64,000 bases of DNA from an uncultured Prevotellaceae bacterium (GTDB taxonomy: Bacteria > Bacteroidota > Bacteroidia > Bacteroidales > Bacteroidaceae): positions 1 through 64,000 of the forward strand of contig CACXPX010000003.1 in NCBI GenBank assembly GCA_902769705.1, written 5' to 3'. A program made the position numbers and the translations under genes. Positions 1 to 64,000 of the stretch are shown here, one piece after another; position 1 is the first letter of the stretch, and every line of letters starts with the position of its first letter. The notes under the pieces are model-generated. The model was not told where the DNA came from. It saw only the letters and a list, made by a program, of their open reading frames with translations, and searched no databases.

Positions 1-1
1 G

Positions 2-33
2 CAAAGGTACAACAAAATAAAATTGCCACCAAA
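2..33 (-). promoter_or_regulatory. Promoter reading leftward out of the window
   Basis: On the minus strand a TTTG (33-30) is followed after 20 bases by TACCTTTG (9-2), an exact match to the Bacteroidota vegetative promoter pattern. It should drive a gene that lies to the left of the window. Confidence 0.6.
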
Positions 34-340
34 TATTTTCACGAAAAAATTCACACCAAATGAAAAATTTTCCGAATTCTTGACACAAATCAAGAGAAAA
101 CGTAGGAAAACGGCATTCGGATGCCGTCAGAGGCAAAAACGAAGCATTCTGAGACGAAAAATCTGCAGGTAATTCTTATTACCAAACGGACGAAGAGTTC
201 TCCATCCATCACCCGTATGTTCCCCCTATGTTCTCCATCTGCCAGCCCTATGACGGCGAAAAATGCGGCATTTCGGCCAGAAAAACCTCCGCTTTTACGT
301 TAAATATTCCTTAAAGGTTTTCTATATCTCATATTTTTAG
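34..340. other. Intergenic stretch without a recognisable gene
   Basis: No convincing gene is seen. A small perfect hairpin, CGGCAT-TCGG-ATGCCG, lies at 111-126. A 60-codon open frame at 121-303 has no start context, no hydrophobic or domain pattern, and probably arises by chance. Confidence 0.5.
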
Positions 341-348
341 TAATTTTG
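341..348 (+). promoter_or_regulatory. Probable -7 element for the DUF4468 gene
   Basis: TAATTTTG fits TAnnTTTG and lies 31 bases before the ATG at 379. No clear TTG is seen 19-21 bases upstream (the region is GGTTTT), so the match is partial. Confidence 0.45.
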
Positions 349-378
349 CCCATCAATAATCACATTATTATATTATAT

Positions 379-1032
379 ATGAGAAATCTTTTCATTGCAA
401 TATTTGCAACACTTCCATTGTTTGGAATGGCACAAAACGTATGGGAGAAGCCTCAAACGACGGCTCCACAAGAGGAAACGACAAAGAAGAAATCGCTTTT
501 CGAGAGCAACAAGAAAGCGGTAGATCCCAAATATCTTGCCGGCGCGGTACCCGTTGTTGACGGCAAAGTCACGTTCACTCTTGACAAAGACATCACTGGC
601 AAAAGCGCACAAGAGATTTACGACATCGTGTTCGCCACGCTCGAGAAGATGACCAAAGAAGAGAATCAGTTCAAGACCAGCCAAGTGGCCATCGTCAACA
701 AGCAAGACCACATCATCGGCGCCCGATTCAAGGAGTGGCTCGTCTTCCAAAACACATTCTTGTCGTTAGACCGCACTATTTTCAACTACACCGTCATCGC
801 CACATGCACCGACGAGCACCTGAATGTCACCATCTCGCGCATCAGCTATGCTTACGAGATGGACCGTGGCGTGAACGACGGAATGGAAATGAGAGCCGAG
901 GAATGGATTACCGACGAAAACGCCTTGAACAAGAAAAAAGACAATCTGAGCAAATACTCAGGCAAATTCCGTCGTAAAACCATCGACCGCAAGGATAACA
1001 TCTTTGAAACGCTATTAGAAGCCCTGAAATAA
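379..1032 (+). CDS. Exported DUF4468 domain protein
   Basis: A 217-residue protein of the DUF4468 type, a TBP-like-fold family seen mainly in Bacteroidota; its function is not known. The ATG at 379 is chosen because it opens a clear signal peptide (MRNLFIAIFATLPLFGMA, cleavage before Q19); the frame stays open upstream only through a TTG. After a Lys/Glu-rich linker, residues about 55-150 carry the family pattern VPVVDGKVTF then a GKSAQEIYD helix, followed by an FQNTFLSLDRTIFNYTV strand region. The C-terminal third is charged. It is followed after 6 bases by a small membrane protein gene and then by a porin gene, so the three are probably co-transcribed and may act in the cell envelope. The family call is fairly sure; the role is not. 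Confidence 0.8.
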   Translation: MRNLFIAIFATLPLFGMAQNVWEKPQTTAPQEETTKKKSLFESNKKAVDPKYLAGAVPVVDGKVTFTLDKDITGKSAQEIYDIVFATLEKMTKEENQFKTSQVAIVNKQDHIIGARFKEWLVFQNTFLSLDRTIFNYTVIATCTDEHLNVTISRISYAYEMDRGVNDGMEMRAEEWITDENALNKKKDNLSKYSGKFRRKTIDRKDNIFETLLEALK

Positions 1033-1038
1033 AAACGT

Positions 1039-1260
1039 ATGGCAGACGAAACACAACCCATCCGGCATCACACCCACCCCGACGACCACGAAGGCGACCG
1101 CTTCTTCCGAGTGCGGAACGTGCTTAACGTGTTGTTCATGGTGGGAGCTATCATTGGAATCATTGTATATCTAACGTCGAGCCACGACGTTGGGGTCATC
1201 ATCATTCTCGTCTCAATGGCCTTCAAAGCCGTTGAGTGTGTTCTACGTTTCCTGCATTGA
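1039..1260 (+). CDS. Small two-helix membrane protein, unknown function
   Basis: A 73-residue protein with a polar, His/Asp-rich N-terminus (about residues 1-27) and two hydrophobic segments, about 30-46 and 52-70, separated by a short SSHD turn. No family is recognised. It starts 6 bases after the DUF4468 gene and its TGA overlaps the ATG of the porin gene (TGATG), which points to translational coupling and supports it being a real gene. It could be an inner-membrane partner of the neighbouring envelope proteins, but that is inferred from position only. Confidence 0.65.
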   Translation: MADETQPIRHHTHPDDHEGDRFFRVRNVLNVLFMVGAIIGIIVYLTSSHDVGVIIILVSMAFKAVECVLRFLH

Positions 1261-3599
1261 TGAACAAATTATTATCCATATTGTTTTTCCTGATGCTGTC
1301 CATCGGCATCAGCGCACAATCAGACACCTACAACCAAATGACCGCCGACGGAAACATCAGTCAGCGGGGAGGAGGACTGAGTGGGAGAAACAACACCGAC
1401 TCCACCAAAAACAAGACCATCCCAAAAGGCATTAGAGTGTGGACCGTCGACGAGCGGTTTGGCGACCCCACACCCGCCTCCCTCGACACCGTTTCCCACA
1501 TGTTCATGAACTCCATCTTCACGACCGGGCTTCGAGGCGAATACAACACAACGGGCAACATGGGCGCGCCACGCATCCATCGCATATTCATCGACCGCCC
1601 ATTGAGCGACCAATTCATTTTCACACAACCCTACGACTTTGTCATTACACCCGTCGACAAGTTCCATTTCACCAACACCCTCTCCCCTATCACCAACCTG
1701 ACGTTCAACACATGTGGCGACCGCACCAACGGTGAAGACCATCTCACCGCCCGCTTCGGCGTCAACGCGGGAAAGAAGTTGGGAATAGGCTTCAAGTTCG
1801 ACTACCTCTACGCCCGCGGATACTACCAAGAGCAGAGCACCGCCCATTTCAACTACACCGCCTACGGCAGCTATCTGGGCGACAGATACCAAGCCCACCT
1901 CCTGATGTCGACCAACCATCAGAAGATTACCGAGAACGGAGGCATCACCGACGACAACTATGTCACCCACCCCGAAAGCTATAGCGACAGCTACACCACA
2001 TCCGAGATTCCCACCGTTCTGGAACGCAACTGGAACCGCCACGACAACCAGCACGTCTTCCTCACCCATCGGTTCAACGTGGGATTCAACCGTAAGGTTC
2101 CCATGACCGAAGAGGAAATCAAAGCCAAGAAGTTCGCCATCCAGTCGCAAAAGGAAAAAGAAGAGCGCCAGGCCAGAGAGAAAGCCCTGAAAGAAGGGCG
2201 CGATGCCGATGCCGCAAACGACGAGCAGCCCTTAGCCGGGCGCCCCGACGGAGCCCGCATTGCCGGCACAGAACCCGTTGCCGACTCCCTGCGCACAGAC
2301 TCCACCCAAGTGTCCGACCGCATCCTCGTGCAAGGAAAGGCAGCCGCCGACAGCCTTCTGGCCGCACAAAAGAAAGCCGAGCAAGACACCTCGTGGCTCA
2401 AAAACGAATACGTGCCCGTCACCAGCTTCATCCACACCATGAAGTTCGACAACTACAAGCGCATCTACCAAGCCTATCAGTCGCCAACCGACTACTACGC
2501 GCATACCTATTATAATATAGGGCGCCTCGCGGGCGATTCCATCTACGACAAAACCCGCCACTACAATCTCAAGAACACCTTCGCCATCTCATTGCTCGAA
2601 GGATTCAACAAATGGGCAAAAGCCGGGCTGAAAGGATTTGTGTCGAGCGACCTGCGCCACTTCACACTCCCCGATTCCCTCGGCGGAACCAACTCGTTCA
2701 ACGAGCACAACCTCAGCGTGGGCGGCCAGCTCATCAAAGCACAAGGCAACACCCTGCACTATAACGCCACCTTCGAAACGTTCCTCATAGGCGAAGATGC
2801 CGGACAACTGAAGTTCGACGCACAAGCCGACCTCAACTTCCGCCTCTTCGGCGACACCGTGACATTGGCGGCCAGCGGATTCTTCTATCAACTGAACCCC
2901 ACATTCTACTACCGCCACTACCACTCACGCCATTTCTGGTGGGACTACGACGGCAACAACGACCTGTCGAAAGTCATCCACACGCGCATACAAGGGCTCT
3001 TCAGCTACAAGAAGACACGCACCACCCTGCGCGTGGCCGTAGACGAAATCAAGAACCACACCTATTTCGCCCAGAGCTACAACATCGACGACGACACCTT
3101 CTATCGCACCGCCACCACCCTACACGTGCGCAAGAGCGACAAAGCCATCAACCTCATCACGGCCTCGCTCACCCAAGACTTCACGCTTGGGCCGCTCAAC
3201 TGGGAGAGTGTCGTCACCTGGCAGAAATCATCCAACAAAGACGCCCTGCCCGTGCCCGACCTCAACATCTACACCAACCTCTTCCTGAGGTTCAAGATTG
3301 CCCGCGTGCTGAAATGCGACTTGGGAGCCGACGCCCGCTATTTCACCAAATACCAAGCGCCCGACTACAACCCCGCCATCGGCCAGTTTGTCGTGCAAGA
3401 AAACGAGGTACCCGCCGAAGTGGGCGACTATCCCGTTGTCAACGTCTATGCCAACTTCCACCTCCAGCACACGCGCTTCTTCGTCATGATGAGCCATGTG
3501 AATGCGGGAAGCGGCAAGCGCAACTATTTCTTCACACCCCACTATCCGCTCAACGAACGCATTCTTCGCTTCGGACTCAGCTGGAACTTCTTCAACTAA
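1260..3599 (+). CDS. Putative outer-membrane porin (Porin_10-like)
   Basis: A 779-residue protein resembling the Bacteroidota putative porin family. The ATG at 1260 overlaps the previous stop and opens a signal peptide (MNKLLSILFFLMLSIGISA). Patterns typical of the family are WTVDERFGD near residue 60, the HFTNTLSPITNLTF strand region, and many alternating hydrophobic/aromatic strands ending in a terminal Phe-Asn (SWNFFN), as expected for a beta-barrel sorted by the Bam machinery. Odd feature: residues about 282-382 form a charged, Ala/Lys/Glu/Asp-rich segment that does not look like barrel sequence and may be a long loop or periplasmic turn. Last gene of a probable three-gene operon, followed by a terminator. 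The substrate is unknown. Confidence 0.75.
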   Translation: MNKLLSILFFLMLSIGISAQSDTYNQMTADGNISQRGGGLSGRNNTDSTKNKTIPKGIRVWTVDERFGDPTPASLDTVSHMFMNSIFTTGLRGEYNTTGNMGAPRIHRIFIDRPLSDQFIFTQPYDFVITPVDKFHFTNTLSPITNLTFNTCGDRTNGEDHLTARFGVNAGKKLGIGFKFDYLYARGYYQEQSTAHFNYTAYGSYLGDRYQAHLLMSTNHQKITENGGITDDNYVTHPESYSDSYTTSEIPTVLERNWNRHDNQHVFLTHRFNVGFNRKVPMTEEEIKAKKFAIQSQKEKEERQAREKALKEGRDADAANDEQPLAGRPDGARIAGTEPVADSLRTDSTQVSDRILVQGKAAADSLLAAQKKAEQDTSWLKNEYVPVTSFIHTMKFDNYKRIYQAYQSPTDYYAHTYYNIGRLAGDSIYDKTRHYNLKNTFAISLLEGFNKWAKAGLKGFVSSDLRHFTLPDSLGGTNSFNEHNLSVGGQLIKAQGNTLHYNATFETFLIGEDAGQLKFDAQADLNFRLFGDTVTLAASGFFYQLNPTFYYRHYHSRHFWWDYDGNNDLSKVIHTRIQGLFSYKKTRTTLRVAVDEIKNHTYFAQSYNIDDDTFYRTATTLHVRKSDKAINLITASLTQDFTLGPLNWESVVTWQKSSNKDALPVPDLNIYTNLFLRFKIARVLKCDLGADARYFTKYQAPDYNPAIGQFVVQENEVPAEVGDYPVVNVYANFHLQHTRFFVMMSHVNAGSGKRNYFFTPHYPLNERILRFGLSWNFFN

Positions 3600-3684
3600 G
3601 AATCAAAAACTACTCCCTATACAAACGTAATCTAATGGTCCTTCCTTCTAGGTAGTTAAAGGGGCAATAGTAAATCAAATGAAA

Positions 3685-3720
3685 AAGGCGGAGCCCACAT
3701 GGTTCCGCTCTTTTGTTTGT
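3685..3720 (+). terminator. Terminator after the porin gene
   Basis: The hairpin GCGGAGCC (3688-3695) / GGTTCCGC (3701-3708), with one G-T pair, is followed by CTCTTTTGTTTG. The A-run on the left also lets it work in the other direction. Confidence 0.7.
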
Positions 3721-3797
3721 ATTGTTCTTGTAGAAAAAACAATTCTCCATTAATGCCCGCGAATATTCATGAATAATTATATCCCTCTGACTTGGAA

Positions 3798-4180
3798 TTT
3801 GTAAAGGAAATTCTGAATTTTGAGCCCTAAAAACAGGCTATTTTCTGAACTGGGAAAGGTTTTGGTGCGAAAAACGCCAAAAATTGACATTTCCGGAAGT
3901 CGTTGACTATCAGCCACTTCCGTTTTCTTTACATCTTTTCATCTTGTCAAAGCTATGCTTTTAGGTTGTCAGAGCTATGCTTTAACCCTCTCACTTGTGG
4001 CAAATGAGCGGCTCAGATGCCACTAATGACAAGGTCAAAGGCCACAAATGACACCCTCAAAAGCCACAAATGACAAAACTGTCGAAGAAAAGTGAGGGTG
4101 GAAAAGGGTGAAAGTAAAGATTCTTTACATATTTCTTTTCTAGATTGCACGGAAAAGTTGACAAGAATTTGTTGTGTTTT
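3798..4180 (+). repeat. Dispersed non-coding element, copy A
   Basis: One of four related copies in this window. It has the shared core TTTTGGTGCGAAAAACGC (3860-3877), the CACTTCCGTTTTCTTTACAT block, then a cluster of units built on GCCACAAATGACA in both orientations (about 3990-4075), and ends with TTTCTAGATTG and GTTGACAAGAATTTG. Sequence near TTTGTAA-AAATTCTGAAT opens the copy. No conserved frame runs through the four copies. It lies in the convergent gap between the porin gene and menA. Confidence 0.7.
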
Positions 4181-4361
4181 TTCAGCATCAATTCTGAGCA
4201 TAAGATACAGGGAATGGTATAGATGTTGCCAAATACTGGGGTGAAATCACTATATGATTAGGATGCTTTGGCAGGACACCAACACCACGATTGAACTGAG
4301 CACAGGCATGAAGTGACGTCAGTACATGCGGCATGTACTAGCAGTACACGGGGTATATACT
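4181..4361. other. Gap between copy A and the end of menA
   Basis: No gene seen. It contains a perfect inverted repeat, GTACATGC (4322-4329) / GCATGTAC (4331-4338), just after the menA stop in the direction of menA transcription. There is no T-run beyond it, so it is not a typical intrinsic terminator. Confidence 0.4.
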
Positions 4362-5267
4362 TTATGAAAACAGGAAACCAAGGGTGACGGAGAGGCCGTA
4401 GACGAACATGTTGCGGGCCGTCATGCCCAGCACACGGTTGAGAGCAGCCCCTTTGTTGATGCGTTTCATCGCGAGGTATGCCGAAAGATGAAGGGGCAGA
4501 TAGGCCGCCAGGGGAATGAGGAACGCCCACAGATGGCCGAAGAAGCAGAAGGCGCACCCCAAGAGACACGCCACGATGCCCAGCGCGAGATACAACGCCC
4601 GACCGCCCTTGGCTCCTATCGCCACGATGAGCGTGCGCTTTCCCGTGCGACGGTCGTTGTCGATGTCGCGATAGTTGTTCACCACCAGCAACGTGTCGAT
4701 AATCAGCCCACACGCCAAAGCAGCCACAAGGCACTCCCACGTAACGGTCTGCCGCCCGATGGGCAGGGCAAGAAAATAGGTCAAGCAGACGGGCACGAGG
4801 CCGAAGAAGAGCAGCACCAGAAGGTCGCCCATGCCGACATAGGAGAGGTGGGTGGTATAGAGGAAGCAGAAGACCACGCACAACGCTCCGACGGCCACCA
4901 TAGGCCAACCGCCGAAGAGGACGAGCGGGAGCCCTACGGCGCAAGCCAGCAACGTGGTGAGGCCAATGGCGAGGCGCATGGCGCGGGGCGTCACCCACCC
5001 TTGTGCACAAGCCCGCTTGGGGCCCAAACGCTGCTCGTCGTCGGTGCCTTTCTGGAAATCGAAATAGTCGTTCACGAAGTTGGCGTCAATCTGCATGATG
5101 AAGGCAAAGAGCAGGCAGAGGATGGCTGCCGTCCACGAGATGTGGCACGCGGTGTCGGCAATGGCGAGCGAGGCTCCAATCATCACGGGAACGGCCGCCC
5201 CCGTGAGCGTCTTGGGGCGTGCGGCAAGAAACCAAGCGCGCGGAGAGTTCTTCTGTTCAATGTTCAT
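4362..5267 (-). CDS. menA: 1,4-dihydroxy-2-naphthoate polyprenyltransferase
   Basis: A 301-residue UbiA-superfamily enzyme that attaches a polyprenyl chain to dihydroxynaphthoate in menaquinone synthesis, in the inner membrane. The start of the mature fold is recognisable as MenA: AWFLAARPKTLTGAAVP near residue 11, the first Asp-rich motif NDYFDFQKGTD at about 66-76, and the second, NNYRDIDNDRRTGK, at about 192-205; these bind the prenyl diphosphate through magnesium. Eight or nine hydrophobic segments follow in the usual spacing, and the length is normal. It is read from a promoter that overlaps the one for the HD-domain gene on the other strand. No other men gene is in the window. Confidence 0.93.
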   Translation of the reverse strand: MNIEQKNSPRAWFLAARPKTLTGAAVPVMIGASLAIADTACHISWTAAILCLLFAFIMQIDANFVNDYFDFQKGTDDEQRLGPKRACAQGWVTPRAMRLAIGLTTLLACAVGLPLVLFGGWPMVAVGALCVVFCFLYTTHLSYVGMGDLLVLLFFGLVPVCLTYFLALPIGRQTVTWECLVAALACGLIIDTLLVVNNYRDIDNDRRTGKRTLIVAIGAKGGRALYLALGIVACLLGCAFCFFGHLWAFLIPLAAYLPLHLSAYLAMKRINKGAALNRVLGMTARNMFVYGLSVTLGFLFS

Positions 5268-5288
5268 AGTTCATTTTTTCTGAAACCC

Positions 5289-5319
5289 TTGCAAAATTAA
5301 TCATAAATCATTATATTTG
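5289..5319 (+). promoter_or_regulatory. Promoter of the HD-domain gene
   Basis: TTG (5289-5291), 20 bases, TATATTTG (5312-5319). The expected start leaves a leader of only about 12 bases before the ATG at 5337. Confidence 0.75.
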
Positions 5320-5323
5320 CAAA
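5292..5323 (-). promoter_or_regulatory. menA promoter
   Basis: On the minus strand TTTG (5323-5320), 20 bases, TAATTTTG (5299-5292). It overlaps the promoter on the other strand almost completely. The expected start of transcription is about 20 bases before the menA ATG. Confidence 0.75.
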
Positions 5324-5336
5324 AAAATCAAGGATT

Positions 5337-5984
5337 ATGACCGAAACAACCCCCAGTTTGGACCTCGTTCACTTCGTTGAGACCAACATTCTGCCTCGCT
5401 ATGCCGAGTTTGGACGCTCGCATGGCATCAGCCACGTGCAACGCGTGATCAGCCGTAGCCTCGTGCTGGCCCGGCGCGTGGGAGCCGACCTGAATATGGC
5501 TTATGCTATTGCCGCCTACCACGACATCGGGATGAACGGTCCGCGCGCCATCCACCACATCACGGGAGGCAAGATTCTGGCTGCTGACCAGCGTCTGCGC
5601 AAATGGTTCTCCACGGAGCAAATCAAAGTGATGCGCGAGGCCGTGGAAGACCATCGCGCCTCTGCCAGCCATGCGCCGCGAAGCATCTATGGAAAGATTG
5701 TGGCCGAGGCCGACCGCGACCTGGAGCCCGAGACCGTCTTCCGCCGCACGGTGCAGTTCGGGTTGGAGAACTATCCCGAGAAGTCGCGCGAAGAGCATTG
5801 GGAGCGCTTCTGCCAACACATGAAGGAGAAGTATTCGCCTCAGGGCTACATCTCGCTATGGATTCCCGGGTCGCCCAACGAGGAATACCTGAAGCAGATT
5901 CGCTCTACGCTGGGCAATCCGGCGGAATTGAAAAAAGTCTTCGACCGGTTGTTTGAGGAGGAGAGCAAAGCGCAAAGTTCATAA
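5337..5984 (+). CDS. HD-domain metal-dependent phosphohydrolase
   Basis: A 215-residue soluble protein of the HD superfamily. The metal-binding signature is visible: H33 in GISHVQRV, H62-D63 in YHDIGMNG, a His pair at about 73-74, and a further Asp in AEADRDLEP near residue 125. Family members hydrolyse phosphate esters or nucleotides, but the substrate cannot be told from the sequence. No signal peptide or membrane segment is present, so it should be cytosolic. It is transcribed away from menA and is followed by a run of heptamer repeats and the oppositely oriented DUF2027-Smr gene. The start at 5337 is fixed by the short distance to the promoter. Confidence 0.8.
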   Translation: MTETTPSLDLVHFVETNILPRYAEFGRSHGISHVQRVISRSLVLARRVGADLNMAYAIAAYHDIGMNGPRAIHHITGGKILAADQRLRKWFSTEQIKVMREAVEDHRASASHAPRSIYGKIVAEADRDLEPETVFRRTVQFGLENYPEKSREEHWERFCQHMKEKYSPQGYISLWIPGSPNEEYLKQIRSTLGNPAELKKVFDRLFEEESKAQSS

Positions 5985-6000
5985 TGGATTTAGTTATAAA

Positions 6001-6049
6001 CTATGAACTATGAACTATGAATTATGAACTATGAACCATGCCCTATGCA
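6001..6049. repeat. Heptamer tandem repeat (CTATGAA)
   Basis: Seven consecutive 7-base units; four are exactly CTATGAA and the others differ by one to three bases. It fills the gap between the ends of two convergent genes and stops at the stop codon at 6050. Confidence 0.8.
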
Positions 6050-7213
6050 CTATTTAATCGTCACTTGCGTGGCTCCGTATCCATACTCTTGGAATGAGGC
6101 ATCCTGATAGGTGTAGGACTTGTAGCGATAGCACAGGTCGTTGACCAATGCGCGACGCAACACGCCCTCGCCCTTGCCGTGGATGAAGATGATGCGCTGG
6201 CCCTTCTTTGAGGCGTATTCGGCCAACGTGCGACGGAATACGGAGACCTGATGGTTGAGGATGTCGCCCGCCGACATGCCCGCGGTGGTGTCGAGCAAGG
6301 CATCAACATGGAGGTCGACCACCACAACATCCTCGTCGCCCTTGCGCTTGGCGATGGTTCGTGGCTTGGCAACGGGTTGGCCGACGTTGGCAAGCGGCTT
6401 GGCTACGCGCGTCTTGTCGGGTTGCTCCACATGATACATCTCTTCTTTCAGGCGTTTGGCGTCGATGACCAGCGGACGTGTCACCTTGTCGTTCTCGACG
6501 ATGGTATAGAGCAAGGCGGGCTGCTCGAAGAAGTCGTTTTCTTGGAACGTGTGCAACTTGTAGAACTTCACGGCATCGATGCGGAATTGCACGTCGATGA
6601 CGGGTTTCAACACGAAGGGTTTCTCGCGCTTGTAGGCCATCATCTGAATGGCCACATGCCCCAAGTTGTTGAGCTCTTCGCGGCCGAACTCCTCGATGAA
6701 GACCTTGGTGTTGGGCTCCACCTCGCCTTGTGAGCGAAGTGTCCAGTTGGCTCCCTCGGCGGCGAGATAGGTGTATTGGATGTAATAGTTGCTATCGTTC
6801 ACGAAATAGCTCTCGAAGCGCGTGTGGGTGACCTCCTTGATGTCGATGGGCACAAAGGCCAGATAGGCCGAGAGCTGGTTGCCGCCCTTGCGCTCTTCGA
6901 CGGGTTTCTTGAAGGTTACCTTCGAATAGTCGACCTCGTCATCGGCAGAGTCAATGGGGTCGGCTTCGTCTTGCCCCTGCTTCATCATGGCCTTGATGGA
7001 ACGGCCGTCGGGCTTCTGTGGGGAAGCGCCCTTGCTGGTGACAACGTGGGTGGTGCTATAGTCTTCGGCGCCAATCACTACGACATCGGTGATGGCCATG
7101 GGAATCTCGAAGCCGTCTTCGTCTTCAACGAGCACGATGTTAGAACCTTTGAACCCAGTGACCGTGCCTCCTCCAATCTCGCTCAGGAAGCGGACTTTAT
7201 CTCCTTTTTTCAT
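6050..7213 (-). CDS. DUF2027 and Smr domain protein
   Basis: A 387-residue protein with the architecture of Bacteroidota DUF2027 proteins. The N-terminus (MKKGDKVRFLSEIGGGTVTGF, about 1-50) looks like a small beta-barrel module, the middle (about 110-270) is the DUF2027 core, and residues about 298-387 form an Smr domain with VDLHVDALL and FIHGKGEGVLRRAL, the latter matching the HGxG pattern of Smr nucleases and nucleic-acid-binding proteins. It is probably cytosolic and acts on DNA or RNA, but this is an inference from the domain. The gene starts 28 bases after queA and is probably the last gene of the long moxR-bat transcription unit. The stop is TAG. Confidence 0.82.
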   Translation of the reverse strand: MKKGDKVRFLSEIGGGTVTGFKGSNIVLVEDEDGFEIPMAITDVVVIGAEDYSTTHVVTSKGASPQKPDGRSIKAMMKQGQDEADPIDSADDEVDYSKVTFKKPVEERKGGNQLSAYLAFVPIDIKEVTHTRFESYFVNDSNYYIQYTYLAAEGANWTLRSQGEVEPNTKVFIEEFGREELNNLGHVAIQMMAYKREKPFVLKPVIDVQFRIDAVKFYKLHTFQENDFFEQPALLYTIVENDKVTRPLVIDAKRLKEEMYHVEQPDKTRVAKPLANVGQPVAKPRTIAKRKGDEDVVVVDLHVDALLDTTAGMSAGDILNHQVSVFRRTLAEYASKKGQRIIFIHGKGEGVLRRALVNDLCYRYKSYTYQDASFQEYGYGATQVTIK

Positions 7214-7241
7214 TTTTCAAAAACGTTTTGTGAGTAGGTGT

Positions 7242-8462
7242 TTATGGAATTAGCAACGAACTGTCGCCATAGCTCAGGAATCGGAAGTCGTGAGCCAGAG
7301 CGTAGTCGTAGATGCGCCGCCAGTCGCCTTTCACGAAAGCGCTGACCAAGAGCAACAATGTGCTTTGGGGCTGATGGAAATTGGTGACCAGCATGCGCAC
7401 AATCTTGTATTCGTAGCCTGGGGCGATGATGATTTGCGTTGACGAGTGCAAGGACTCGAGCTGGTTGCGGTCGAGCCAGGCAAGGATGGCCTGAATAGCC
7501 TCAACGGCGGGCACATCGGAGACGGGTTGCTCGTAGGGCTCCCACTGGTTGACGTGCAATTCTTCTTCGTTGAGGTCGGGATTCTTCATCAACTTGAGAC
7601 CCATGTAGTAGAGGCTCTCGAGCGTTCGGACGCTGGTGGTTCCGACGGCAATGGCTTGGGCTTGGTGTCGGGTGAGTTTCTCCAAGGTGCGCCGATGCAC
7701 ACAAATGTATTCCGTATGCATCTCGTGGCCCTCGATTTCCTCGCTCTTGACGGGCTTGAACGTGCCTGCTCCCACGTGGAGGGTCACTTCCTCGCGGTCG
7801 ATGCCACGCGCGTCGAGAGCGGAGAGCACGCGGTCGGTGAAATGGAGTCCGGCCGTAGGTGCGGCCACACTACCCTTGATTTTCGAATAGACCGTCTGAT
7901 AGGTGGTCTTGTCGCTCTCTTGCGTGTCCCGATTCAGATAGGGAGGAATGGGGAGTTCGCCCACGACATCAAGGATTTCGGCAAAAGAAACCGACGGATT
8001 GTCCCACTCGAAGGAAACCCAATGGTTGGTGCCTTGCATGGCGCCACGCTCAACGGAAAGGGTCAGCGGCTTGCCATTCACCTCGAAAGAGCGACGGAGC
8101 GTCCCCTCTTTCCACTTCTTCAGATTGCCCACGAGGCAAAGCCACGCGCATCGGCCGGTGGTTTGGAACATCTGCTCGTAGTCGGCTGGTTGGGCGGGCT
8201 CCAAGAGGAACACTTCGATGAGCGCACCCGTCTCCTTGCGGAAATGCATACGTGCCTGGATGACCTTCGTGTTGTTGAAGACCATCAGGGCGCCATCGGG
8301 CAAATAGTCGGGCAAGTTGTAGAAGACGTCGTCGGACACTTGTCCGCCACGATAAACCAACAGGCGCGAGTGGTCGCGCTCGGTCATCGGGAATTTGGCG
8401 ATACGCTCGTCGGGCAAGGGATAGTTATAGTCGTTGATTTTTATGTGCTTTGTATCCATCAT
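7242..8462 (-). CDS. queA: S-adenosylmethionine:tRNA ribosyltransferase-isomerase
   Basis: A 406-residue QueA, which transfers and isomerises the ribosyl group of S-adenosylmethionine onto preQ1 in tRNA to give epoxyqueuosine. Diagnostic segments are MVFNNTKVIQARM, APTAGLHFTDRVLSAL, and the HVGAGTFKPVKSEEIEGHEMHTEY block; the C-terminal half ends with a TNFHQPQSTLLLLVSAF segment. The ATG at 8462 is chosen because it overlaps the stop of the PAP2 gene (TGATG) and a second ATG follows directly; the longer open frame would run into the PAP2 coding region. The epoxyqueuosine reductase gene queH is found elsewhere in the window at 54134. Confidence 0.94.
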   Translation of the reverse strand: MMDTKHIKINDYNYPLPDERIAKFPMTERDHSRLLVYRGGQVSDDVFYNLPDYLPDGALMVFNNTKVIQARMHFRKETGALIEVFLLEPAQPADYEQMFQTTGRCAWLCLVGNLKKWKEGTLRRSFEVNGKPLTLSVERGAMQGTNHWVSFEWDNPSVSFAEILDVVGELPIPPYLNRDTQESDKTTYQTVYSKIKGSVAAPTAGLHFTDRVLSALDARGIDREEVTLHVGAGTFKPVKSEEIEGHEMHTEYICVHRRTLEKLTRHQAQAIAVGTTSVRTLESLYYMGLKLMKNPDLNEEELHVNQWEPYEQPVSDVPAVEAIQAILAWLDRNQLESLHSSTQIIIAPGYEYKIVRMLVTNFHQPQSTLLLLVSAFVKGDWRRIYDYALAHDFRFLSYGDSSLLIP

Positions 8463-9166
8463 CACAAATTCATTACAAGCATGCCACGAATGATGATATA
8501 GCAATAGATGAACATCGAGAGCGTGATGACCACATCGATGTCGACAAGGCTATATCCCGTGGCGGTATATTGGGTGGAAACATAGTTCAAATTGGGGCTG
8601 ATTTTGAAATAGACATGCTTGTAGAGCAAATAGACAAACATGCCAACGGTGGCTCCCCAAGCAAGTCCGCAAAGGATGTCGGACGGATAATGCACGCCCA
8701 GATACATGCGTGTCCAGCAATTGAGCAACGACCACGCGAGCATGACAATCATGAACTTGCGGTTGCGCACTAACAACGAGAAGAACACCGCTATGGACAT
8801 CGTGTTGGCGGCATGTGCCGAGAAGAAGCCGAACTTCGACTCGCGATAGTTGTTGACCACGTCTATGGTGTACTTGATGATGGGGTCGTTGGTGGGTCGC
8901 CATCGGCCTACAAGAGGTTTCACGATGTAGTCGGTCAATCCGTAAGCCAAGAACAGGCACAACGCCGCACATCCCACGATGAGCGCCACCTGGGCCATTG
9001 TCTCGTTGTTCTTGATGACCAGATAGAAAAGCCCCAGATAGAGGGGAATCCACGTGAGGCCCGACGTGAGCGTCATAGCAAAGCCGTCGATGAACAACGA
9101 GTCGCTCCCGTTGAAGAAAGCCAATATCTGGCGGTCGATTTCCAATAACGAATTCCAGTCCATCAT
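8462..9166 (-). CDS. PAP2-family membrane phosphatase
   Basis: A 234-residue integral membrane protein of the type 2 phosphatidic acid phosphatase superfamily. All three signature motifs are present in order: KPLVGRWRPTND (near residue 90), FFSAHAANT (near 118, with the catalytic His), and CWTRMYLGVHYPSDILCG (near 155-170). Five or six hydrophobic segments surround them. Such enzymes often recycle undecaprenyl pyrophosphate or dephosphorylate lipids. The ATG at 9166 is used rather than a TTG at 9175 because GAGGAAA lies at a suitable distance before it; another ATG follows directly. The stop overlaps the queA start, and the start lies 5 bases after the end of the Bat fusion gene. Confidence 0.85.
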   Translation of the reverse strand: MMDWNSLLEIDRQILAFFNGSDSLFIDGFAMTLTSGLTWIPLYLGLFYLVIKNNETMAQVALIVGCAALCLFLAYGLTDYIVKPLVGRWRPTNDPIIKYTIDVVNNYRESKFGFFSAHAANTMSIAVFFSLLVRNRKFMIVMLAWSLLNCWTRMYLGVHYPSDILCGLAWGATVGMFVYLLYKHVYFKISPNLNYVSTQYTATGYSLVDIDVVITLSMFIYCYIIIRGMLVMNL

Positions 9167-9171
9167 CGCGT

Positions 9172-11799
9172 TCAAATTTCCTCAATCACATCAGCCGAAA
9201 TCCAGCCTTCGCGCCCATCGTCGAGACGCACTCCACGCCACTCTTTGATGGACTTGTCGGTGACATTCACCTTCGTGCCCTCATGAATGACGAAGTCGTC
9301 GGTTCCATTCTTTGCCGGAGTCTTCTTCACGGTTGTCGACGGAGCGATGACGATGGCTCCACGATGGTTCACCAGTTGTTGTTTTTGTTGCCATGCAAAC
9401 AAATTGCCCAACAAGAACAACACGAAGAAGCAGATGGAACCATAGAACCCCACCTGGCGCATGAGCAGACGAGAACTAAAGAGATAGAACAGCACCAGCA
9501 CCAATGCCAACACGATGGAAACCACCGCCAATGTGGCCCAACTGTCGACACTCATCATGTTGACTACCGACCGATACCACGTAAAGAAGAACATCTCGCT
9601 CTCGGGAGTGATCTTGTCGATGGTCTTGCTACGGGCGAATTGCAGATTGAAACGGATGTCTTTGTCGCCGGGTTGCAAGAGCAATGCACGTTCATAAGCC
9701 AACACGGCCTGAGTGATGTTGTCGGTGCGGAAATAGGCATTGCCCAGATTATAGTACAAATCGGCAGACACTCCCTTTTTAAGCAATTCCTGATAGTCTT
9801 TGATGGCTTGCTGATAATTGCCTTTCTTGTATTCGTTATCGGCATTCTGCTTGGTTATCGCCATAGCCGACAACGGCATGAAAAGCATCAAGGAAACAAG
9901 CACAAGCATCCTTACACTCTTCTTCTTGCCTGCTTTCTTCATCGTCTCTTCAATATTCATAATGGCTTTCATAGCCGACTCGAACGTCTTGTTCATGTTT
10001 CCGGCAGCATCGCCTGGAGCATAGCGCTCGTACTCGCATTCATCGAGTGCGGCGATAAACATGCCGACATTCTCTTCGCTCACACCGTGCGAGGAGAGAT
10101 TCTCGGAAATGTTGTCGCGCGAGAGTTGTTCGACGGGCATGTTCAACTTGTCGCCCACATAACCCCACAATGTGCGCAAAACTTCGTCGTAGAATTCGTT
10201 CTGCTGGCCTTTTTGCATCAGGCGGTTGGCCTTGCGCAATCGCTTGGTAGCCACTTTGTTAGCCTTCTTTCCACGCATTTTGCCCAAATCGGCATTGTCG
10301 ATGGCACGTTTGCGGAACACGATGAGCAAAGCCACAAAGGCAATGAGCGGCAAAAGGAGGCTCACCCAATAAGCGGAACTTCCATAGAAGAACTTGCTGA
10401 CATCGTGTGCCTGGGTGTTGCCCGTCTTCAGCCCACGGATGTCTTTTCCTTGTTCGGCCGAATAGTCGGCAACCGAATTAGACTTGCCACTACCCTGCTC
10501 CACCTCCAATTGGAAGGGTTGGGTCTTCACGGTCTTGTAGGCGTTGGCACCGGTATCGTAATAGGTCAGTTCCACAGGTGGAATCTTGTATGAACCTTGG
10601 TTGCGAGGCACGGCCAAGAAGTCGTAAATGATGTTTCCTTCAACGCCATTGGAGGTCAGTTTGGTCTTGTCCGTGACCTTTGCATCGTATTTGTCGAAAT
10701 CTTTCGGGAAATCAACAACCGGTTGCTTAATCAACTTCAAGTTGCCGACTCCACTCACGACTATACGAAGCGTAACCGGCTCGCCGGCTTTCACTTGGTC
10801 GTGATTGAGTTGGCCAGAGATGTTGAAGCGCCCCACTCCACCCGAGAAGCCAGTTGGGCGTGTAGGAAGCGGGTCTACCTGAATGGTGATGCCTGGCGCC
10901 GTAATATCGCGTTTCACCTCCACATATCCAGAACCGCCATTGAAGAAGGCCTCAAAGGGGTCTACCGAGCGATTTTGTTGGACAACAATGCCCTTGAAGG
11001 TGATGCTTGGGATTTCAAGCTGACCCGTCATTTGCGGATACATCACATATTGGCTCCACGTCACACAACGATAGTTGCGCCCGTTCACATTCTCCACATG
11101 GAAGCTCTTTTGTTGTGGCAAGGGCACCTCCTGGGTGTGGAATCCGGTGAGGTCGGGCATCTTACCTTCCAATTGTGTGAGGTCGACCAACGTATAGACC
11201 TTGTATGTCAATAATACGGGCTCTTGCTCATGCACACGACGCTTGTTGGCACTGACCTTGATGAAGAGGTCGTTACCCGAGATTCTGGAACCTGCCGCCC
11301 TCATCTGGTGTTCAGGCTCGTCATCATCGCCATGCATGTTGGGCACACCATTGTTATTGCTACGGGCAGAACCCGTAATCGTAATCTTTATGGGTTTTGA
11401 AGACAACGGCTTTCCACCCACAACGGCTTGAGCCGCGGGAATGGAAAAGGTTCCGTTCTTCATGGCATAAAGGGTATAGGTGTAGGTGATGGACGACGAC
11501 GATGTGGTGTGTCCATTGACCATCTGGAAGCTGGATTGCGAAGAGGTATAAGGACCTGCAATCACCTCGACCACATCCGAAGAATGAATGCCGGAACGGA
11601 ACTCTTCGACATCTTGCGTATTGATGGTATAAGCAACCCTAAAGTTCTCACCAGCAGAGACTTGCGATGGAGCCGACACCGATATTTGCTGGGCATAAAT
11701 GGTGGCCAAAGAGCAGTGGTAGACGATGAATACTAATAACATCATCGTCCATCTTTCAGGCATCATGGCCAATCCATATTTTCCTCTATTGTTCTTCAT
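9172..11799 (-). CDS. BatD-BatE fusion protein
   Basis: An 875-residue protein that joins two Bat proteins usually described separately. Residues 1-36 form a signal peptide; about 37-470 are BatD-like periplasmic beta-sandwich sequence (QISVSAPSQVSAGENFRV and repeats); a membrane segment lies at about 474-495 (AYWVSLLLPLIAFVALLIVF); about 496-625 is a helical cytosolic part. A second hydrophobic stretch at about 628-646 looks like a former BatE signal peptide and must now act as a membrane span. TPR units follow (about 650-735), then two membrane helices (about 745-810) and an SH3-like end with GREGWISADVIEEI. The topology is self-consistent. Bat proteins are linked to aerotolerance in Bacteroides and to MoxR-VWA complexes. 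Confidence 0.82.
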   Translation of the reverse strand: MKNNRGKYGLAMMPERWTMMLLVFIVYHCSLATIYAQQISVSAPSQVSAGENFRVAYTINTQDVEEFRSGIHSSDVVEVIAGPYTSSQSSFQMVNGHTTSSSSITYTYTLYAMKNGTFSIPAAQAVVGGKPLSSKPIKITITGSARSNNNGVPNMHGDDDEPEHQMRAAGSRISGNDLFIKVSANKRRVHEQEPVLLTYKVYTLVDLTQLEGKMPDLTGFHTQEVPLPQQKSFHVENVNGRNYRCVTWSQYVMYPQMTGQLEIPSITFKGIVVQQNRSVDPFEAFFNGGSGYVEVKRDITAPGITIQVDPLPTRPTGFSGGVGRFNISGQLNHDQVKAGEPVTLRIVVSGVGNLKLIKQPVVDFPKDFDKYDAKVTDKTKLTSNGVEGNIIYDFLAVPRNQGSYKIPPVELTYYDTGANAYKTVKTQPFQLEVEQGSGKSNSVADYSAEQGKDIRGLKTGNTQAHDVSKFFYGSSAYWVSLLLPLIAFVALLIVFRKRAIDNADLGKMRGKKANKVATKRLRKANRLMQKGQQNEFYDEVLRTLWGYVGDKLNMPVEQLSRDNISENLSSHGVSEENVGMFIAALDECEYERYAPGDAAGNMNKTFESAMKAIMNIEETMKKAGKKKSVRMLVLVSLMLFMPLSAMAITKQNADNEYKKGNYQQAIKDYQELLKKGVSADLYYNLGNAYFRTDNITQAVLAYERALLLQPGDKDIRFNLQFARSKTIDKITPESEMFFFTWYRSVVNMMSVDSWATLAVVSIVLALVLVLFYLFSSRLLMRQVGFYGSICFFVLFLLGNLFAWQQKQQLVNHRGAIVIAPSTTVKKTPAKNGTDDFVIHEGTKVNVTDKSIKEWRGVRLDDGREGWISADVIEEI

Positions 11800-11819
11800 T
11801 TCAATTATCGCTTAAAAGG

Positions 11820-12509
11820 TTACCAATTCTTTTGCAACTGGCGTTTCTGAGGATGTTGCATCGCCTTCTTCAGACGTTGCTGGGTGGCCTTCTCCTCTTG
11901 CATAGCAGCATTGAGTAGTTGTTCGGCATTCTCCTTACTCATCTGCTCTTTCGGTTGTTGCTTTTGTTGGTCCTTATTCTTGTCTTTATCGTTATTTTGC
12001 TTTTTGTCTTCTTTCTTGTCCTGCTGGTTCTTGTCATCATTCTGACCACCATCGTTCTTGTTCTGGTTTTGTTTCTTTTGCTGACGCTTGCAAAGTTCCA
12101 GATTGTAACGGGTCTCGTTGTCTGAGGGATTGTTTCGGAGGCTCTCTTTGTAGGCGTCAATAGCCTCGCCATACATCTGATGCTTTTGGCAAATCACACC
12201 AATGTTGTGATAAACCATCGCCTTTCGAAGTTTGCTGGTCTCGGTTTTTCCCGCATTTTCCAATTGTTGTACGGCGGCTGAGTCTTTTTGTTGTTGCATC
12301 AAGGCACATCCCAGATTATACATAGCTTGGGTGTTGCGCGGATTCTTTGCCAACGCCTTCTGATACTCCACCTCAGCTTTTGCAAAGTTCTGCTGGTGGT
12401 AGAGCTTGTTGCCTTGCCTGATGAGTTGCCTGTCTGATTGTGCGGCCAATTCCAACGAGCCACACAACATCATGCATATACCTATTATTATATATCTCAG
12501 CATTCTCAT
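11820..12509 (-). CDS. batC: BatC-like TPR protein
   Basis: A 229-residue exported protein. A signal peptide or N-terminal anchor (MRMLRYIIIGICMMLCGSLELAAQ) is followed by tetratricopeptide repeats at about 25-140 (for example GNKLYHQQNFAKAEVEYQKAL and YGEAIDAYKESLRNNP). An extreme Gln/Lys/Asp/Asn-rich low-complexity stretch at about 140-190 then leads into a short C-terminal helix. This matches BatC of the Bat operon, thought to work with BatA and BatB. Its ATG overlaps the batB stop (ATGA), so translation is coupled. The low-complexity part is probably unstructured and repeat-driven at the DNA level. Confidence 0.8.
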   Translation of the reverse strand: MRMLRYIIIGICMMLCGSLELAAQSDRQLIRQGNKLYHQQNFAKAEVEYQKALAKNPRNTQAMYNLGCALMQQQKDSAAVQQLENAGKTETSKLRKAMVYHNIGVICQKHQMYGEAIDAYKESLRNNPSDNETRYNLELCKRQQKKQNQNKNDGGQNDDKNQQDKKEDKKQNNDKDKNKDQQKQQPKEQMSKENAEQLLNAAMQEEKATQQRLKKAMQHPQKRQLQKNW

Positions 12510-13528
12510 TTCTTTCTGAATAATTTGATGTTCTTCAGCAATGGGTTCTTCGACTCAAAGATGCATATCTCAATGATTAGCAATAGCAAAGCCAATATGC
12601 CAAAAGCCTGGAACTGCTCATCGTATTCGCTATAGATGACACTACTGGTCTCGCCCTTCTGGAGTTTAGCCAACTCGTCGTTCAGCCTTTCTTGGGCATC
12701 ACTTGTGTTGTCCACATGGATATAGGTTCCCTTTCCGGCCTTTGCCACTTGTTGGCACATCTGCTCATTGAGCGCCGTCATCACGGTTTCGCCCCTGTTG
12801 TCGGTCATATATCCACCGCTACCATCTGGGATTGGTGCACCTTTCGCCTCTCCCACTCCAAGAATAAAGACATTGATGCCTTTCTTGCGGGCGGCCTCAG
12901 CGGCTTCCAAAGCACCTCCCTCATGGTCCTCACCATCGGTGATGACAATGATGGCACGTCCGATTGCCTCTTGTTTGGTGAAACTGTTCATGGCTATCGT
13001 GAGCGCACGAGCGATGTCGGTGCCTTGCGAGGTGATAAGTGAAGGATCAATGTTCTGCAAGAACATCTTAGCCGACACATAATCGCTCGTGATAGGCAAT
13101 TGCACGAATGCATCACCAGCGAACACCACCAAGCCAATCTTGTCATTCGTGAAGTTATCCACCAAGTTCTCTACCATCAACTTACTTTTTTCAAGTCGTG
13201 ACGGTACCACGTCCTCGGCCTTCATCGAGTTACTGATATCCAAGCAGATAATGGTCTCAATGCCATTGCGCTTGTCGCGCGATATCTTCGTTCCCATCTG
13301 CGGGCGAGCCATCACTAAGATTAGCAATGCCAAAGCGGCTTGCAATAGCCAGAACTTCACGCCAGGACGGAAGCGTGACACGTCGGGCATCAACTCTTTC
13401 AGCAAGTTGGGGTCGCCAAACTTCCTGATTTTCTTTCTTCTTTGCCTCCAACCCACAAATCTCAACACAAACATCAGTGGAATGATGAGTAGCAGCCAGA
13501 GGAATATAGGGTTCTCAAATCTGAACAT
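12506..13528 (-). CDS. batB: BatB, VWA-domain membrane protein
   Basis: A 340-residue protein with two N-terminal membrane helices (about 9-25 and 58-75), a von Willebrand factor A domain with the MIDAS motif D97-I-S99-N-S101, and a C-terminal membrane helix (about 310-328). The order matches BatB, and the strongly similar BatA lies directly upstream in the operon. The two are probably paralogues that assemble in the membrane with their VWA domains facing the periplasm. The intact MIDAS suggests metal-dependent binding. It ends by overlapping batC. Confidence 0.87.
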   Translation of the reverse strand: MFRFENPIFLWLLLIIPLMFVLRFVGWRQRRKKIRKFGDPNLLKELMPDVSRFRPGVKFWLLQAALALLILVMARPQMGTKISRDKRNGIETIICLDISNSMKAEDVVPSRLEKSKLMVENLVDNFTNDKIGLVVFAGDAFVQLPITSDYVSAKMFLQNIDPSLITSQGTDIARALTIAMNSFTKQEAIGRAIIVITDGEDHEGGALEAAEAARKKGINVFILGVGEAKGAPIPDGSGGYMTDNRGETVMTALNEQMCQQVAKAGKGTYIHVDNTSDAQERLNDELAKLQKGETSSVIYSEYDEQFQAFGILALLLLIIEICIFESKNPLLKNIKLFRKK

Positions 13529-13573
13529 TTTCCAGAACTATTTCTTTTTCAATCTTACATCTATAGCAAACAC

Positions 13574-14572
13574 TTATGGGATGCGTCTCAACACTGTCGT
13601 CCGAAGAAGAATCTCCAACAACAATGCCAAGAAAGCGGCAATGGCAAAGGGCAGATAGGCTTCGTATCGCTTCGAAAACTTCGTCACATTCATCTTGCTC
13701 TTCTCCAATTTGTCGATGTCCCTATAGATTTGCTTCAATTCCTGATTATTCGTGGCACGATAGAAGTTTCCATCGGTCACAGCAGCAATGTCGCTTAACG
13801 TCTTTGTATCAATCTCAACAGGAATGTTCACATACTGAACACCCCCGGCCACAGGCATCGGATAGCGGGCAACCTTGTTGGTTCCCACTCCAATGGTATA
13901 GACCCTGATACCAAGGCTCTTGGCTATCTGGGCACTCGTCATAGGCGAAAGGTCACCCATGTTGTTAGAGCCATCGGTCAGCAATATCACGACTTTGCTC
14001 TTAGTCTTTGAGTTCTTCAGTCGTGATACGGCATTGGCCAATCCCATGCCTACTGCCGTACCGTCAGACATCAATCCGCTGGCAGCAATGTCGGTGCGAA
14101 CATTTTGTAGAAGGTTCAACAGACTGGCATGATCTGTGGTCATGGGGCATTGCGTAAAAGCCTCTCCAGCAAAGATGGTCAAGCCGATGTTGTCGGTTGG
14201 GCGCCCGGAGATGAACTCGCGGGCCACATCCTTGGCTGCCTCCATGCGATTGGGGCGCAAGTCTTCGGCCAACATACTGGTCGAGACATCCATCGCCAGC
14301 ATGATGTCGATACCTTCAACGGTCTTGCTATCCCAAGCATTATGGGTCTGCGGACGAGCCAACACCACCACCAACAGTATAAAGGTCAGGCATCTCAAGA
14401 GCATCGGCAATCCCATGATGCGCATGCGCCAACTCTTTGGAGCGAACTGATAGGCGTATGTGTCGCTCATCTGCATGGTGGGCTCACTCTTTTTCCTGTA
14501 CATGAAATACCACAACAAATAGGGTATCAGCAGCAGGAGTAACAAGAAATATTCTTTGTTCGCAAATTCCAT
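13574..14572 (-). CDS. batA: BatA, VWA-domain membrane protein
   Basis: A 332-residue protein built like BatB: N-terminal helix (about 8-25), second helix (about 55-72), VWA domain with the MIDAS motif D95-V-S97-T-S99, and a final helix (about 305-325). The segment ARPQTHNAWDSKTVEGIDIMLAMDVSTSM is characteristic of BatA. It is the first of the classic batABCDE genes here, 30 bases after the DUF4381-like membrane protein gene. Bat operons were described in Bacteroides fragilis as aiding oxygen tolerance; later views favour a general envelope role with MoxR. Confidence 0.88.
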   Translation of the reverse strand: MEFANKEYFLLLLLLIPYLLWYFMYRKKSEPTMQMSDTYAYQFAPKSWRMRIMGLPMLLRCLTFILLVVVLARPQTHNAWDSKTVEGIDIMLAMDVSTSMLAEDLRPNRMEAAKDVAREFISGRPTDNIGLTIFAGEAFTQCPMTTDHASLLNLLQNVRTDIAASGLMSDGTAVGMGLANAVSRLKNSKTKSKVVILLTDGSNNMGDLSPMTSAQIAKSLGIRVYTIGVGTNKVARYPMPVAGGVQYVNIPVEIDTKTLSDIAAVTDGNFYRATNNQELKQIYRDIDKLEKSKMNVTKFSKRYEAYLPFAIAAFLALLLEILLRTTVLRRIP

Positions 14573-14602
14573 TTCTTCTCTTTCAGTTTCGTGGCCCTGA
14601 TA

Positions 14603-15691
14603 TTACATCAATGTCCACATATTATATATGATATAGGCCAAGAGCGCCATCATCAACACAGCCAGAATCCACAACACCGTCTTGATGGCAATGCGATTCT
14701 TGCGGCTACGCTTATCGTCGTCAGTCAGCTTGGGAACAATACGCTCTTCGGTGGGTTGTCCTTCAAGTTTCGTCTGGTCGATGAAGTGAATGGCATTCAT
14801 CAGATTCATGTCGTTCTCATCCAACAGCGCCGAATACTTGGCAAACTTCACGAGGTCGGCCGTTGTGAAGAGTTCCTTCAGTTCATCAATCATCGTTTGG
14901 TCGCCATTTTCACGCAACTTATAGATAATTTCCGAACTCGTCATTTGCATGGCGCTGAATCCGAACCGCTCCTCAATGTATTGTCTCAAAGTATCTGTCA
15001 GCCGCGTGTAGTAATCCTTCTGGTTCTCGGAAGTCTGCATATGCTCGGCCTTGATTTCATCAATAGCGGTGAGCGCCTTCTGATGCGGCAACACCTTCTT
15101 CACAATGCGGATGCGCGTGATAATTGGCTTGTTCTCTTTCAGACGTTGTAACAACCAATAAGACAGCAAAGCCAACAACACCAGTAAGACACTGAGCCAG
15201 AACAACGCCGACCAATCACTCCATTGGAAAGGATTGTTTTGAACATCTTTCGGTGGAAAGAACTGGTTAGGATGCAATGTGTCAACATCCAGCGTTATCA
15301 CTTTTAGGGCCAATTGGTTGCCTTTATATTCACGGCCATCCACCTTCACCTTCACAGGAGGCAAAGAATAGAGGTTTTCATCGAAGCTTGTCAACGTCAG
15401 TATCCGCGACACTTTACGCGTCCCTTCACCCATGTCCACGGTATCACCGCTTACAGCCAGCAACTCCACACCAGGCACAAAATATGTGGAAGGCTTCAAC
15501 TCAGGGAATTGGATGTTGGCTTTCTCAGGGGCTGTGACATCCACCGTAAGATGCACCTGCTCACCTATGAGCACCATCATCGAGTCGATTTGCTGTTCCA
15601 CTTGCACCTGAGCTGTAGCTCCCAAACCGAAGACACAGCACAAACAAGCCAATATGTATCTTGCTTTTCTCATTGTTCCTTCATCCATCAA
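14603..15691 (-). CDS. Bat-operon membrane protein (BatD-like / DUF4381-like)
   Basis: A 362-residue protein found between DUF58 and batA in Bacteroidota Bat operons. A signal peptide (MRKARYILACLCCVFGLGATAQ, counted from the seventh residue) precedes a periplasmic beta-rich region (about 30-165), one membrane helix (ALFWLSVLLVLLALLSYWLL, about 173-193), and a helical cytosolic part (about 200-330) with FGFSAMQMTSSEIIYKL. A second hydrophobic segment lies at the very end (WILAVLMMALLAYIIYNMW). The ATG at 15691 overlaps the DUF58 stop (ATGA); an in-frame ATG six codons later is equally possible. Exact function is unknown. Confidence 0.7.
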   Translation of the reverse strand: MMDEGTMRKARYILACLCCVFGLGATAQVQVEQQIDSMMVLIGEQVHLTVDVTAPEKANIQFPELKPSTYFVPGVELLAVSGDTVDMGEGTRKVSRILTLTSFDENLYSLPPVKVKVDGREYKGNQLALKVITLDVDTLHPNQFFPPKDVQNNPFQWSDWSALFWLSVLLVLLALLSYWLLQRLKENKPIITRIRIVKKVLPHQKALTAIDEIKAEHMQTSENQKDYYTRLTDTLRQYIEERFGFSAMQMTSSEIIYKLRENGDQTMIDELKELFTTADLVKFAKYSALLDENDMNLMNAIHFIDQTKLEGQPTEERIVPKLTDDDKRSRKNRIAIKTVLWILAVLMMALLAYIIYNMWTLM

Positions 15692-16596
15692 TTTCTTTGG
15701 GCAAACAACAATAGCAACGCTTTGGCGAAATCCTCATTCGTAGCTACAGAAGTCCAATCCACATTGCTTTTCGCGAACACCTCACGCAACTGGGACTGAC
15801 GCTCCAACCAATAGCGTGTGTGGGCTTGTCGGAACCGTTTAGAGCTAGTGTCGATAACCATCTCGTGTCCAGTCTCGGCATCACGCACCTTCATCAGTCC
15901 GATATCAGGCAATGTCTTGGCACGAGGGTCATACACCTGGATGGCAACCACATCATGCTTTCGGTTGCAAATGGTAAGCGTATGCTCAAATCCACTACGC
16001 CCAGGAACTTCTCTTCTCTCACCGTTCTCTTCCCTAAAGTAGAAATCGCTCAAGATGAATGCCGTGCAACGGCGTTTCATCACACGCGTCAAGAATTCCA
16101 CCGCTTGCGTCACATTCGTGCGTTTGCTTTGCGGCTCGAAGTTCAGCATCTCACGTATGATGTAGAGGATATGCTTGCGTCCTTTCTTAGGCGGGATATA
16201 CTTCTCGATGTGATCAGAGAAAAACACAACACCAATCTTATCGTTGTTCTGAATGGCGCTGAATGCCAGCGTTGCGGCAATCTCGGCCAGCATATCGCGT
16301 TTCATCTGCCGCACCGTTCCAAAGTCCAATGAGCCACTGACATCAATGAGCAACATCACGGTGAGTTCACGCTCTTCTTCAAACACCTTTACATAAGGGC
16401 GATGAAAGCGTGCCGTCACGTTCCAGTCAATGTCGCGGACATCGTCGCCAAACTGATATTCGCGCACCTCCGAGAAGGCCATACCACGTCCCTTGAAGGC
16501 TGTGTGGTATTGCCCAGCGAAGATGTTTTGGCTCAATCCGCGGGTCTTGATCTCAATCTTCCTGACTTTCTTTATCAGTTCGCTCGTTTCCATCAT
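15688..16596 (-). CDS. DUF58 domain protein of the Bat operon
   Basis: A 302-residue soluble protein with the DUF58 pattern VREYQFGDDVRDIDWNVTAR (about 44-63) followed by a VWA-like fold with D85-V-S87-G-S89. DUF58 proteins are encoded next to MoxR ATPases and are thought to be their partners. The ATG at 16596 (directly followed by another ATG) is preferred to an upstream TTG. It lies 30 bases after moxR, and its stop overlaps the next start. No signal peptide or membrane helix is seen, so it is probably cytosolic, facing the MoxR ring. Confidence 0.85.
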   Translation of the reverse strand: MMETSELIKKVRKIEIKTRGLSQNIFAGQYHTAFKGRGMAFSEVREYQFGDDVRDIDWNVTARFHRPYVKVFEEERELTVMLLIDVSGSLDFGTVRQMKRDMLAEIAATLAFSAIQNNDKIGVVFFSDHIEKYIPPKKGRKHILYIIREMLNFEPQSKRTNVTQAVEFLTRVMKRRCTAFILSDFYFREENGERREVPGRSGFEHTLTICNRKHDVVAIQVYDPRAKTLPDIGLMKVRDAETGHEMVIDTSSKRFRQAHTRYWLERQSQLREVFAKSNVDWTSVATNEDFAKALLLLFAQRN

Positions 16597-16626
16597 TCTC
16601 AATTGCAACTGCTAATTGTCAATTGC

Positions 16627-17622
16627 TTAGGGCACCTCTACTTTATTGATGATCTTCGATACAATCTCATCGCTTGTGATGTTGCTGGCTTCTGCCTCAT
16701 AGCTCAAACCGATGCGATGGCGCAAAACGTCGTGAGCCACGGCGCGTACATCTTCGGGAACCACGTATCCACGGCGCTTGATGAACGCGTATGCACGAGC
16801 GGCACGAGCCAGATTGATACTGGCACGAGGCGACCCGCCAAACGTAATCATATCCTTCACCTCAGGCAGACCATAGCGGTCAGGATAGCGCGAAGCGAAC
16901 ACGATGTCGGCGATATACTGTTCAATCTTGTCGCCCAAATAGACCTCACGCACCACGCTACGAGCCTTCACAATCTCTTCTGCCGTCGTCACAGGTGTCA
17001 CTTCGGGCAAGGTCTCAGCCAAGTTTTCACGGATAATCAGCTTTTCCTCGTCAAGCGTGGGATAGTCGATAATCACCTTCAGCATGAAACGGTCCACCTG
17101 TGCCTCAGGCAGTTGGTAGGTACCTTCTTGCTCAATGGGGTTCTGAGTTGCCATCACCAAGAATGGATTCGGCAAAGCAAATGTCTTTTCGCCAATCGTC
17201 ACCTGATGCTCCTGCATAGCTTCGAGCAACGCACTCTGCACCTTTGCAGGAGCACGGTTGATTTCATCTGCCAACACGAAATTCGCAAACACAGGGCCAC
17301 GCTTCACTTGAAAGCGCTCGTCCTTCTGCGAATATATCATCGTTCCGATGACGTCAGCAGGGAGCAGGTCTGGAGTAAACTGAATACGAGAGAAATCAGC
17401 GGAGATGAGTTGGGCCAACGTCTTGATGGCCAATGTCTTTGCCAATCCAGGAACACCCTCTAACAGGATGTGACCGTCGCTCAACAAACCGATCAGCAAC
17501 GAGTCCACCAGATGCTTCTGTCCCACAATCACACGATCCATGCCGGTCGTCAGGTTCATTACAAAACCGCTCTGCTGCTCTATCCGCATCGTCAGTTCAC
17601 GAATATCAATTGATTCTGCCAT
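16627..17622 (-). CDS. MoxR-type AAA+ ATPase
   Basis: A 331-residue AAA+ ATPase of the MoxR family. The Walker A motif GVPGLAKT is at residues 56-63 and Walker B FVLADEINRAP at about 114-124; a sensor 1 region (MATQNPIEQEGTYQLPEAQVDRF) and the C-terminal lid follow. MoxR proteins act as chaperone-like ATPases that fold or insert cofactors into VWA-domain partners, here presumably the DUF58, BatA and BatB products. It is the first gene of a run of ten same-strand genes reaching to 6050, with gaps of at most about 45 bases. Confidence 0.92.
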   Translation of the reverse strand: MAESIDIRELTMRIEQQSGFVMNLTTGMDRVIVGQKHLVDSLLIGLLSDGHILLEGVPGLAKTLAIKTLAQLISADFSRIQFTPDLLPADVIGTMIYSQKDERFQVKRGPVFANFVLADEINRAPAKVQSALLEAMQEHQVTIGEKTFALPNPFLVMATQNPIEQEGTYQLPEAQVDRFMLKVIIDYPTLDEEKLIIRENLAETLPEVTPVTTAEEIVKARSVVREVYLGDKIEQYIADIVFASRYPDRYGLPEVKDMITFGGSPRASINLARAARAYAFIKRRGYVVPEDVRAVAHDVLRHRIGLSYEAEASNITSDEIVSKIINKVEVP

Positions 17623-17962
17623 AATTTTAGTATATTAATTCTGTCATTATTGTTTCTATTCTACTTCTTTGATTTATTCAAAGTGCAAAAGTACAACAAT
17701 AATAATAGAGAGGCGAAAGATACACTCTAAAAAGAATTAAAAAAGATTCACAAATCCTATAATTTAAGAAACTTTTCAAATTCAAGCCATCAGATACATC
17801 CATAAACCAAGATCAACAATTGATTTACATCATTTTATACATATATTTCGCATACATATAAAACTATCAATATGCGTATTACACCAGTATTTTGTACCTT
17901 TGCAGTCTCAATTTGAGCATCAATAATCACACTATCTACATCTTGTTTTTAGGATAACAAAA
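17623..17962. promoter_or_regulatory. Divergent control region, moxR operon and sulP
   Basis: On the minus strand TACTTTTG (17693-17686) fits the -7 element for the moxR operon; its -33 (TTTCG, 20 bases away) is imperfect. On the plus strand TACCTTTG (17895-17902) fits sulP, without a clear -33. An inverted repeat CGCATA (17849-17854) / TATGCG (17871-17876) sits just upstream of that element and could be an operator. The rest is A/T-rich. Confidence 0.5.
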
Positions 17963-19684
17963 ATGAACAACACTTTGACTTTCAAGAACTACGTTCAAGA
18001 AGTGTTCCGGCCGAAAATGGTATCGGCCGTGAAGAATTATGACCGCAAAACATTCATGACCGACCTCATGGCGGGCATCATCGTGGGCATTGTAGCCTTG
18101 CCATTAGCCATTGCATTTGGTATTGCCAGCGGCGTGTCACCCGAAAAGGGCATTGTGACAGCCATCGTGGCAGGCTTCGTGATTTCCGCTTTTGGTGGAA
18201 GCCGCGTGCAGATAGGAGGTCCGACAGGGGCATTCATAGTTATTGTGGCAGGCATTATCGATCAATACGGCATGCAAGGACTCACCATCGCCACTTTGAT
18301 GGCAGGCGTATTCCTCATCTTGCTGGGCATGCTCAAACTGGGAACCATCATCAAATTCATCCCCTATCCCATCATCGTGGGATTCACAAGCGGTATTGCC
18401 GTCACGATTTTCACGACACAAATCAAAGACTTGTTGGGTATGAGTATGGAGACGGTCCCATCTGACTTCATCGAGAAATGGATTGCCTACTTCCGAAACC
18501 TGAGCAACATCGATGTGTGGAGTGCTATTCTGGGCATCACCAGCGTGGCGTTGATTGGTTCTTGGCCCATCATTACACGCCGCACATCCCTCCTGAAGAA
18601 AATTCCCGGCTCCCTTATCGCTATCATCCTCATCACCATTGTTGCGATAATATTGAAAAACTATGCAGGAGTGACCACCATCGAGACCATCGGCGACCGT
18701 TTCAGCATCAACTCGACATTGCCCAAAGCCACAGTTCCTGCCCTATCATGGGAAGTTATCAAGAGTTTGGTAGGGCCGGCTATGACTATCGCCGTGCTTG
18801 GAGCCATCGAGTCTTTGCTCTCGGCAACTGTGGCCGATGGTGTCATCGGCGACCACCATCGTTCCAACACCGAACTCATAGGGCAAGGATTGGCCAACAT
18901 CGCATCCCCACTCTTCGGCGGGATTCCGGCAACTGGAGCCATTGCCCGCACGATGACCAACATCAACAATGGCGGACGGACGCCCATCAGCGGCATCATT
19001 CACGCCTTTGTGTTGCTGCTCATATTCCTCTTCCTTATGCCATTAGCTAAATATATCCCAATGGCCTGTCTGGCCGGAGTGCTCGTGGTAGTGGCCTATG
19101 GCATGAGTGGATGGCGTTCGTTTTTGGCCTTGATGCGCAATCCCAAGAGCGACATCACTGTCCTCATCCTGACGTTCTTGCTGACTATCGTCTTCGACCT
19201 CACGGTAGCTATTGAAGTGGGATTGCTCTGCGCTTGCCTACTCTTCATGCGACGGATGGCGGAAACGACCGACGTTCGCGTCATCAGCGATGAAATCGAC
19301 CTGAACGAGGACGCTGATATGGAACGTGGAAACCTTGAACATCTCACCATCCCCGAAAATGTGGAGGTTTACGAGATCAACGGCCCTTACTTCTTTGGTG
19401 CCGGCAACAGGTTCGAGGACATTATGGCACGATACGGAAACCGCCCGAAAGTGCGCATCATCCGTATGCGTAAGGTGCCATTCATCGACTCGACAGGTCT
19501 TCACAATCTGGAAAACCTGTGTCTGATGAGTCAGAAAGAAGGTATCACCATCGTGCTCTCAGGCGTTGTACCGAAAGTGGAACAGGTGCTGAAGAACAAC
19601 GGATTCAACCAATTGCTGGGCGAAGAAAACATCTGCAACCACATCGACTTGGCATTGGCTCGAGCACGCGAAATCGTAGAATAA
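17963..19684 (+). CDS. SulP-family anion transporter with STAS domain
   Basis: A 573-residue membrane transporter of the SulP/SLC26 family. Ten or more hydrophobic segments span about 35-425, including the family block GIVALPLAIAFGIASGVSPEKGI (about 38-60) and the GGIPATGAIARTMTNINNGGRTPISGI segment (about 313-340). A C-terminal STAS domain (about 460-570) has PFIDSTGLHNLE, the usual regulatory loop. Family members carry sulfate, bicarbonate or other anions; the substrate cannot be decided here. It is a single-gene unit between its own promoter and a shared terminator. Confidence 0.9.
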   Translation: MNNTLTFKNYVQEVFRPKMVSAVKNYDRKTFMTDLMAGIIVGIVALPLAIAFGIASGVSPEKGIVTAIVAGFVISAFGGSRVQIGGPTGAFIVIVAGIIDQYGMQGLTIATLMAGVFLILLGMLKLGTIIKFIPYPIIVGFTSGIAVTIFTTQIKDLLGMSMETVPSDFIEKWIAYFRNLSNIDVWSAILGITSVALIGSWPIITRRTSLLKKIPGSLIAIILITIVAIILKNYAGVTTIETIGDRFSINSTLPKATVPALSWEVIKSLVGPAMTIAVLGAIESLLSATVADGVIGDHHRSNTELIGQGLANIASPLFGGIPATGAIARTMTNINNGGRTPISGIIHAFVLLLIFLFLMPLAKYIPMACLAGVLVVVAYGMSGWRSFLALMRNPKSDITVLILTFLLTIVFDLTVAIEVGLLCACLLFMRRMAETTDVRVISDEIDLNEDADMERGNLEHLTIPENVEVYEINGPYFFGAGNRFEDIMARYGNRPKVRIIRMRKVPFIDSTGLHNLENLCLMSQKEGITIVLSGVVPKVEQVLKNNGFNQLLGEENICNHIDLALARAREIVE

Positions 19685-19688
19685 AACA

Positions 19689-19734
19689 ATTAGGCCACTA
19701 CTTTGGTTATCATGAAAACCAAATAGTGGCCTAA
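19689..19734. terminator. Shared terminator between sulP and guaA
   Basis: A long hairpin: TTAGGCCACTACTTTGGTT on the left pairs with AACCAAATAGTGGCCTAA on the right, apart from one bulged base. On the minus strand it is followed by TTGTTTTATT, so it should stop guaA transcripts; it also lies directly after sulP. Confidence 0.8.
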
Positions 19735-19779
19735 TTCATTGATTTACAACACACTTACCAGCGATAAAAGGGTAAGGTA

Positions 19780-21387
19780 TCACTCCCACTCGATTGTCGA
19801 AGGCGGCTTTGAGGAAATGTCGTAGCAGACGCGGTTGACTCCCTTCACCTTATTGATTATCTCGTTGGAGACCTTGGCCATGAAATCATAGGGAAGATGG
19901 GCCCAATCGGCTGTCATAGCATCGGTGGAGGTGACGGCACGAAGGGCAACGGGATGTTCGTAAGTACGCTCATCACCCATCACACCAACGCTACGGACAG
20001 TACTCAAAAGAATGGCACCAGCTTGCCAAATCTGGTCGTAGAGTGACACTTCTATCTCACCATCCTGCATGGAAGCGGGAACTCCAGCGGCAAGTACCTT
20101 GCGAGCTTCCTCACCACTAAGTTTCACTTTGTAGTCGCGCAATCCGCGAATATAGATGTCGTCGGCATCTTGAAGGATGCGAACTTTCTCGGGAGTGATG
20201 TCGCCAAGGATGCGGACAGCAAGGCCCGGACCTGGGAAAGGATGACGAGTGATGAGATGCTCGGGCATTCCCATCTGACGACCCACACGGCGCACTTCGT
20301 CCTTGAACAACCATTTGAGCGGTTCGCAAAGCTGCAAATGCATTTCCTCAGGCAGACCGCCCACATTATGATGGCTCTTGATGACCTTTCCCGTAATGTT
20401 CAAGCTTTCTATGCGGTCGGGATAGATGGTTCCCTGTGCCAACCACTTTGCATCCGTAATCTTCTTCGCCTCAGCGTTGAACACCTCAACGAAGTCGCGT
20501 CCTATAATCTTACGTTTCTGCTCAGGGTCGGTCACACCAGCCAAGTCGGCAAAAAACTTGGCACTTGCATCAACACCTATAACATTCAGTCCCAGCACCT
20601 TATAGTCTTCCATCACCTGTTGGAACTCATTCTTGCGCAACATGCCGTGATCAACGAAGATACAAGTGAGGCGATTGCCAATGGCACGATTCAGCAAAAC
20701 AGCCGCCACGCTGGAGTCTACACCACCCGAAAGACCAAGAATCACACGGTCTTCGCCCAATTGTTGCTTCAGCTCAGCCACCGTAGTATCAACAAACGAA
20801 GCGGCACTCCAATTCTGCTTGGAACCGCAGATGTCAACCACAAAATTCTTCAACAAGAGCGAACCTTGAACCGTGTGGAACACTTCAGGATGGAACTGCA
20901 CAGCCCAAATGCCCTCATTATTGGTGAAAGCCGCGTTGACAACATCTGCTGTGCTGCCAATCACATGAAAACCTTCAGGAATGGCCGTTATGGAATCTCC
21001 ATGACTCATCCACACCTGCGAATTGGACTTGAAACCGCGGAAAAGCGGATTTTCGACATCTATATACTGCAAATGGGCGCGACCATACTCACGCGTGTTG
21101 GTCTTTTCCACCTTTCCACCATTGGCAAACGAGATGAACTGGGCGCCATAGCAAATGCCCAAAACCGGCACTTTGCCCACGAATTGTGACAAATCGACCT
21201 TAAAAGCCTCAGGATCATGGACTGAATAGGGCGAACCGCTCAAGATGACGCCGATGACCGATTCATCGCCAACCGGGAATTTGTTGTAAGGCAGGATTTC
21301 GCAAAACGTGTCAAGTTCGCGCACACGACGGCCAATGAGCTGCGTGGTTTGCGAACCGAAATCCAGAATGATGATCTTTTGTTGCAT
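19780..21387 (-). CDS. guaA: GMP synthase, glutamine-hydrolysing
   Basis: A 535-residue GMP synthase that aminates XMP using glutamine and ATP, in purine synthesis. The class I glutaminase half has the nucleophile C79 in GICYGAQF and a His-Glu pair in QFHPEVFHT (about 165-173). The ATP pyrophosphatase half begins with the P-loop LSGGVDSSV (about 218-226), and the dimerisation domain ends in the usual [10 protein letters not shown]. The length is normal and no residue seems missing. It lies 26 bases after the nucleotidyltransferase gene on the same strand, so the two may share a transcript. Confidence 0.97.
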
Positions 21388-21413
21388 ATTCTTTGATGAT
21401 AATTATTTCTGTT

Positions 21414-22232
21414 TCAACGCATTTCTGATGATGACTCTTGCTGGGTGACAAACTCTTCAGCTGCCGCCAGAGACTCCAATTTACCCACATCAAGGATTTT
21501 CAGATTGTCTTTCACGCAACCGTAAATGCGAGTGCGATGACAAGTCTGCAGATAGAAGTCCATGATGCCGAAACGACGTGGGAACTGGTCCATCAGCCGG
21601 AACAACCGAGGCGAGAACGAATGAATGCCCGAGAAAGCAAACATATTCAGCACTATTTCGGTCGTTCCTCGCCAAATCTTCAATTGCAAGGCATCGGTGT
21701 CAAGCGAAGCATCATCGGGATGTTTCACCCATTCAAACGGACTCCGAATCTCGCCCGTCGCCGTATTCACCCATCCCACGAGCCGCATAGCGTTGTCAAA
21801 AAGCAAATAGCGCTGCGTAGCCCTGCGGCTGACAAGAAGCACAGCGTCTTCATCATCAAGATGCTGACGGCGGAACCAATCGTAATCCACGTTGTCCAAA
21901 ATGTCAACATTGTGAATCAATATCGGCTCCTCATCTTCGAACAAAGGGGCTGCCTTCTTCAGTCCGCCTCCCGTATCGAGCAATTCATCGCTCTCGTCGC
22001 TGATGCAGACAAGTCGCTGATAATCAACATTCTGCGCCACATAATCCTTGATGAGCTCTGCGAAATGATGAACGTTGACCACCAAACGGCTGTATCCCTG
22101 ACCGCGAAGCCGCTGGATTGTGCGGTCGAGCAAAGTCTGACCTCCCACACTGACTAAGGCTTTGGGAATGGAATCGGTGAGCGGTTTCAGCCGCGTACCC
22201 AATCCTGCCGCAAATATCATTGCCTGTCGCAT
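21414..22232 (-). CDS. Sugar-1-phosphate nucleotidyltransferase (MurU-like)
   Basis: A 272-residue nucleotidyltransferase with the signature FAAGLGTRLKPLTDSIPKAL at the N-terminus (GxGTR and PK bind the nucleotide) and an NVD motif (IHNVDILDN, about 110) for the metal. Among relatives it most resembles MurU, which makes UDP-MurNAc from MurNAc-1-phosphate in cell-wall recycling, but glucose-1-phosphate or mannose-1-phosphate enzymes are close alternatives. The partner of MurU, an AmgK-type kinase, is encoded at 42272-43858 as a fusion with a RapZ domain, which supports the MurU reading. It has its own promoter and guaA follows after 26 bases. Confidence 0.72.
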   Translation of the reverse strand: MRQAMIFAAGLGTRLKPLTDSIPKALVSVGGQTLLDRTIQRLRGQGYSRLVVNVHHFAELIKDYVAQNVDYQRLVCISDESDELLDTGGGLKKAAPLFEDEEPILIHNVDILDNVDYDWFRRQHLDDEDAVLLVSRRATQRYLLFDNAMRLVGWVNTATGEIRSPFEWVKHPDDASLDTDALQLKIWRGTTEIVLNMFAFSGIHSFSPRLFRLMDQFPRRFGIMDFYLQTCHRTRIYGCVKDNLKILDVGKLESLAAAEEFVTQQESSSEMR

Positions 22233-22282
22233 AACAATATACTAACTAGTATGACGAATCAACTATTATTCGAATTTGATGG

Positions 22283-22314
22283 CAAAGTTACGAAAAAACG
22301 AGTGGAATACCAAA
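22283..22314 (-). promoter_or_regulatory. Promoter of the nucleotidyltransferase-guaA unit
   Basis: On the minus strand TTTG (22314-22311), 20 bases, TAACTTTG (22290-22283): a full match to the Bacteroidota pattern, about 45 bases before the ATG. Confidence 0.75.
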
Positions 22315-22437
22315 TTTATTTGTAGTTTTCCGAATGGGAGCAACTTCCACGAAGCTCAAGACACATAAAGAGGAAAGCAAAAAAAGAATCTCTTTCACGA
22401 ATGAATTCACTAATGGAAAACTTAAAAGAAACCTTCA

Positions 22438-22830
22438 TTCTGTCAAAAAAATTCCGAATTTTAGCCTCAAAAACAGGCCGATTTTTGAAATGAACAAGAT
22501 TTTGGTGCGAAAAACGCAAAAAATTGATGGCTTGGGAAGTTGCTGATTATCAAGAACTTCCGTTTTCTTTACATTTTCAGCATTTGCAAAAGCCATCCTT
22601 TCATGTTGTCAGAGATGGCTTCTGAGCCTGTCACTTATATCATCTAAGGCCGTCAGATGCCACATGTGAGCGTGTCAGATGCCACATGTGAAACCCTCAG
22701 AAGCCACAAGTGACAATTCCACTCACCAAAAATCGGCCAAAAAGAGCATAAAAATCACTTTTCCCCACTCTGTCTCTATCTAGATTGAACGAAAAAGCTG
22801 ACAACATTTTGTCACTATTTTTCCGAATAA
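22438..22830 (+). repeat. Dispersed non-coding element, copy B
   Basis: Second copy of the family, same orientation as copy A. The core TTTTGGTGCGAAAAACGC is at 22500-22517. Units such as GTCAGATGCCACATGTGA and CTCAGAAGCCACAAGTGACA fill about 22600-22715, followed by AAAGAGCATAAAAATCAC and TAGATTGAACG. TGTCA and TTCCGAAT occur near both ends. It lies between the nucleotidyltransferase promoter and the terminator of the 23004 gene. Confidence 0.75.
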
Positions 22831-22947
22831 AAAAACTCTTCGAATTGTCATCTGGCAACAAACTGACACAAAATTTTTAGGTAATAACAGCTTTCTTCAA
22901 CGACACGTAGGAATTTCATATAGAGGGCAGAAAATGGTCAGACAAAA

Positions 22948-22980
22948 GTGGGGGCGCTCCGTTTTCCGAAGCGCCCCCAA
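22948..22980 (-). terminator. Terminator of the twin-module secreted protein gene
   Basis: The GC-rich hairpin GGGGGCGCT (22950-22958) / AGCGCCCCC (22970-22978) is extended by CG-rich bases, and on the minus strand ACTTTTGTC follows. It lies 25 bases beyond the stop codon. Confidence 0.8.
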
Positions 22981-23003
22981 TCCTATTGAAAGTGTGTCAG
23001 CGA

Positions 23004-24977
23004 TTACTTCTGAATGAACTTCTTGCCGTCCTGGATGTAGATGCCCTTGGTGGGGTTAGTCACCTTGCGGCCCATCAGGTCGTAAATAACGCCATTAGCC
23101 TTCTTGTTGTTCACAACATTGCTGATTCCAGCAAGCTCAGCCTGATAAGCCTCATAATCCTTAGCATTCATCAGCTTCAGCTTGTAGATGTAGTACCAAC
23201 CGCTCTGAGAAACTGCGAGCTGAGTGTCAACGACCTTACCATCTTCGAAGGTGATACCAGAATTAGGATCGTTCCAAACCAAGAGGTTGATCTTGTTTCC
23301 ATCGATGCTCTCGTTATCGAAACGGATACTGATACCAGTCTCCAGATCTGTGAAGTTGTAGCCTTCTGCATTGACGAATCCTCCATCATACCAGTTCAGC
23401 ATTCCGCTGAAGGTGTCAACGTATGCATCTTCTTCATCTTCAGACTCTTTCTGAGAGAGGAGCTTGATACCGTCCTTACCATTATCCAAGAAGCTGAAGT
23501 CGGGAAGTTCAAACGTATTCAGCATAGCTGTAGCGTCAATCGTTGTGGGCTCTTCGTCATCACCCTCGTTGACCTTCAAAGCAATCTCTTCAGGAGTTCC
23601 AAGCGTACGGTCGCTGTCTAAGACGTATTCCTCGGTGAACGAGAACTCTTCGAAGATGAAGTAGAAGGTGTTGTCTGGGCCTTCCAGAGGTACACAGTCG
23701 AAGGTAACGGTCTGGCAATCCTTAGCGCCTGACGGGATCTTCTTGCCTTGTGCATCACCTAACTCAAATGTTGTCCAATCGGTTCCGAGTGGGAAATCAG
23801 ACTCTGATCCAAAGGTGTTGTAATCCTTATATTTTCCAGGGCCATAGTGTGCTTGAGTTCCAAGTGCAGAAGGCTGGTCAGCCTTAGCTTTGAACTTGAA
23901 CTTATATCTTTCACCTGACACCATCTTATGCAATGTAGAGACAAAGAACTGACACTGCCATCTTGCAGGAGCGCTAGTACCAACCTCTCTACCATCATTC
24001 CAATAATAGACACTCTTCGTCTTGATGTTGCCATCGTCGTCGAACTGCTCATTGCCCTCTTCATCAAGGTCTGCTACTTCCTCGATATAATAACCAGGTA
24101 CAGGCACTTTCACAGCAAACACACCAGGTTCACCAGGTACCTCAACCACAGGAGCTGGCTGCTGCTGCTCACCTTCAGGTTTATTAAGATCCTGTACGGT
24201 AAAGTTGGTGCACTCGAAATCGCCCTCAGTAGGACTTGTACCAGTGATATGGTCCGCAGAATAGATACCCTTTCTCAAGAAATTAATCCAAGAAACTTCG
24301 CCATCACCTTGCTGTTTCGGGTCCTTCATCTCTAACTTGATGTTATCGAAGTAGAACACATTACCCTCAGCATTGGTAGACAAGTTGAAAGCAACGCTTT
24401 GGAATGCCTTTCCGTCACTTTCCTTAGCATGGTCAGCAGTAACGGTAATTTCAGCCTGGAACTGCTTCCATTCTGTAGTAACAGGAATGTTACCAAACAA
24501 CTGATAGTGGTTGTAGTCACCAGGTCCATAGTGTGCCTGAGACTCAATAGAGCCTTCCTTATCAGCCTTCACCCACATGGTCAAGCGAACAATCTTGTCC
24601 ACAGGCATGGGCTCTGTAGCATAAATAAAGAACTGGCAGTCCCAAGAAGCGAGATTGCCGTTAGCTTCGACTCTGTTTCCAGCAGCAACAGCCTGCTCAT
24701 CGCTACGAGCGACGACCTTTGCACAACGGCTGCCATCTACTCCAAGTCCGTCAACGATGGTAGCAGTACCTTGATACTGTTCCTCGCCCACTTCTCCCTT
24801 CGGCCACTCATGTACCCAGAAGGAGTTCCAAGCATCTGCCGGAATGCCAGGATAGGCTGCATAGGCAGGTGCATCTTTCTCAAAGTCGCCATTGACGACA
24901 ATGTTCTTGTACTTCTGTTGTCCGAAGGCATTTCCTACCAACAGGACAGCAGCTAATAAAGTAAAGATTTTCTTCAT
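23004..24977 (-). CDS. Secreted protein with two carbohydrate-binding-like modules
   Basis: A 657-residue exported protein. The signal peptide (MKKIFTLLAAVLLVGNAFG) is followed by two related beta-sandwich modules: about 20-215, with LASWDCQFFIYA and SQAHYGPGDYNHYQLFG, and about 270-475, with ARWQCQFFVST and TQAHYGPGKYKDYNTFG. They resemble CBM4/9-type carbohydrate-binding modules, but this is judged by pattern only. A third beta-rich part follows. The C-terminus, GVIYDLMGRKVTNPTKGIYIQDGKK, is like the sorting-type tails common on surface proteins of Prevotella. It has no visible catalytic motif. It is read away from the FAS1-SusCD locus and may bind the same substrate. Confidence 0.65.
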   Translation of the reverse strand: MKKIFTLLAAVLLVGNAFGQQKYKNIVVNGDFEKDAPAYAAYPGIPADAWNSFWVHEWPKGEVGEEQYQGTATIVDGLGVDGSRCAKVVARSDEQAVAAGNRVEANGNLASWDCQFFIYATEPMPVDKIVRLTMWVKADKEGSIESQAHYGPGDYNHYQLFGNIPVTTEWKQFQAEITVTADHAKESDGKAFQSVAFNLSTNAEGNVFYFDNIKLEMKDPKQQGDGEVSWINFLRKGIYSADHITGTSPTEGDFECTNFTVQDLNKPEGEQQQPAPVVEVPGEPGVFAVKVPVPGYYIEEVADLDEEGNEQFDDDGNIKTKSVYYWNDGREVGTSAPARWQCQFFVSTLHKMVSGERYKFKFKAKADQPSALGTQAHYGPGKYKDYNTFGSESDFPLGTDWTTFELGDAQGKKIPSGAKDCQTVTFDCVPLEGPDNTFYFIFEEFSFTEEYVLDSDRTLGTPEEIALKVNEGDDEEPTTIDATAMLNTFELPDFSFLDNGKDGIKLLSQKESEDEEDAYVDTFSGMLNWYDGGFVNAEGYNFTDLETGISIRFDNESIDGNKINLLVWNDPNSGITFEDGKVVDTQLAVSQSGWYYIYKLKLMNAKDYEAYQAELAGISNVVNNKKANGVIYDLMGRKVTNPTKGIYIQDGKKFIQK

Positions 24978-25278
24978 AAGTTAAAAAATATAGTTAATAA
25001 TAGAGTTAATAATAATAATGTGTAAGGAAATCAATGCCATTTCTGACGAAATCAACGCCATCATTTGGTGTTTTTATCATTCCATGTGCAAATTTAGCGG
25101 TTTTCATGGAAAGCGACATTTCATTTTGTAACACGAACTTTGCAAAAAGTACCATATAAATTCAAAAAAAAGAATTTGGCAAGTTTTTTAAAACAATATT
25201 ATGAAATAATATATAAATTTGCATCCGAAGTGAAAATCAGTGAAAAAACCTAATAAACTTAATAAAAAAACAAAAAAA
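24978..25278. promoter_or_regulatory. Divergent control region of the surface loci
   Basis: On the minus strand TAAATTTG (25096-25089) could be the -7 element for the 23004-24977 gene; on the plus strand TAAATTTG (25214-25221) could serve the FAS1-SusCD operon. Neither has a clear -33. A direct repeat GAAATCAAYGCCAT occurs at 25027-25040 and 25048-25061, 21 bases apart, which suits a regulator bound on one face of the helix or a feature of the minus-strand leader. Confidence 0.45.
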
Positions 25279-27912
25279 ATGAAACAGAGACTATTCTCAA
25301 AACAACGGCATCATCTGGCCATTGCCGCCTCATGCTTGTTGGTAGGGAGCGTCGCTCTGCAGGGTTGTAAGGATGATGACGTCCTGACCGGACAACCCTC
25401 TTGGCTAGGCAACTCTATCTATGAGCGTTTGGAGGAAGATGGAAACTACACCACGATGTTGCGGTTGATTGACGACCTGGGGCAGCACGAGGTGCTAAGC
25501 CACACGGGTTCAAAGACTTTGTTTGCAGCCAACGATGACGCATTTAAGACTTGGTTTGCGAACAATTCATGGGGAGTGAAGAGCTATGACAGGCTCTCCT
25601 TGTCGCAGAAGAAACTTCTGCTGAACAACTCTATGGTCAACAACGCTTACCTGATTGAGCTGTTGTCGAACGGCAGACCGCAAGGTGAGGACAACCATCC
25701 TGAGGAAGGTCGCACCATGCGCCGTGAGACTGCCGTGAGCATCTACGACTCTGTGCAAATCATGAAACCGAGTCAGATGCCGAACACACCAGCGTGGGCT
25801 AAGCTCAAGAACAGCGGGAAAAGCATCCCCATCCTGAGGGACGCCACACCAGCTCCGATGATCCACTTCCTGCCCGCCTTCATGAAGATCAACAAATTCA
25901 CCAACGACGACTTGGATGTCCTGACCAACCATCAGGCCAACGACATCAACGAGGCTTGGGTGAACGGAAAGAAGGTTGATGAGCGCGACATCACTTGTAA
26001 GAATGGTTACATTCAGAAGGTGAGTGGCGTCATCGAGTCTTCTCCCAATATGGCAGAAATCATCCATATGCATCCGAGTATGTCGAAATGGGCCGAGTTG
26101 ATGGATCAATTCAGCGCGCCCTATTTTAGTGCAGAAGGAAAAAGAGAATACAACCGCCTCTACAACAATGAAGACTCCGTCTATGTACTCCGCTATTACA
26201 GCGACCTGACAGCCAACGGCAGACTTGAAGATACTGGCGGTCTCTACAACAACACCCCAACGGGTGAGAAAGTTCGTGACTTGTTGAAATTCGATCCAGG
26301 GTGGAACCAATACATCGACGACTCTGGCGAAAACAACATGAACTATGACGCTGGCGCCCTCCTCGTTCCCTCAAACCAAGCTTTGGAGAACTGGTGGAAC
26401 AAAGAAGGAATGGACCTGCAAATGGAATATGGTTATATAGACAGTATTCCTCACGAGACCATTAAGAAACTCATCCGCGTGAACATGCTGCCCATATTGA
26501 CCGAAGCCGTTCCCTCGAAGTTCGACCGCGTCCTGAACGATGCCAAGAATGAGATGGGACTCACGATGGCAGATATCGATTCCGTTTATATGGGATGTAA
26601 CGGTGTGGTTTATTTGACCAACCGCGTGTTCACACCTGCCGAGTTTGCTTCTGTGGCTTATCCCGCTCTGGCACACCCGTCAACCATGAACATCATCTAT
26701 TGGGCTATCGACCAGTTGAACTTCCTGCCCTTCCTGCTCTCTATGGACTCGAAGTATAGCTTGATACTTCCTTCTAACGAAGCAATGTTATGGTTTATCG
26801 ACCCATCAACCTACGGTAACGAGCGTGACGGAATGGAGTCTCCGAAACTGTTGGCTTTCGAATATGACGATGTGGCTAAGACTGTGAAGGCCACCCGTTA
26901 CGACTGTACCGTCGACGAGAACGGTGTGATCACCAAGGGAGACCGTGCTGCATCTGCTTCAGTTTCAGAATCTGTCGTCAGAGACTGCCTGAAGCGTCTG
27001 ATGGATCAGTTGATTATCATTGGTGACATCGAAGACGGACACGAATTCTACAAGTCAAAAGGTGGCACCCCCATCCGCGTGACCAAGGATTCGGGAGGCC
27101 GTCTGGCCATTGCTGGTGGCTGGCAGATGGAACACAACAACATGGTTCTGCCAGTGAACCCCGATGAAATCTACACGAAACAGAATGGTAAGTCATACCA
27201 GCTGAACGAACAAATGCCTTTGGCTACACAGAAGAGTATTTACATGACATTACAGGAGCGCGACGAGTTCTCTGAGTTCCTGAAACTGCTCGACCATGAC
27301 GGTGCAGACATGTTAGCTTCCACTGTTTCTGGTGGTAAGTATAGCGCTGGTGTGAAGAGTCAGGGCAACAAGAACCTGCGTTTGCTTGACAACTATAATT
27401 ATACCGTATATGTGCCTACGAACAATTCTATTAAAAAGTTGATAGACGATGGTCTGCTTCCAACATGGGAAGACTATGAGGAACAGACCGACTCCATTTG
27501 GGGAAGTGAGGAAGCAGCTGCTGAAGCACAGGCCAAAATCAAGGATATCATCGTGAACTTCCTGCGTAATCACATTCAAGACCATGCTGTAGCCATCAAC
27601 ATGGCTCCTGATAACGGTCAGTACCAGAATTCTTTCGAAACGATGAGACGTAATTTGGAAACCGGACGCTTCTACCCCCTCACTGTGAACAATGAAGGTG
27701 GCCAAATGTGGGTACAAGACCTGCTCGGCAATAAACGCAATGTCGTTAAGACCCCAGGTCTCTACAACCGTTTCTGCCGCGAATACTGGTTCAAAGAAAC
27801 TGGTGAGACCTATATGGCTTCCGACGTAGTTGTCCATCAAATAGACGGTGTCCTTCTCTTCGAAAAGATGACACCTTGGAAAGAACAACTTAAAAAAGTA
27901 AGGAGGAAATAA
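25279..27912 (+). CDS. Lipoprotein with several fasciclin (FAS1) domains
   Basis: An 877-residue lipoprotein. The ATG at 25279 is preferred to a GTG 13 codons upstream because it gives a clean lipoprotein signal ending in VALQG-C30. At least four FAS1-like units can be picked out by their TxFAPTN-type strand: TLFAANDDAFKTWF (about 82), ALLVPSNQALENWW (about 373), SLILPSNEAMLWF (about 508) and YTVYVPTNNSIKKL (about 725). FAS1 domains usually mediate adhesion or ligand binding. It is the first gene of a seven-gene surface operon and its stop is 3 bases before the SusC gene. The ligand is not known. Confidence 0.78.
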   Translation: MKQRLFSKQRHHLAIAASCLLVGSVALQGCKDDDVLTGQPSWLGNSIYERLEEDGNYTTMLRLIDDLGQHEVLSHTGSKTLFAANDDAFKTWFANNSWGVKSYDRLSLSQKKLLLNNSMVNNAYLIELLSNGRPQGEDNHPEEGRTMRRETAVSIYDSVQIMKPSQMPNTPAWAKLKNSGKSIPILRDATPAPMIHFLPAFMKINKFTNDDLDVLTNHQANDINEAWVNGKKVDERDITCKNGYIQKVSGVIESSPNMAEIIHMHPSMSKWAELMDQFSAPYFSAEGKREYNRLYNNEDSVYVLRYYSDLTANGRLEDTGGLYNNTPTGEKVRDLLKFDPGWNQYIDDSGENNMNYDAGALLVPSNQALENWWNKEGMDLQMEYGYIDSIPHETIKKLIRVNMLPILTEAVPSKFDRVLNDAKNEMGLTMADIDSVYMGCNGVVYLTNRVFTPAEFASVAYPALAHPSTMNIIYWAIDQLNFLPFLLSMDSKYSLILPSNEAMLWFIDPSTYGNERDGMESPKLLAFEYDDVAKTVKATRYDCTVDENGVITKGDRAASASVSESVVRDCLKRLMDQLIIIGDIEDGHEFYKSKGGTPIRVTKDSGGRLAIAGGWQMEHNNMVLPVNPDEIYTKQNGKSYQLNEQMPLATQKSIYMTLQERDEFSEFLKLLDHDGADMLASTVSGGKYSAGVKSQGNKNLRLLDNYNYTVYVPTNNSIKKLIDDGLLPTWEDYEEQTDSIWGSEEAAAEAQAKIKDIIVNFLRNHIQDHAVAINMAPDNGQYQNSFETMRRNLETGRFYPLTVNNEGGQMWVQDLLGNKRNVVKTPGLYNRFCREYWFKETGETYMASDVVVHQIDGVLLFEKMTPWKEQLKKVRRK

Positions 27913-27915
27913 AGT

Positions 27916-30900
27916 ATGAGAATACTCAGATCTATCATCACCATTTTAGCGTTGATGGCAACAACTGCCATAAGCGCACAGATTACATCGGTTCACGGAA
28001 CTGTAAATGACGACATGGGACCTCTTATGGGCGTCAACGTCTGTGAAATCGACGGTAACGGACGTATCATAGAGCAAACCATCACCGACCTGAACGGTAA
28101 CTTCACGATGAGAGTGAAGAACGAAAAAGACAAGATCCGTTTCAGTTACGTGTCTATGAAAACCATAACACTTCCCATCAACAAGACAACTTACGACATC
28201 ACCATGTCAACAGCTGTCCAAATTGATGAAGTGGTCGTCAAAGCACAAAGACGTGTTACTGGTAATGGCCTCCCCATTCTGGAGCGAGAAATTGCCAACG
28301 CCACTCAGAGTTTCTCGATGAAAGAGGTTGAAGGTCTTTCCTTCACAACCATCGACGAAGCCATTCAAGGACGTATCGCTGGTCTTGACATCATCAGTAA
28401 CTCTGGTGACCTGGGTTCAGGTACTACCATGCGTCTTCGTGGTGCAACGTCACTCTCCACGCTGACAGATGCCAACCCGCTGATTGTTGTCGACGGTAAT
28501 GTTCGTTCGGTAGACCTCAACAACTTCGACCTGAACTCTGCTAACAACGAGAAATTCGCTGAGTTGCTGAACATCAACCCTGAAGACATCGCTGACATCC
28601 GCGTGCTGAAGGATGCTGCCGCAACTGCCATCTATGGTTCACAAGGCGGTAACGGTGTTATCGAGTTGACAACCAAGCGTGGTGCACGAGGAAAACCCAG
28701 ACTCTCTTACTCGTTGAAGTTGACTGGCACTTATCAGCCCAAGGGCTATAAGCTGCTGAACGGTGACGACTACACCATGCTTCTGAAAGAGTCTTACTTC
28801 AATCCTGAGCAGAGTGACGCAGCTTCCAACATTCCCGAATTGAACTACGACCCGTCGTTCTCAGAATACGAGCAATACAACAACAACACCGACTGGCGTG
28901 ACGCTGTCACACAGTGGGGTCTCCGCCAAAACCACTACCTCACCGTAGAAGGTGGTGGTGAGAAAGCACTCTTCCGTATCGGTGCTGGTTACGACCATGA
29001 GACGGGTACTATGATTGAGCAGAAACTGCAACGTTTCTCCACACGTGTCGCACTCGACTATAACATCAGTGAACGTATCCGCGTCAGCACGAACCTCGCA
29101 TTGACTTATACGAAGAACGATCGTAACTCTGACGGTTTGCTTGACATCGCCATGAGAAAGATGCCAAACATGACCATCTACGAGCAGGATCCTGTAACGG
29201 GTGAGAATACATCAGCATACTATACGATGCTGCAAAGCGGAAGCTCGGTGTTCAACAACGACCAGAAAGGTCTGGTGAACCCAGTGGCTAGTGCCAAACT
29301 GGCCAAGAACAAACAGAGTTCTTACGACATGACGCCAGAATTGGTCATCCAGTACCATCTCCTTGGTATGGACAACGACACTTGGCAGTTGAACTGGCGC
29401 GGTTCAGTCTATATGAACGTTAGCAACAACTATTCGAATCGTTATTATCCACAGGAGCTGAAGACCGTTTCATGGGATCAGGGCGTGAATACGACATCTG
29501 ACAACTCTTCAAAGAGTGTGTCGTTCAACACGAAACATACACTGACCTTGATACCGGCGTTCAAGAACAAGAACCACTCCTTCATGATGTTGGGCCGCTT
29601 CGAGTTGACCAGCGGTTCTTCGACGGGCCAGAGCGAAGACAAGAAAGGTGCTCCCTCGGGCATCACCACCACTCAGGGCGGTGGACAAATCAATGGATTG
29701 AGTTCTTCGTTCAGCCAGCATCGCTCGATGTACTACACCGCCTCTGCACACTACGCCTACAAAGGACGCTACATTGCAGACGCATCGTTGCGTGCAGACG
29801 GTACCACAAAGTTTGGCCCGGGCCACCGCTGGGGCTTCTTCCCTTCTGTTTCTCTGAAATGGATTATCAGCGACGAGCCTTGGATGGAATCCACGAAGAA
29901 ATGGCTGTCCATGTTTGCCGTTCGTCCCAGCTGGGGTCGCGTAGGTAACCAGCCTGGTCAGGACTATCTCTATACCTCTAAATATGGTTCTACCGACCGT
30001 TATATCGACATGCAGGCCATGAAGTCGAACAACATCCGCTTGACGAACATGAAATGGCAGATTGTGACGAGCTGGAACGGTGGTATCGATTTAGGCTTCT
30101 TGAACGACCGCCTGACATTAACCATTGAAGGATACCAGCAGACAACAACTGATATGTTGCTGAGCAACTACCGCATTCCTTCAAACTCAGGATTCTCAAA
30201 TGTTGCTTATCGTAACCAAGGTAAGATGAGAAACACAGGTTGGGAGTTCCATATCAACGCAAACCGACTGATTACCGTTGGTAAGAAGTTGTGGATTGAT
30301 ATGAACGCCAACTTCGGTAACAACCGCAACGAGTTGCTTGAGTTGGACGACCTCACACTCGACAACTACAACTCTGTCTTTGGTTTCTCAAATGACGAGA
30401 CATTGCAGCGTGTACAGCTTCACAACCCGCTGGGTGCCATCTACGGCTTCCGTTACAAGGGTGTGTACCAGTACAACTACTCTACTTTCAATCGCATGAC
30501 TCCTGCAGAGCGCGCACAGTTCCTGGCTGAAGGTAAGACGGCTCCTGTAGCCCTGAATGAAGACGGTGGTCTCATCGTCAACGCCAAGGGTGAACCTGTC
30601 CGCATGATGTTCAACTACACGAATGATGCAACAGGCCGTAACTATCGTTTCAATGGTGGTGATGCCATTTATGAGGATATCAACCACGATGGTCAGATCA
30701 ATGCTCTTGATATTGTTTACCTGGGTTCATCACTGCCGAAACTGACTGGTGGATTCGGATTCAACGTCAATTATGGTGACTGGAGATTATCCACACAATT
30801 CACCTATCGTTTCGGAAACAAGATTATCAACAGAGCACGTCTGCACGCAGAAGCAATGATTAATAACGACAATCAGAGCCAAGCCGTGAACTACCGTTGG

Positions 30901-31230
30901 AGAAAAGAGGGTGACATCACATCGATTCCTCGCGCTATGTATGGTAGCAACTCCAACTACAACACTTTGATCAGTGACCGCTTTGTTGAGGACGGTTCAT
31001 ATCTGCGTATGGGTTATATCCAGCTTTCTTATTCTGTCCGCAGGAAATATGCCAAGGCTCTCGGCTTGGACCGCATCAACTTGTATGCGAGCGCCAACAA
31101 CCCATTCGTACTTACGAAGTACTCGGGCGTTGACCCAGACATCGCTGCAGGTGGAAACTCTCCTGCTATAGACAATGCGCAAACGCCACGCTCACGTTCT
31201 TACACTTTAGGTATCACTGTAGGGTTCTAA
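27916..31230 (+). CDS. SusC/RagA-family TonB-dependent transporter
   Basis: A 1104-residue outer-membrane transporter. Signal peptide (about 1-21), a carboxypeptidase-regulatory-like domain (about 24-105), the TonB plug (about 130-245) with the SusC hallmarks PLIVVDGNVR and IADIRVLKDAAATAIYGSQGGNGVIELTTKRG, then a large barrel ending in the terminal Phe (YTLGITVGF). With the SusD-type lipoprotein encoded next it should form a complex that imports oligosaccharides or peptides using TonB energy. The substrate is unknown. The gene sits between a FAS1 lipoprotein gene (3-base gap) and susD (12-base gap). Confidence 0.93.
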   Translation: MRILRSIITILALMATTAISAQITSVHGTVNDDMGPLMGVNVCEIDGNGRIIEQTITDLNGNFTMRVKNEKDKIRFSYVSMKTITLPINKTTYDITMSTAVQIDEVVVKAQRRVTGNGLPILEREIANATQSFSMKEVEGLSFTTIDEAIQGRIAGLDIISNSGDLGSGTTMRLRGATSLSTLTDANPLIVVDGNVRSVDLNNFDLNSANNEKFAELLNINPEDIADIRVLKDAAATAIYGSQGGNGVIELTTKRGARGKPRLSYSLKLTGTYQPKGYKLLNGDDYTMLLKESYFNPEQSDAASNIPELNYDPSFSEYEQYNNNTDWRDAVTQWGLRQNHYLTVEGGGEKALFRIGAGYDHETGTMIEQKLQRFSTRVALDYNISERIRVSTNLALTYTKNDRNSDGLLDIAMRKMPNMTIYEQDPVTGENTSAYYTMLQSGSSVFNNDQKGLVNPVASAKLAKNKQSSYDMTPELVIQYHLLGMDNDTWQLNWRGSVYMNVSNNYSNRYYPQELKTVSWDQGVNTTSDNSSKSVSFNTKHTLTLIPAFKNKNHSFMMLGRFELTSGSSTGQSEDKKGAPSGITTTQGGGQINGLSSSFSQHRSMYYTASAHYAYKGRYIADASLRADGTTKFGPGHRWGFFPSVSLKWIISDEPWMESTKKWLSMFAVRPSWGRVGNQPGQDYLYTSKYGSTDRYIDMQAMKSNNIRLTNMKWQIVTSWNGGIDLGFLNDRLTLTIEGYQQTTTDMLLSNYRIPSNSGFSNVAYRNQGKMRNTGWEFHINANRLITVGKKLWIDMNANFGNNRNELLELDDLTLDNYNSVFGFSNDETLQRVQLHNPLGAIYGFRYKGVYQYNYSTFNRMTPAERAQFLAEGKTAPVALNEDGGLIVNAKGEPVRMMFNYTNDATGRNYRFNGGDAIYEDINHDGQINALDIVYLGSSLPKLTGGFGFNVNYGDWRLSTQFTYRFGNKIINRARLHAEAMINNDNQSQAVNYRWRKEGDITSIPRAMYGSNSNYNTLISDRFVEDGSYLRMGYIQLSYSVRRKYAKALGLDRINLYASANNPFVLTKYSGVDPDIAAGGNSPAIDNAQTPRSRSYTLGITVGF

Positions 31231-31242
31231 AAAGATACGAAT

Positions 31243-33045
31243 ATGAAAAGAATACATTATTATATAGTATGCGCTATCTGCGCAATTTGCGGTCTCTCTT
31301 CCTGCTCTGATTTCTTGGAGATTGAGCCTCAAAACGAAATTATCCTGGAGAAATTCTGGAATGAGAAGGCCGACGTTGACGCCATCGTTGCAGGCTGCTA
31401 TTCTGGTCTGCAATCTGAAGCTGTCATTAAGCGAATGATGGTATGGGGTGAGTTCCGTAGCGACAATATCGGTCCAGGAAATAATGTCACATCCGATGGA
31501 AGTCTTGAAAAGATTCTCAAGGAGAACATCGATGCTAAGAACACTTATACGGATTGGTCTGGTTTCTATCAGGTCATCAATCGTTGCAACACAGTGATTA
31601 AATATGCTCCAGGTGTAGCTGCCGAAGACCCTGCATATACCGAAAGTGAGCTGCAGGCAAATATCGCCGAAATGGTAGGACTCCGCAGTCTCTGCTACTT
31701 CTATCTGATTCGTGCCTTCCGTGATGTCCCCTACTCTACTATGGCCTTTACGGATGACGACCAGACAATGGATCTGCCTGCCACCAAGTTCGATGCAGTC
31801 TTAGACTCACTCATCAATGATTTGGAGAGCGTGAAAGGCTTTGCAGTGAAACGTTATCCTGTGACCAAGCCTCTGTATCAGACGGGACGTGTCACACAAG
31901 ACTTCATCCACGCTTTGCTTTGCGAACTCTATCTCTGGAAGAAGGACTACCAGAACTGTATCCGCTATGCAGACCTGGTAATTGATTCCAAGAAGTTGAT
32001 TGCAGAAGAGAATCGTAAGCAACAAAAATCGTCTACCATTATTCAGAACAATGACATTGTTGAGAAGTTCAATGGTTTTCCACTGGTAAGCAATTCGACA
32101 TCAAGTGGTTATTATGGCGATGCATACGAAATTCTATTTGGTAGAGACAGAACTAATCAAGATGAGGTTAACCAAGAGATTATCTTCCAGTTGATATTCG
32201 ATGATAACACTGGAGATGCAGGCGGTGGTATAGCTAACGGTGCCGTTAACTCCTTCTACGGCAATTCCTCAGCTTCCGTTGGATTGGTTGCTCCGTCGGA
32301 TTACATCTATTCTCAGATTGAAAGTACTGGACAGGACCGCAAGGTTTATGCATATCGCAATAAGATGTTGGATTCCCGCATTTACACAAATTGTGTATAC
32401 AATGGAAGTTCAACCAGCAGCAGCAACAATGCTATTCACAAGTTTACGACGAGCTCGATTAACATCGAAGCTGCAGCCGGCGCCACTCCAGCAGCAACCT
32501 ACAGTTCACGCTATACGCAGAACCGTAACGGATCCAACTGGATTATCTATCGCTTAACTGACATTATGCTGCTCAAGGCTGAGGCTTTGACACAATTGAT
32601 TAGCGATGGAGCCGATGACGCAGAACCCAGCGAAAACACAAAGGCTATTCTTGACAGAGCCTTTACCCTTGTCAATGCGGTCAACAAACGGTCTCTCTGC
32701 CAGAGTCAGCTTGCTGACACACTCCGCAGAAGCGACTATAGCAACAAGGGCGATATGGAAGCCTTGGTTCTTCAGGAGCGCCAACGCGAACTGATGTTCG
32801 AAGGCAAACGCTGGTTCGACCTCGTCCGCCTCTCTCAACGTACAGGCAACACCCAGACCCTAGTTGCAGCTGCTTTGCAGAAAGCCACAACTGGTGCTGG
32901 ACTGATTAGCAATCATCTGGCCAAAATGGATGCCATCTATTGGCCATACAACCTAGACGAGATGAAGGTCAACTTGAATCTTGTGCAGAATCCTGCTTTC
33001 GGCAGTGGCGAAGACGAGAGTTACCAAAAGACAACTAAAAAATAA
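31243..33045 (+). CDS. SusD/RagB-family lipoprotein
   Basis: A 600-residue surface lipoprotein with a lipobox ending in GLSS-C21 and the SusD start SDFLEIEPQNEI. TPR-like helices follow (NRCNTVIKYA, LRSLCYFYLIRAFRDVPYST), and the C-terminal part has YRLTDIMLLKAEAL and the RQRELMFEGKRWFDLVRL motif that is diagnostic for the family. It acts as the lid and substrate-binding partner of the SusC transporter just upstream. The gap to the next FAS1 gene is 8 bases. Confidence 0.93.
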   Translation: MKRIHYYIVCAICAICGLSSCSDFLEIEPQNEIILEKFWNEKADVDAIVAGCYSGLQSEAVIKRMMVWGEFRSDNIGPGNNVTSDGSLEKILKENIDAKNTYTDWSGFYQVINRCNTVIKYAPGVAAEDPAYTESELQANIAEMVGLRSLCYFYLIRAFRDVPYSTMAFTDDDQTMDLPATKFDAVLDSLINDLESVKGFAVKRYPVTKPLYQTGRVTQDFIHALLCELYLWKKDYQNCIRYADLVIDSKKLIAEENRKQQKSSTIIQNNDIVEKFNGFPLVSNSTSSGYYGDAYEILFGRDRTNQDEVNQEIIFQLIFDDNTGDAGGGIANGAVNSFYGNSSASVGLVAPSDYIYSQIESTGQDRKVYAYRNKMLDSRIYTNCVYNGSSTSSSNNAIHKFTTSSINIEAAAGATPAATYSSRYTQNRNGSNWIIYRLTDIMLLKAEALTQLISDGADDAEPSENTKAILDRAFTLVNAVNKRSLCQSQLADTLRRSDYSNKGDMEALVLQERQRELMFEGKRWFDLVRLSQRTGNTQTLVAAALQKATTGAGLISNHLAKMDAIYWPYNLDEMKVNLNLVQNPAFGSGEDESYQKTTKK

Positions 33046-33053
33046 AGAACGAT

Positions 33054-35129
33054 ATGAGACTTAAGAATATATATAAAGGATTCGTGGGAACGCTGCTTGT
33101 CATGCTTACTCCCACGCTGATGCTGACCAGTTGTTCCGATGAGCCAGACAGTCAGTACTTCTACACCTTCACGGGTGAGATGATGAGCGACTGGCTGAAA
33201 AGTTCGGAGCGTCCGCAGTACAGTGAATTTGCAGAAATCGTAGAAAGAGCTGGCTTAATGGACCTGCTTTCCACCTACGGACACTATACTTGCTTTGCTC
33301 CATCAAACGAAGCTGTTGACAAATTCTTAAAGGGTCGTGGCCTCAGCAGCGTCTCCCAGTTGAGTGACGCCGACTGCGATACCATTGCACGTACACACCT
33401 GGTGTCTTATATGTACACCACCTATGACATGATTGGTCACAAACTGCCTACGGTGAACATGTTGAACCGTTATTTGGCAACCGAACCTGGTTTCGACAAC
33501 GACAGTAACGCTGTTATCTTCTTGGAAAAACAGGCACATATCTACTTTGACCTGAAGGACGACTCGGTTGAGAATGGTATTGTGCAGCCCATTGACATGG
33601 TGATTGAGAAGTCGAACAGCTATATCACTGACTTGATGCGCGAGAATCCCAAGATCAGTACCTTCTACAATGCTTTGAAGGCTACTGGTGTCATCAACGA
33701 CGTGATGCTGGTTGAAGATGAAAACTATAATCCTAAGGATCACGAACCGTATTACATGACCTCTGGTGATGCTGAATCAGATAAGAGAAGGTATGATGCA
33801 CCTGACACCAAGAAATACGGTTACACGTTCTTCATTGAGCCCGACGAATTGTTGGAGTCTAAGTACGGCATCAAGAAGGGTGACCTTCGCGCTCTTTACG
33901 ATTTGGCTTGCGAAATCTACGACCAGGTTTATCCTCAGGACGTGAATGCACCCGGCCACAGTTTTGAGAACCTCACAGACAGTGTCAATCCTCTGCACCG
34001 CTTTGTCCAGTACCACATTCTGAACATGATTGCTGCTGGTGCTGATGACCTCACTCCCCAGGAGATTCCTAACAAGCCTCCCTTTGATGGTGCTATTGGT
34101 ATTGATGAGACTCTTGTCAATCCCTGCGACTGGCATTACACCCTTCTACCTCACACAATGATTAAGGTGGACAAGGTTACTGTCAGCAAATACTTGGGCG
34201 GATGCAAGAAAGGCCAGCGCTACATCAACAGACGTTACGATGCCAAGTATAATTTCATTGGACAGCGTATCGAGCCTAATGATGATGAGTACGATCACGA
34301 TGGTATCAACGGCCACTACTTCTATGTTGACGACATCGTAGCCTTCACCAAGAATGTCCAGGACATTATCCACAATGTGCGTATCCGCATGGACTTCAAC
34401 ACCGTTTTCCCAGAGTTCATCACCAACGGTCTGCGCATCTTAGGTGATCCCTTCCAGCAGAGGAGCACTGAAGACAAATACGGTCGTAACTGGTATTTCC
34501 CCGATGGTTATCTCGACGGTGTAACATCCACCAACTGTAAATTAACTTGGAGAAGACCTATTAGCTGGGCTGATATTTACATGTGGGATGAGTTCAACCT
34601 CACAGGAAACTACGACATCACATTCCGCCTGCCGCCAGTACCATTTGACGGTGAGTGGCAAGTACGTCTTGGCTACACACAACAGAACAGCCGTGGTGTT
34701 GCACAAATCTATATCGACAACATACCACAAGGTATTCCTCTGGATATGACCATCAAGCTGGACGATGACTACTACATCGGTGAAGATTTCATTGATAACA
34801 TCGATGATTACGACAACATGGCTCCTGAGGAAAAAGCCGAGTATTACAAGAGCTTGAAGAACCTCGGTGTTTATCCTCACCCACGCTCTTTGTTCTGCGA
34901 CAATGGCGGACAGGGTAGCAAGGCCTACAACATCACGTATAATATCGGTATACGTCGTATCATCAGCCAGTCGTATCTTGATTCTACCAAAGACCATTAC
35001 ATGAGAATCAGGGTGGCCTCCGATGGTAAGCAAGGTAATAACAACGAGTTTGCACTCGACTTCCTGGAGCTGGTACCAAAGAGCGTCTATGGCGCTGACG
35101 GTGAAGGCGAAATGGAGGACGACCTCTAA
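33054..35129 (+). CDS. Fasciclin-domain lipoprotein
   Basis: A 691-residue lipoprotein; the signal ends in MLTS-C27. A FAS1 domain is seen at about 50-200 (YGHYTCFAPSNEAVDKFL), a second at about 205-400 (FYNALKATGVINDVM and YTFFIEPDELL), and the C-terminal half (about 440-690) is a beta-rich region without a recognised family, containing YDITFRLPPVPFDGEWQVRLGY, which looks like a jelly-roll edge. It is the third type of surface protein in this operon and follows the first SusC-SusD pair. Role probably ligand binding at the cell surface, inferred from context. Confidence 0.72.
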   Translation: MRLKNIYKGFVGTLLVMLTPTLMLTSCSDEPDSQYFYTFTGEMMSDWLKSSERPQYSEFAEIVERAGLMDLLSTYGHYTCFAPSNEAVDKFLKGRGLSSVSQLSDADCDTIARTHLVSYMYTTYDMIGHKLPTVNMLNRYLATEPGFDNDSNAVIFLEKQAHIYFDLKDDSVENGIVQPIDMVIEKSNSYITDLMRENPKISTFYNALKATGVINDVMLVEDENYNPKDHEPYYMTSGDAESDKRRYDAPDTKKYGYTFFIEPDELLESKYGIKKGDLRALYDLACEIYDQVYPQDVNAPGHSFENLTDSVNPLHRFVQYHILNMIAAGADDLTPQEIPNKPPFDGAIGIDETLVNPCDWHYTLLPHTMIKVDKVTVSKYLGGCKKGQRYINRRYDAKYNFIGQRIEPNDDEYDHDGINGHYFYVDDIVAFTKNVQDIIHNVRIRMDFNTVFPEFITNGLRILGDPFQQRSTEDKYGRNWYFPDGYLDGVTSTNCKLTWRRPISWADIYMWDEFNLTGNYDITFRLPPVPFDGEWQVRLGYTQQNSRGVAQIYIDNIPQGIPLDMTIKLDDDYYIGEDFIDNIDDYDNMAPEEKAEYYKSLKNLGVYPHPRSLFCDNGGQGSKAYNITYNIGIRRIISQSYLDSTKDHYMRIRVASDGKQGNNNEFALDFLELVPKSVYGADGEGEMEDDL

Positions 35130-35153
35130 TTAATTGAAAATTCATAATTGACA

Positions 35154-36971
35154 ATGATGAAAAGATATAGTATATATAATAAGGTGTTAGGGCTGGCACT
35201 TGCCGCCCTCACCTTCACGGCCTGTACTGACACATGGGATGACCACTACTCCACCGAAGGTGAAGGTATGAACGATGCTTCGCTTTGGCAGGCCATCACA
35301 CAAAACAGCAACCTCAGCAACTTCGCCAAGGTTGTGCAGGCCTGTGGCTATGACAAAGCTCTGAACAGCAGCCAGGTGTTCACAGTTTTCGCACCCACAA
35401 ATGACAATTTCTCTGCTCAGGAAGCCGATGAGCTCATCGCCGCCTATAACGCAGAAAAGGGAAAGGTGAATGAGGACGACAACACGATTATCAAAGAGTT
35501 TATACAGAACCACATTGCAATGTATAACCACTCTTTAACAGATAATAGCAACGACTCTCTGGTGATGATGAACGGTAAATATGCCAAGTTGGCTCCTGGA
35601 ACTTTCAGCGGCAGTAAAATGCTGACAACCAACCAGCATTACAGCAATGGTATTCTCTTCACCATCGACGGAAAAGCAAAGTACTTCCCCAATGTGTTTG
35701 AGTATCTTCGCAAAGATGCCGACCTCGACAGCGTGAGAAGCTTCTTCTATAACCCACGCTTTTACAGGAGAGAGTTCATTCCCGAAAGAAGTGTCGCTGG
35801 TGGTCTGATTGATGGTAAAACTTTCTATCTCGACTCTGTATTTGTACAGCAGAACGACCTGTTCGACTACAACTTCTTGGAAGCTGAATTGAACGATGAG
35901 GACAGTACTTACTGGATGGTTGCTCCGACAAATAAGGAGTGGCAAAGACTCATTGAGGAGTATCAGCCCTATTTCAATTACGACGACCAAGTAAGATTCC
36001 GCGACTCACTGGCTTACACCAATGCACGTTTGGCTATCATGGCTGGTACCACCTTCAGCCGCACGTTGAACACCGACGCTCATCTGACGGACTCAGCCCT
36101 CTCGACTATTGCCATTGAGAGATATGAGAGCAGAAAGTACAATTGGGGTGACAACAACCTCCACTATTACCAGTTTGGCGGTCGTTCCAACGTGAACACC
36201 CAAAAGCCTTACGGTAGTGAAGGTATATTCAACGGAACAGATAACATTGAGTGTTCGAACGGCCAAGTCATGAAAACTGACAATTGGAAAATCAACAAGT
36301 TAAACACGTTCTATCAGTGGATTATCATCGAAGCTGAAGAGCAAGGAGTCATCCAAGAAGTCAGTAAAGCCGAGAACACTCTCACCAAAGAAATGGAGCC
36401 GACCATCTCTCCTGTCACACGCAGAATCATGAACAACAACCGATTCTACGGTAAGGTATGGAACGATGCTTTCGTTGAGTTTGAACAGAACAAGCAGACT
36501 CTTAACCACACCGTTCTCTTCAACATCAGAAACGTGCTTTCCAATATTGGATACGACATCTATCTCGTAACAGCTCCTGCCTTGGCTAACGATAGTAACG
36601 CTACAGAAGTCCAGCGTCTGCCAATGAAACTGAAGTGTTCCATCAATTACCACAATCAAGAGGGTGAATCACAAAAGGAACTGCTCCAGAACAACATTAT
36701 CACGACTCCAGACGAGATTAACTATTTGTTGCTTGCAGAAGACTATAAGTTCCCATGCGGCACATTTGGGCTGACTGAGGCTGAGCCACAAATCAGCTTG
36801 TTGGTAGAAACCAACGTTACTCCTAGAGAGCAGAGTATCAAGAAATATACTCGTACGATGATGATTGACTGTATCATGCTTGTCCCCCACGGCATCTCTA
36901 TTGTCGATGAGGAAAGATTCACAGTCAGTCCTCATGGCGATGGTGATACCTATTACTGGTTGAAGAAGTAA
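35154..36971 (+). CDS. Fasciclin-domain lipoprotein
   Basis: A 605-residue lipoprotein with a lipobox ending in TFTA-C24. Start: two adjacent ATGs (35154, 35157); the frame is open upstream only through a TTG. FAS1 domains appear at about 40-200 (VFTVFAPTNDNFSAQEADELIAAYN) and about 230-420 (STYWMVAPTNKEWQRLIEEY); the remaining 180 residues are beta-rich with KYTRTMMIDCIMLVPHG near the end. It is related in layout to the previous gene, suggesting gene duplication inside the operon. It precedes the second SusC-SusD pair by 31 bases. Confidence 0.72.
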   Translation: MMKRYSIYNKVLGLALAALTFTACTDTWDDHYSTEGEGMNDASLWQAITQNSNLSNFAKVVQACGYDKALNSSQVFTVFAPTNDNFSAQEADELIAAYNAEKGKVNEDDNTIIKEFIQNHIAMYNHSLTDNSNDSLVMMNGKYAKLAPGTFSGSKMLTTNQHYSNGILFTIDGKAKYFPNVFEYLRKDADLDSVRSFFYNPRFYRREFIPERSVAGGLIDGKTFYLDSVFVQQNDLFDYNFLEAELNDEDSTYWMVAPTNKEWQRLIEEYQPYFNYDDQVRFRDSLAYTNARLAIMAGTTFSRTLNTDAHLTDSALSTIAIERYESRKYNWGDNNLHYYQFGGRSNVNTQKPYGSEGIFNGTDNIECSNGQVMKTDNWKINKLNTFYQWIIIEAEEQGVIQEVSKAENTLTKEMEPTISPVTRRIMNNNRFYGKVWNDAFVEFEQNKQTLNHTVLFNIRNVLSNIGYDIYLVTAPALANDSNATEVQRLPMKLKCSINYHNQEGESQKELLQNNIITTPDEINYLLLAEDYKFPCGTFGLTEAEPQISLLVETNVTPREQSIKKYTRTMMIDCIMLVPHGISIVDEERFTVSPHGDGDTYYWLKK

Positions 36972-37002
36972 GGATTTAGTTATAAATAAGAACTATAAGA
37001 AT

Positions 37003-40000
37003 ATGAAGAAATATATAATATTTGGACTAACACTGCTGATGGCCTTTCCTTTAAGTGTTGTGGCCCAGGACGAGGATACCGAGGAAGAAAGCCTCATTGA
37101 AACCCTTGCCCGCAAACTGACACCTAAGCAAAAGCAGTATCCTACGAGAGAAATACGCGGACGCGTCGTCAATGCCACTACGGGGCAACCTATTGCAGGA
37201 ACAATTGTCAGTGCTGATAACATTGAGGGTTACAGTACACTGACAAGGGAAGATGGTACGTTCAGCTTAAAGGTACCGACGTTCACGACATCGGTATACA
37301 TCAATATGCCAGATTTCAACCCTGCACGTCTGGGTCTGCAAGCTACTGAGATACAGCAAGAGGTGAAACTCTATCCACAGACTTTCTCAAAAGACTACGA
37401 GAAGCAGATCAATGTGCGTAACGACTATTCAGCCGATGATTTCGCTTACACCAACTCTGTCAACATCAAGGATGAGGTTCAGAAGCAACTTGGCGCTCAG
37501 GTTTACACCATTGCAAGAAATGGTACTCCTGGTATCGGCAATGTGATGTTCGTACAAGGTTTGAACTCACTGAATGTCAATGCACAGCCTCTGATTGTTG
37601 TTGATGATGTCATCATCGACCAGCAGTACGGACGCACCATGCTTCATGATGGATTCTTCAACGATGTGCTGTCAACCATCAATCCTAATGACATCGACAA
37701 GGTGACTGTCATGCGAAATGGAACAGCCCTCTACGGTGCCAAGGGTGCCAATGGCGTCATTCTGATCCAGACACGCCGCAGCAAATCAATGGCTACCCGT
37801 ATTACGGCTAACGTTTCTGCAGGAGTGGTCTTTGAACCGAAGTTCATCTCTGTTATGGATGCAGAACAATACAGAAGTTACGCTTCCGAGTTGCTGAAAA
37901 CAACCAATACTCGTAACCGCACCTTCAAGTTCCTGAAAGAAGATCCTGAGTACTACTATTACACCCAGTACCACCAGCAAACCGACTGGAAGGACTACGT
38001 GTATCATACAGCCATGACTCAGAATTATGGCATTAACATTGAAGGTGGTGATAACGTAGCCGACTATAACCTTTCTGTAGGTTATGTAAATCAGCAGAGC
38101 ACACTGAAATACAATGGCATGGGCAGATTGAACATCCGTTTCAACACCGACATCTCACTCAGTGAGCGCTTTGGTATCCGCTTCGACGCCTCTTTCGGCA
38201 ATATCACCCGTAACATCCGTAACGACGGTGCACCTGCAGGATATGACGAAGGCACTCCCACCGCCCCTGGATTCCTAGCTTATGTCAAGAGCCCGTTCTT
38301 GAGCCCTTATAGCTATGGACGCGGAAGACTCTCTGAAACCCACTTCGACATCGACGAAGAATCGTACCTTTCGGAGGCATTGGCCAATTATAAGAACTAT
38401 AACTGGCAGTTAGGAAACCCCGCAGCTATCAACGAGTATGGTGAGGCTGAGAATAAGAACCGCTTCGAAAACTCAATGCTGAACCTGACAGTGACTCCCA
38501 AATATCGTTTCAGCCGTAACCTGACGCTTTCCGAGCACTTCAGCTACAATTTGGTTAACACCAACGAGACCTTCTATATTCCTGTCAACGGAACACCGAG
38601 CTATTATGTAAGCAGTATTGGTGCATATATGCAGAATGAAGTGCGCTCGCTGGCTTCCAAGCAGAACTCCGTGTTGAGTGACACCCGCTTGGATTGGAGC
38701 AACCGTTACAACGCTCATTTCATCCATCTCTTCGGTGGCGCCCGCATCAACTGGGAAAGCTATTCGATGACCTCACTATTAGGATACAACACAGGTAACG
38801 ACAAACAGCCGTTCTTGAAAAAGGAATTGGCTAACACCAACGACTTCGGCACCAGCGACAACTGGAACTCATTGGCATGGTATGCACAGGCCGAATATGA
38901 CTTCTTAGGCCGTTACTTCTTGCAGGCTAACCTGACTGTTGAAGGTTCATCCCGTTTCGGTAGCGATGGCGGTAACATCCGTATGTTTGATGCAGCATGG
39001 GGTGTCTTCCCAAGCGTACAGGCATCATGGGTTATCACCAACGAGCCTTGGATGGCAAAGATCAAGCCCATCAATTATTTGCGTCTGACCGCAGGATTCG
39101 ATGTCAGTGGTAACGACGATATCGACTACTATGCTGCTCGCAGCTATTTCAGCGCATCACAATTCTTGAACACCATCGCAGGTCTGTCCTTCGACGGTAT
39201 CGGTAACACGAAGATCCAGTGGGAGACCACTCGCCGCTTCAATGTCGGTTTGGAGTCAAACCTCTTCGACAACCGCGTGAGCCTCAGCATGAACTACTTC
39301 CGTTCTAACACGGATAACCTGCTGACCCGCCAGTCGTTGGGTTATCTTAGCGGACTTAAAGAAAACTGGACTAACGATGGTAAGCTGAAGAACCAAGGTT
39401 TCGATGTCACTGCAGCCGTCAAGGTTCTTGCTCTGAAGAACTTGCAATGGGAAGTTGGTGCCAGTGTTGGTCACTACAAGAACGAAATCACCCAACTGCC
39501 TGCTGGTCAGAACTTCATCGACAACGAAATCTACGGTGCCACCATCCGTACACAAGTCGGACAGAGCGCCAACCAGTTCTATGGTTACAAGACTCTCGGT
39601 GTCTTCTCGTCAGCTGCTGAAGCAGATGCTGCAGGTCTCTTCATCCTTGGAGAGAACGGTATCGACCGCACCTATTACAAAGCTGGTGACATGCACTTTG
39701 CCGACCTGAACGGTGACCACCAAATTACAGAGGCCGACCGTTTGTTTATCGGTGACCCCAACCCGGACATCTATGGTAACATCTTCACGGGTATCACCTA
39801 CAAGCACCTCAAGCTTGACTTGCGGTTCAACTACTCTTTGGGTAACGATGTCTACAACTACCAACGTTCGCAATTGGAGGGCGGAAGCCGCTTCATGAAC
39901 CAGTCTACAACAATGGTTCGCCGTTGGCAGGTTGAAGGACAGCATACCGATGTGCCCCAAATCACCTTCCAGGATCCTCTCGGAAACTCACGTTTCAGCG

Positions 40001-40251
40001 ACCGTTGGATTGAGGATGGCAGCTATCTCCGCCTGAAGAGTGCAACCTTGAGCTACGACTTGCCTTTGAACAGTGAGTACCTGCAAGGTCTGCAATTCTG
40101 GGTACAAGCCAACAATTTGTTCACACTGACCAAATATCTCGGCAGCGATCCCGAATTCACCATGACCTCCAGCGTCCTCGGACAGGGTATCGACCTCGGA
40201 CAGCTCAGCCAGAGCCGTTCAATTGTGGCTGGTATCAAGATTAAACTGTAA
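37003..40251 (+). CDS. SusC/RagA-family TonB-dependent transporter
   Basis: A 1082-residue transporter. After a signal peptide (MKKYIIFGLTLLMAFPLSVVAQ) an acidic segment (DEDTEEESLIETLARK) precedes the regulatory-like domain (REIRGRVVNATTGQPIAGTIVS, about 47-130). The plug (about 145-255) has QPLIVVDDVIID and DIDKVTVMRNGTALYGAKGANGVILIQTRR. The barrel ends in SRSIVAGIKIKL. It is clearly diverged from the first SusC of the operon, so the two pairs probably handle different ligands. It lacks the classical terminal Phe and ends in Leu. Confidence 0.92.
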   Translation: MKKYIIFGLTLLMAFPLSVVAQDEDTEEESLIETLARKLTPKQKQYPTREIRGRVVNATTGQPIAGTIVSADNIEGYSTLTREDGTFSLKVPTFTTSVYINMPDFNPARLGLQATEIQQEVKLYPQTFSKDYEKQINVRNDYSADDFAYTNSVNIKDEVQKQLGAQVYTIARNGTPGIGNVMFVQGLNSLNVNAQPLIVVDDVIIDQQYGRTMLHDGFFNDVLSTINPNDIDKVTVMRNGTALYGAKGANGVILIQTRRSKSMATRITANVSAGVVFEPKFISVMDAEQYRSYASELLKTTNTRNRTFKFLKEDPEYYYYTQYHQQTDWKDYVYHTAMTQNYGINIEGGDNVADYNLSVGYVNQQSTLKYNGMGRLNIRFNTDISLSERFGIRFDASFGNITRNIRNDGAPAGYDEGTPTAPGFLAYVKSPFLSPYSYGRGRLSETHFDIDEESYLSEALANYKNYNWQLGNPAAINEYGEAENKNRFENSMLNLTVTPKYRFSRNLTLSEHFSYNLVNTNETFYIPVNGTPSYYVSSIGAYMQNEVRSLASKQNSVLSDTRLDWSNRYNAHFIHLFGGARINWESYSMTSLLGYNTGNDKQPFLKKELANTNDFGTSDNWNSLAWYAQAEYDFLGRYFLQANLTVEGSSRFGSDGGNIRMFDAAWGVFPSVQASWVITNEPWMAKIKPINYLRLTAGFDVSGNDDIDYYAARSYFSASQFLNTIAGLSFDGIGNTKIQWETTRRFNVGLESNLFDNRVSLSMNYFRSNTDNLLTRQSLGYLSGLKENWTNDGKLKNQGFDVTAAVKVLALKNLQWEVGASVGHYKNEITQLPAGQNFIDNEIYGATIRTQVGQSANQFYGYKTLGVFSSAAEADAAGLFILGENGIDRTYYKAGDMHFADLNGDHQITEADRLFIGDPNPDIYGNIFTGITYKHLKLDLRFNYSLGNDVYNYQRSQLEGGSRFMNQSTTMVRRWQVEGQHTDVPQITFQDPLGNSRFSDRWIEDGSYLRLKSATLSYDLPLNSEYLQGLQFWVQANNLFTLTKYLGSDPEFTMTSSVLGQGIDLGQLSQSRSIVAGIKIKL

Positions 40252-40281
40252 TTAATAATCAAGAATCAACAATTAAGAATT

Positions 40282-42186
40282 ATGATTACTAAGATATATA
40301 AATACATCCTCGGTATCAGCGTCATCTGCGGAATGGCTTCCTGCTCGGATTTCTTCGACCAGCAGTCAGAACACGTTGTCTTCGCTGAGAAAGACCATCT
40401 GAACAATGCCACTGACTCTATCTATAGCGTCATCGGCATCCTCAACAAACTACAGGCCATCGGAGACCGTACCATCTTGTTAGGAGAGGTACGCGGAGAC
40501 CTCGTAGACATCACCAATTCAGCCAATAGCGACCTGCGCGACATGGCAACGTTCAACATTGGTGACGAAAACCGTTATAATCAGCCACGCGACTACTATG
40601 CGGTCATCAACAACTGCAACTATTTCATTGCAAAAGTTGACACCTCATTGAAGAACAACCGAAACGAGTATATCTTCATGAAAGAGTATACCGCTGTGAA
40701 GGCCATCCGTGCATGGACCTATCTGCAATTGGTTCTGAACTATGGCAAGGTGCCTTTTGTTACGGAGCCTATCCTGACCAAACTGGATGCAGAAAAGGAT
40801 TATCCGCGCTACGACTTGCAAGCTGTTTGCGAGTACTTCATCAACGATCTCGCTCCCCTGACAGACCGTTGGGCTAACGAATATCCTGGTTATGGAACAA
40901 TCAGAGACTTGGCTAGTGCATCTTCAAGGCTTCTCTATTTCCCAGTGAACGTTGTTCTTGGCGACCTGAATCTCTGGTTAGCCAGCACCACAGGCAACAA
41001 GTCGACCTATCGTGAAGCCGCCATACGCTACTACAAGTACATTAGCGAGCGCAATGGCCAGAACTCCTCCTACCCCATCGGAATCACTTACAACGCTTGG
41101 GTACCAGGTTCAACCACTTGGAACTCTTTCAGGTACAGCCAGTCTGGAAGTCTCACTACCGAGACCTACGCCACGAATTCAGAGCTCATCACCATCATTG
41201 CCGGTGACTCCATCCCAGCTGAGGGTAATTACAGCCAGTTGCGCAACCTCTTCTATTCGAATGCGGATAATGAATATCGGGTGAGCATCGTTCCGTCCAA
41301 CAATATGTTTAACCTCTCAGAGAGTCAAGCTAACTGCTGTTTGGGAACAACAGGTGCGACAACCTACTATGCACCCGAAGGACTGTCCGAGCATCTGTCT
41401 GGTGACCTTCGCCTTTACAACTGGTATAGCTATGGCACAACAACCGACCGCCTCACAGGAGATCGTATTGAAACTTCGTACATTGAGAAGTACACTTCGC
41501 AGCATGTTCATATCTATCGCCGTGCAATGGTATACCTGCGTCTGGCCGAAGCCTTAAATGGTGCAGGTTTCCCCCGCGCTGCCTTTAGCATGTTGTCAAC
41601 AGGTCTGAACAACCAGGTTCTACGTGAAGCTGTATATCCCTACTGCTCAGAGAGCGACTCCGCATGGATTAGCCAAATAGACTTCCCCGAGGAGCGTTAC
41701 GTCATCTATACCGCCCAAGCATTTGCCACTGGACGTTATACAGGAAGTACAGAGCCCAATACCATGGGCCTCCACACCCGTGGTTCTGGCTGGACGCCAA
41801 TGAACGAGTTCTATGTGCTGCCTGAAGCTCCCAAGCCAGTAGTCGAGGAACCTGAGGAAGGCGAAGAAGGCGAAGGCGAGGGTGAAGGCGAAGAAGAAAT
41901 CATCATCATTGAGAAAGACACGCCTGAACTTACCCAAAAGCAAATGGCCTTTGTCGATAGTTTGCTGCTCAATGAATGTGGTTTGGAACTGGCCTTCGAA
42001 GGCACACGTTTCTACGACATCATGCGCTTCGCTTACCGTCAGCCAAATCCTGGGCAGTTCCTTGCCGAGAAGATTTATGCACGTCGTGGTAAGGAGAATA
42101 GCGCAACTATGCGCAGTGAGATTAAGAAAGACCTCTCAGACCAGCGCAATTGGTATCTCAATTGGAATGGCCAGATAGGCTTCTAA
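40282..42186 (+). CDS. SusD/RagB-family lipoprotein with acidic insertion
   Basis: A 634-residue SusD-type lipoprotein: lipobox ending in GMAS-C21, early helices NNCNYFIAKVD and KAIRAWTYLQLVLNYGKVPFVTEP, and the family motif NECGLELAFEGTRFYDIMRFAYR near residue 570. Odd feature: residues about 515-545 hold a Glu/Gly run (EEGEGEGEGEEE) encoded by tandem GAAGGC/GAGGGT codons, in the middle of the family fold, presumably an exposed loop. It is the last gene of the operon and is followed by a strong bidirectional terminator. Confidence 0.9.
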   Translation: MITKIYKYILGISVICGMASCSDFFDQQSEHVVFAEKDHLNNATDSIYSVIGILNKLQAIGDRTILLGEVRGDLVDITNSANSDLRDMATFNIGDENRYNQPRDYYAVINNCNYFIAKVDTSLKNNRNEYIFMKEYTAVKAIRAWTYLQLVLNYGKVPFVTEPILTKLDAEKDYPRYDLQAVCEYFINDLAPLTDRWANEYPGYGTIRDLASASSRLLYFPVNVVLGDLNLWLASTTGNKSTYREAAIRYYKYISERNGQNSSYPIGITYNAWVPGSTTWNSFRYSQSGSLTTETYATNSELITIIAGDSIPAEGNYSQLRNLFYSNADNEYRVSIVPSNNMFNLSESQANCCLGTTGATTYYAPEGLSEHLSGDLRLYNWYSYGTTTDRLTGDRIETSYIEKYTSQHVHIYRRAMVYLRLAEALNGAGFPRAAFSMLSTGLNNQVLREAVYPYCSESDSAWISQIDFPEERYVIYTAQAFATGRYTGSTEPNTMGLHTRGSGWTPMNEFYVLPEAPKPVVEEPEEGEEGEGEGEGEEEIIIIEKDTPELTQKQMAFVDSLLLNECGLELAFEGTRFYDIMRFAYRQPNPGQFLAEKIYARRGKENSATMRSEIKKDLSDQRNWYLNWNGQIGF

Positions 42187-42196
42187 TAATTGACGA

Positions 42197-42263
42197 ATAA
42201 AAATAGTCGTCACTCCATCAAATACTGAAAGCAGTATACGAAAGGAGTGACGACTATTTTTAT
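42197..42263. terminator. Bidirectional terminator between susD and the kinase-RapZ gene
   Basis: A perfect 20-base inverted repeat at 42197-42216 and 42244-42263 (core AATAGTCGTCACTCC and its complement) with an inner hairpin ATACTG-AAAG-CAGTAT. The stem has an A-run on the left and a T-run on the right, so it can stop transcription in both directions. It lies 10 bases after one stop codon and 8 before the other. Confidence 0.9.
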
Positions 42264-42271
42264 GTGCTTTT

Positions 42272-43858
42272 TTATTTTGCTTCAAGCGTCTGGGTGATGT
42301 TCTGTTCACGATGGCAGATACGCACTTCCACACCGAATTTCTCATGAATGTGCTCTGCCAGATGCTGTGCGCTATAGACACTACGATGCTGTCCGCCCGT
42401 GCAACCAAACGAGAACATCAGCGATGTGAAGCCACGTTGGATGTAACGGGCCACATGAACATCAGCCAACTCATAGACATTATCCAAGAATGTCAGTATC
42501 TCGCCATCGTCCTCCAAGAAACGGATGACAGGTTCATCGAGCCCCGTTAGCTTTTTGTAAGGTTCATAGCGCCCTGGATTGTGCGTCGAACGGCAGTCAA
42601 ACACGTACCCTCCCCCATTTCCGCTCTCGTCTTCAGGAATCCCCTTGCGATAAGAGAAACTATACACCCGCACCACCAACGGGCCCTTGCCATCGTATTT
42701 TGAAAAAGTTGCAGGACCGTCTTGAGGATGCGTCTTATAGATGTTCGAGTCTGTGGTCTTATAGCCGTCAGCCCTGTTGATGGCAGGTTCTTCAATATGC
42801 GCAAACTGCGGCAACTCCGTCAGTCGTTTGAGCATATCCATCATGTAGGGATAAGGGAATATGTCAGGATTCATCTGCAACAGCCCCCGCAGATTGTCCA
42901 TCGCAGGAGGAATGCTGTCGAGGAAGTGTTTCTTGCGTTCAAAATACCCTCTAAAGCCGTATGCACCCAGCACTTGCAAGATGCGGAACAAGACAAACAG
43001 GCTCAAACGTCCCACGAAATGGCGTTCAGATGGAACTTCAGTATAGTTCTTCAGCGAATCATAATACTCATAAATCAATTCGCGGCGTAGTTTTTGGGGA
43101 TATTTGGCTGATGCCTGCCATAAGAAAGACGCCAAGTCATAATAGAAAGGACCGCGCCGTCCACCTTGATAATCAATAAAGAAAGGTTCAAGACGCTGCC
43201 CGTCGGATGTCGGAACCAGCATCACATTGCGTGCCTGAAAATCACGATAAAGGAAACTCTCGCTCTTTTCTGCCGTAAGGTCCTTGGCAAACATTCTGAA
43301 GTTGGCCTCCAGTTTGAGTTCATGGAAATCCAGTTCTGTGGCTTTCAAGAAGCAGTATTTGAAATAGTTCAAATCGAAAAGCACGCCATCTTGATCGAAC
43401 TCTGGTTGCGGGTAACAATTCTCCCACTCCAATCCACGCGCCCCACGAATCTGGATGTTGGGCAAGGCCCTAATGGTGTCTACCAACAATTGCTTTTCCC
43501 TTTGATTATATCGACCGCCAGCCTCGCGTCCACCACGAATAGCATCGAAAAGCGACAGTGCCCCCAAGTCTGTTTGCAGATACCTGACCTCGTCGCTGCT
43601 GACAGCCAATATCTCGGGAACAGGCAACTGACGTTGAGTGAAGTGGTGTGTCAGATAGATGAATGCATGATTCTCGTCGCGACTCGTACCCACCACACCA
43701 ATCACAGTGGCAGGTACACCATTGTCCTCTTGTGCAGCAATGCTGTCCGAGCTGTAAAAACGATAATATTCGCGATTACTACCAGCGCCAGCCAGACGTT
43801 CCACACGAGCAGGCTCAGCCCCACTCCAATTGCGATAAAGTTCAATGAGTTGTTTCAT
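42272..43858 (-). CDS. AmgK-like amino-sugar kinase fused to RapZ C-terminal domain
   Basis: A 528-residue two-domain protein. Residues about 1-330 form an aminoglycoside-phosphotransferase-type kinase with the catalytic loop FLYRDFQARNVML (about 202-214) and the metal motif IDYQGGRRGPFYYDLAS; it resembles AmgK, which phosphorylates MurNAc/GlcNAc in cell-wall recycling. Residues about 385-520 match the C-terminal domain of RapZ (VRVYSFSYRKGIP, VFDCRSTHNPGRY, FSFGCTGGQHRSVY), the part that senses glucosamine-6-phosphate in enteric bacteria; the RapZ N-terminal P-loop domain is absent. The ATG at 43858 is chosen over an upstream ATG in the same frame because the promoter lies between them. It is read from two promoters (see those entries). 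Confidence 0.85.
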   Translation of the reverse strand: MKQLIELYRNWSGAEPARVERLAGAGSNREYYRFYSSDSIAAQEDNGVPATVIGVVGTSRDENHAFIYLTHHFTQRQLPVPEILAVSSDEVRYLQTDLGALSLFDAIRGGREAGGRYNQREKQLLVDTIRALPNIQIRGARGLEWENCYPQPEFDQDGVLFDLNYFKYCFLKATELDFHELKLEANFRMFAKDLTAEKSESFLYRDFQARNVMLVPTSDGQRLEPFFIDYQGGRRGPFYYDLASFLWQASAKYPQKLRRELIYEYYDSLKNYTEVPSERHFVGRLSLFVLFRILQVLGAYGFRGYFERKKHFLDSIPPAMDNLRGLLQMNPDIFPYPYMMDMLKRLTELPQFAHIEEPAINRADGYKTTDSNIYKTHPQDGPATFSKYDGKGPLVVRVYSFSYRKGIPEDESGNGGGYVFDCRSTHNPGRYEPYKKLTGLDEPVIRFLEDDGEILTFLDNVYELADVHVARYIQRGFTSLMFSFGCTGGQHRSVYSAQHLAEHIHEKFGVEVRICHREQNITQTLEAK

Positions 43859-43863
43859 GACTG

Positions 43864-43894
43864 CAAAGATAATAATTAAAATGGAGATAACAAA
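43864..43894 (-). promoter_or_regulatory. Proximal promoter of the kinase-RapZ gene, probably leaderless
   Basis: On the minus strand TTTG (43894-43891), 19 bases, TATCTTTG (43871-43864), then CAGTC and the ATG. The expected start of transcription coincides with the start codon, so the mRNA would have almost no leader. Confidence 0.7.
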
Positions 43895-43923
43895 AAAAAT
43901 CGGATGTCTCACGACAACCGATT
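43892..43923 (-). terminator. Intrinsic terminator inside the leader of the kinase-RapZ gene
   Basis: On the minus strand AATCGGTTGTC (43923-43913), loop GTGA, GACATCCGATT (43908-43898), then a run of T to 43892. The 11-base stem has one mismatch. Transcripts from the promoter at 44030 should end here. Confidence 0.75.
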
Positions 43924-44024
43924 TTCAAAAACAAACTACTTAAAAACTAATCTACTAAAACAAATCAAAAAATATCTCTTTCGGAGTCGCTTTGCATACG
44001 AAACATCCGATATTCTTCTAATTT
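43892..44024 (-). ncRNA. Candidate leader RNA or small RNA
   Basis: A transcript of about 130 nt would run from the promoter at 44061-44030 to the terminator at 43923-43892. A segment near its 5' end (ATCGGATGT, 44011-44003) is the exact complement of ACATCCGAT, the downstream arm of the terminator, so an alternative pairing could prevent termination. A 13-codon open frame (44006-43965, MFRMQSDSERDIF) overlaps this segment. It could be an attenuator for the kinase-RapZ gene or an independent small RNA. No known family is recognised. Confidence 0.5.
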
Positions 44025-44029
44025 CGTTA

Positions 44030-44061
44030 CAAAGGTAGACATTTTTCTATAATTGAGCAAA
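44030..44061 (-). promoter_or_regulatory. Distal promoter upstream of the kinase-RapZ gene
   Basis: On the minus strand TTTG (44061-44058), 20 bases, TACCTTTG (44037-44030): a full Bacteroidota-type promoter, about 170 bases before the gene, reading into the leader RNA. Confidence 0.75.
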
Positions 44062-44101
44062 TATTTTCATCTATTTTTTTACAAATCCGTAGTAAAACAT
44101 G

Positions 44102-44139
44102 AAAAAAATGGGGATGGCCGATTTCGCCACCCCCATTTT
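44102..44139 (-). terminator. Terminator of groES-groEL
   Basis: On the minus strand AAAATGGGG pairs with CCCCATTTT (44105-44113 / 44131-44139) with an inner TGGC/GCCA stem, followed by a run of seven T. It lies 36 bases beyond the groEL stop. Confidence 0.85.
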
Positions 44140-44174
44140 GCTTTGTATAGTTTGCAATTCAGCCACTTAACGGT

Positions 44175-45809
<1,635 letters not shown>

Positions 45810-45881
45810 TTAATTTTTCTATTTGACTATTTACTACTTTACTATTTAATTGTGAAATTGTCCAATTGTCATATTCGGTTA

Positions 45882-46151
45882 TTATCCAATAACCGCTAAG
45901 ACATCGCTCTGACGCATGATGAGGAACTTCTCGCCGTCGAGTTCAATCTCGGTGCCTGCATATTTGCCATAGAGCACCTCGTCGCCCTCTTTCAAGACCA
46001 TTTCCTCGTCTTTTGTACCACATCCAGCTGCCACGATCTTACCGCGCAGGGGTTTCTCTTTTGCTGTGTCGGGGATGATGATTCCGCCAACCTTCTCTTC
46101 TGCCGGTGCTGGTGCCACCAACACACGGTCTGCTAATGGTTTAATGTTCAT
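45882..46151 (-). CDS. groES: Co-chaperonin GroES
   Basis: An 89-residue lid of the GroEL chamber, starting [39 protein letters not shown]. The mobile loop (about 16-32) and the beta-barrel with [35 protein letters not shown] are complete. groEL follows after 75 bases on the same strand. Confidence 0.97.
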
Positions 46152-46230
46152 GATTGATGAATTTAATAATTTATATTTAATGTTTAATCTTTCATCTTTA
46201 ATCTAAATATTCCTCCTCCCGCCCTCTTTT

Positions 46231-46266
46231 CTACGAAAAACGTGCCAAACATGTCAGACTGACAGA
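46231..46266 (-). promoter_or_regulatory. Possible stress-type control region of groES-groEL
   Basis: On the minus strand a palindrome CTGTCAGTCTGACA (46266-46253) is followed by TTGGCACG (46248-46241) and TTTTTCGTAG. No TAnnTTTG element is seen in front of groES. TTGGCACG resembles the -24 part of a sigma-54 promoter, but the -12 part matches poorly. A heat-shock operator is an alternative reading. Confidence 0.35.
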
Positions 46267-46289
46267 ATGGCACACCAATATACACATTT

Positions 46290-46386
46290 ATTAAATAAAA
46301 AGAAGTCCACCGTTGAAGGACGATGGACTCAGGACCTAATGTTTTCACAACGGAATAATCCTTATTGTGATTTGCTTAAAATTAGT
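46290..46386 (-). ncRNA. tracrRNA of the type II-C CRISPR system
   Basis: On the minus strand an anti-repeat ACTAATTTTAAGCAAATCAC (46386-46367) is complementary to the first part of the CRISPR repeat. It is followed by the AAGGATTATTCCGTTGTG region typical of Bacteroidota tracrRNAs and by a terminator hairpin GTCCATCGTCC-TTCA-ACGGTGGAC (46328-46305) with a T-rich tail (46304-46290). The predicted length is about 95 nt. It is transcribed away from cas9 from its own promoter. Confidence 0.88.
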
Positions 46387-46390
46387 GATG

Positions 46391-46422
46391 CAAAGATAAA
46401 GTTTTTTCATGAAAGTTCCAAA
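46391..46422 (-). promoter_or_regulatory. tracrRNA promoter
   Basis: On the minus strand TTTG (46422-46419), 20 bases, TATCTTTG (46398-46391). The expected transcription start, 5 bases on, falls exactly at the first base of the anti-repeat. The -7 element and following bases (TATCTTTGCATCA) are the same as in the CRISPR repeat. Confidence 0.8.
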
Positions 46423-46440
46423 GGTTTCAAAAGAAATTTA

Positions 46441-46448
46441 TATATTTG
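46441..46448 (+). promoter_or_regulatory. cas9 promoter (-7 element)
   Basis: TATATTTG lies 26 bases before the cas9 ATG and fits TAnnTTTG; no clear -33 is seen 19-21 bases upstream. It starts only 18 bases from the tracrRNA -33 on the other strand. Confidence 0.55.
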
Positions 46449-46474
46449 TGGCAAAATAACTAAAACCCATTAAC

Positions 46475-49400
46475 ATGAAAAAGATATTAGGTCTCGACTT
46501 GGGCACAACCAGCATTGGTTGGGCAATTGTCAATGAAAAAGAAAATGATAATGAAGCATCATCTATCATTAGACTTGGTGTCAGAGTAAACCCATTGACC
46601 GTTGACGAAAAGACTAACTATGAGAAAGGAAAATCTATCACTACCAATGCAGACAGACGCGCAAAGCGTAGTATGCATCGTAATCTTCAACGATACAAGT
46701 TACGCAGAACGAATCTCATAGAATGTCTTTGTCAATACAACCTTATAACAAAGGAAACTCCATTATTTGAACAAGGCAACTACTCAACCTTAAGTACATA
46801 CAGAGCAAGAGCAAAGGCAGTCACAGAAGAAATCTCATTGGAAGAATTAGCAAAAGTATTGCTGATGATTAACAAAAAACGCGGTTACAAGAGCTGTCGC
46901 AAGGTGAAAGATGGAGAAGAAGGCGAACTCATCGATGGCATGGAAATCGCTAAGAGGCTCTATGAAGAAAACCTCACTCCAGGGCAACTGCTTCTTGAAT
47001 TGTCACAGAACGGAAAGAGGAATCGCCCTACTTTCTATCGTTCAGACCTTCAAGCAGAGTTTGACAAAGTCTGGGATATACAATCCGCTTTTTATCCCGA
47101 CATATTGACCGATGACTTCAAGCATTCCCTACATGGATTCAACAAGACACAAACATCAGGAGCATTTTATGCTGTCCATAACATCAGTACAGCCAAAAAT
47201 AGCGGAAAAGAAGGATATCTCCAATCACTTATTTGGCGAGCTGATGCTTTGCGATATAAAATGGGAATTGAAGAGGTGGCTTACATCCTTGCTGACATTA
47301 ATGGCGCTATCAACAACTCCAGCAAACGCTTGGCTATGATTAGCGATAGAAGCAAAGAACTCTATTTCAATCACCAAACTATAGGGCAATACTTAATGCA
47401 ACGCCTGAATGAGAATCCTAACGCCAGCCTCAAGAATATCATCTTTTATCGTCAAGATTATATGGACGAATTTGAGGCTATATGGGAAAAACAAAAACAA
47501 TATCACCCTGAACTCACTCCCGAGTTAAAGAAAGAGATACGCGACATTATCATTTTCTACCAACGTGATTTGAAGAGTTGTAAGAATCTGGTCAACTATT
47601 GCGAACTTGAACACGAAGAAAGAGAAATTCTCGTTGATGGTAAGAAAAAGACAATCATGACGGGTTGCAAAGTATGCCCCAAGTCCTCACCATTATTCCA
47701 ATGTTTCAAAATCTGGCAAATACTGAATAACATCCAAGTTTCTGTAGTTGGCCATAAACGGAAAAGAATCAAGAAAGACAAAGACCAACCATCTTTATTT
47801 GAGGACACACAAGTGGAATCCTTGCAACGCTTTTTAGACCAAGAAGAAAAGGACATTTTATACAAAGAACTGTCTATCAAGGAGAAAATGAGCAAAAAGG
47901 AGATTCTTAAGCTATTGTTCGAGAATCCCAACAATCTTGACCTCAACTATAAAGAGGTGGAGGGAAACAAGACAATGGCAGCTCTTTTCAAATCCTTTCA
48001 AGACATTATCAGTTCGACAGGTAATGGAGAATATGACTTTACCAAGATGCCGGCAGATGAAGTAATGTCAATCACTTCTGAAATCTTCACAGGATTAGGC
48101 TATAAGACCGACTTCCTCACATTCAATCCTTTGCTTGAAGGCAAAGCATTTGAGCAACAACCAGCCTTCCGCTTGTGGCATCTGCTTTATTCCTATTCAG
48201 GCGACAATTCCACAACAGGCAACGAAGCCTTGTACAATAAGATTCAGGAAATCTGTGGCTTTGATAAAGAATATGCTACTATACTTGCTAACGTTTCAAT
48301 GCCACTCGACTATGGAAGCCTCAGCGCAAAAGCCATTCGTAAAGTTCTCCCCCATATGATGAAAGGCTACGAATATAGTGAAGCCTGCAATATGGCTGGC
48401 TACAACCACTCTACCCGTTCTTTAACAAAAGATGATTTGGCCAACAAGGAATACAAGTCACATATAGACTCTATCAAACGCAACAGCCTTCGCAATCCAG
48501 TGGTTGAGAAAATCCTTAACCAGATGATAAATGTAGTGAACGAGATTGTAGCGACTTATGGAAAGCCCGATGAAATAAGAATTGAGATGGCTCGGGAATT
48601 GAAAAAGAGCCAAGAAGAACGTCAGTTATTAGACGCAGCCATCAGAAAAAACACAACAGAAAGTGAGAAACTACGCAAAGAGTTAGAAGAAGAATTCGGC
48701 ATCAAACATGTCACCAAAAACGACATCCTTCGCCTTAAACTTTATAACGAACTGAAACCGAATGGATTCAAAACCCTCTACTCTAATACCTATATCCCAC
48801 GAGAAGAACTCTTCAGTAAACGGTTTGATATTGAGCACATCATACCTAAAGCCCGCCTTTTCGATGACTCGTTTTCCAATAAGACTCTTGAAGTACGCGA
48901 CATCAACATCGAAAAGGGAGACCTTACCGCTTACGACTACATCGCAGGCAAATATGATGATGACTATCTAGCTGAATACGAAAGCCGCATAGAAGACTTG
49001 TATGTGCAAAAAGCGATTTCAAAGACAAAGCGCAACAACCTCCTTATGAAAGAATCTGACATACCATCCGACTTTTTGGAACGAGATTTGCGCGATTCAC
49101 AGTATATAGCAAGAAAAGCCTGTGAGATTTTAGAAGAGTTGGTTCCGTTCGTTGTCACAACCACAGGTGCCGTTACCAACCGTTTGCGTGAAGATTGGCA
49201 ACTGGTCAATCTCATGCAAGAACTGAATTGGGAAAAATACGATGCGCTAGGCATGACAGATAGTTATACAGACAAGAATGGTAATATAGTAAAACGCATC
49301 AAAGATTGGACAAAACGAAACGATCACCGCCATCATGCAATGGATGCACTAACAATTGCCTTCACAAAGCGAAGCATTGTCCAATACCTGAGTAACTTGA

Positions 49401-50671
49401 ATGCACGTAGCGACAAATCGGGCAGCATTTACGGCATTGAACAGAAAGAACTACATCGTGACGAAAAAGGCCACAAACTTGTCTTCAATGCACCAATGCC
49501 ATTAAACGAGTTCAGAGCCGAAGCACGGAAGCATCTCGAAAGTGTCCTTGTTTCCGTTAAGGCCAAAAACAAAGTTACTACGAAGAACATCAACAAGGCA
49601 AAAAACAAAGACGGACATCAGTTGAAAGTACAGTTGACTCCACGCGGTGCATTGCATAATGAAACTGTATATGGAAAGATTTGCAACTTCGAAGCAGAAT
49701 ACAAGAATGTGGATGGCAAATTTACCGAAGAAACCATATTACGCGTATCCAATCAGAAATACCGCCAAGCCCTGTTAGAACGTCTTTCCGCATTTGACAA
49801 TGACCCCAAGAAAGCATTCACAGGAAAGAACAGTTTAGACAAAAATCCCATTTGGCTCAACGCAGAACATTCACATTGTGTTCCTCTGAAAGTGAAACTC
49901 TATAAGATAATAGATGTCTTTACCATCAAGAAGGCTGTCGACAAAGACTTGAAGATAGACAAAGTGATAGATAGAAGGGTACGCGAAATTCTACAACAAA
50001 GACTTGACGAGTTTAGAGGTGTTGCCGCTAAGGCTTTCTCTAACCTTGACGACAATCCCATTTGGCTGAACAAGGAGAAAGGAATTTCTATTAAGAGGGT
50101 TAAAATCAAAGCAAAGGTTTCTACAGAAACGTCAGTCCCCTTGCATATGAAGAGAGACCTTTGGGGGAACATTCTGAAAGACAAAGAAGGAAAAGCTATT
50201 CCTACCGACTATGTTAACACAGCTAGCAACCATCATGTTGCCATCTTTGTTGACGCCGAAGGAAACTGGCACGAACATGTAGTTTCATTCTTCGAAGCAA
50301 CCGCAAGCGCATTGTTGGGACTACCTATCGTTGATAAGAATTACAAAAGAGATGAAGGCTGGAAATTCCTGTTCTCCATGAAGCAAAATGAATATTTCGT
50401 TTTTCCAAATGAAAAGACGGGATTCAATCCTTCTGATATTGATATGATGGACCCAAACAACTATACACTTATTAGCCCTAATCTTTTCCGAGTTCAAAAG
50501 TTTTCAAGTTCATTCTATGTTTTCAGGCACCATTTAGAAACCAATGTTGAAGAACAAAATGAACTTAAAGATACAACATGGAAGAGTATAAGGAGTGTAA
50601 AAAAACTAGAAGGAGCCATAAAAGTACGTGTCAACCATATTGGTGCTATTGTTGCCATAGGTGAATATTAA
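46475..50671 (+). CDS. cas9: CRISPR-associated endonuclease Cas9, type II-C
   Basis: A 1398-residue Cas9 that cuts DNA matched by crRNA-tracrRNA. All catalytic residues are visible: D8 in LGLDLGTTSIGWAIV (RuvC I), the Arg-rich bridge helix at about 57-85, E704 in IRIEMAREL (RuvC II), H788 in FDIEHIIPKARLFDDSFSNK with the following Asn (HNH), and H954/D957 in HHAMDALTIAF (RuvC III). The length is typical of Bacteroidota II-C enzymes. Two related modules with NPIWLN (about 1098-1148 and 1169-1216) lie in the C-terminal part that reads the PAM. Codon use is more A/T-rich than in the flanking genes, which fits acquisition by transfer. cas1 starts 3 bases later but is truncated. Confidence 0.96.
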   Translation: MKKILGLDLGTTSIGWAIVNEKENDNEASSIIRLGVRVNPLTVDEKTNYEKGKSITTNADRRAKRSMHRNLQRYKLRRTNLIECLCQYNLITKETPLFEQGNYSTLSTYRARAKAVTEEISLEELAKVLLMINKKRGYKSCRKVKDGEEGELIDGMEIAKRLYEENLTPGQLLLELSQNGKRNRPTFYRSDLQAEFDKVWDIQSAFYPDILTDDFKHSLHGFNKTQTSGAFYAVHNISTAKNSGKEGYLQSLIWRADALRYKMGIEEVAYILADINGAINNSSKRLAMISDRSKELYFNHQTIGQYLMQRLNENPNASLKNIIFYRQDYMDEFEAIWEKQKQYHPELTPELKKEIRDIIIFYQRDLKSCKNLVNYCELEHEEREILVDGKKKTIMTGCKVCPKSSPLFQCFKIWQILNNIQVSVVGHKRKRIKKDKDQPSLFEDTQVESLQRFLDQEEKDILYKELSIKEKMSKKEILKLLFENPNNLDLNYKEVEGNKTMAALFKSFQDIISSTGNGEYDFTKMPADEVMSITSEIFTGLGYKTDFLTFNPLLEGKAFEQQPAFRLWHLLYSYSGDNSTTGNEALYNKIQEICGFDKEYATILANVSMPLDYGSLSAKAIRKVLPHMMKGYEYSEACNMAGYNHSTRSLTKDDLANKEYKSHIDSIKRNSLRNPVVEKILNQMINVVNEIVATYGKPDEIRIEMARELKKSQEERQLLDAAIRKNTTESEKLRKELEEEFGIKHVTKNDILRLKLYNELKPNGFKTLYSNTYIPREELFSKRFDIEHIIPKARLFDDSFSNKTLEVRDINIEKGDLTAYDYIAGKYDDDYLAEYESRIEDLYVQKAISKTKRNNLLMKESDIPSDFLERDLRDSQYIARKACEILEELVPFVVTTTGAVTNRLREDWQLVNLMQELNWEKYDALGMTDSYTDKNGNIVKRIKDWTKRNDHRHHAMDALTIAFTKRSIVQYLSNLNARSDKSGSIYGIEQKELHRDEKGHKLVFNAPMPLNEFRAEARKHLESVLVSVKAKNKVTTKNINKAKNKDGHQLKVQLTPRGALHNETVYGKICNFEAEYKNVDGKFTEETILRVSNQKYRQALLERLSAFDNDPKKAFTGKNSLDKNPIWLNAEHSHCVPLKVKLYKIIDVFTIKKAVDKDLKIDKVIDRRVREILQQRLDEFRGVAAKAFSNLDDNPIWLNKEKGISIKRVKIKAKVSTETSVPLHMKRDLWGNILKDKEGKAIPTDYVNTASNHHVAIFVDAEGNWHEHVVSFFEATASALLGLPIVDKNYKRDEGWKFLFSMKQNEYFVFPNEKTGFNPSDIDMMDPNNYTLISPNLFRVQKFSSSFYVFRHHLETNVEEQNELKDTTWKSIRSVKKLEGAIKVRVNHIGAIVAIGEY

Positions 50672-50674
50672 TCT

Positions 50675-51117
50675 ATGATTAAGAAAACTCTATGTTTCAG
50701 CAATCCCGCCTATCTCTCACTACGTGATTCACAATTGGTTATCAAACTACCAGAGGTAGAAAGGGCAGCTAACCTCACAGAAGATTTCAAGAAATCTGCT
50801 GAGGTGACACGTCCCATCGAAGATATCGGAGTGGTGGTGCTCGACCACAAGCAGATAACCATCACTTCGGGTGCGCTCGAAGCATTATTGGAGAATAATT
50901 GTGCTGTCATCACTTGCGATTCCCGTTCTATGCCCGTGGGTCTTTTGCTTCCATTAGTTGGTAACACCACTCAGAATGAACGCTTCCGCAACCAACTTGA
51001 TGCATCACAACCTTTGCGAAAACAATTATGGCAGCAAACAATTCAACACAAAATCAAGAACCAAGCAGCAGTGCTCTCCCAATGCACTGAGGCAGAAACA
51101 AGATGCATGCATATATG
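50675..51117 (+). pseudogene. cas1: cas1 remnant, cut off at the first CRISPR repeat
   Basis: The N-terminal part of a type II-C Cas1 integrase, starting MIKKTLCFSNPAYLSLRDSQ and including TRPIEDIGVVVLDHKQITIT and KKQLWQ-like RKQLWQQTIQHKIKNQAAVLSQ. Recognisable Cas1 sequence runs to about residue 148 (AETRCMHIW), and the next base belongs to CRISPR repeat 1; the open frame then runs into the repeat and stops at 51145 (156 codons in total). The family's usual length is about 300 residues, and the C-terminal domain with the Glu-His-Glu catalytic residues is missing. No cas2 follows. The deletion probably removed the end of cas1, cas2 and one flank of the array. The remnant cannot be an active integrase. 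Confidence 0.9.
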
Positions 51118-52239
51118 GCTGTTGCTGATGATGCAAAGATACTAATTTTTAAGCAAATCACAACCACTAGGTGCACGTTCCTTTCATCCTAACGCTGTTG
51201 CTGATGATGCAAAGATACTAATTTTTAAGCAAATCACAACTCGACGGCCCTTCTTGGTACACCCCCTACAACTGTTGTTGATGATGCAAAGATACTAATT
51301 TTTAAGCAAATCACAACAGTGAGTTATTAATTTCTTCCATTCGTTGTGCTGTTGCTGATGATGCAAAGATACTAATTTTTAAGCAAATCACAACAGATCC
51401 TGATAGGCAGCGAGAAGGAGTCGAGCTGTTGCCGATGATGCAAAGATACTAATTTTTAAGCAAATCACAACTGGCTCACAACTTTCACCTCGAAGCCTTT
51501 CACTGTTGCTGATGATGCAAAGATACTAATTTTTAAGCAAATCACAACCAACAGACGTAAGTCTCTTTGGAGTTCTTCGCTGTTGCCGATGATGCAAAGA
51601 TACTAATTTTTAAGCAAATCACAACAGTGGTTCGCTGTTCCTATTGAGCAGCTTGGCTGTTGCCGATGATGCAAAGATACTAATTTTTAAGCAAATCACA
51701 ACAAAGATAAGATATACGGATACTATAGATGTGCTGTTGCTGATGATGCAAAGATACTAATTTTTAAGCAAATCACAACCCGTAGTCATAGATATTGGAG
51801 AAATTTGCGCTGTTGCTGATGATGCAAAGATACAAATTTTTAAGCAAATCACAACCCCTCGTAGCTGTCGTCCTTTGTCTGGCTGCTGTTGCTGATGATG
51901 CAAAGATACTAATTTTTCAGCAAATCACAACGCGCTGTCGTGACTTGTTGCTCGTTTCGAAGCTGTTGCCGATGATGCAAAGATACTAATTTTTAAGCAA
52001 ATCACAACAGTGAGTTATTAATTTCTTCCATTCGTTGTGCTGTTGCCGATGATGCAAAGATACTAATTTTTAAGCAAATCACAACTGATGGGTATTTATT
52101 CCGCTGAGCCGTTGAGCTGTTGCCGATGATGCAAAGATACTAATTTTTAAGCAAATCACAACGCATCTTTCTTCTTGGTGCTGATGAAGGTGGCTGTTGC
52201 CGATGATGCAAAGATACTAATTTTTCAGCAAATCACAAC
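51118..52239 (-). CRISPR. Type II-C CRISPR array, 15 repeats and 14 spacers
   Basis: Fifteen 47-base repeats (starts 51118, 51194, 51271, 51348, 51425, 51502, 51579, 51656, 51733, 51809, 51885, 51962, 52039, 52116, 52193) separate 14 spacers of 30 bases, three of them 29 (spacers 1, 9, 10). In crRNA orientation (minus strand) the repeat begins GTTGTGATTTGCTTAAAAAT and contains TAGTATCTTTGCATCATC. Variants: base 39 is A or G, repeat 10 has a change in TTAGT, repeats 11 and 15 have CTGAAAA in place of CTTAAAA, and repeats 3 and 6 differ in the last base. Spacers 3 and 12 are identical. The minus strand is taken as the crRNA strand because its 5' half pairs with the tracrRNA anti-repeat. Confidence 0.98.
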
Positions 52240-52340
52240 ACTTTATTTTAGGAAATCACGCCTAACTTATAGAACTATTCTAATAATAGAACACCTTTGT
52301 ACATGTACAAGAAGCATAGAAAAAAAGTGTATTTATTTTT
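52240..52340. other. Flank of the CRISPR array
   Basis: No gene seen. An A/T-rich stretch with a perfect 14-base palindrome TTGTACATGTACAA (52297-52310). In the crRNA direction this is the upstream side of the array, so it would be where a leader is expected; no TAnnTTTG promoter is found on that strand here. Confidence 0.45.
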
Positions 52341-52729
52341 CCTAATTTATTTTACAAAACCTTGTCAAGTGCATCATTCAATCTAGAGTGGAAATAAGGG
52401 TGAAAAAGCGATTTTCATGCTCTTTTCCCTCCACTTTTGAAGAGTGGATTTGTCACTTGTGGCTTTTGAGGTTGTCATTTGTGGCCTTTGACCTTGTCAT
52501 TTGTGGCATCTGAGGCGCTCATTTGCCACAAGTGAGAGGCTCAAAGCATAGCTTTGACAATCGAAAAGCATCGTTTTGGCAGGGTGTAAAAATGTAAGAA
52601 AAACGGAAAATGTTGATTATCAACGACTTGCAAAAATATCGATTTTTTGCGTTTTTTCGGCCAATCTCCCGTTCGCTCTAAACAATGGCCTGTTTTTAGG
52701 GGTCAAAATTCGGAATTAATTTTACAAAT
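52341..52729 (-). repeat. Dispersed non-coding element, copy C
   Basis: Third copy, in the opposite orientation to the others. Its core is more diverged (GGCCGAAAAAACGC). Three near-identical 22-base units in a row, TTGTCAYTTGTGGCNTYTGA, lie at about 52450-52515, followed by an inverted unit TTTGCCACAAGTGAGAGG. TTTGTAAAATnAATT occurs at both ends. It lies between the CRISPR array and ogt. Confidence 0.72.
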
Positions 52730-52826
52730 CGCTTCTATCTCCCGCCCAAAAGGAGTGACAAGAAAACCTTTTGGGTTGGCTATTAGATTTATGTTAAAGA
52801 TAAAACAAAAGATTGCAGAACAAAAC
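52730..52826. other. Gap before the ogt promoter
   Basis: It holds a perfect 9-base hairpin, CCCAAAAGG (52745-52753) / CCTTTTGGG (52767-52775), without a T-run. No gene is seen. Confidence 0.4.
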
Positions 52827-52857
52827 TTGGATATGTCTTCAATAATCAGTATCTTTG
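52827..52857 (+). promoter_or_regulatory. ogt promoter, probably leaderless
   Basis: TTG (52827-52829), 20 bases, TATCTTTG (52850-52857), CCAT, then the ATG at 52862. The expected start coincides with the start codon. Confidence 0.72.
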
Positions 52858-52861
52858 CCAT

Positions 52862-53404
52862 ATGAAACAAAACAAAGCAAACTTCGCACACTACGAGAGC
52901 CCACTCGGCGGCATCACGATGGCTTGCGATGAAGATGGTTTGGTCGGCCTATGGTTCGACAGGCAGAAATACTTTGGACAGACCGCCTCGTCCCCTCTGC
53001 CAGAAATGACGGTCGGGCAAAAAGCCAAATTCGATACAATAAGCTTTTGTCCCATTTTCGAACAGACAAAAGAATGGCTCGACGTCTATTTCACAGGACG
53101 CCAACCATCGTTCACGCCCCCACTCCATCTCAACGGCTCACCCTTCCGGCTGGCCGTTTGGCAGATGTTGCTGGACATTCCCTTCGGGCAGACAACGACT
53201 TACGGTGAACTCGCACGCCGTATAGCATGCGAGCAAGGACGCACGACGATGTCGGCTCAGGCTGTGGGCGGTGCTGTAGGACACAACCCCATCGGGCTCA
53301 TCGTCCCCTGCCATCGCGTCATAGGGGCAGACGGAAGTCTGACAGGCTATGCGGCTGGAGTGGAGAAGAAACGATGGCTGTTGGAAATGGAGGGCACCCT
53401 CTAA
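52862..53404 (+). CDS. ogt: Methylated-DNA-protein-cysteine methyltransferase
   Basis: A 180-residue DNA repair protein that removes O6-alkyl groups from guanine by transfer to its own Cys. The active-site motif PCHRV places the acceptor at C150, preceded by the Asn hinge and followed by GxLTGYAAGVEKKRWLLEMEG. The DNA-binding helix region AVGGAVGHNPIGLIV is complete. The N-terminal half is short and typical of the Ogt type, without an Ada regulatory domain. Cytosolic, acts on single lesions and is used up by one reaction. It is read from its own promoter and has a tiny leader. Confidence 0.94.
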   Translation: MKQNKANFAHYESPLGGITMACDEDGLVGLWFDRQKYFGQTASSPLPEMTVGQKAKFDTISFCPIFEQTKEWLDVYFTGRQPSFTPPLHLNGSPFRLAVWQMLLDIPFGQTTTYGELARRIACEQGRTTMSAQAVGGAVGHNPIGLIVPCHRVIGADGSLTGYAAGVEKKRWLLEMEGTL

Positions 53405-53417
53405 AGATTGTTAATCG

Positions 53418-53449
53418 TTTGGCGGATTGAACAAAAAGCCTTACCTTTG
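53418..53449 (+). promoter_or_regulatory. Promoter of the nitroreductase-queH pair
   Basis: TTTG (53418-53421), 20 bases, TACCTTTG (53442-53449), about 58 bases before the ATG at 53508. Confidence 0.75.
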
Positions 53450-53507
53450 TGAAACAATTAAGAATGAACAACCAACACGTATCAACTAATTATTTATCAC
53501 AAGAAAA

Positions 53508-54134
53508 ATGAAAAGAACCATTATTTCGGCTGTTGTGGCACTGATGTGCATCGCAGCCACCGCACAAGAGAGAAAACAACTGCCTGCACCACAACCCGCA
53601 AAGTTGACGAAGATGACGCTGATGGACGCGCTGAAGATGCGCCAGTCGATTCGTGAATTCGTGCCGAGCCAACTGTCGGACGAACAACTGTCAATCATCC
53701 TGTGGGCCGCTTGTGGCATCAACCGTCCCGAGTCAGGGAAGTTGACCAATCCTACGGCAATGAACATGCAGGACATCAAGGTCTACGTCTGCCGCGCTGA
53801 CGGCGCATGGCTCTACGACGCCAAGGGGAACGCCCTCGTGAAAGTGCTGGACAAAGACCTTCGTGCCATCATTGCTGGTGGTCAGACATCGGTGAAGGAA
53901 GCACCCGTCACATTACTGCTCGTGAGCGACCAGAAGAACGCACGCCGCCCGAGCCGCGACTTTGCTTATTGCGATGCGGGCTACGTGTCGCAGAACATCT
54001 ATCTGGCCTGCACAGCACTCGGCATGGGCACCGTTGCACGCGCTATGATGGACAAGGATGCCCTACAAAAAGAATTCGGTTTCGACGAGAACCAGTTCAT
54101 CGTTCTCAACCATCCCATCGGATTCGCCAAATAA
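53508..54134 (+). CDS. Exported nitroreductase-like flavoprotein (SagB/ThcOx type)
   Basis: A 208-residue protein of the nitroreductase superfamily, which binds FMN and catalyses reductions or dehydrogenations. The family start MTLMDALKMRQSIREF and the LSIILWAACGINRPESGKLTNPTAMN segment are typical of the SagB/ThcOx branch; the C-terminal part has the GYVSQNIYLACTALGMGTVARA helix. Odd feature: residues 1-20 (MKRTIISAVVALMCIAATAQ) look like a cleavable signal peptide, so the protein is probably periplasmic. Its TAA overlaps the queH ATG (TAATG). Confidence 0.83.
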   Translation: MKRTIISAVVALMCIAATAQERKQLPAPQPAKLTKMTLMDALKMRQSIREFVPSQLSDEQLSIILWAACGINRPESGKLTNPTAMNMQDIKVYVCRADGAWLYDAKGNALVKVLDKDLRAIIAGGQTSVKEAPVTLLLVSDQKNARRPSRDFAYCDAGYVSQNIYLACTALGMGTVARAMMDKDALQKEFGFDENQFIVLNHPIGFAK

Positions 54135-54703
54135 TGAAGAAACCGCCCATTGAGAAGCCCGAAGATGCTCAGCAGGTGCTGCTGCATGCTTGCTGTGCGC
54201 CCTGTTCGTCGGCCATTGTCGAATGGATGATGGCCAACGGAGTGCGCCCGACGATTTTCTACTTCAATCCGAACATCTATCCGCGCGAGGAATACGAAAT
54301 CAGGAAAGAAGAGAGCAAACGCCACGCCGAGAGTCTGGAGCTGCAATGGATTGACGGCGACTACAACCACGAACAATGGAGGGCGGCAGTCTGCGGATTG
54401 GAAAACGAGCCCGAGAGAGGGCGACGTTGCGAGCAATGCTTCACTCTCCGGCTGGTGGAGGCCGCCCGAAAAGCAAAGATGCTAGGGTTGAAGTATTTCA
54501 CTACAACCTTAGCATCATCACGTTGGAAAAGCATCGAGCAAATCAATCGCGCCGGGATGGCGGCGCAAGAGGCAGTACCTGGTACCGTGTTTTGGGCACA
54601 GAACTGGCGCAAAGGCGGGCTAAGCGACCGCCGCAACCAACTGTTGAAGGAATTCGGATTCTACAACCAGCAATACTGCGGTTGCGAATTCTCACAACGT
54701 TAA
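54134..54703 (+). CDS. queH: Epoxyqueuosine reductase QueH
   Basis: A 189-residue enzyme for the last step of queuosine synthesis, reduction of epoxyqueuosine in tRNA; QueH is the cobalamin-independent alternative to QueG. Cys motifs that hold the iron-sulfur cluster are all present: HACCAPC (C20, C21, C24), RRCEQCF (about 95-100), and YCGCEF near the end. FYFNPNIYPREEYEIRKEE and TTLASSRWKSIEQIN are family segments. The start at 54134 overlaps the previous stop; a longer open frame in the same phase has no start context. queA is 46 kb away. Confidence 0.93.
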   Translation: MKKPPIEKPEDAQQVLLHACCAPCSSAIVEWMMANGVRPTIFYFNPNIYPREEYEIRKEESKRHAESLELQWIDGDYNHEQWRAAVCGLENEPERGRRCEQCFTLRLVEAARKAKMLGLKYFTTTLASSRWKSIEQINRAGMAAQEAVPGTVFWAQNWRKGGLSDRRNQLLKEFGFYNQQYCGCEFSQR

Positions 54704-54715
54704 TCAATCAGTTTC

Positions 54716-55465
54716 TCACTTGCCACCCAACGCATTCACGATCTGGTCGGCAATCTGCTGCATCCCCTTCACGTTGGGATGCCCATTCTGCTTGTCGATA
54801 TCTTTCAGTTGAATCATCTGTATGCCGTAGTGGCTGCAAATGGTCTTCATCGAGCCTGTGATTTCATCTTTCAACTCAGAGTTGGAGATGACGAATATGT
54901 CGGCTGTTGGATAGCGCTCCTTCAAGCCATCGAGCAGACAAGCCATTGCTGGGCGGAAGCAATAGAGGTCGGCACGACGCCAATCAGCATATTTGAACTC
55001 GCCTATCGGCGCATTCGCCCATGAGTCGTTGGTACCTCCGAGAAGCAGAATCACGTCGGGCGAACCCAGATTGTCCATGCGTGTGAGGAACGAGCGATGG
55101 GTATAGTCGGCATCATTATAGCCCGAGTTGCAGATGGTGGCACCCGACCACGAGTTGTTACGCTCCAGTTTCCACCCCATCCGCGTGATGACCTGATGCC
55201 ACCACGTCTGGCTGACGCGCGAGACATCGGTGCGTCGGGTGTCGAGCGTCTTGAAGTACCAGGTCTCCATTGTGTCGGGAGTGAGCCAACCTTCGAAGGT
55301 GGAATAGGAGTCGCCGAAGATGGTCACCGTGGGATGTGCCTTGCCCACAGGGTTTCCTGCCCACATGGTGCCAACGCTCAATGCCAAGCACACGACGCCC
55401 ATGAGGAGCATCCGCACAATAGCAGATGGCATCTGGCTTGCGCTTGATAAGCTTCTCTGTTTCAT
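54716..55465 (-). CDS. Exported SGNH/GDSL-family hydrolase
   Basis: A 249-residue SGNH hydrolase, probably an esterase acting on acyl or acetyl groups of glycans. The blocks are VTIFGDSYSTFEGW (nucleophile Ser), SGATICNSG (oxyanion Gly), LLLGGTNDSWAN (Asn) and the C-terminal DxxHPN-like NGHPNVKGMQQIADQ (His). The signal region at about 15-37 suggests export. The gene follows the GH2 gene after 73 bases on the same strand, so a role in deacylating the same glycan is plausible. Confidence 0.83.
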   Translation of the reverse strand: MKQRSLSSASQMPSAIVRMLLMGVVCLALSVGTMWAGNPVGKAHPTVTIFGDSYSTFEGWLTPDTMETWYFKTLDTRRTDVSRVSQTWWHQVITRMGWKLERNNSWSGATICNSGYNDADYTHRSFLTRMDNLGSPDVILLLGGTNDSWANAPIGEFKYADWRRADLYCFRPAMACLLDGLKERYPTADIFVISNSELKDEITGSMKTICSHYGIQMIQLKDIDKQNGHPNVKGMQQIADQIVNALGGK

Positions 55466-55538
55466 TTTCTGATTATTTATAGGTCCAATTATCTTTATAT
55501 TTCTGCTTTTTAATGTTCCCTATTGTCACCCTTTTTCT

Positions 55539-58499
55539 CTAATTGATTTTCGGTTTCAGTTCATCGGGTGAGTCGTTGGTGAACATATTTACCGGTGGTG
55601 CCGTACGCTCGAAGAGATGCGTGATGGTCTCGGGATGCAACGTGATTTGCGGTTGGAAATCCGAACTGTGCATATAGGCGAGTATAGACTGCCGCAATTG
55701 GCGGGCAACAGGGCGACGAGTGAGGGCGGACGTGATGTCGAGTGTGGTCATGAGAAGCCGCCCTTTCAGCACACGCGCCTCGATGAGCATGCCCAACTTG
55801 CGGCTGACATGCCACGTGTCGATGGGCTGGACGATGGGCTGGTAGTCAGCGGGGAACTCCGAGAGGTTCATCACCTGCGCCCTATTCACCAGCTCCCACC
55901 ACTGCAGGTCTTGCCAGTCGTCGGTGGGGAACTCGCGGAAAACGGGATGATGGCTCTGGATGTAGGCGCCCGTAGTGTGAGGCGGCCGCATCTTGAACCA
56001 ACTGGTGTTCCAGAAGACGGGCAGGAACGTATGGCGCACATCGTTACCGTAGTGCACCTTTCCAGCTGCACACAACAGTACGTCGCCACCTTTCTCCAAT
56101 ACCGCCAATGCTTTTTCGTCAAGTGTGTCAGTGATGAGAAGGTTCTCCCCACTCACGAACGAAGGCATTTTTCTCTCCTCTCCATCCCGAGCGAAGCTCC
56201 ACCCCCCGTTGCCTTCCCCCTCTCCTCTCTCCTCTAAACCAGGATACACCCAAAAGTCCCAATGGTTTTGGGCCGTCTTTCCGTCAGCATCAAGAAGTGA
56301 CACGGTCATCGTGACCTTGCAAGGAGCATCGAATTTATCCAATGCGAAAACAACTTCACCCACTTCGTTGTTCTTACCAACGGGAATGTCCTTTTGGGTA
56401 AGAAGTTGACGGACGACAGGTGACAGATTGCGGCTGTCGCTCAACTCATACGTTACGCGAGTGTCGCGCAATGCTCCCGAACTGGCGTTATACACCTCAA
56501 CTGGAACGCGCAAGGTCTCGTTTGAGGTGTAAACAAACTTAGGGAATCGGGCCAACGGTACAACGGGCGAACAAAACTCAAACCACTCACGGGCATCCAC
56601 ATAGCCTTTCTCACGCCAGAAGACATTGAGTGGACCTACGAGTGCCGTACCCTGGCCGCTATAGTCGTTCAGCGACAGCAATTGGAAGCCTGCATAGTCG
56701 GGGGTTCGAAGATTTCGTTCCATCTCGTATTTGTAGGCCAACGTCTGTAGTTTACCACTTGCGTGCAGGAACTTTTCGGCTTGCGACGCCATACCATTGT
56801 CGTGCAACAGGTCGCGGAATATCTCGAAATTCTTTGCCTTATAGGCACAGTTGTCATATTGCTGTATCTCCTTGAAATCGGGGAAGGCACACCACTGACC
56901 TTGCTCGTGGGCTATGATAGGCGTCTGGTTAGGCTCTTTGTCCTTATAGTTGCGCGGGAAGGCGATGCCTTCGGAATAGTCGTCATCGGACGATGGCGCC
57001 TTGCGGTCCCATTCGAGACCGCGTGCTCCACCTTTCACATGGTATTCGCTACCGAAGTCCCATGCCCATCCGCCACCAACCGATGCACCACAATAGACTT
57101 TCGTGGAGTCGTAGTCATGCATCGCCACTACCCAGTCGCGACAATAGGGAACCCAGTCACCAGCAGGCTCATTACCCGCTGCCATCATCGTGAACGATGG
57201 GTGGTTGCCGTAACGGTCGAGCATTGCCTTGCATTCGTCCATCAAATATTGGTCGATGCTCATACCCCGACGCAATCTCACGCCATGATTCGGCCACGAC
57301 GGACCTTCGGGTTGCAGATAGATACCCACCTGGTCGGCAGCCTCAAAAGCGGCCTCGGGCGGACAATAAGAATGGAAGCGAACGTGATTGAGACCATACT
57401 CCTTGCACTTACGGAACACGCGAAGCCACGAGTCTACGTCGGTAGGTGGATAGCCCGTTTCGGGGAAGCAACAGTTCTCAACTGTTCCACGCATCCAGAT
57501 GGGGCCACCGTTCAGATAGAACTGGCGTCCTTCAATCTTAATATCGCGCATGCCAAACGTGGTGCGCACGGTGTCGCCAGCATATACTGCGGTCAGTTCG
57601 TAATATGCAGGATTAAACTCACTCCACAGTTCACAACTATCAGTCATGTCGAGCTCAACCTCTAGATATTTACCTTCATCAATCTCCCCTCTCTTATCCC
57701 TTCTCTTTAGCTCCACCACATGATGCCGACGGCTGTTCTTCAACTCAGCCTTCAAAAACAATGGACGAGATGAATGCGATGATAGAGGAGTGGAGAAATG
57801 CAAGCGAACGCGCGCTTTATGATGAGTCACATCAGCATACACACGGATGTTTTCTATAAAGTCCATCGGACGCGACTGCAATTCCATGCGTCCTATGATG
57901 CCGTTCCAGTTGCCTTGCGTCTGGTCGGTCACGCTATGCGAATCTTGTCCTACACAAACATTCTCAATACCGTTATAGACTTTGATGGCAATCGTATTCT
58001 CACCGCCATACACAATCTGAGGAGTCAGATCGTATTCGTGAGGCACCGACAGCGACTTCCTGTGCCCCACCTCCACACCATTTACGTAAACGGTGGTCTC
58101 AATGTGCGGCCGTTCGAGGAACAACACAACGCGACGCCGTTTCCACGACTTGGGCACAACAACTTTCTTCTGATACCAAGCGACGCCCACGTAATGCTTT
58201 TCGGGAGTGAGGAAGAACGGGAATTTCATTTGCCCTTCCACCCGATACTTCTCCATGTATGGGTTGAAATAGAACGAAGAATCGTAAAGCGAACCCGTCC
58301 ATTGCGTCTTTATAGACACCACGTCACCCTTCCCGTTCGTCAGCATAGAACCAGGAAGGGTCACCACATCATCATATGAAACTGGTGGAACGGCAGTCCC
58401 TTGATGGAACTGCCACTTTCCCCGCAAGTCTATCGTAGGCTGAGCGACTGACATCAAGCAACAGATACTTGCAAATGCGCTCAATAACACTTTTCTCAT
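55539..58499 (-). CDS. Glycoside hydrolase family 2 enzyme
   Basis: A 986-residue exported GH2 protein, a family that includes beta-galactosidases, beta-glucuronidases and beta-mannosidases. Signal peptide (about 1-20), N-terminal sugar-binding sandwich with HYVGVAWYQKKVVVPKSWKRRRVVLFLERPHIETTVYVNGVEVG (about 102-146), a central sandwich, then the barrel with DPVWMRG-like GGPIWMRGTVENC. The proposed acid/base Glu is in MMAAGNEPAGDW (about 441) and the nucleophile Glu in PIIAHEQGQW (about 529). The C-terminal 300 residues are beta-rich. Exact substrate unknown. Confidence 0.86.
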   Translation of the reverse strand: MRKVLLSAFASICCLMSVAQPTIDLRGKWQFHQGTAVPPVSYDDVVTLPGSMLTNGKGDVVSIKTQWTGSLYDSSFYFNPYMEKYRVEGQMKFPFFLTPEKHYVGVAWYQKKVVVPKSWKRRRVVLFLERPHIETTVYVNGVEVGHRKSLSVPHEYDLTPQIVYGGENTIAIKVYNGIENVCVGQDSHSVTDQTQGNWNGIIGRMELQSRPMDFIENIRVYADVTHHKARVRLHFSTPLSSHSSRPLFLKAELKNSRRHHVVELKRRDKRGEIDEGKYLEVELDMTDSCELWSEFNPAYYELTAVYAGDTVRTTFGMRDIKIEGRQFYLNGGPIWMRGTVENCCFPETGYPPTDVDSWLRVFRKCKEYGLNHVRFHSYCPPEAAFEAADQVGIYLQPEGPSWPNHGVRLRRGMSIDQYLMDECKAMLDRYGNHPSFTMMAAGNEPAGDWVPYCRDWVVAMHDYDSTKVYCGASVGGGWAWDFGSEYHVKGGARGLEWDRKAPSSDDDYSEGIAFPRNYKDKEPNQTPIIAHEQGQWCAFPDFKEIQQYDNCAYKAKNFEIFRDLLHDNGMASQAEKFLHASGKLQTLAYKYEMERNLRTPDYAGFQLLSLNDYSGQGTALVGPLNVFWREKGYVDAREWFEFCSPVVPLARFPKFVYTSNETLRVPVEVYNASSGALRDTRVTYELSDSRNLSPVVRQLLTQKDIPVGKNNEVGEVVFALDKFDAPCKVTMTVSLLDADGKTAQNHWDFWVYPGLEERGEGEGNGGWSFARDGEERKMPSFVSGENLLITDTLDEKALAVLEKGGDVLLCAAGKVHYGNDVRHTFLPVFWNTSWFKMRPPHTTGAYIQSHHPVFREFPTDDWQDLQWWELVNRAQVMNLSEFPADYQPIVQPIDTWHVSRKLGMLIEARVLKGRLLMTTLDITSALTRRPVARQLRQSILAYMHSSDFQPQITLHPETITHLFERTAPPVNMFTNDSPDELKPKIN

Positions 58500-58624
58500 T
58501 CTTATATTTTTCTCTTATGTCTTATCACTTGGTTAAACAGATTGCACGGATGAATTTATTGCATCCTACCATGAAACGAGTTGCCAGATGTTCGGCTTTT
58601 CGTATTCAGCACATCGGCGACTTA

Positions 58625-61432
58625 TCATTTGACGTAACGCAGGAACTTGCCATCCTCCGTCATTCCAGCCACGCTGACCGCAACCCTCGTTTCGCGTGAG
58701 TTGTTGTAAAAATCAATGTGGAAAGTACCGTCAGCATCCAACCTGGCATTCGGATTCCAATAGAGCGTACGCCGATAATCCGTAGGGACGGGAGGTTGCT
58801 GCTTGCTGTAGTCAGGCCTGTAGAAGTCTTCGGGATAGGCAAAGCCATCGAACACATACCGGCGGTCGCGATAGGTATAGCGTTTTCCATCGTCGGCCAC
58901 AGCCTCATACACCAGCGTGATGTCATCGCGGTTTTCACTCTCTGACAATCGCTGGTCGGCATTGCGAGGTTCATAATCGGTATAGAAACGGAAATTCTGA
59001 ATACGACGCAGATGCAAGGCATCAAACACAAACGCCGTACTGCGATGCTTGACTTCAGGAAGCATCCCTTGATAATTCTTATAGAACGTGTAACCGTCGT
59101 CGAGATTAGCCCTTACATTATATGAATTATAACGATTCATGTTGCCATACACCGTGTAACAGGCAATGGGAGGGAATGTGCCCATATTCACCACGCCCCA
59201 CGACAGACCACGGTCGGTTGCCTCGTTATAAAGGTCGTAGGCATCTATCACAAAAGCCGGCTTCGTAAAGTCAATGCCCCGACGTCCACGCCGACGGGCC
59301 TCAACGTTCACCGTCTCAAGCGTGTGGTCGCCCTCCAACTTGCTAGATGTTGGTTTCTTTTCCAACTCCTCATTATCAGAAGGAATGAATCGAGAATCAT
59401 TGACAGGCTGATGAGTCTGGTAGAAATCATAAGGATGACTGAACACAGGATAGAACAGGTCACGCTTCACATAAAAGTCTGGATAACTTTCCTCGTCCAT
59501 CACCTTCTTGTCCTTACGCGACATCATGTTTCGCTTGACCGAATCTTTTTCATGATAAGCTTTCATAAAGAGGATAGCCTTACCATAGAAAGGTGGAATC
59601 TGGAAAAGGAAACGGCCACCATCGTGCGTCTTCTGAACAACGCCCGCCGTCTCTGTTCCCGTTGTAACTTCGGCCTCAACAAGCACTTCTTTGCGCAACG
59701 AGCCGTGATTCACGCCCAATTCGCCATCCCACACTTCTTCACCTTCATACACAGGCTCAGACGATTCCTTTTCTGCAGCATCGTCCCCCTGAGCAGAGTC
59801 GACCGACTGAGCTCCCTGAATGGTCTCCATCATTTCCATCATCTCCTCCGCCACCGATTGACGAGCGTTCAAGCCTTCCACATCGGTCAGCAAGAGCAGA
59901 GGCACCGACAACATCTTGTTCACGCTGCCCTCCACGGTCAACGTCACCTCTGGAGTGTAGCGCAACTGCTCAACAGCCTTATAGCGCCGCCAACCTTGCA
60001 CCATCATGAGCAGGTCGAGCGCCGCACGATGCTCGGCGTCATCTCGTTCGAAATAATACGCAGGATGAGCCACAAAGCCTTTTAAGTCGCTCGTCAGCAG
60101 CATCTCACTCAGCATGTCTCCATCTGCATACGTTGCCTCGTCGGTCTGTGCATCGTGTACGGAAAGCGAAAAAGATACTGACAATTTCTCTTCTTCTGTT
60201 CCCTCCGATTTAACTGTCACTCCTATTTTCTCATACGGCATGAAGTCGGTTTTCCCACCAAGGTCAACATTCACGGGCAACGCCCTGTTTTCTCCGTTCA
60301 CAAATATCAACCGAGAGGCCAGCGTATTGCCTTCCGCATCCACGATCTGAACATCGTTCACTCCCGTAGGAAGATCTTTCGGGAGAGCCACCTCACGTCT
60401 GCCTCCGTTTAGTGTCACTTTCTCGAAGCTCACAAGACGTCCACGACAAAGAACGGCAACGCCCACAGGTTGGCCTTCCATATCCGTCGAATGAGAGAGG
60501 GAAGCGGTCCAAACTGAAGAGGAAGAAGGACTTTGAGAGGAAAGAGTGAGCACCAATCCCTTTTCTCTTGCCTTTGGCAAGTCAAATGAACGAGTTTTTC
60601 CCTTCCATTCAAATGTCAACTGGCCTCGTTTCTTCGTGGGCAAATAATCGAAGACGCCGCGCCCTTCGCGCATCACCTTCACCTTCGTACCATCATCAAG
60701 CAAGCCTTCCAAATCGAAACGTTCACCGTATTCATCCCTTATCTCAAACGCCACACGACTCTTCAAGCCTTCCACTAATGCGCCGCCCTCAGGATAGAAG
60801 TCCACAACCAGCTCTTCCTTTGGCGGACGTGCAATCTCCTGCTTCGGACGGCCATACATGTACTTGCCACCCCAATCTCCTTCCTCCACAGGCTTGCTAT
60901 AGACAGGAATCACGCGAGAGAACAAACCGTCCCAATCGCGGAAGAAGTCTTTACACATCGCGTTGTTGTAGAACAAATATCGGTCGAAACTTGCATGCTC
61001 ACGCTCGCTCACATTGAAATTCAGCATCCATCGCGTATAGGCACGCAACTCGTAAAAACCCGAATAGAGCGAGTCCGTCAACGCAAACTGACCACACGCA
61101 TAGCCGCCCTTCCCCACAACGATGCATTGGCGTTCAACAACCAATCCGTCAGGCGACAGCAACTCCACATAGGCCATGCGGCTCATATCAGTTTGGTGCA
61201 GATTGTCGGCACGCAACACGTAAGCTTTATACCACAACGTGTCGCCAACGAAATAGCACTCGTTGTCCGTGTGCACATATATCTTCTCTTGAACCTGCTC
61301 GCCACCCAGCGTTGACAAGCGAAGAGCCACTGAGTCCAAGCCGTCGGCACGGACTTCCAAAACGCTGGCAAGCAACAGCCAGCAAAACAACAGGTTCCCC
61401 GCCAAACGGCCAGGCGACAACAACATTTTCAT
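58625..61432 (-). CDS. MG2 (macroglobulin-like) domain protein
   Basis: A 935-residue exported protein. After the signal peptide (about 1-29) comes the typical Bacteroidota pattern KIYVHTDNECYFVGDTLWYKAYVLRA, an MG2-like module as in alpha-2-macroglobulins and related surface proteins. Further beta-sandwich modules follow; near residue 540-560 there is an acidic stretch, and the C-terminal part has FAYPEDFYRPDYSKQQPPVPTDYRRTLYWNP and SVAGMTEDGKFLRYVK. No catalytic or thioester motif was found. The role is unknown; it may handle proteins or peptides at the surface. The gene lies between the GH2 gene and the CotH-type gene. Confidence 0.62.
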   Translation of the reverse strand: MKMLLSPGRLAGNLLFCWLLLASVLEVRADGLDSVALRLSTLGGEQVQEKIYVHTDNECYFVGDTLWYKAYVLRADNLHQTDMSRMAYVELLSPDGLVVERQCIVVGKGGYACGQFALTDSLYSGFYELRAYTRWMLNFNVSEREHASFDRYLFYNNAMCKDFFRDWDGLFSRVIPVYSKPVEEGDWGGKYMYGRPKQEIARPPKEELVVDFYPEGGALVEGLKSRVAFEIRDEYGERFDLEGLLDDGTKVKVMREGRGVFDYLPTKKRGQLTFEWKGKTRSFDLPKAREKGLVLTLSSQSPSSSSVWTASLSHSTDMEGQPVGVAVLCRGRLVSFEKVTLNGGRREVALPKDLPTGVNDVQIVDAEGNTLASRLIFVNGENRALPVNVDLGGKTDFMPYEKIGVTVKSEGTEEEKLSVSFSLSVHDAQTDEATYADGDMLSEMLLTSDLKGFVAHPAYYFERDDAEHRAALDLLMMVQGWRRYKAVEQLRYTPEVTLTVEGSVNKMLSVPLLLLTDVEGLNARQSVAEEMMEMMETIQGAQSVDSAQGDDAAEKESSEPVYEGEEVWDGELGVNHGSLRKEVLVEAEVTTGTETAGVVQKTHDGGRFLFQIPPFYGKAILFMKAYHEKDSVKRNMMSRKDKKVMDEESYPDFYVKRDLFYPVFSHPYDFYQTHQPVNDSRFIPSDNEELEKKPTSSKLEGDHTLETVNVEARRRGRRGIDFTKPAFVIDAYDLYNEATDRGLSWGVVNMGTFPPIACYTVYGNMNRYNSYNVRANLDDGYTFYKNYQGMLPEVKHRSTAFVFDALHLRRIQNFRFYTDYEPRNADQRLSESENRDDITLVYEAVADDGKRYTYRDRRYVFDGFAYPEDFYRPDYSKQQPPVPTDYRRTLYWNPNARLDADGTFHIDFYNNSRETRVAVSVAGMTEDGKFLRYVK

Positions 61433-61507
61433 TTCTCAATCATCTTAAATAATTACATTCGCGATTGCAATAAGCCAATCTCTTATCAAGCAGGTCCTTA
61501 CACTTAT

Positions 61508-63259
61508 TTAAAAAGGAAAGGCAAAGGGGAAGCCGCCATCAAACGACGGCATTTTCATCTCTTTCAGTTCTTGTATGTTCGGCTCCCAATCTTTGTCAAA
61601 CCGCTCGATATTGCGGTCGAGGAACGCCAAGCGGTCGGCAAGCCACTTCTTCAACACCCTAATCTCCTCGTCGTACGAACTGACGCGGTAGGCCGCAAAC
61701 CAGCCGATAGCATCGCCTCCGAAGCCACCCATCATCGGGAAACCACCAGGGAACTGGGGGATGGAATCTGGCATCGAGAAGCCTTCGGGCATCGGGAAAC
61801 CACCCATTGGCGGGAAACCGCCTGGGAACTGAGGGATGGAGTCGGACATGGGGAATCCTCCAAAGGGGAACCGACCGCCCATCATTCCCATTGGCGGGAA
61901 GTTGAAACCACCAGGGATGGAGTCAGGAGCGGAGAAGCCTTCAGGCATCGGGAATCCTCCCATCGGTGGGAAACCACCCGGGAACTGAGGAATTGAATCG
62001 GGCATAGAGAAACCACCCATCATCGGGAAAACGCCACCAAAGCCGCCGAACGGTTGCTGGGCAGGCATCTGTTGTTTCTGTTCCTCAGAGACCAACAACT
62101 CAGGATAGGTCGCGAAGTGGTGGTCAACGCAAGGAGCCAACAGCTTAGCATGTTGGTCGATGTATTTGTTGATGGCGCGGTTGCTCAACACTCCTTTCCG
62201 CAACTCCTTATAGCGCACCTTCACCGCCTTTCGGAACGCGGGGTCCTGTAACAAGCGTTGCCAAAGTGCAGGAGTGGGTTGCGTGTTACCGCCCTCAAAA
62301 CACCACGCTTCAATATTGTCAGCATTACAGAAGTTACAGTTGCCATAAGCCAGATTGTAATCCCACACCGGCCCTGCCACCAACTTGCCTCCCGTTCCAT
62401 CAGCATGCAACTTCTCCTTATAGAAATAGGCGCTGCGTTTGTAGCCGTCGGCATTCAGGCTCAGCTCAGTATGGATGAAATAGTCGACAAACGAGGGAAC
62501 ATCGATATAGCGGGCATAGCCGCGCTTGGGGTCAGCAAAATAGTCCGACTGAATAACCCGCTCCACCGTGTCCACGTAGCTCTCGATATACGCCAGCTGT
62601 TCGGGTTGCAGCTTTTTCTTCTTCGGATAGATGCACGACCACGTAATCTGGCTGGTCATGATACCTTGGCCGATGCCTGGCACCTTCGAGGGGAATGTGG
62701 CGTCTTCTTCGTCGTAGGTGTCAATCCTCAAGAGATAGCCACCTGTCACGTCGCGCCCTTCAACGTCGCTTTTCTTCAGCTTCGAGATGTTCACGCGCTC
62801 GGCACCACGCTTGATTGCTTCTGACAGAATATAGATGCCTCTGTATTCGCCGTTAAACGTCAGTTCCACCATCTTCGTGCGAGGTCCCCAATGCCCCATA
62901 TCGCGCCACAACTGGAATGCCAACGGGTCGCGAACGGCCGACACGTCGTTATAAGGAGCCAACAGAACCCAATCGCTATGGGCAGGCATACCCAGCAGGG
63001 AAGCTTCAATATCGCCACCCTTGCTATCGCGCAGTTCTATGGTGTATTTCTTTTGGTTGAACGAGAGCGAACTGTTGCCGCGAAGCTTAATACCTATCAG
63101 GCCGTCATAGTCGCCCACCTTCATGTGCGCCGTCACCTTGCGCTGGGCGTTGAGTGCTGTGTCGGCAGTAATAATTACTTTTTCAAGGGCTCCCCCTTTC
63201 GCTTGCATCGCCATTGAAGCGAGCACGAAGAGCATAACAGATAACAATCTTTTCATCAT
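61508..63259 (-). CDS. CotH-family protein with Gly/Pro/Met-rich repeat insert
   Basis: A 583-residue exported protein of the CotH kinase family, known from Bacillus spore coat proteins as atypical protein kinases. Signal peptide (about 1-21) is followed by GIKLRGNSSLSFNQKKYTIEL (about 56-76), LLAPYNDVSAVRDPLAFQL, NGEYRGIYILSEAIKR, and the HTELSLNADGYKRSAYFYKE and VAGPVWDYNLAYGN segments of the family. Odd feature: residues about 400-511 are an insert of repeated units such as MPDSIPQFPGGFPPMGGF, between the core and a conserved final helix (YDEEIRVLKKWLADRLAFLDRNIERF). It is the first gene of the 63-55 kb minus-strand run and has a clear promoter. Confidence 0.83.
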   Translation of the reverse strand: MMKRLLSVMLFVLASMAMQAKGGALEKVIITADTALNAQRKVTAHMKVGDYDGLIGIKLRGNSSLSFNQKKYTIELRDSKGGDIEASLLGMPAHSDWVLLAPYNDVSAVRDPLAFQLWRDMGHWGPRTKMVELTFNGEYRGIYILSEAIKRGAERVNISKLKKSDVEGRDVTGGYLLRIDTYDEEDATFPSKVPGIGQGIMTSQITWSCIYPKKKKLQPEQLAYIESYVDTVERVIQSDYFADPKRGYARYIDVPSFVDYFIHTELSLNADGYKRSAYFYKEKLHADGTGGKLVAGPVWDYNLAYGNCNFCNADNIEAWCFEGGNTQPTPALWQRLLQDPAFRKAVKVRYKELRKGVLSNRAINKYIDQHAKLLAPCVDHHFATYPELLVSEEQKQQMPAQQPFGGFGGVFPMMGGFSMPDSIPQFPGGFPPMGGFPMPEGFSAPDSIPGGFNFPPMGMMGGRFPFGGFPMSDSIPQFPGGFPPMGGFPMPEGFSMPDSIPQFPGGFPMMGGFGGDAIGWFAAYRVSSYDEEIRVLKKWLADRLAFLDRNIERFDKDWEPNIQELKEMKMPSFDGGFPFAFPF

Positions 63260-63278
63260 AACATCTATTTTCGACCGA

Positions 63279-63310
63279 CAAAGTTACACAAAATCGCGGG
63301 CAGAACCAAA
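63279..63310 (-). promoter_or_regulatory. Promoter of the CotH-type gene cluster
   Basis: On the minus strand TTTG (63310-63307), 20 bases, TAACTTTG (63286-63279), about 20 bases before the ATG. Confidence 0.75.
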
Positions 63311-63457
63311 AGAAAAAGCTTTCTTTTTTTCGCCAAAATGAAGAAACTTTACATTTATGGGAAAAGCCACATCATTTTGAGGATGAGACAAAGCCGTCTT
63401 CAAACATGTTGACTTCATATTCATCATCATTTAGCAGCACGCACTTACAAGCCTCCA

Positions 63458-63845
63458 AAATGTCAAGATAATTCCGAATTATAGCCCTTAAAAACGGCCT
63501 GTTTTCTGAAGTAAACAAGATTTTGGTGCGAAAAACGCAAAAAATCGACATTTCCAGAAGTCGCTGATATTCAACAACTTCCGTTTTTCTTACATTTTCA
63601 GCTCCTGCAAAAGCAATGCTTTCGCCTTGTCACTTGTGGCTTCTGAGCCCGTCACTTATAACATCTAAGGCCGTCAGATGCCACAAGTGAGCGCGTCAGA
63701 TGCCACATATGACACCCTCAGAAGCCACAAGTGACAAATTCACCCTTCAAAAGTGGAGAGAAAAGAGCATAAAAATCACTTTTTCACCTCTATTTCCACT
63801 CTAGATTGAACGATAAAGTTGACAAGATTTTGTAATGGAAATTCA
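63458..63845 (+). repeat. Dispersed non-coding element, copy D
   Basis: Fourth copy, in the orientation of copies A and B. The core TTTTGGTGCGAAAAACGC is at 63521-63538. The unit cluster is bounded by a perfect 21-base inverted repeat (63627-63647 and 63717-63737) and includes GTCAGATGCCACAAGTGAG. It ends with ACTCTAGATTGAACGATAAA and GATTTTGTAATGGAAATTC. It is upstream of the CotH-type gene. Confidence 0.75.
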
Positions 63846-64000
63846 TAATAATTAAAGCAATTATCAACGGCCATTATCTGCTTTTTAACCACGTTAAAAG
63901 TAATGGTTTCCGACACCTCTTTTTCCTTCTTTTTTTCCGTAAAATGATAAAAAATCGAAAAGTTGAGATGATTTTGCAAATTATTAGGCGATAGAGCACG
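63846..64000. other. Right end of the window
   Basis: No gene is seen. A short inverted repeat TTTTAAC-CAC-GTTAAAA lies at 63883-63899. A 67-codon minus-strand open frame (63979-63776) overlaps copy D and shows no protein-like pattern. Confidence 0.4.

Follow-up and report, generated by a model that had tools for sequence, protein, structure and literature searches.

Among described repeats, and to judge from the parts of the two published accounts drawn on here, those closest to the element characterized in the current study are BrickBuilt in architecture and PINSR in host. BrickBuilt of Porphyromonas gingivalis is an intergenic, non-coding element dispersed within one genome, in which a distinct leader and tail surround tandem 23-nt units, and arrays also occur without leader or tail (Klein et al., 2015, PMC4596501). 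Its terminal inverted repeats, GAGACCTTTGCA, are of the IS5 type, its units number 1 to 22.8, it occupies 19 loci, and its authors see it as a non-autonomous MITE-like element (PMC4596501). PINSR of Prevotella intermedia/nigrescens is likewise non-coding, intergenic and lineage-specific, with 177 and 184 copies (Naito et al., 2015, PMC4755523). It measures 188 bp, and the sections of that account used here report no terminal inverted repeats and mention no array of units (PMC4755523).

As far as these descriptions go, the present element shares with BrickBuilt a tandem array set between unlike modules, the units being 22 bp here and 23 nt in BrickBuilt. It differs in its ends, where the BrickBuilt repeats GAGACCTTTGCA are absent and TTTGTCAAnATAATTCYGAA and TTTTTCAnAATAATT stand instead; in its number of units, which is variable in BrickBuilt and six in 101 of 118 records here; and in abundance, with 79 copies vs. 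19 loci and a plan that recurs across species in different words. With PINSR it shares the genus by name, a non-coding and intergenic character, high copy number and lineage specificity, whereas the described length is 188 bp vs. 384 bp here, the two being set apart by description rather than by sequence comparison. A search of the open-access literature on intergenic, dispersed or 22-bp repeats of Prevotella brought up no description of the family (subscription papers and preprints lay outside the search), and no Rfam family matched. The original prediction, which recognized no described family, stands to that extent and is to be qualified in that two published repeats, BrickBuilt and PINSR, broadly resemble the family in kind. 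The family looks unreported, a new form of a known kind.

The window, that is, the whole 64-kb stretch of DNA analyzed, comes from the genome of a gut-type Prevotella (G000; 3.6 Mb in 72 contigs, 99.4% complete) and had been predicted to hold four copies, A to D, of the element. All four were found at the positions and on the strands predicted, and they align over the whole element with a mean column identity of 76% (alignment including flanks). Their features are as follows.

3799-4182, + strand: copy A, placed by profile (model from 45 copies) and by whole-element alignment
3948-4079, + strand: six-unit 22-bp array of copy A
22441-22822, + strand: copy B, placed by profile and by whole-element alignment
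22588-22719, + strand: six-unit 22-bp array of copy B, limits from alignment to copy A (TRF 22653-22713)
52345-52727, - strand: copy C, placed by profile and by whole-element alignment
52447-52578, - strand: six-unit 22-bp array of copy C, register from profile and array analysis (TRF 52450-52515)
63460-63853, + strand: copy D, whole element from the left end to AATAATT at the right end, right limit from the conservation profile of 87 records with both ends
63460-63481, + strand: left end of copy D, ATGTCAAGATAATTCCGAATTA, genome-wide left-end motif TTGTCAARAWAATTCYGAATTT
63521-63538, + strand: core TTTTGGTGCGAAAAACGC of copy D, a TTGG..GAAAAA-like motif being found also in other species
63556-63583, + strand: imperfect dyad GAAGTCGCTGATATTCAACAACTTC of copy D and the T-rich stretch 3' of it
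63609-63740, + strand: six-unit 22-bp array of copy D, units starting at 63609, 63631, 63653, 63675, 63697 and 63719
63800-63853, + strand: right module of copy D, with TCTAGATTGAACG, imperfect dyad TTGACAAGATTTTGTAA and TTCATAATAATT

Under the 45-copy profile copy D spans 63461-63842 (+), and the conservation profile puts the right boundary about 8-12 bp past the coordinates first proposed. As predicted, the core TTTTGGTGCGAAAAACGC is exact in copies A, B, and D, and the expected cluster of GCCACAAGTGACA-type sequences is present; it is a regular array of 22-bp units, and tandem repeats of period 22 were detected independently by TRF in all four window copies. The closing block reads CTAGATTGAACG in B and D, CTAGATTGCACG in A and CTAGATTGAATG in C.

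The neighborhoods of the four copies are varied. Copy A is flanked by a Porin_10 gene and menA (UbiA family), which are convergent, and a distance of 183 bp separates copy C from the last repeat that Rfam matched in a CRISPR array. That array (51118-52162, -; Rfam CRISPR-DR49) has 47-nt repeats; upstream of it is an ORF at 46475-50671 (+, 1398 aa) that is Cas9-like by size only, and a further ORF lies nearby at 50675-51145 (+). Copy D adjoins the gene for a CotH-kinase-domain protein with long Gly/Pro/Phe/Met-rich tandem repeats (61508-63259, -). Short 7-bp tandem repeats also occur in the window at 5995-6053 and 46134-46202 (TATGAAC x 8.4; TAATGTT-like).

The expectation that the genome would hold many copies was confirmed by genome-wide profile search, with 79 distinct copies in the stretches of G000 that were fetched. 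Copy D used alone as a query gave at least 40 plus-orientation matches, itself included, among the best 40 of 146 candidates scored. A profile of the left third (R1, a sequence-only covariance model of the left 139 columns of alignment A2) gave 82 matches at E ≤ 1e-3 among the best 150 of 1741 candidates scored, the last five being partial or weak. The 22-base left-end pattern matched 81 times with up to 3 mismatches and the unit pattern 270 times with up to 1 mismatch, and the backwards control of each matched 0 times; chance is excluded as the source of the copies. Among named relatives, the closest one found is Prevotella sp. RGIG7546 (G101; L139), which comes from water buffalo omasum. It gave 44 matches at E ≤ 0.01 in the profile search, and this sister species holds 38 copies in 39 records, one copy with a longer array being split in two.

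Gene predictions from a hexamer model made in this analysis place the copies between genes, as had been proposed from the window: 78 of the 79 G000 copies and 38 of the 39 G101 records overlap any predicted gene by no more than 100 bp, and the sole G000 record that exceeds this is a truncated copy. The orientation of flanking genes in G000 is mixed (22 divergent, 16 convergent, 38 tandem, and 2 at contig edges). A coding element was rejected, in line with the original prediction of no conserved reading frame, since none of 45 copies has a stop-free frame. A terminator function was also rejected, as a terminator search detected none in copy D and gene orientation shows no preference. The dyad GAAGTCGCTGATATTCAACAACTTC and its T-rich stretch are terminator-like in many copies, and its pairs are not compensating; by a cruder count, a dyad of at least 9/12 pairs with a T-rich tail is present in 50/79 G000 and 13/38 G101 records.

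The order of parts is constant. A left end, TTTGTCAAnATAATTCYGAATTTT, is followed by a left module with the core TTTTGGTGCGAAAAACGC, a dyad block ending in CTTCCGTTTTYYTTACAT, six 22-bp units, a module with TCTAGAWTGAACG and GTTGACAAGAATTTGTCA, and the right end TTTTTCAnAATAATT, the right module terminating as TTTGTCA..TTTTTCAnAATAATT. Extrapolated length is 382-385 bp in 65 of 79 G000 and 31 of 39 G101 records, while mean pairwise identity among copies is 0.65 in G000, 0.67 in G101 and 0.595 between the two species, so that length is nearly fixed (about 383-384 bp in most copies) despite low identity. An exact array of 6 x 22 bp was found in 101 of the 118 pooled G000 and G101 records, and the 17 records without an exact 132-bp array were left out of the array analysis. 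The pooled consensus of the unit is CAAATGCCACATATGAGACTGT. Its center is variable, and its most constant letters are the first CA, TGA at positions 14-16 and the last T.

Since the element folds well, it could be thought of as a structured RNA gene that has been amplified in the genome. Copy D folds far better than shuffled sequences (z = -10.1 on the minus strand and -6.2 on the plus strand), and z-scores are negative on both strands in 45/45 copies, if small in a few. However, the two strands fold alike over the 45 copies, with mean z of -4.7 for plus and -4.9 for minus and the minus strand lower in 20/45, which is expected of inverted DNA units, and chimeras of units fold at least as well as natural arrays. 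The main dyad is not compensating either, its observed value being reached by 340 and 949 of 1000 shuffles in tests that left out 1 and 2 records. Left-stem pairing across 64 sequences of 7 species was matched by 1412 (standard-pair) and 611 (Watson-Crick) of 2000 shuffles, and within species by 487 and 95 of 2000, respectively. Mutual information, obtained together with RNAalifold from 41 of 45 copies (L055, L042, L047, and L038 left out), tracks blocks of words rather than pairs. A single finding runs counter to these: complementarity between the two halves of a unit exceeds that of swapped halves (0.579 vs. 0.553 in G000 and 0.565 vs. 0.542 in G101; 0/500 shuffles each), with the caveat that unit 4 runs in the opposite direction in both species and that relatedness is uncontrolled; when halves are swapped over all units, the observed value is reached in 14/300 cases in G101 and 0/300 in G000. 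This complementarity fits dimer sites and hairpins alike. At the curated threshold, Rfam found only the CRISPR repeats in the whole window, and below threshold the four copies gave only chance-level scores to eukaryotic snoRNAs, in keeping with the original view, which recognized no described family. We consider an RNA gene quite improbable.

The 22-bp direct units of the present element, spaced by two helical turns and set beside AT-rich and dyad modules, resemble iteron origins. A scattered plasmid or phage replication origin with 22-bp iterons nevertheless seems very improbable, as copy D has no match in 72,556 plasmid records and a single, chance-like match of 36 bases in 50,697 phage records, and one core pattern had no match in viral contigs.

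TTTGTCA is common to both ends in direct orientation, as read by eye. The ends are only weakly inverted relative to each other, and covariation between left and right is absent (78 scored copies, p = 1.0). In the 87 of 118 records that cover both ends, to which the duplication test was restricted, matching flanks of k = 4-10 showed no clear excess over permuted copies. Bacterial MITEs are short, non-coding, dispersed and non-autonomous. The present element resembles them in being short, non-coding, dispersed and apparently non-autonomous and in having an end common to a second family in the genome, but differs in that it has no clear terminal inverted repeat or target duplication and no cognate insertion sequence was found among the extra left-end matches fetched.

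The second family came from four extra left-end matches fetched, out of 81. Three of them belong to a second non-coding family (L305, G000:C8:98907 -; L306, C2:73127 +; L307, C3:225519 -), whose left end is shared and whose insides differ, and one is a degenerate copy; none of the four is a coding element or an autonomous relative with a gene. Two of the three second-family loci carry 22-bp units of another word, ATTACCAGTATGCGGTAACACC, and L305 is a chimera of the second family's left half and the present family's right half, which shows exchange of internal parts between families having a common left end. Separately, eight G101 copies (L229, L230, L232, L234, L235, L236, L238, and L239) and one G000 copy (L258) have about 200-650 bp of sequence in common, mostly frame-poor and at or near the left end, so that there is a longer composite form of the element. 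A parent element within this common upstream sequence was rejected because it has no long shared frame.

As a nucleotide query, copy D gave no convincing match in 99 relatives, with no more than 6 candidates scored per relative, whereas the profile recovers multi-copy families in relatives; since unit words differ between species, ordinary nucleotide searches miss the common plan. At E ≤ 0.01, profile R1 matched in 27 of 60 genomes, its own included, and we take several of these, single weak matches in other families, to be at chance level. At E ≤ 1e-5, with the best 10 candidates scored per genome, 25 of 299 genomes of the genus matched, again including its own, and most sampled species of the genus had no match; eight other genomes (G002, G012, G160, G167, G216, G243, G274, and G311) have at least four matches. 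The family-level search matched in 7 of 399 genomes, its own included, three of which belong to other genera. A single copy in another genus (L321, G731:C59:1569-1704 -; E 3e-29) is 83% identical to a G000 copy and may reflect either horizontal transfer or a misbinned contig.

Copies from the four other species examined (G012, G167, G160, and G311) share the plan and keep the 22-bp period with different unit words; AAAGCTATGCTTT, TAACATATATAGTTA, AAAGGTAAGGTTT and ATTTGCGTCACTTT are examples of these words. In the leaf order of the tree, 30 of the 39 G101 records form one block, and the other 9 lie among G000 copies. Comparison of the copies shows separate amplification in different species, each with its own unit words. 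One pair of element copies, beginning at L251:1895 in G000 and L206:1831 in G101, is 94% identical between the species. Past the copies, a further 252 bp remain 96% identical and reach into the beginning of a surface-protein-like gene, after which the sequences diverge, a pattern suggestive of recent transfer or recombination.

A plan that is conserved while its words are species-specific also recalls REP/REPIN-type repeats, which would be moved by a Y1 (RAYT or IS200-like) transposase. REPs are 20-40 bp long, and RAYT transposases go with REP/REPIN. The present element has in common with them a dispersed, intergenic position, high copy number, imperfect palindromes and the absence of a target duplication, and differs in size and in its host's lack of the enzyme: with the Pfam model, Y1 transposase PF01797 is absent from G000, G101, G012, G160, G311, G274, and G243. 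Of 10 carriers searched, 3 have the domain, as do 3 of 10 genomes picked as non-carriers or as having single weak matches only. A Y1 transposase as mobilizer was rejected because its presence shows no link to carriers, and we regard a REP/REPIN-type origin as hardly credible.

Comparison of the occupied sites indicates considerable turnover. ORFs flanking 40 fetched copies or weak matches from other species, 20 of them from G012, revealed no orthologous neighbor at 45 G000 sites, the sole ORF match being at 27% identity. Both flanks are common to G000 (79 sites) and G101 (38 sites) at only seven sites. In six of the seven, the G000 and G101 elements are not mutual best matches, and in one pair (L030/L226) they lie in opposite orientation. 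Such a pattern calls for repeated insertion or gene conversion and suggests that one of these processes acted on sites that were already old. The seven sites are the strongest point for conserved sites and could mean that the sites are conserved for a function. The spacer between the porin gene and menA is 762 nt with copy A in it, and in two relatives without the element, in which the genes are also convergent, about 168 nt (L140) and about 89 nt (L148) separate the matched gene ends. MenA of these relatives is 73% and 61% identical, and at such distance loss of the element there, instead of insertion in G000, is possible.

The array may also be considered the point in itself. On this account it would be a chromosomal binding array that organizes the nucleoid, titrates a regulator or provides insulation; selection would maintain it between genes, and it would evolve together with a species-specific protein. 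Arrays do occur by themselves. Among the unit-pattern matches listed (100 of 270), 16 further loci outside the catalogue were chosen, with chains of 2-6 units; in 10 of them the element ends are missing and the profile matches the array alone (model positions 144-310), and the other six retain part of the left or right module. In two loci (L337 and L341; G000:C12 and C21), an AT-rich palindrome, GTAAAATAATTTATTTTAC, stands beside TCA..TGA units in the same 22-bp register. The retention of the period under different words in four other species, the seven shared sites, and an array-like stretch without element ends downstream of menA in G101, the closest relative, also speak for a binding array. 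Conversely, copy numbers and sites differ greatly between species, most sampled species of the genus have no match, gene context and orientation are mixed, and the conserved ends and modules would go unexplained. We therefore regard a binding array as the whole explanation as unlikely, if less so than an RNA gene, an iteron origin or a REP/REPIN-type repeat.

These observations lead us to regard the family as a probable mobile element, non-autonomous and MITE-like, that has no genes, belongs to the BrickBuilt/PINSR kind and is mobilized in trans. We infer its mobility from dispersal, defined ends, species-wise amplification, mostly unshared sites, an empty site, and modularity. The absence of a target duplication and of end covariation, the failure to find an autonomous relative, and the arrays without ends count against it. 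If the element is mobile, it would insert between genes, and an enzyme provided in trans would recognize its ends and either copy or move it. Each 22-bp unit, a dyad-like TCA..TGA site that recurs every two helical turns, could be bound by a dimeric DNA-binding protein, and the array might build a nucleoprotein complex for transposition or be a cargo site. The unit words would then drift together with the binding protein, species by species.

A bolder idea, which we put forward tentatively and think rather unlikely, is a genus-wide address code, species-specific in its words. Each genome would hold hundreds of 22-bp dyad sites, grouped by about six into arrays, and a fast-evolving DNA-binding protein would read them. 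If this were true, the period would be conserved and the words rewritten across copies in each species. It would also mean that a selfish element became, or borrowed, a chromosome-wide binding network, with arrays both in mobile elements and free-standing.

In the parts of their accounts used here, BrickBuilt and PINSR are presented as confined to one species or group of species, whereas the present plan is recognizable in several species. This raises the question of what reads a 22-bp array whose letters change and whose spacing stays constant. It may also turn such single-species curiosities into a comparable superfamily, in which presence and absence among genomes would offer a route to the enzyme.
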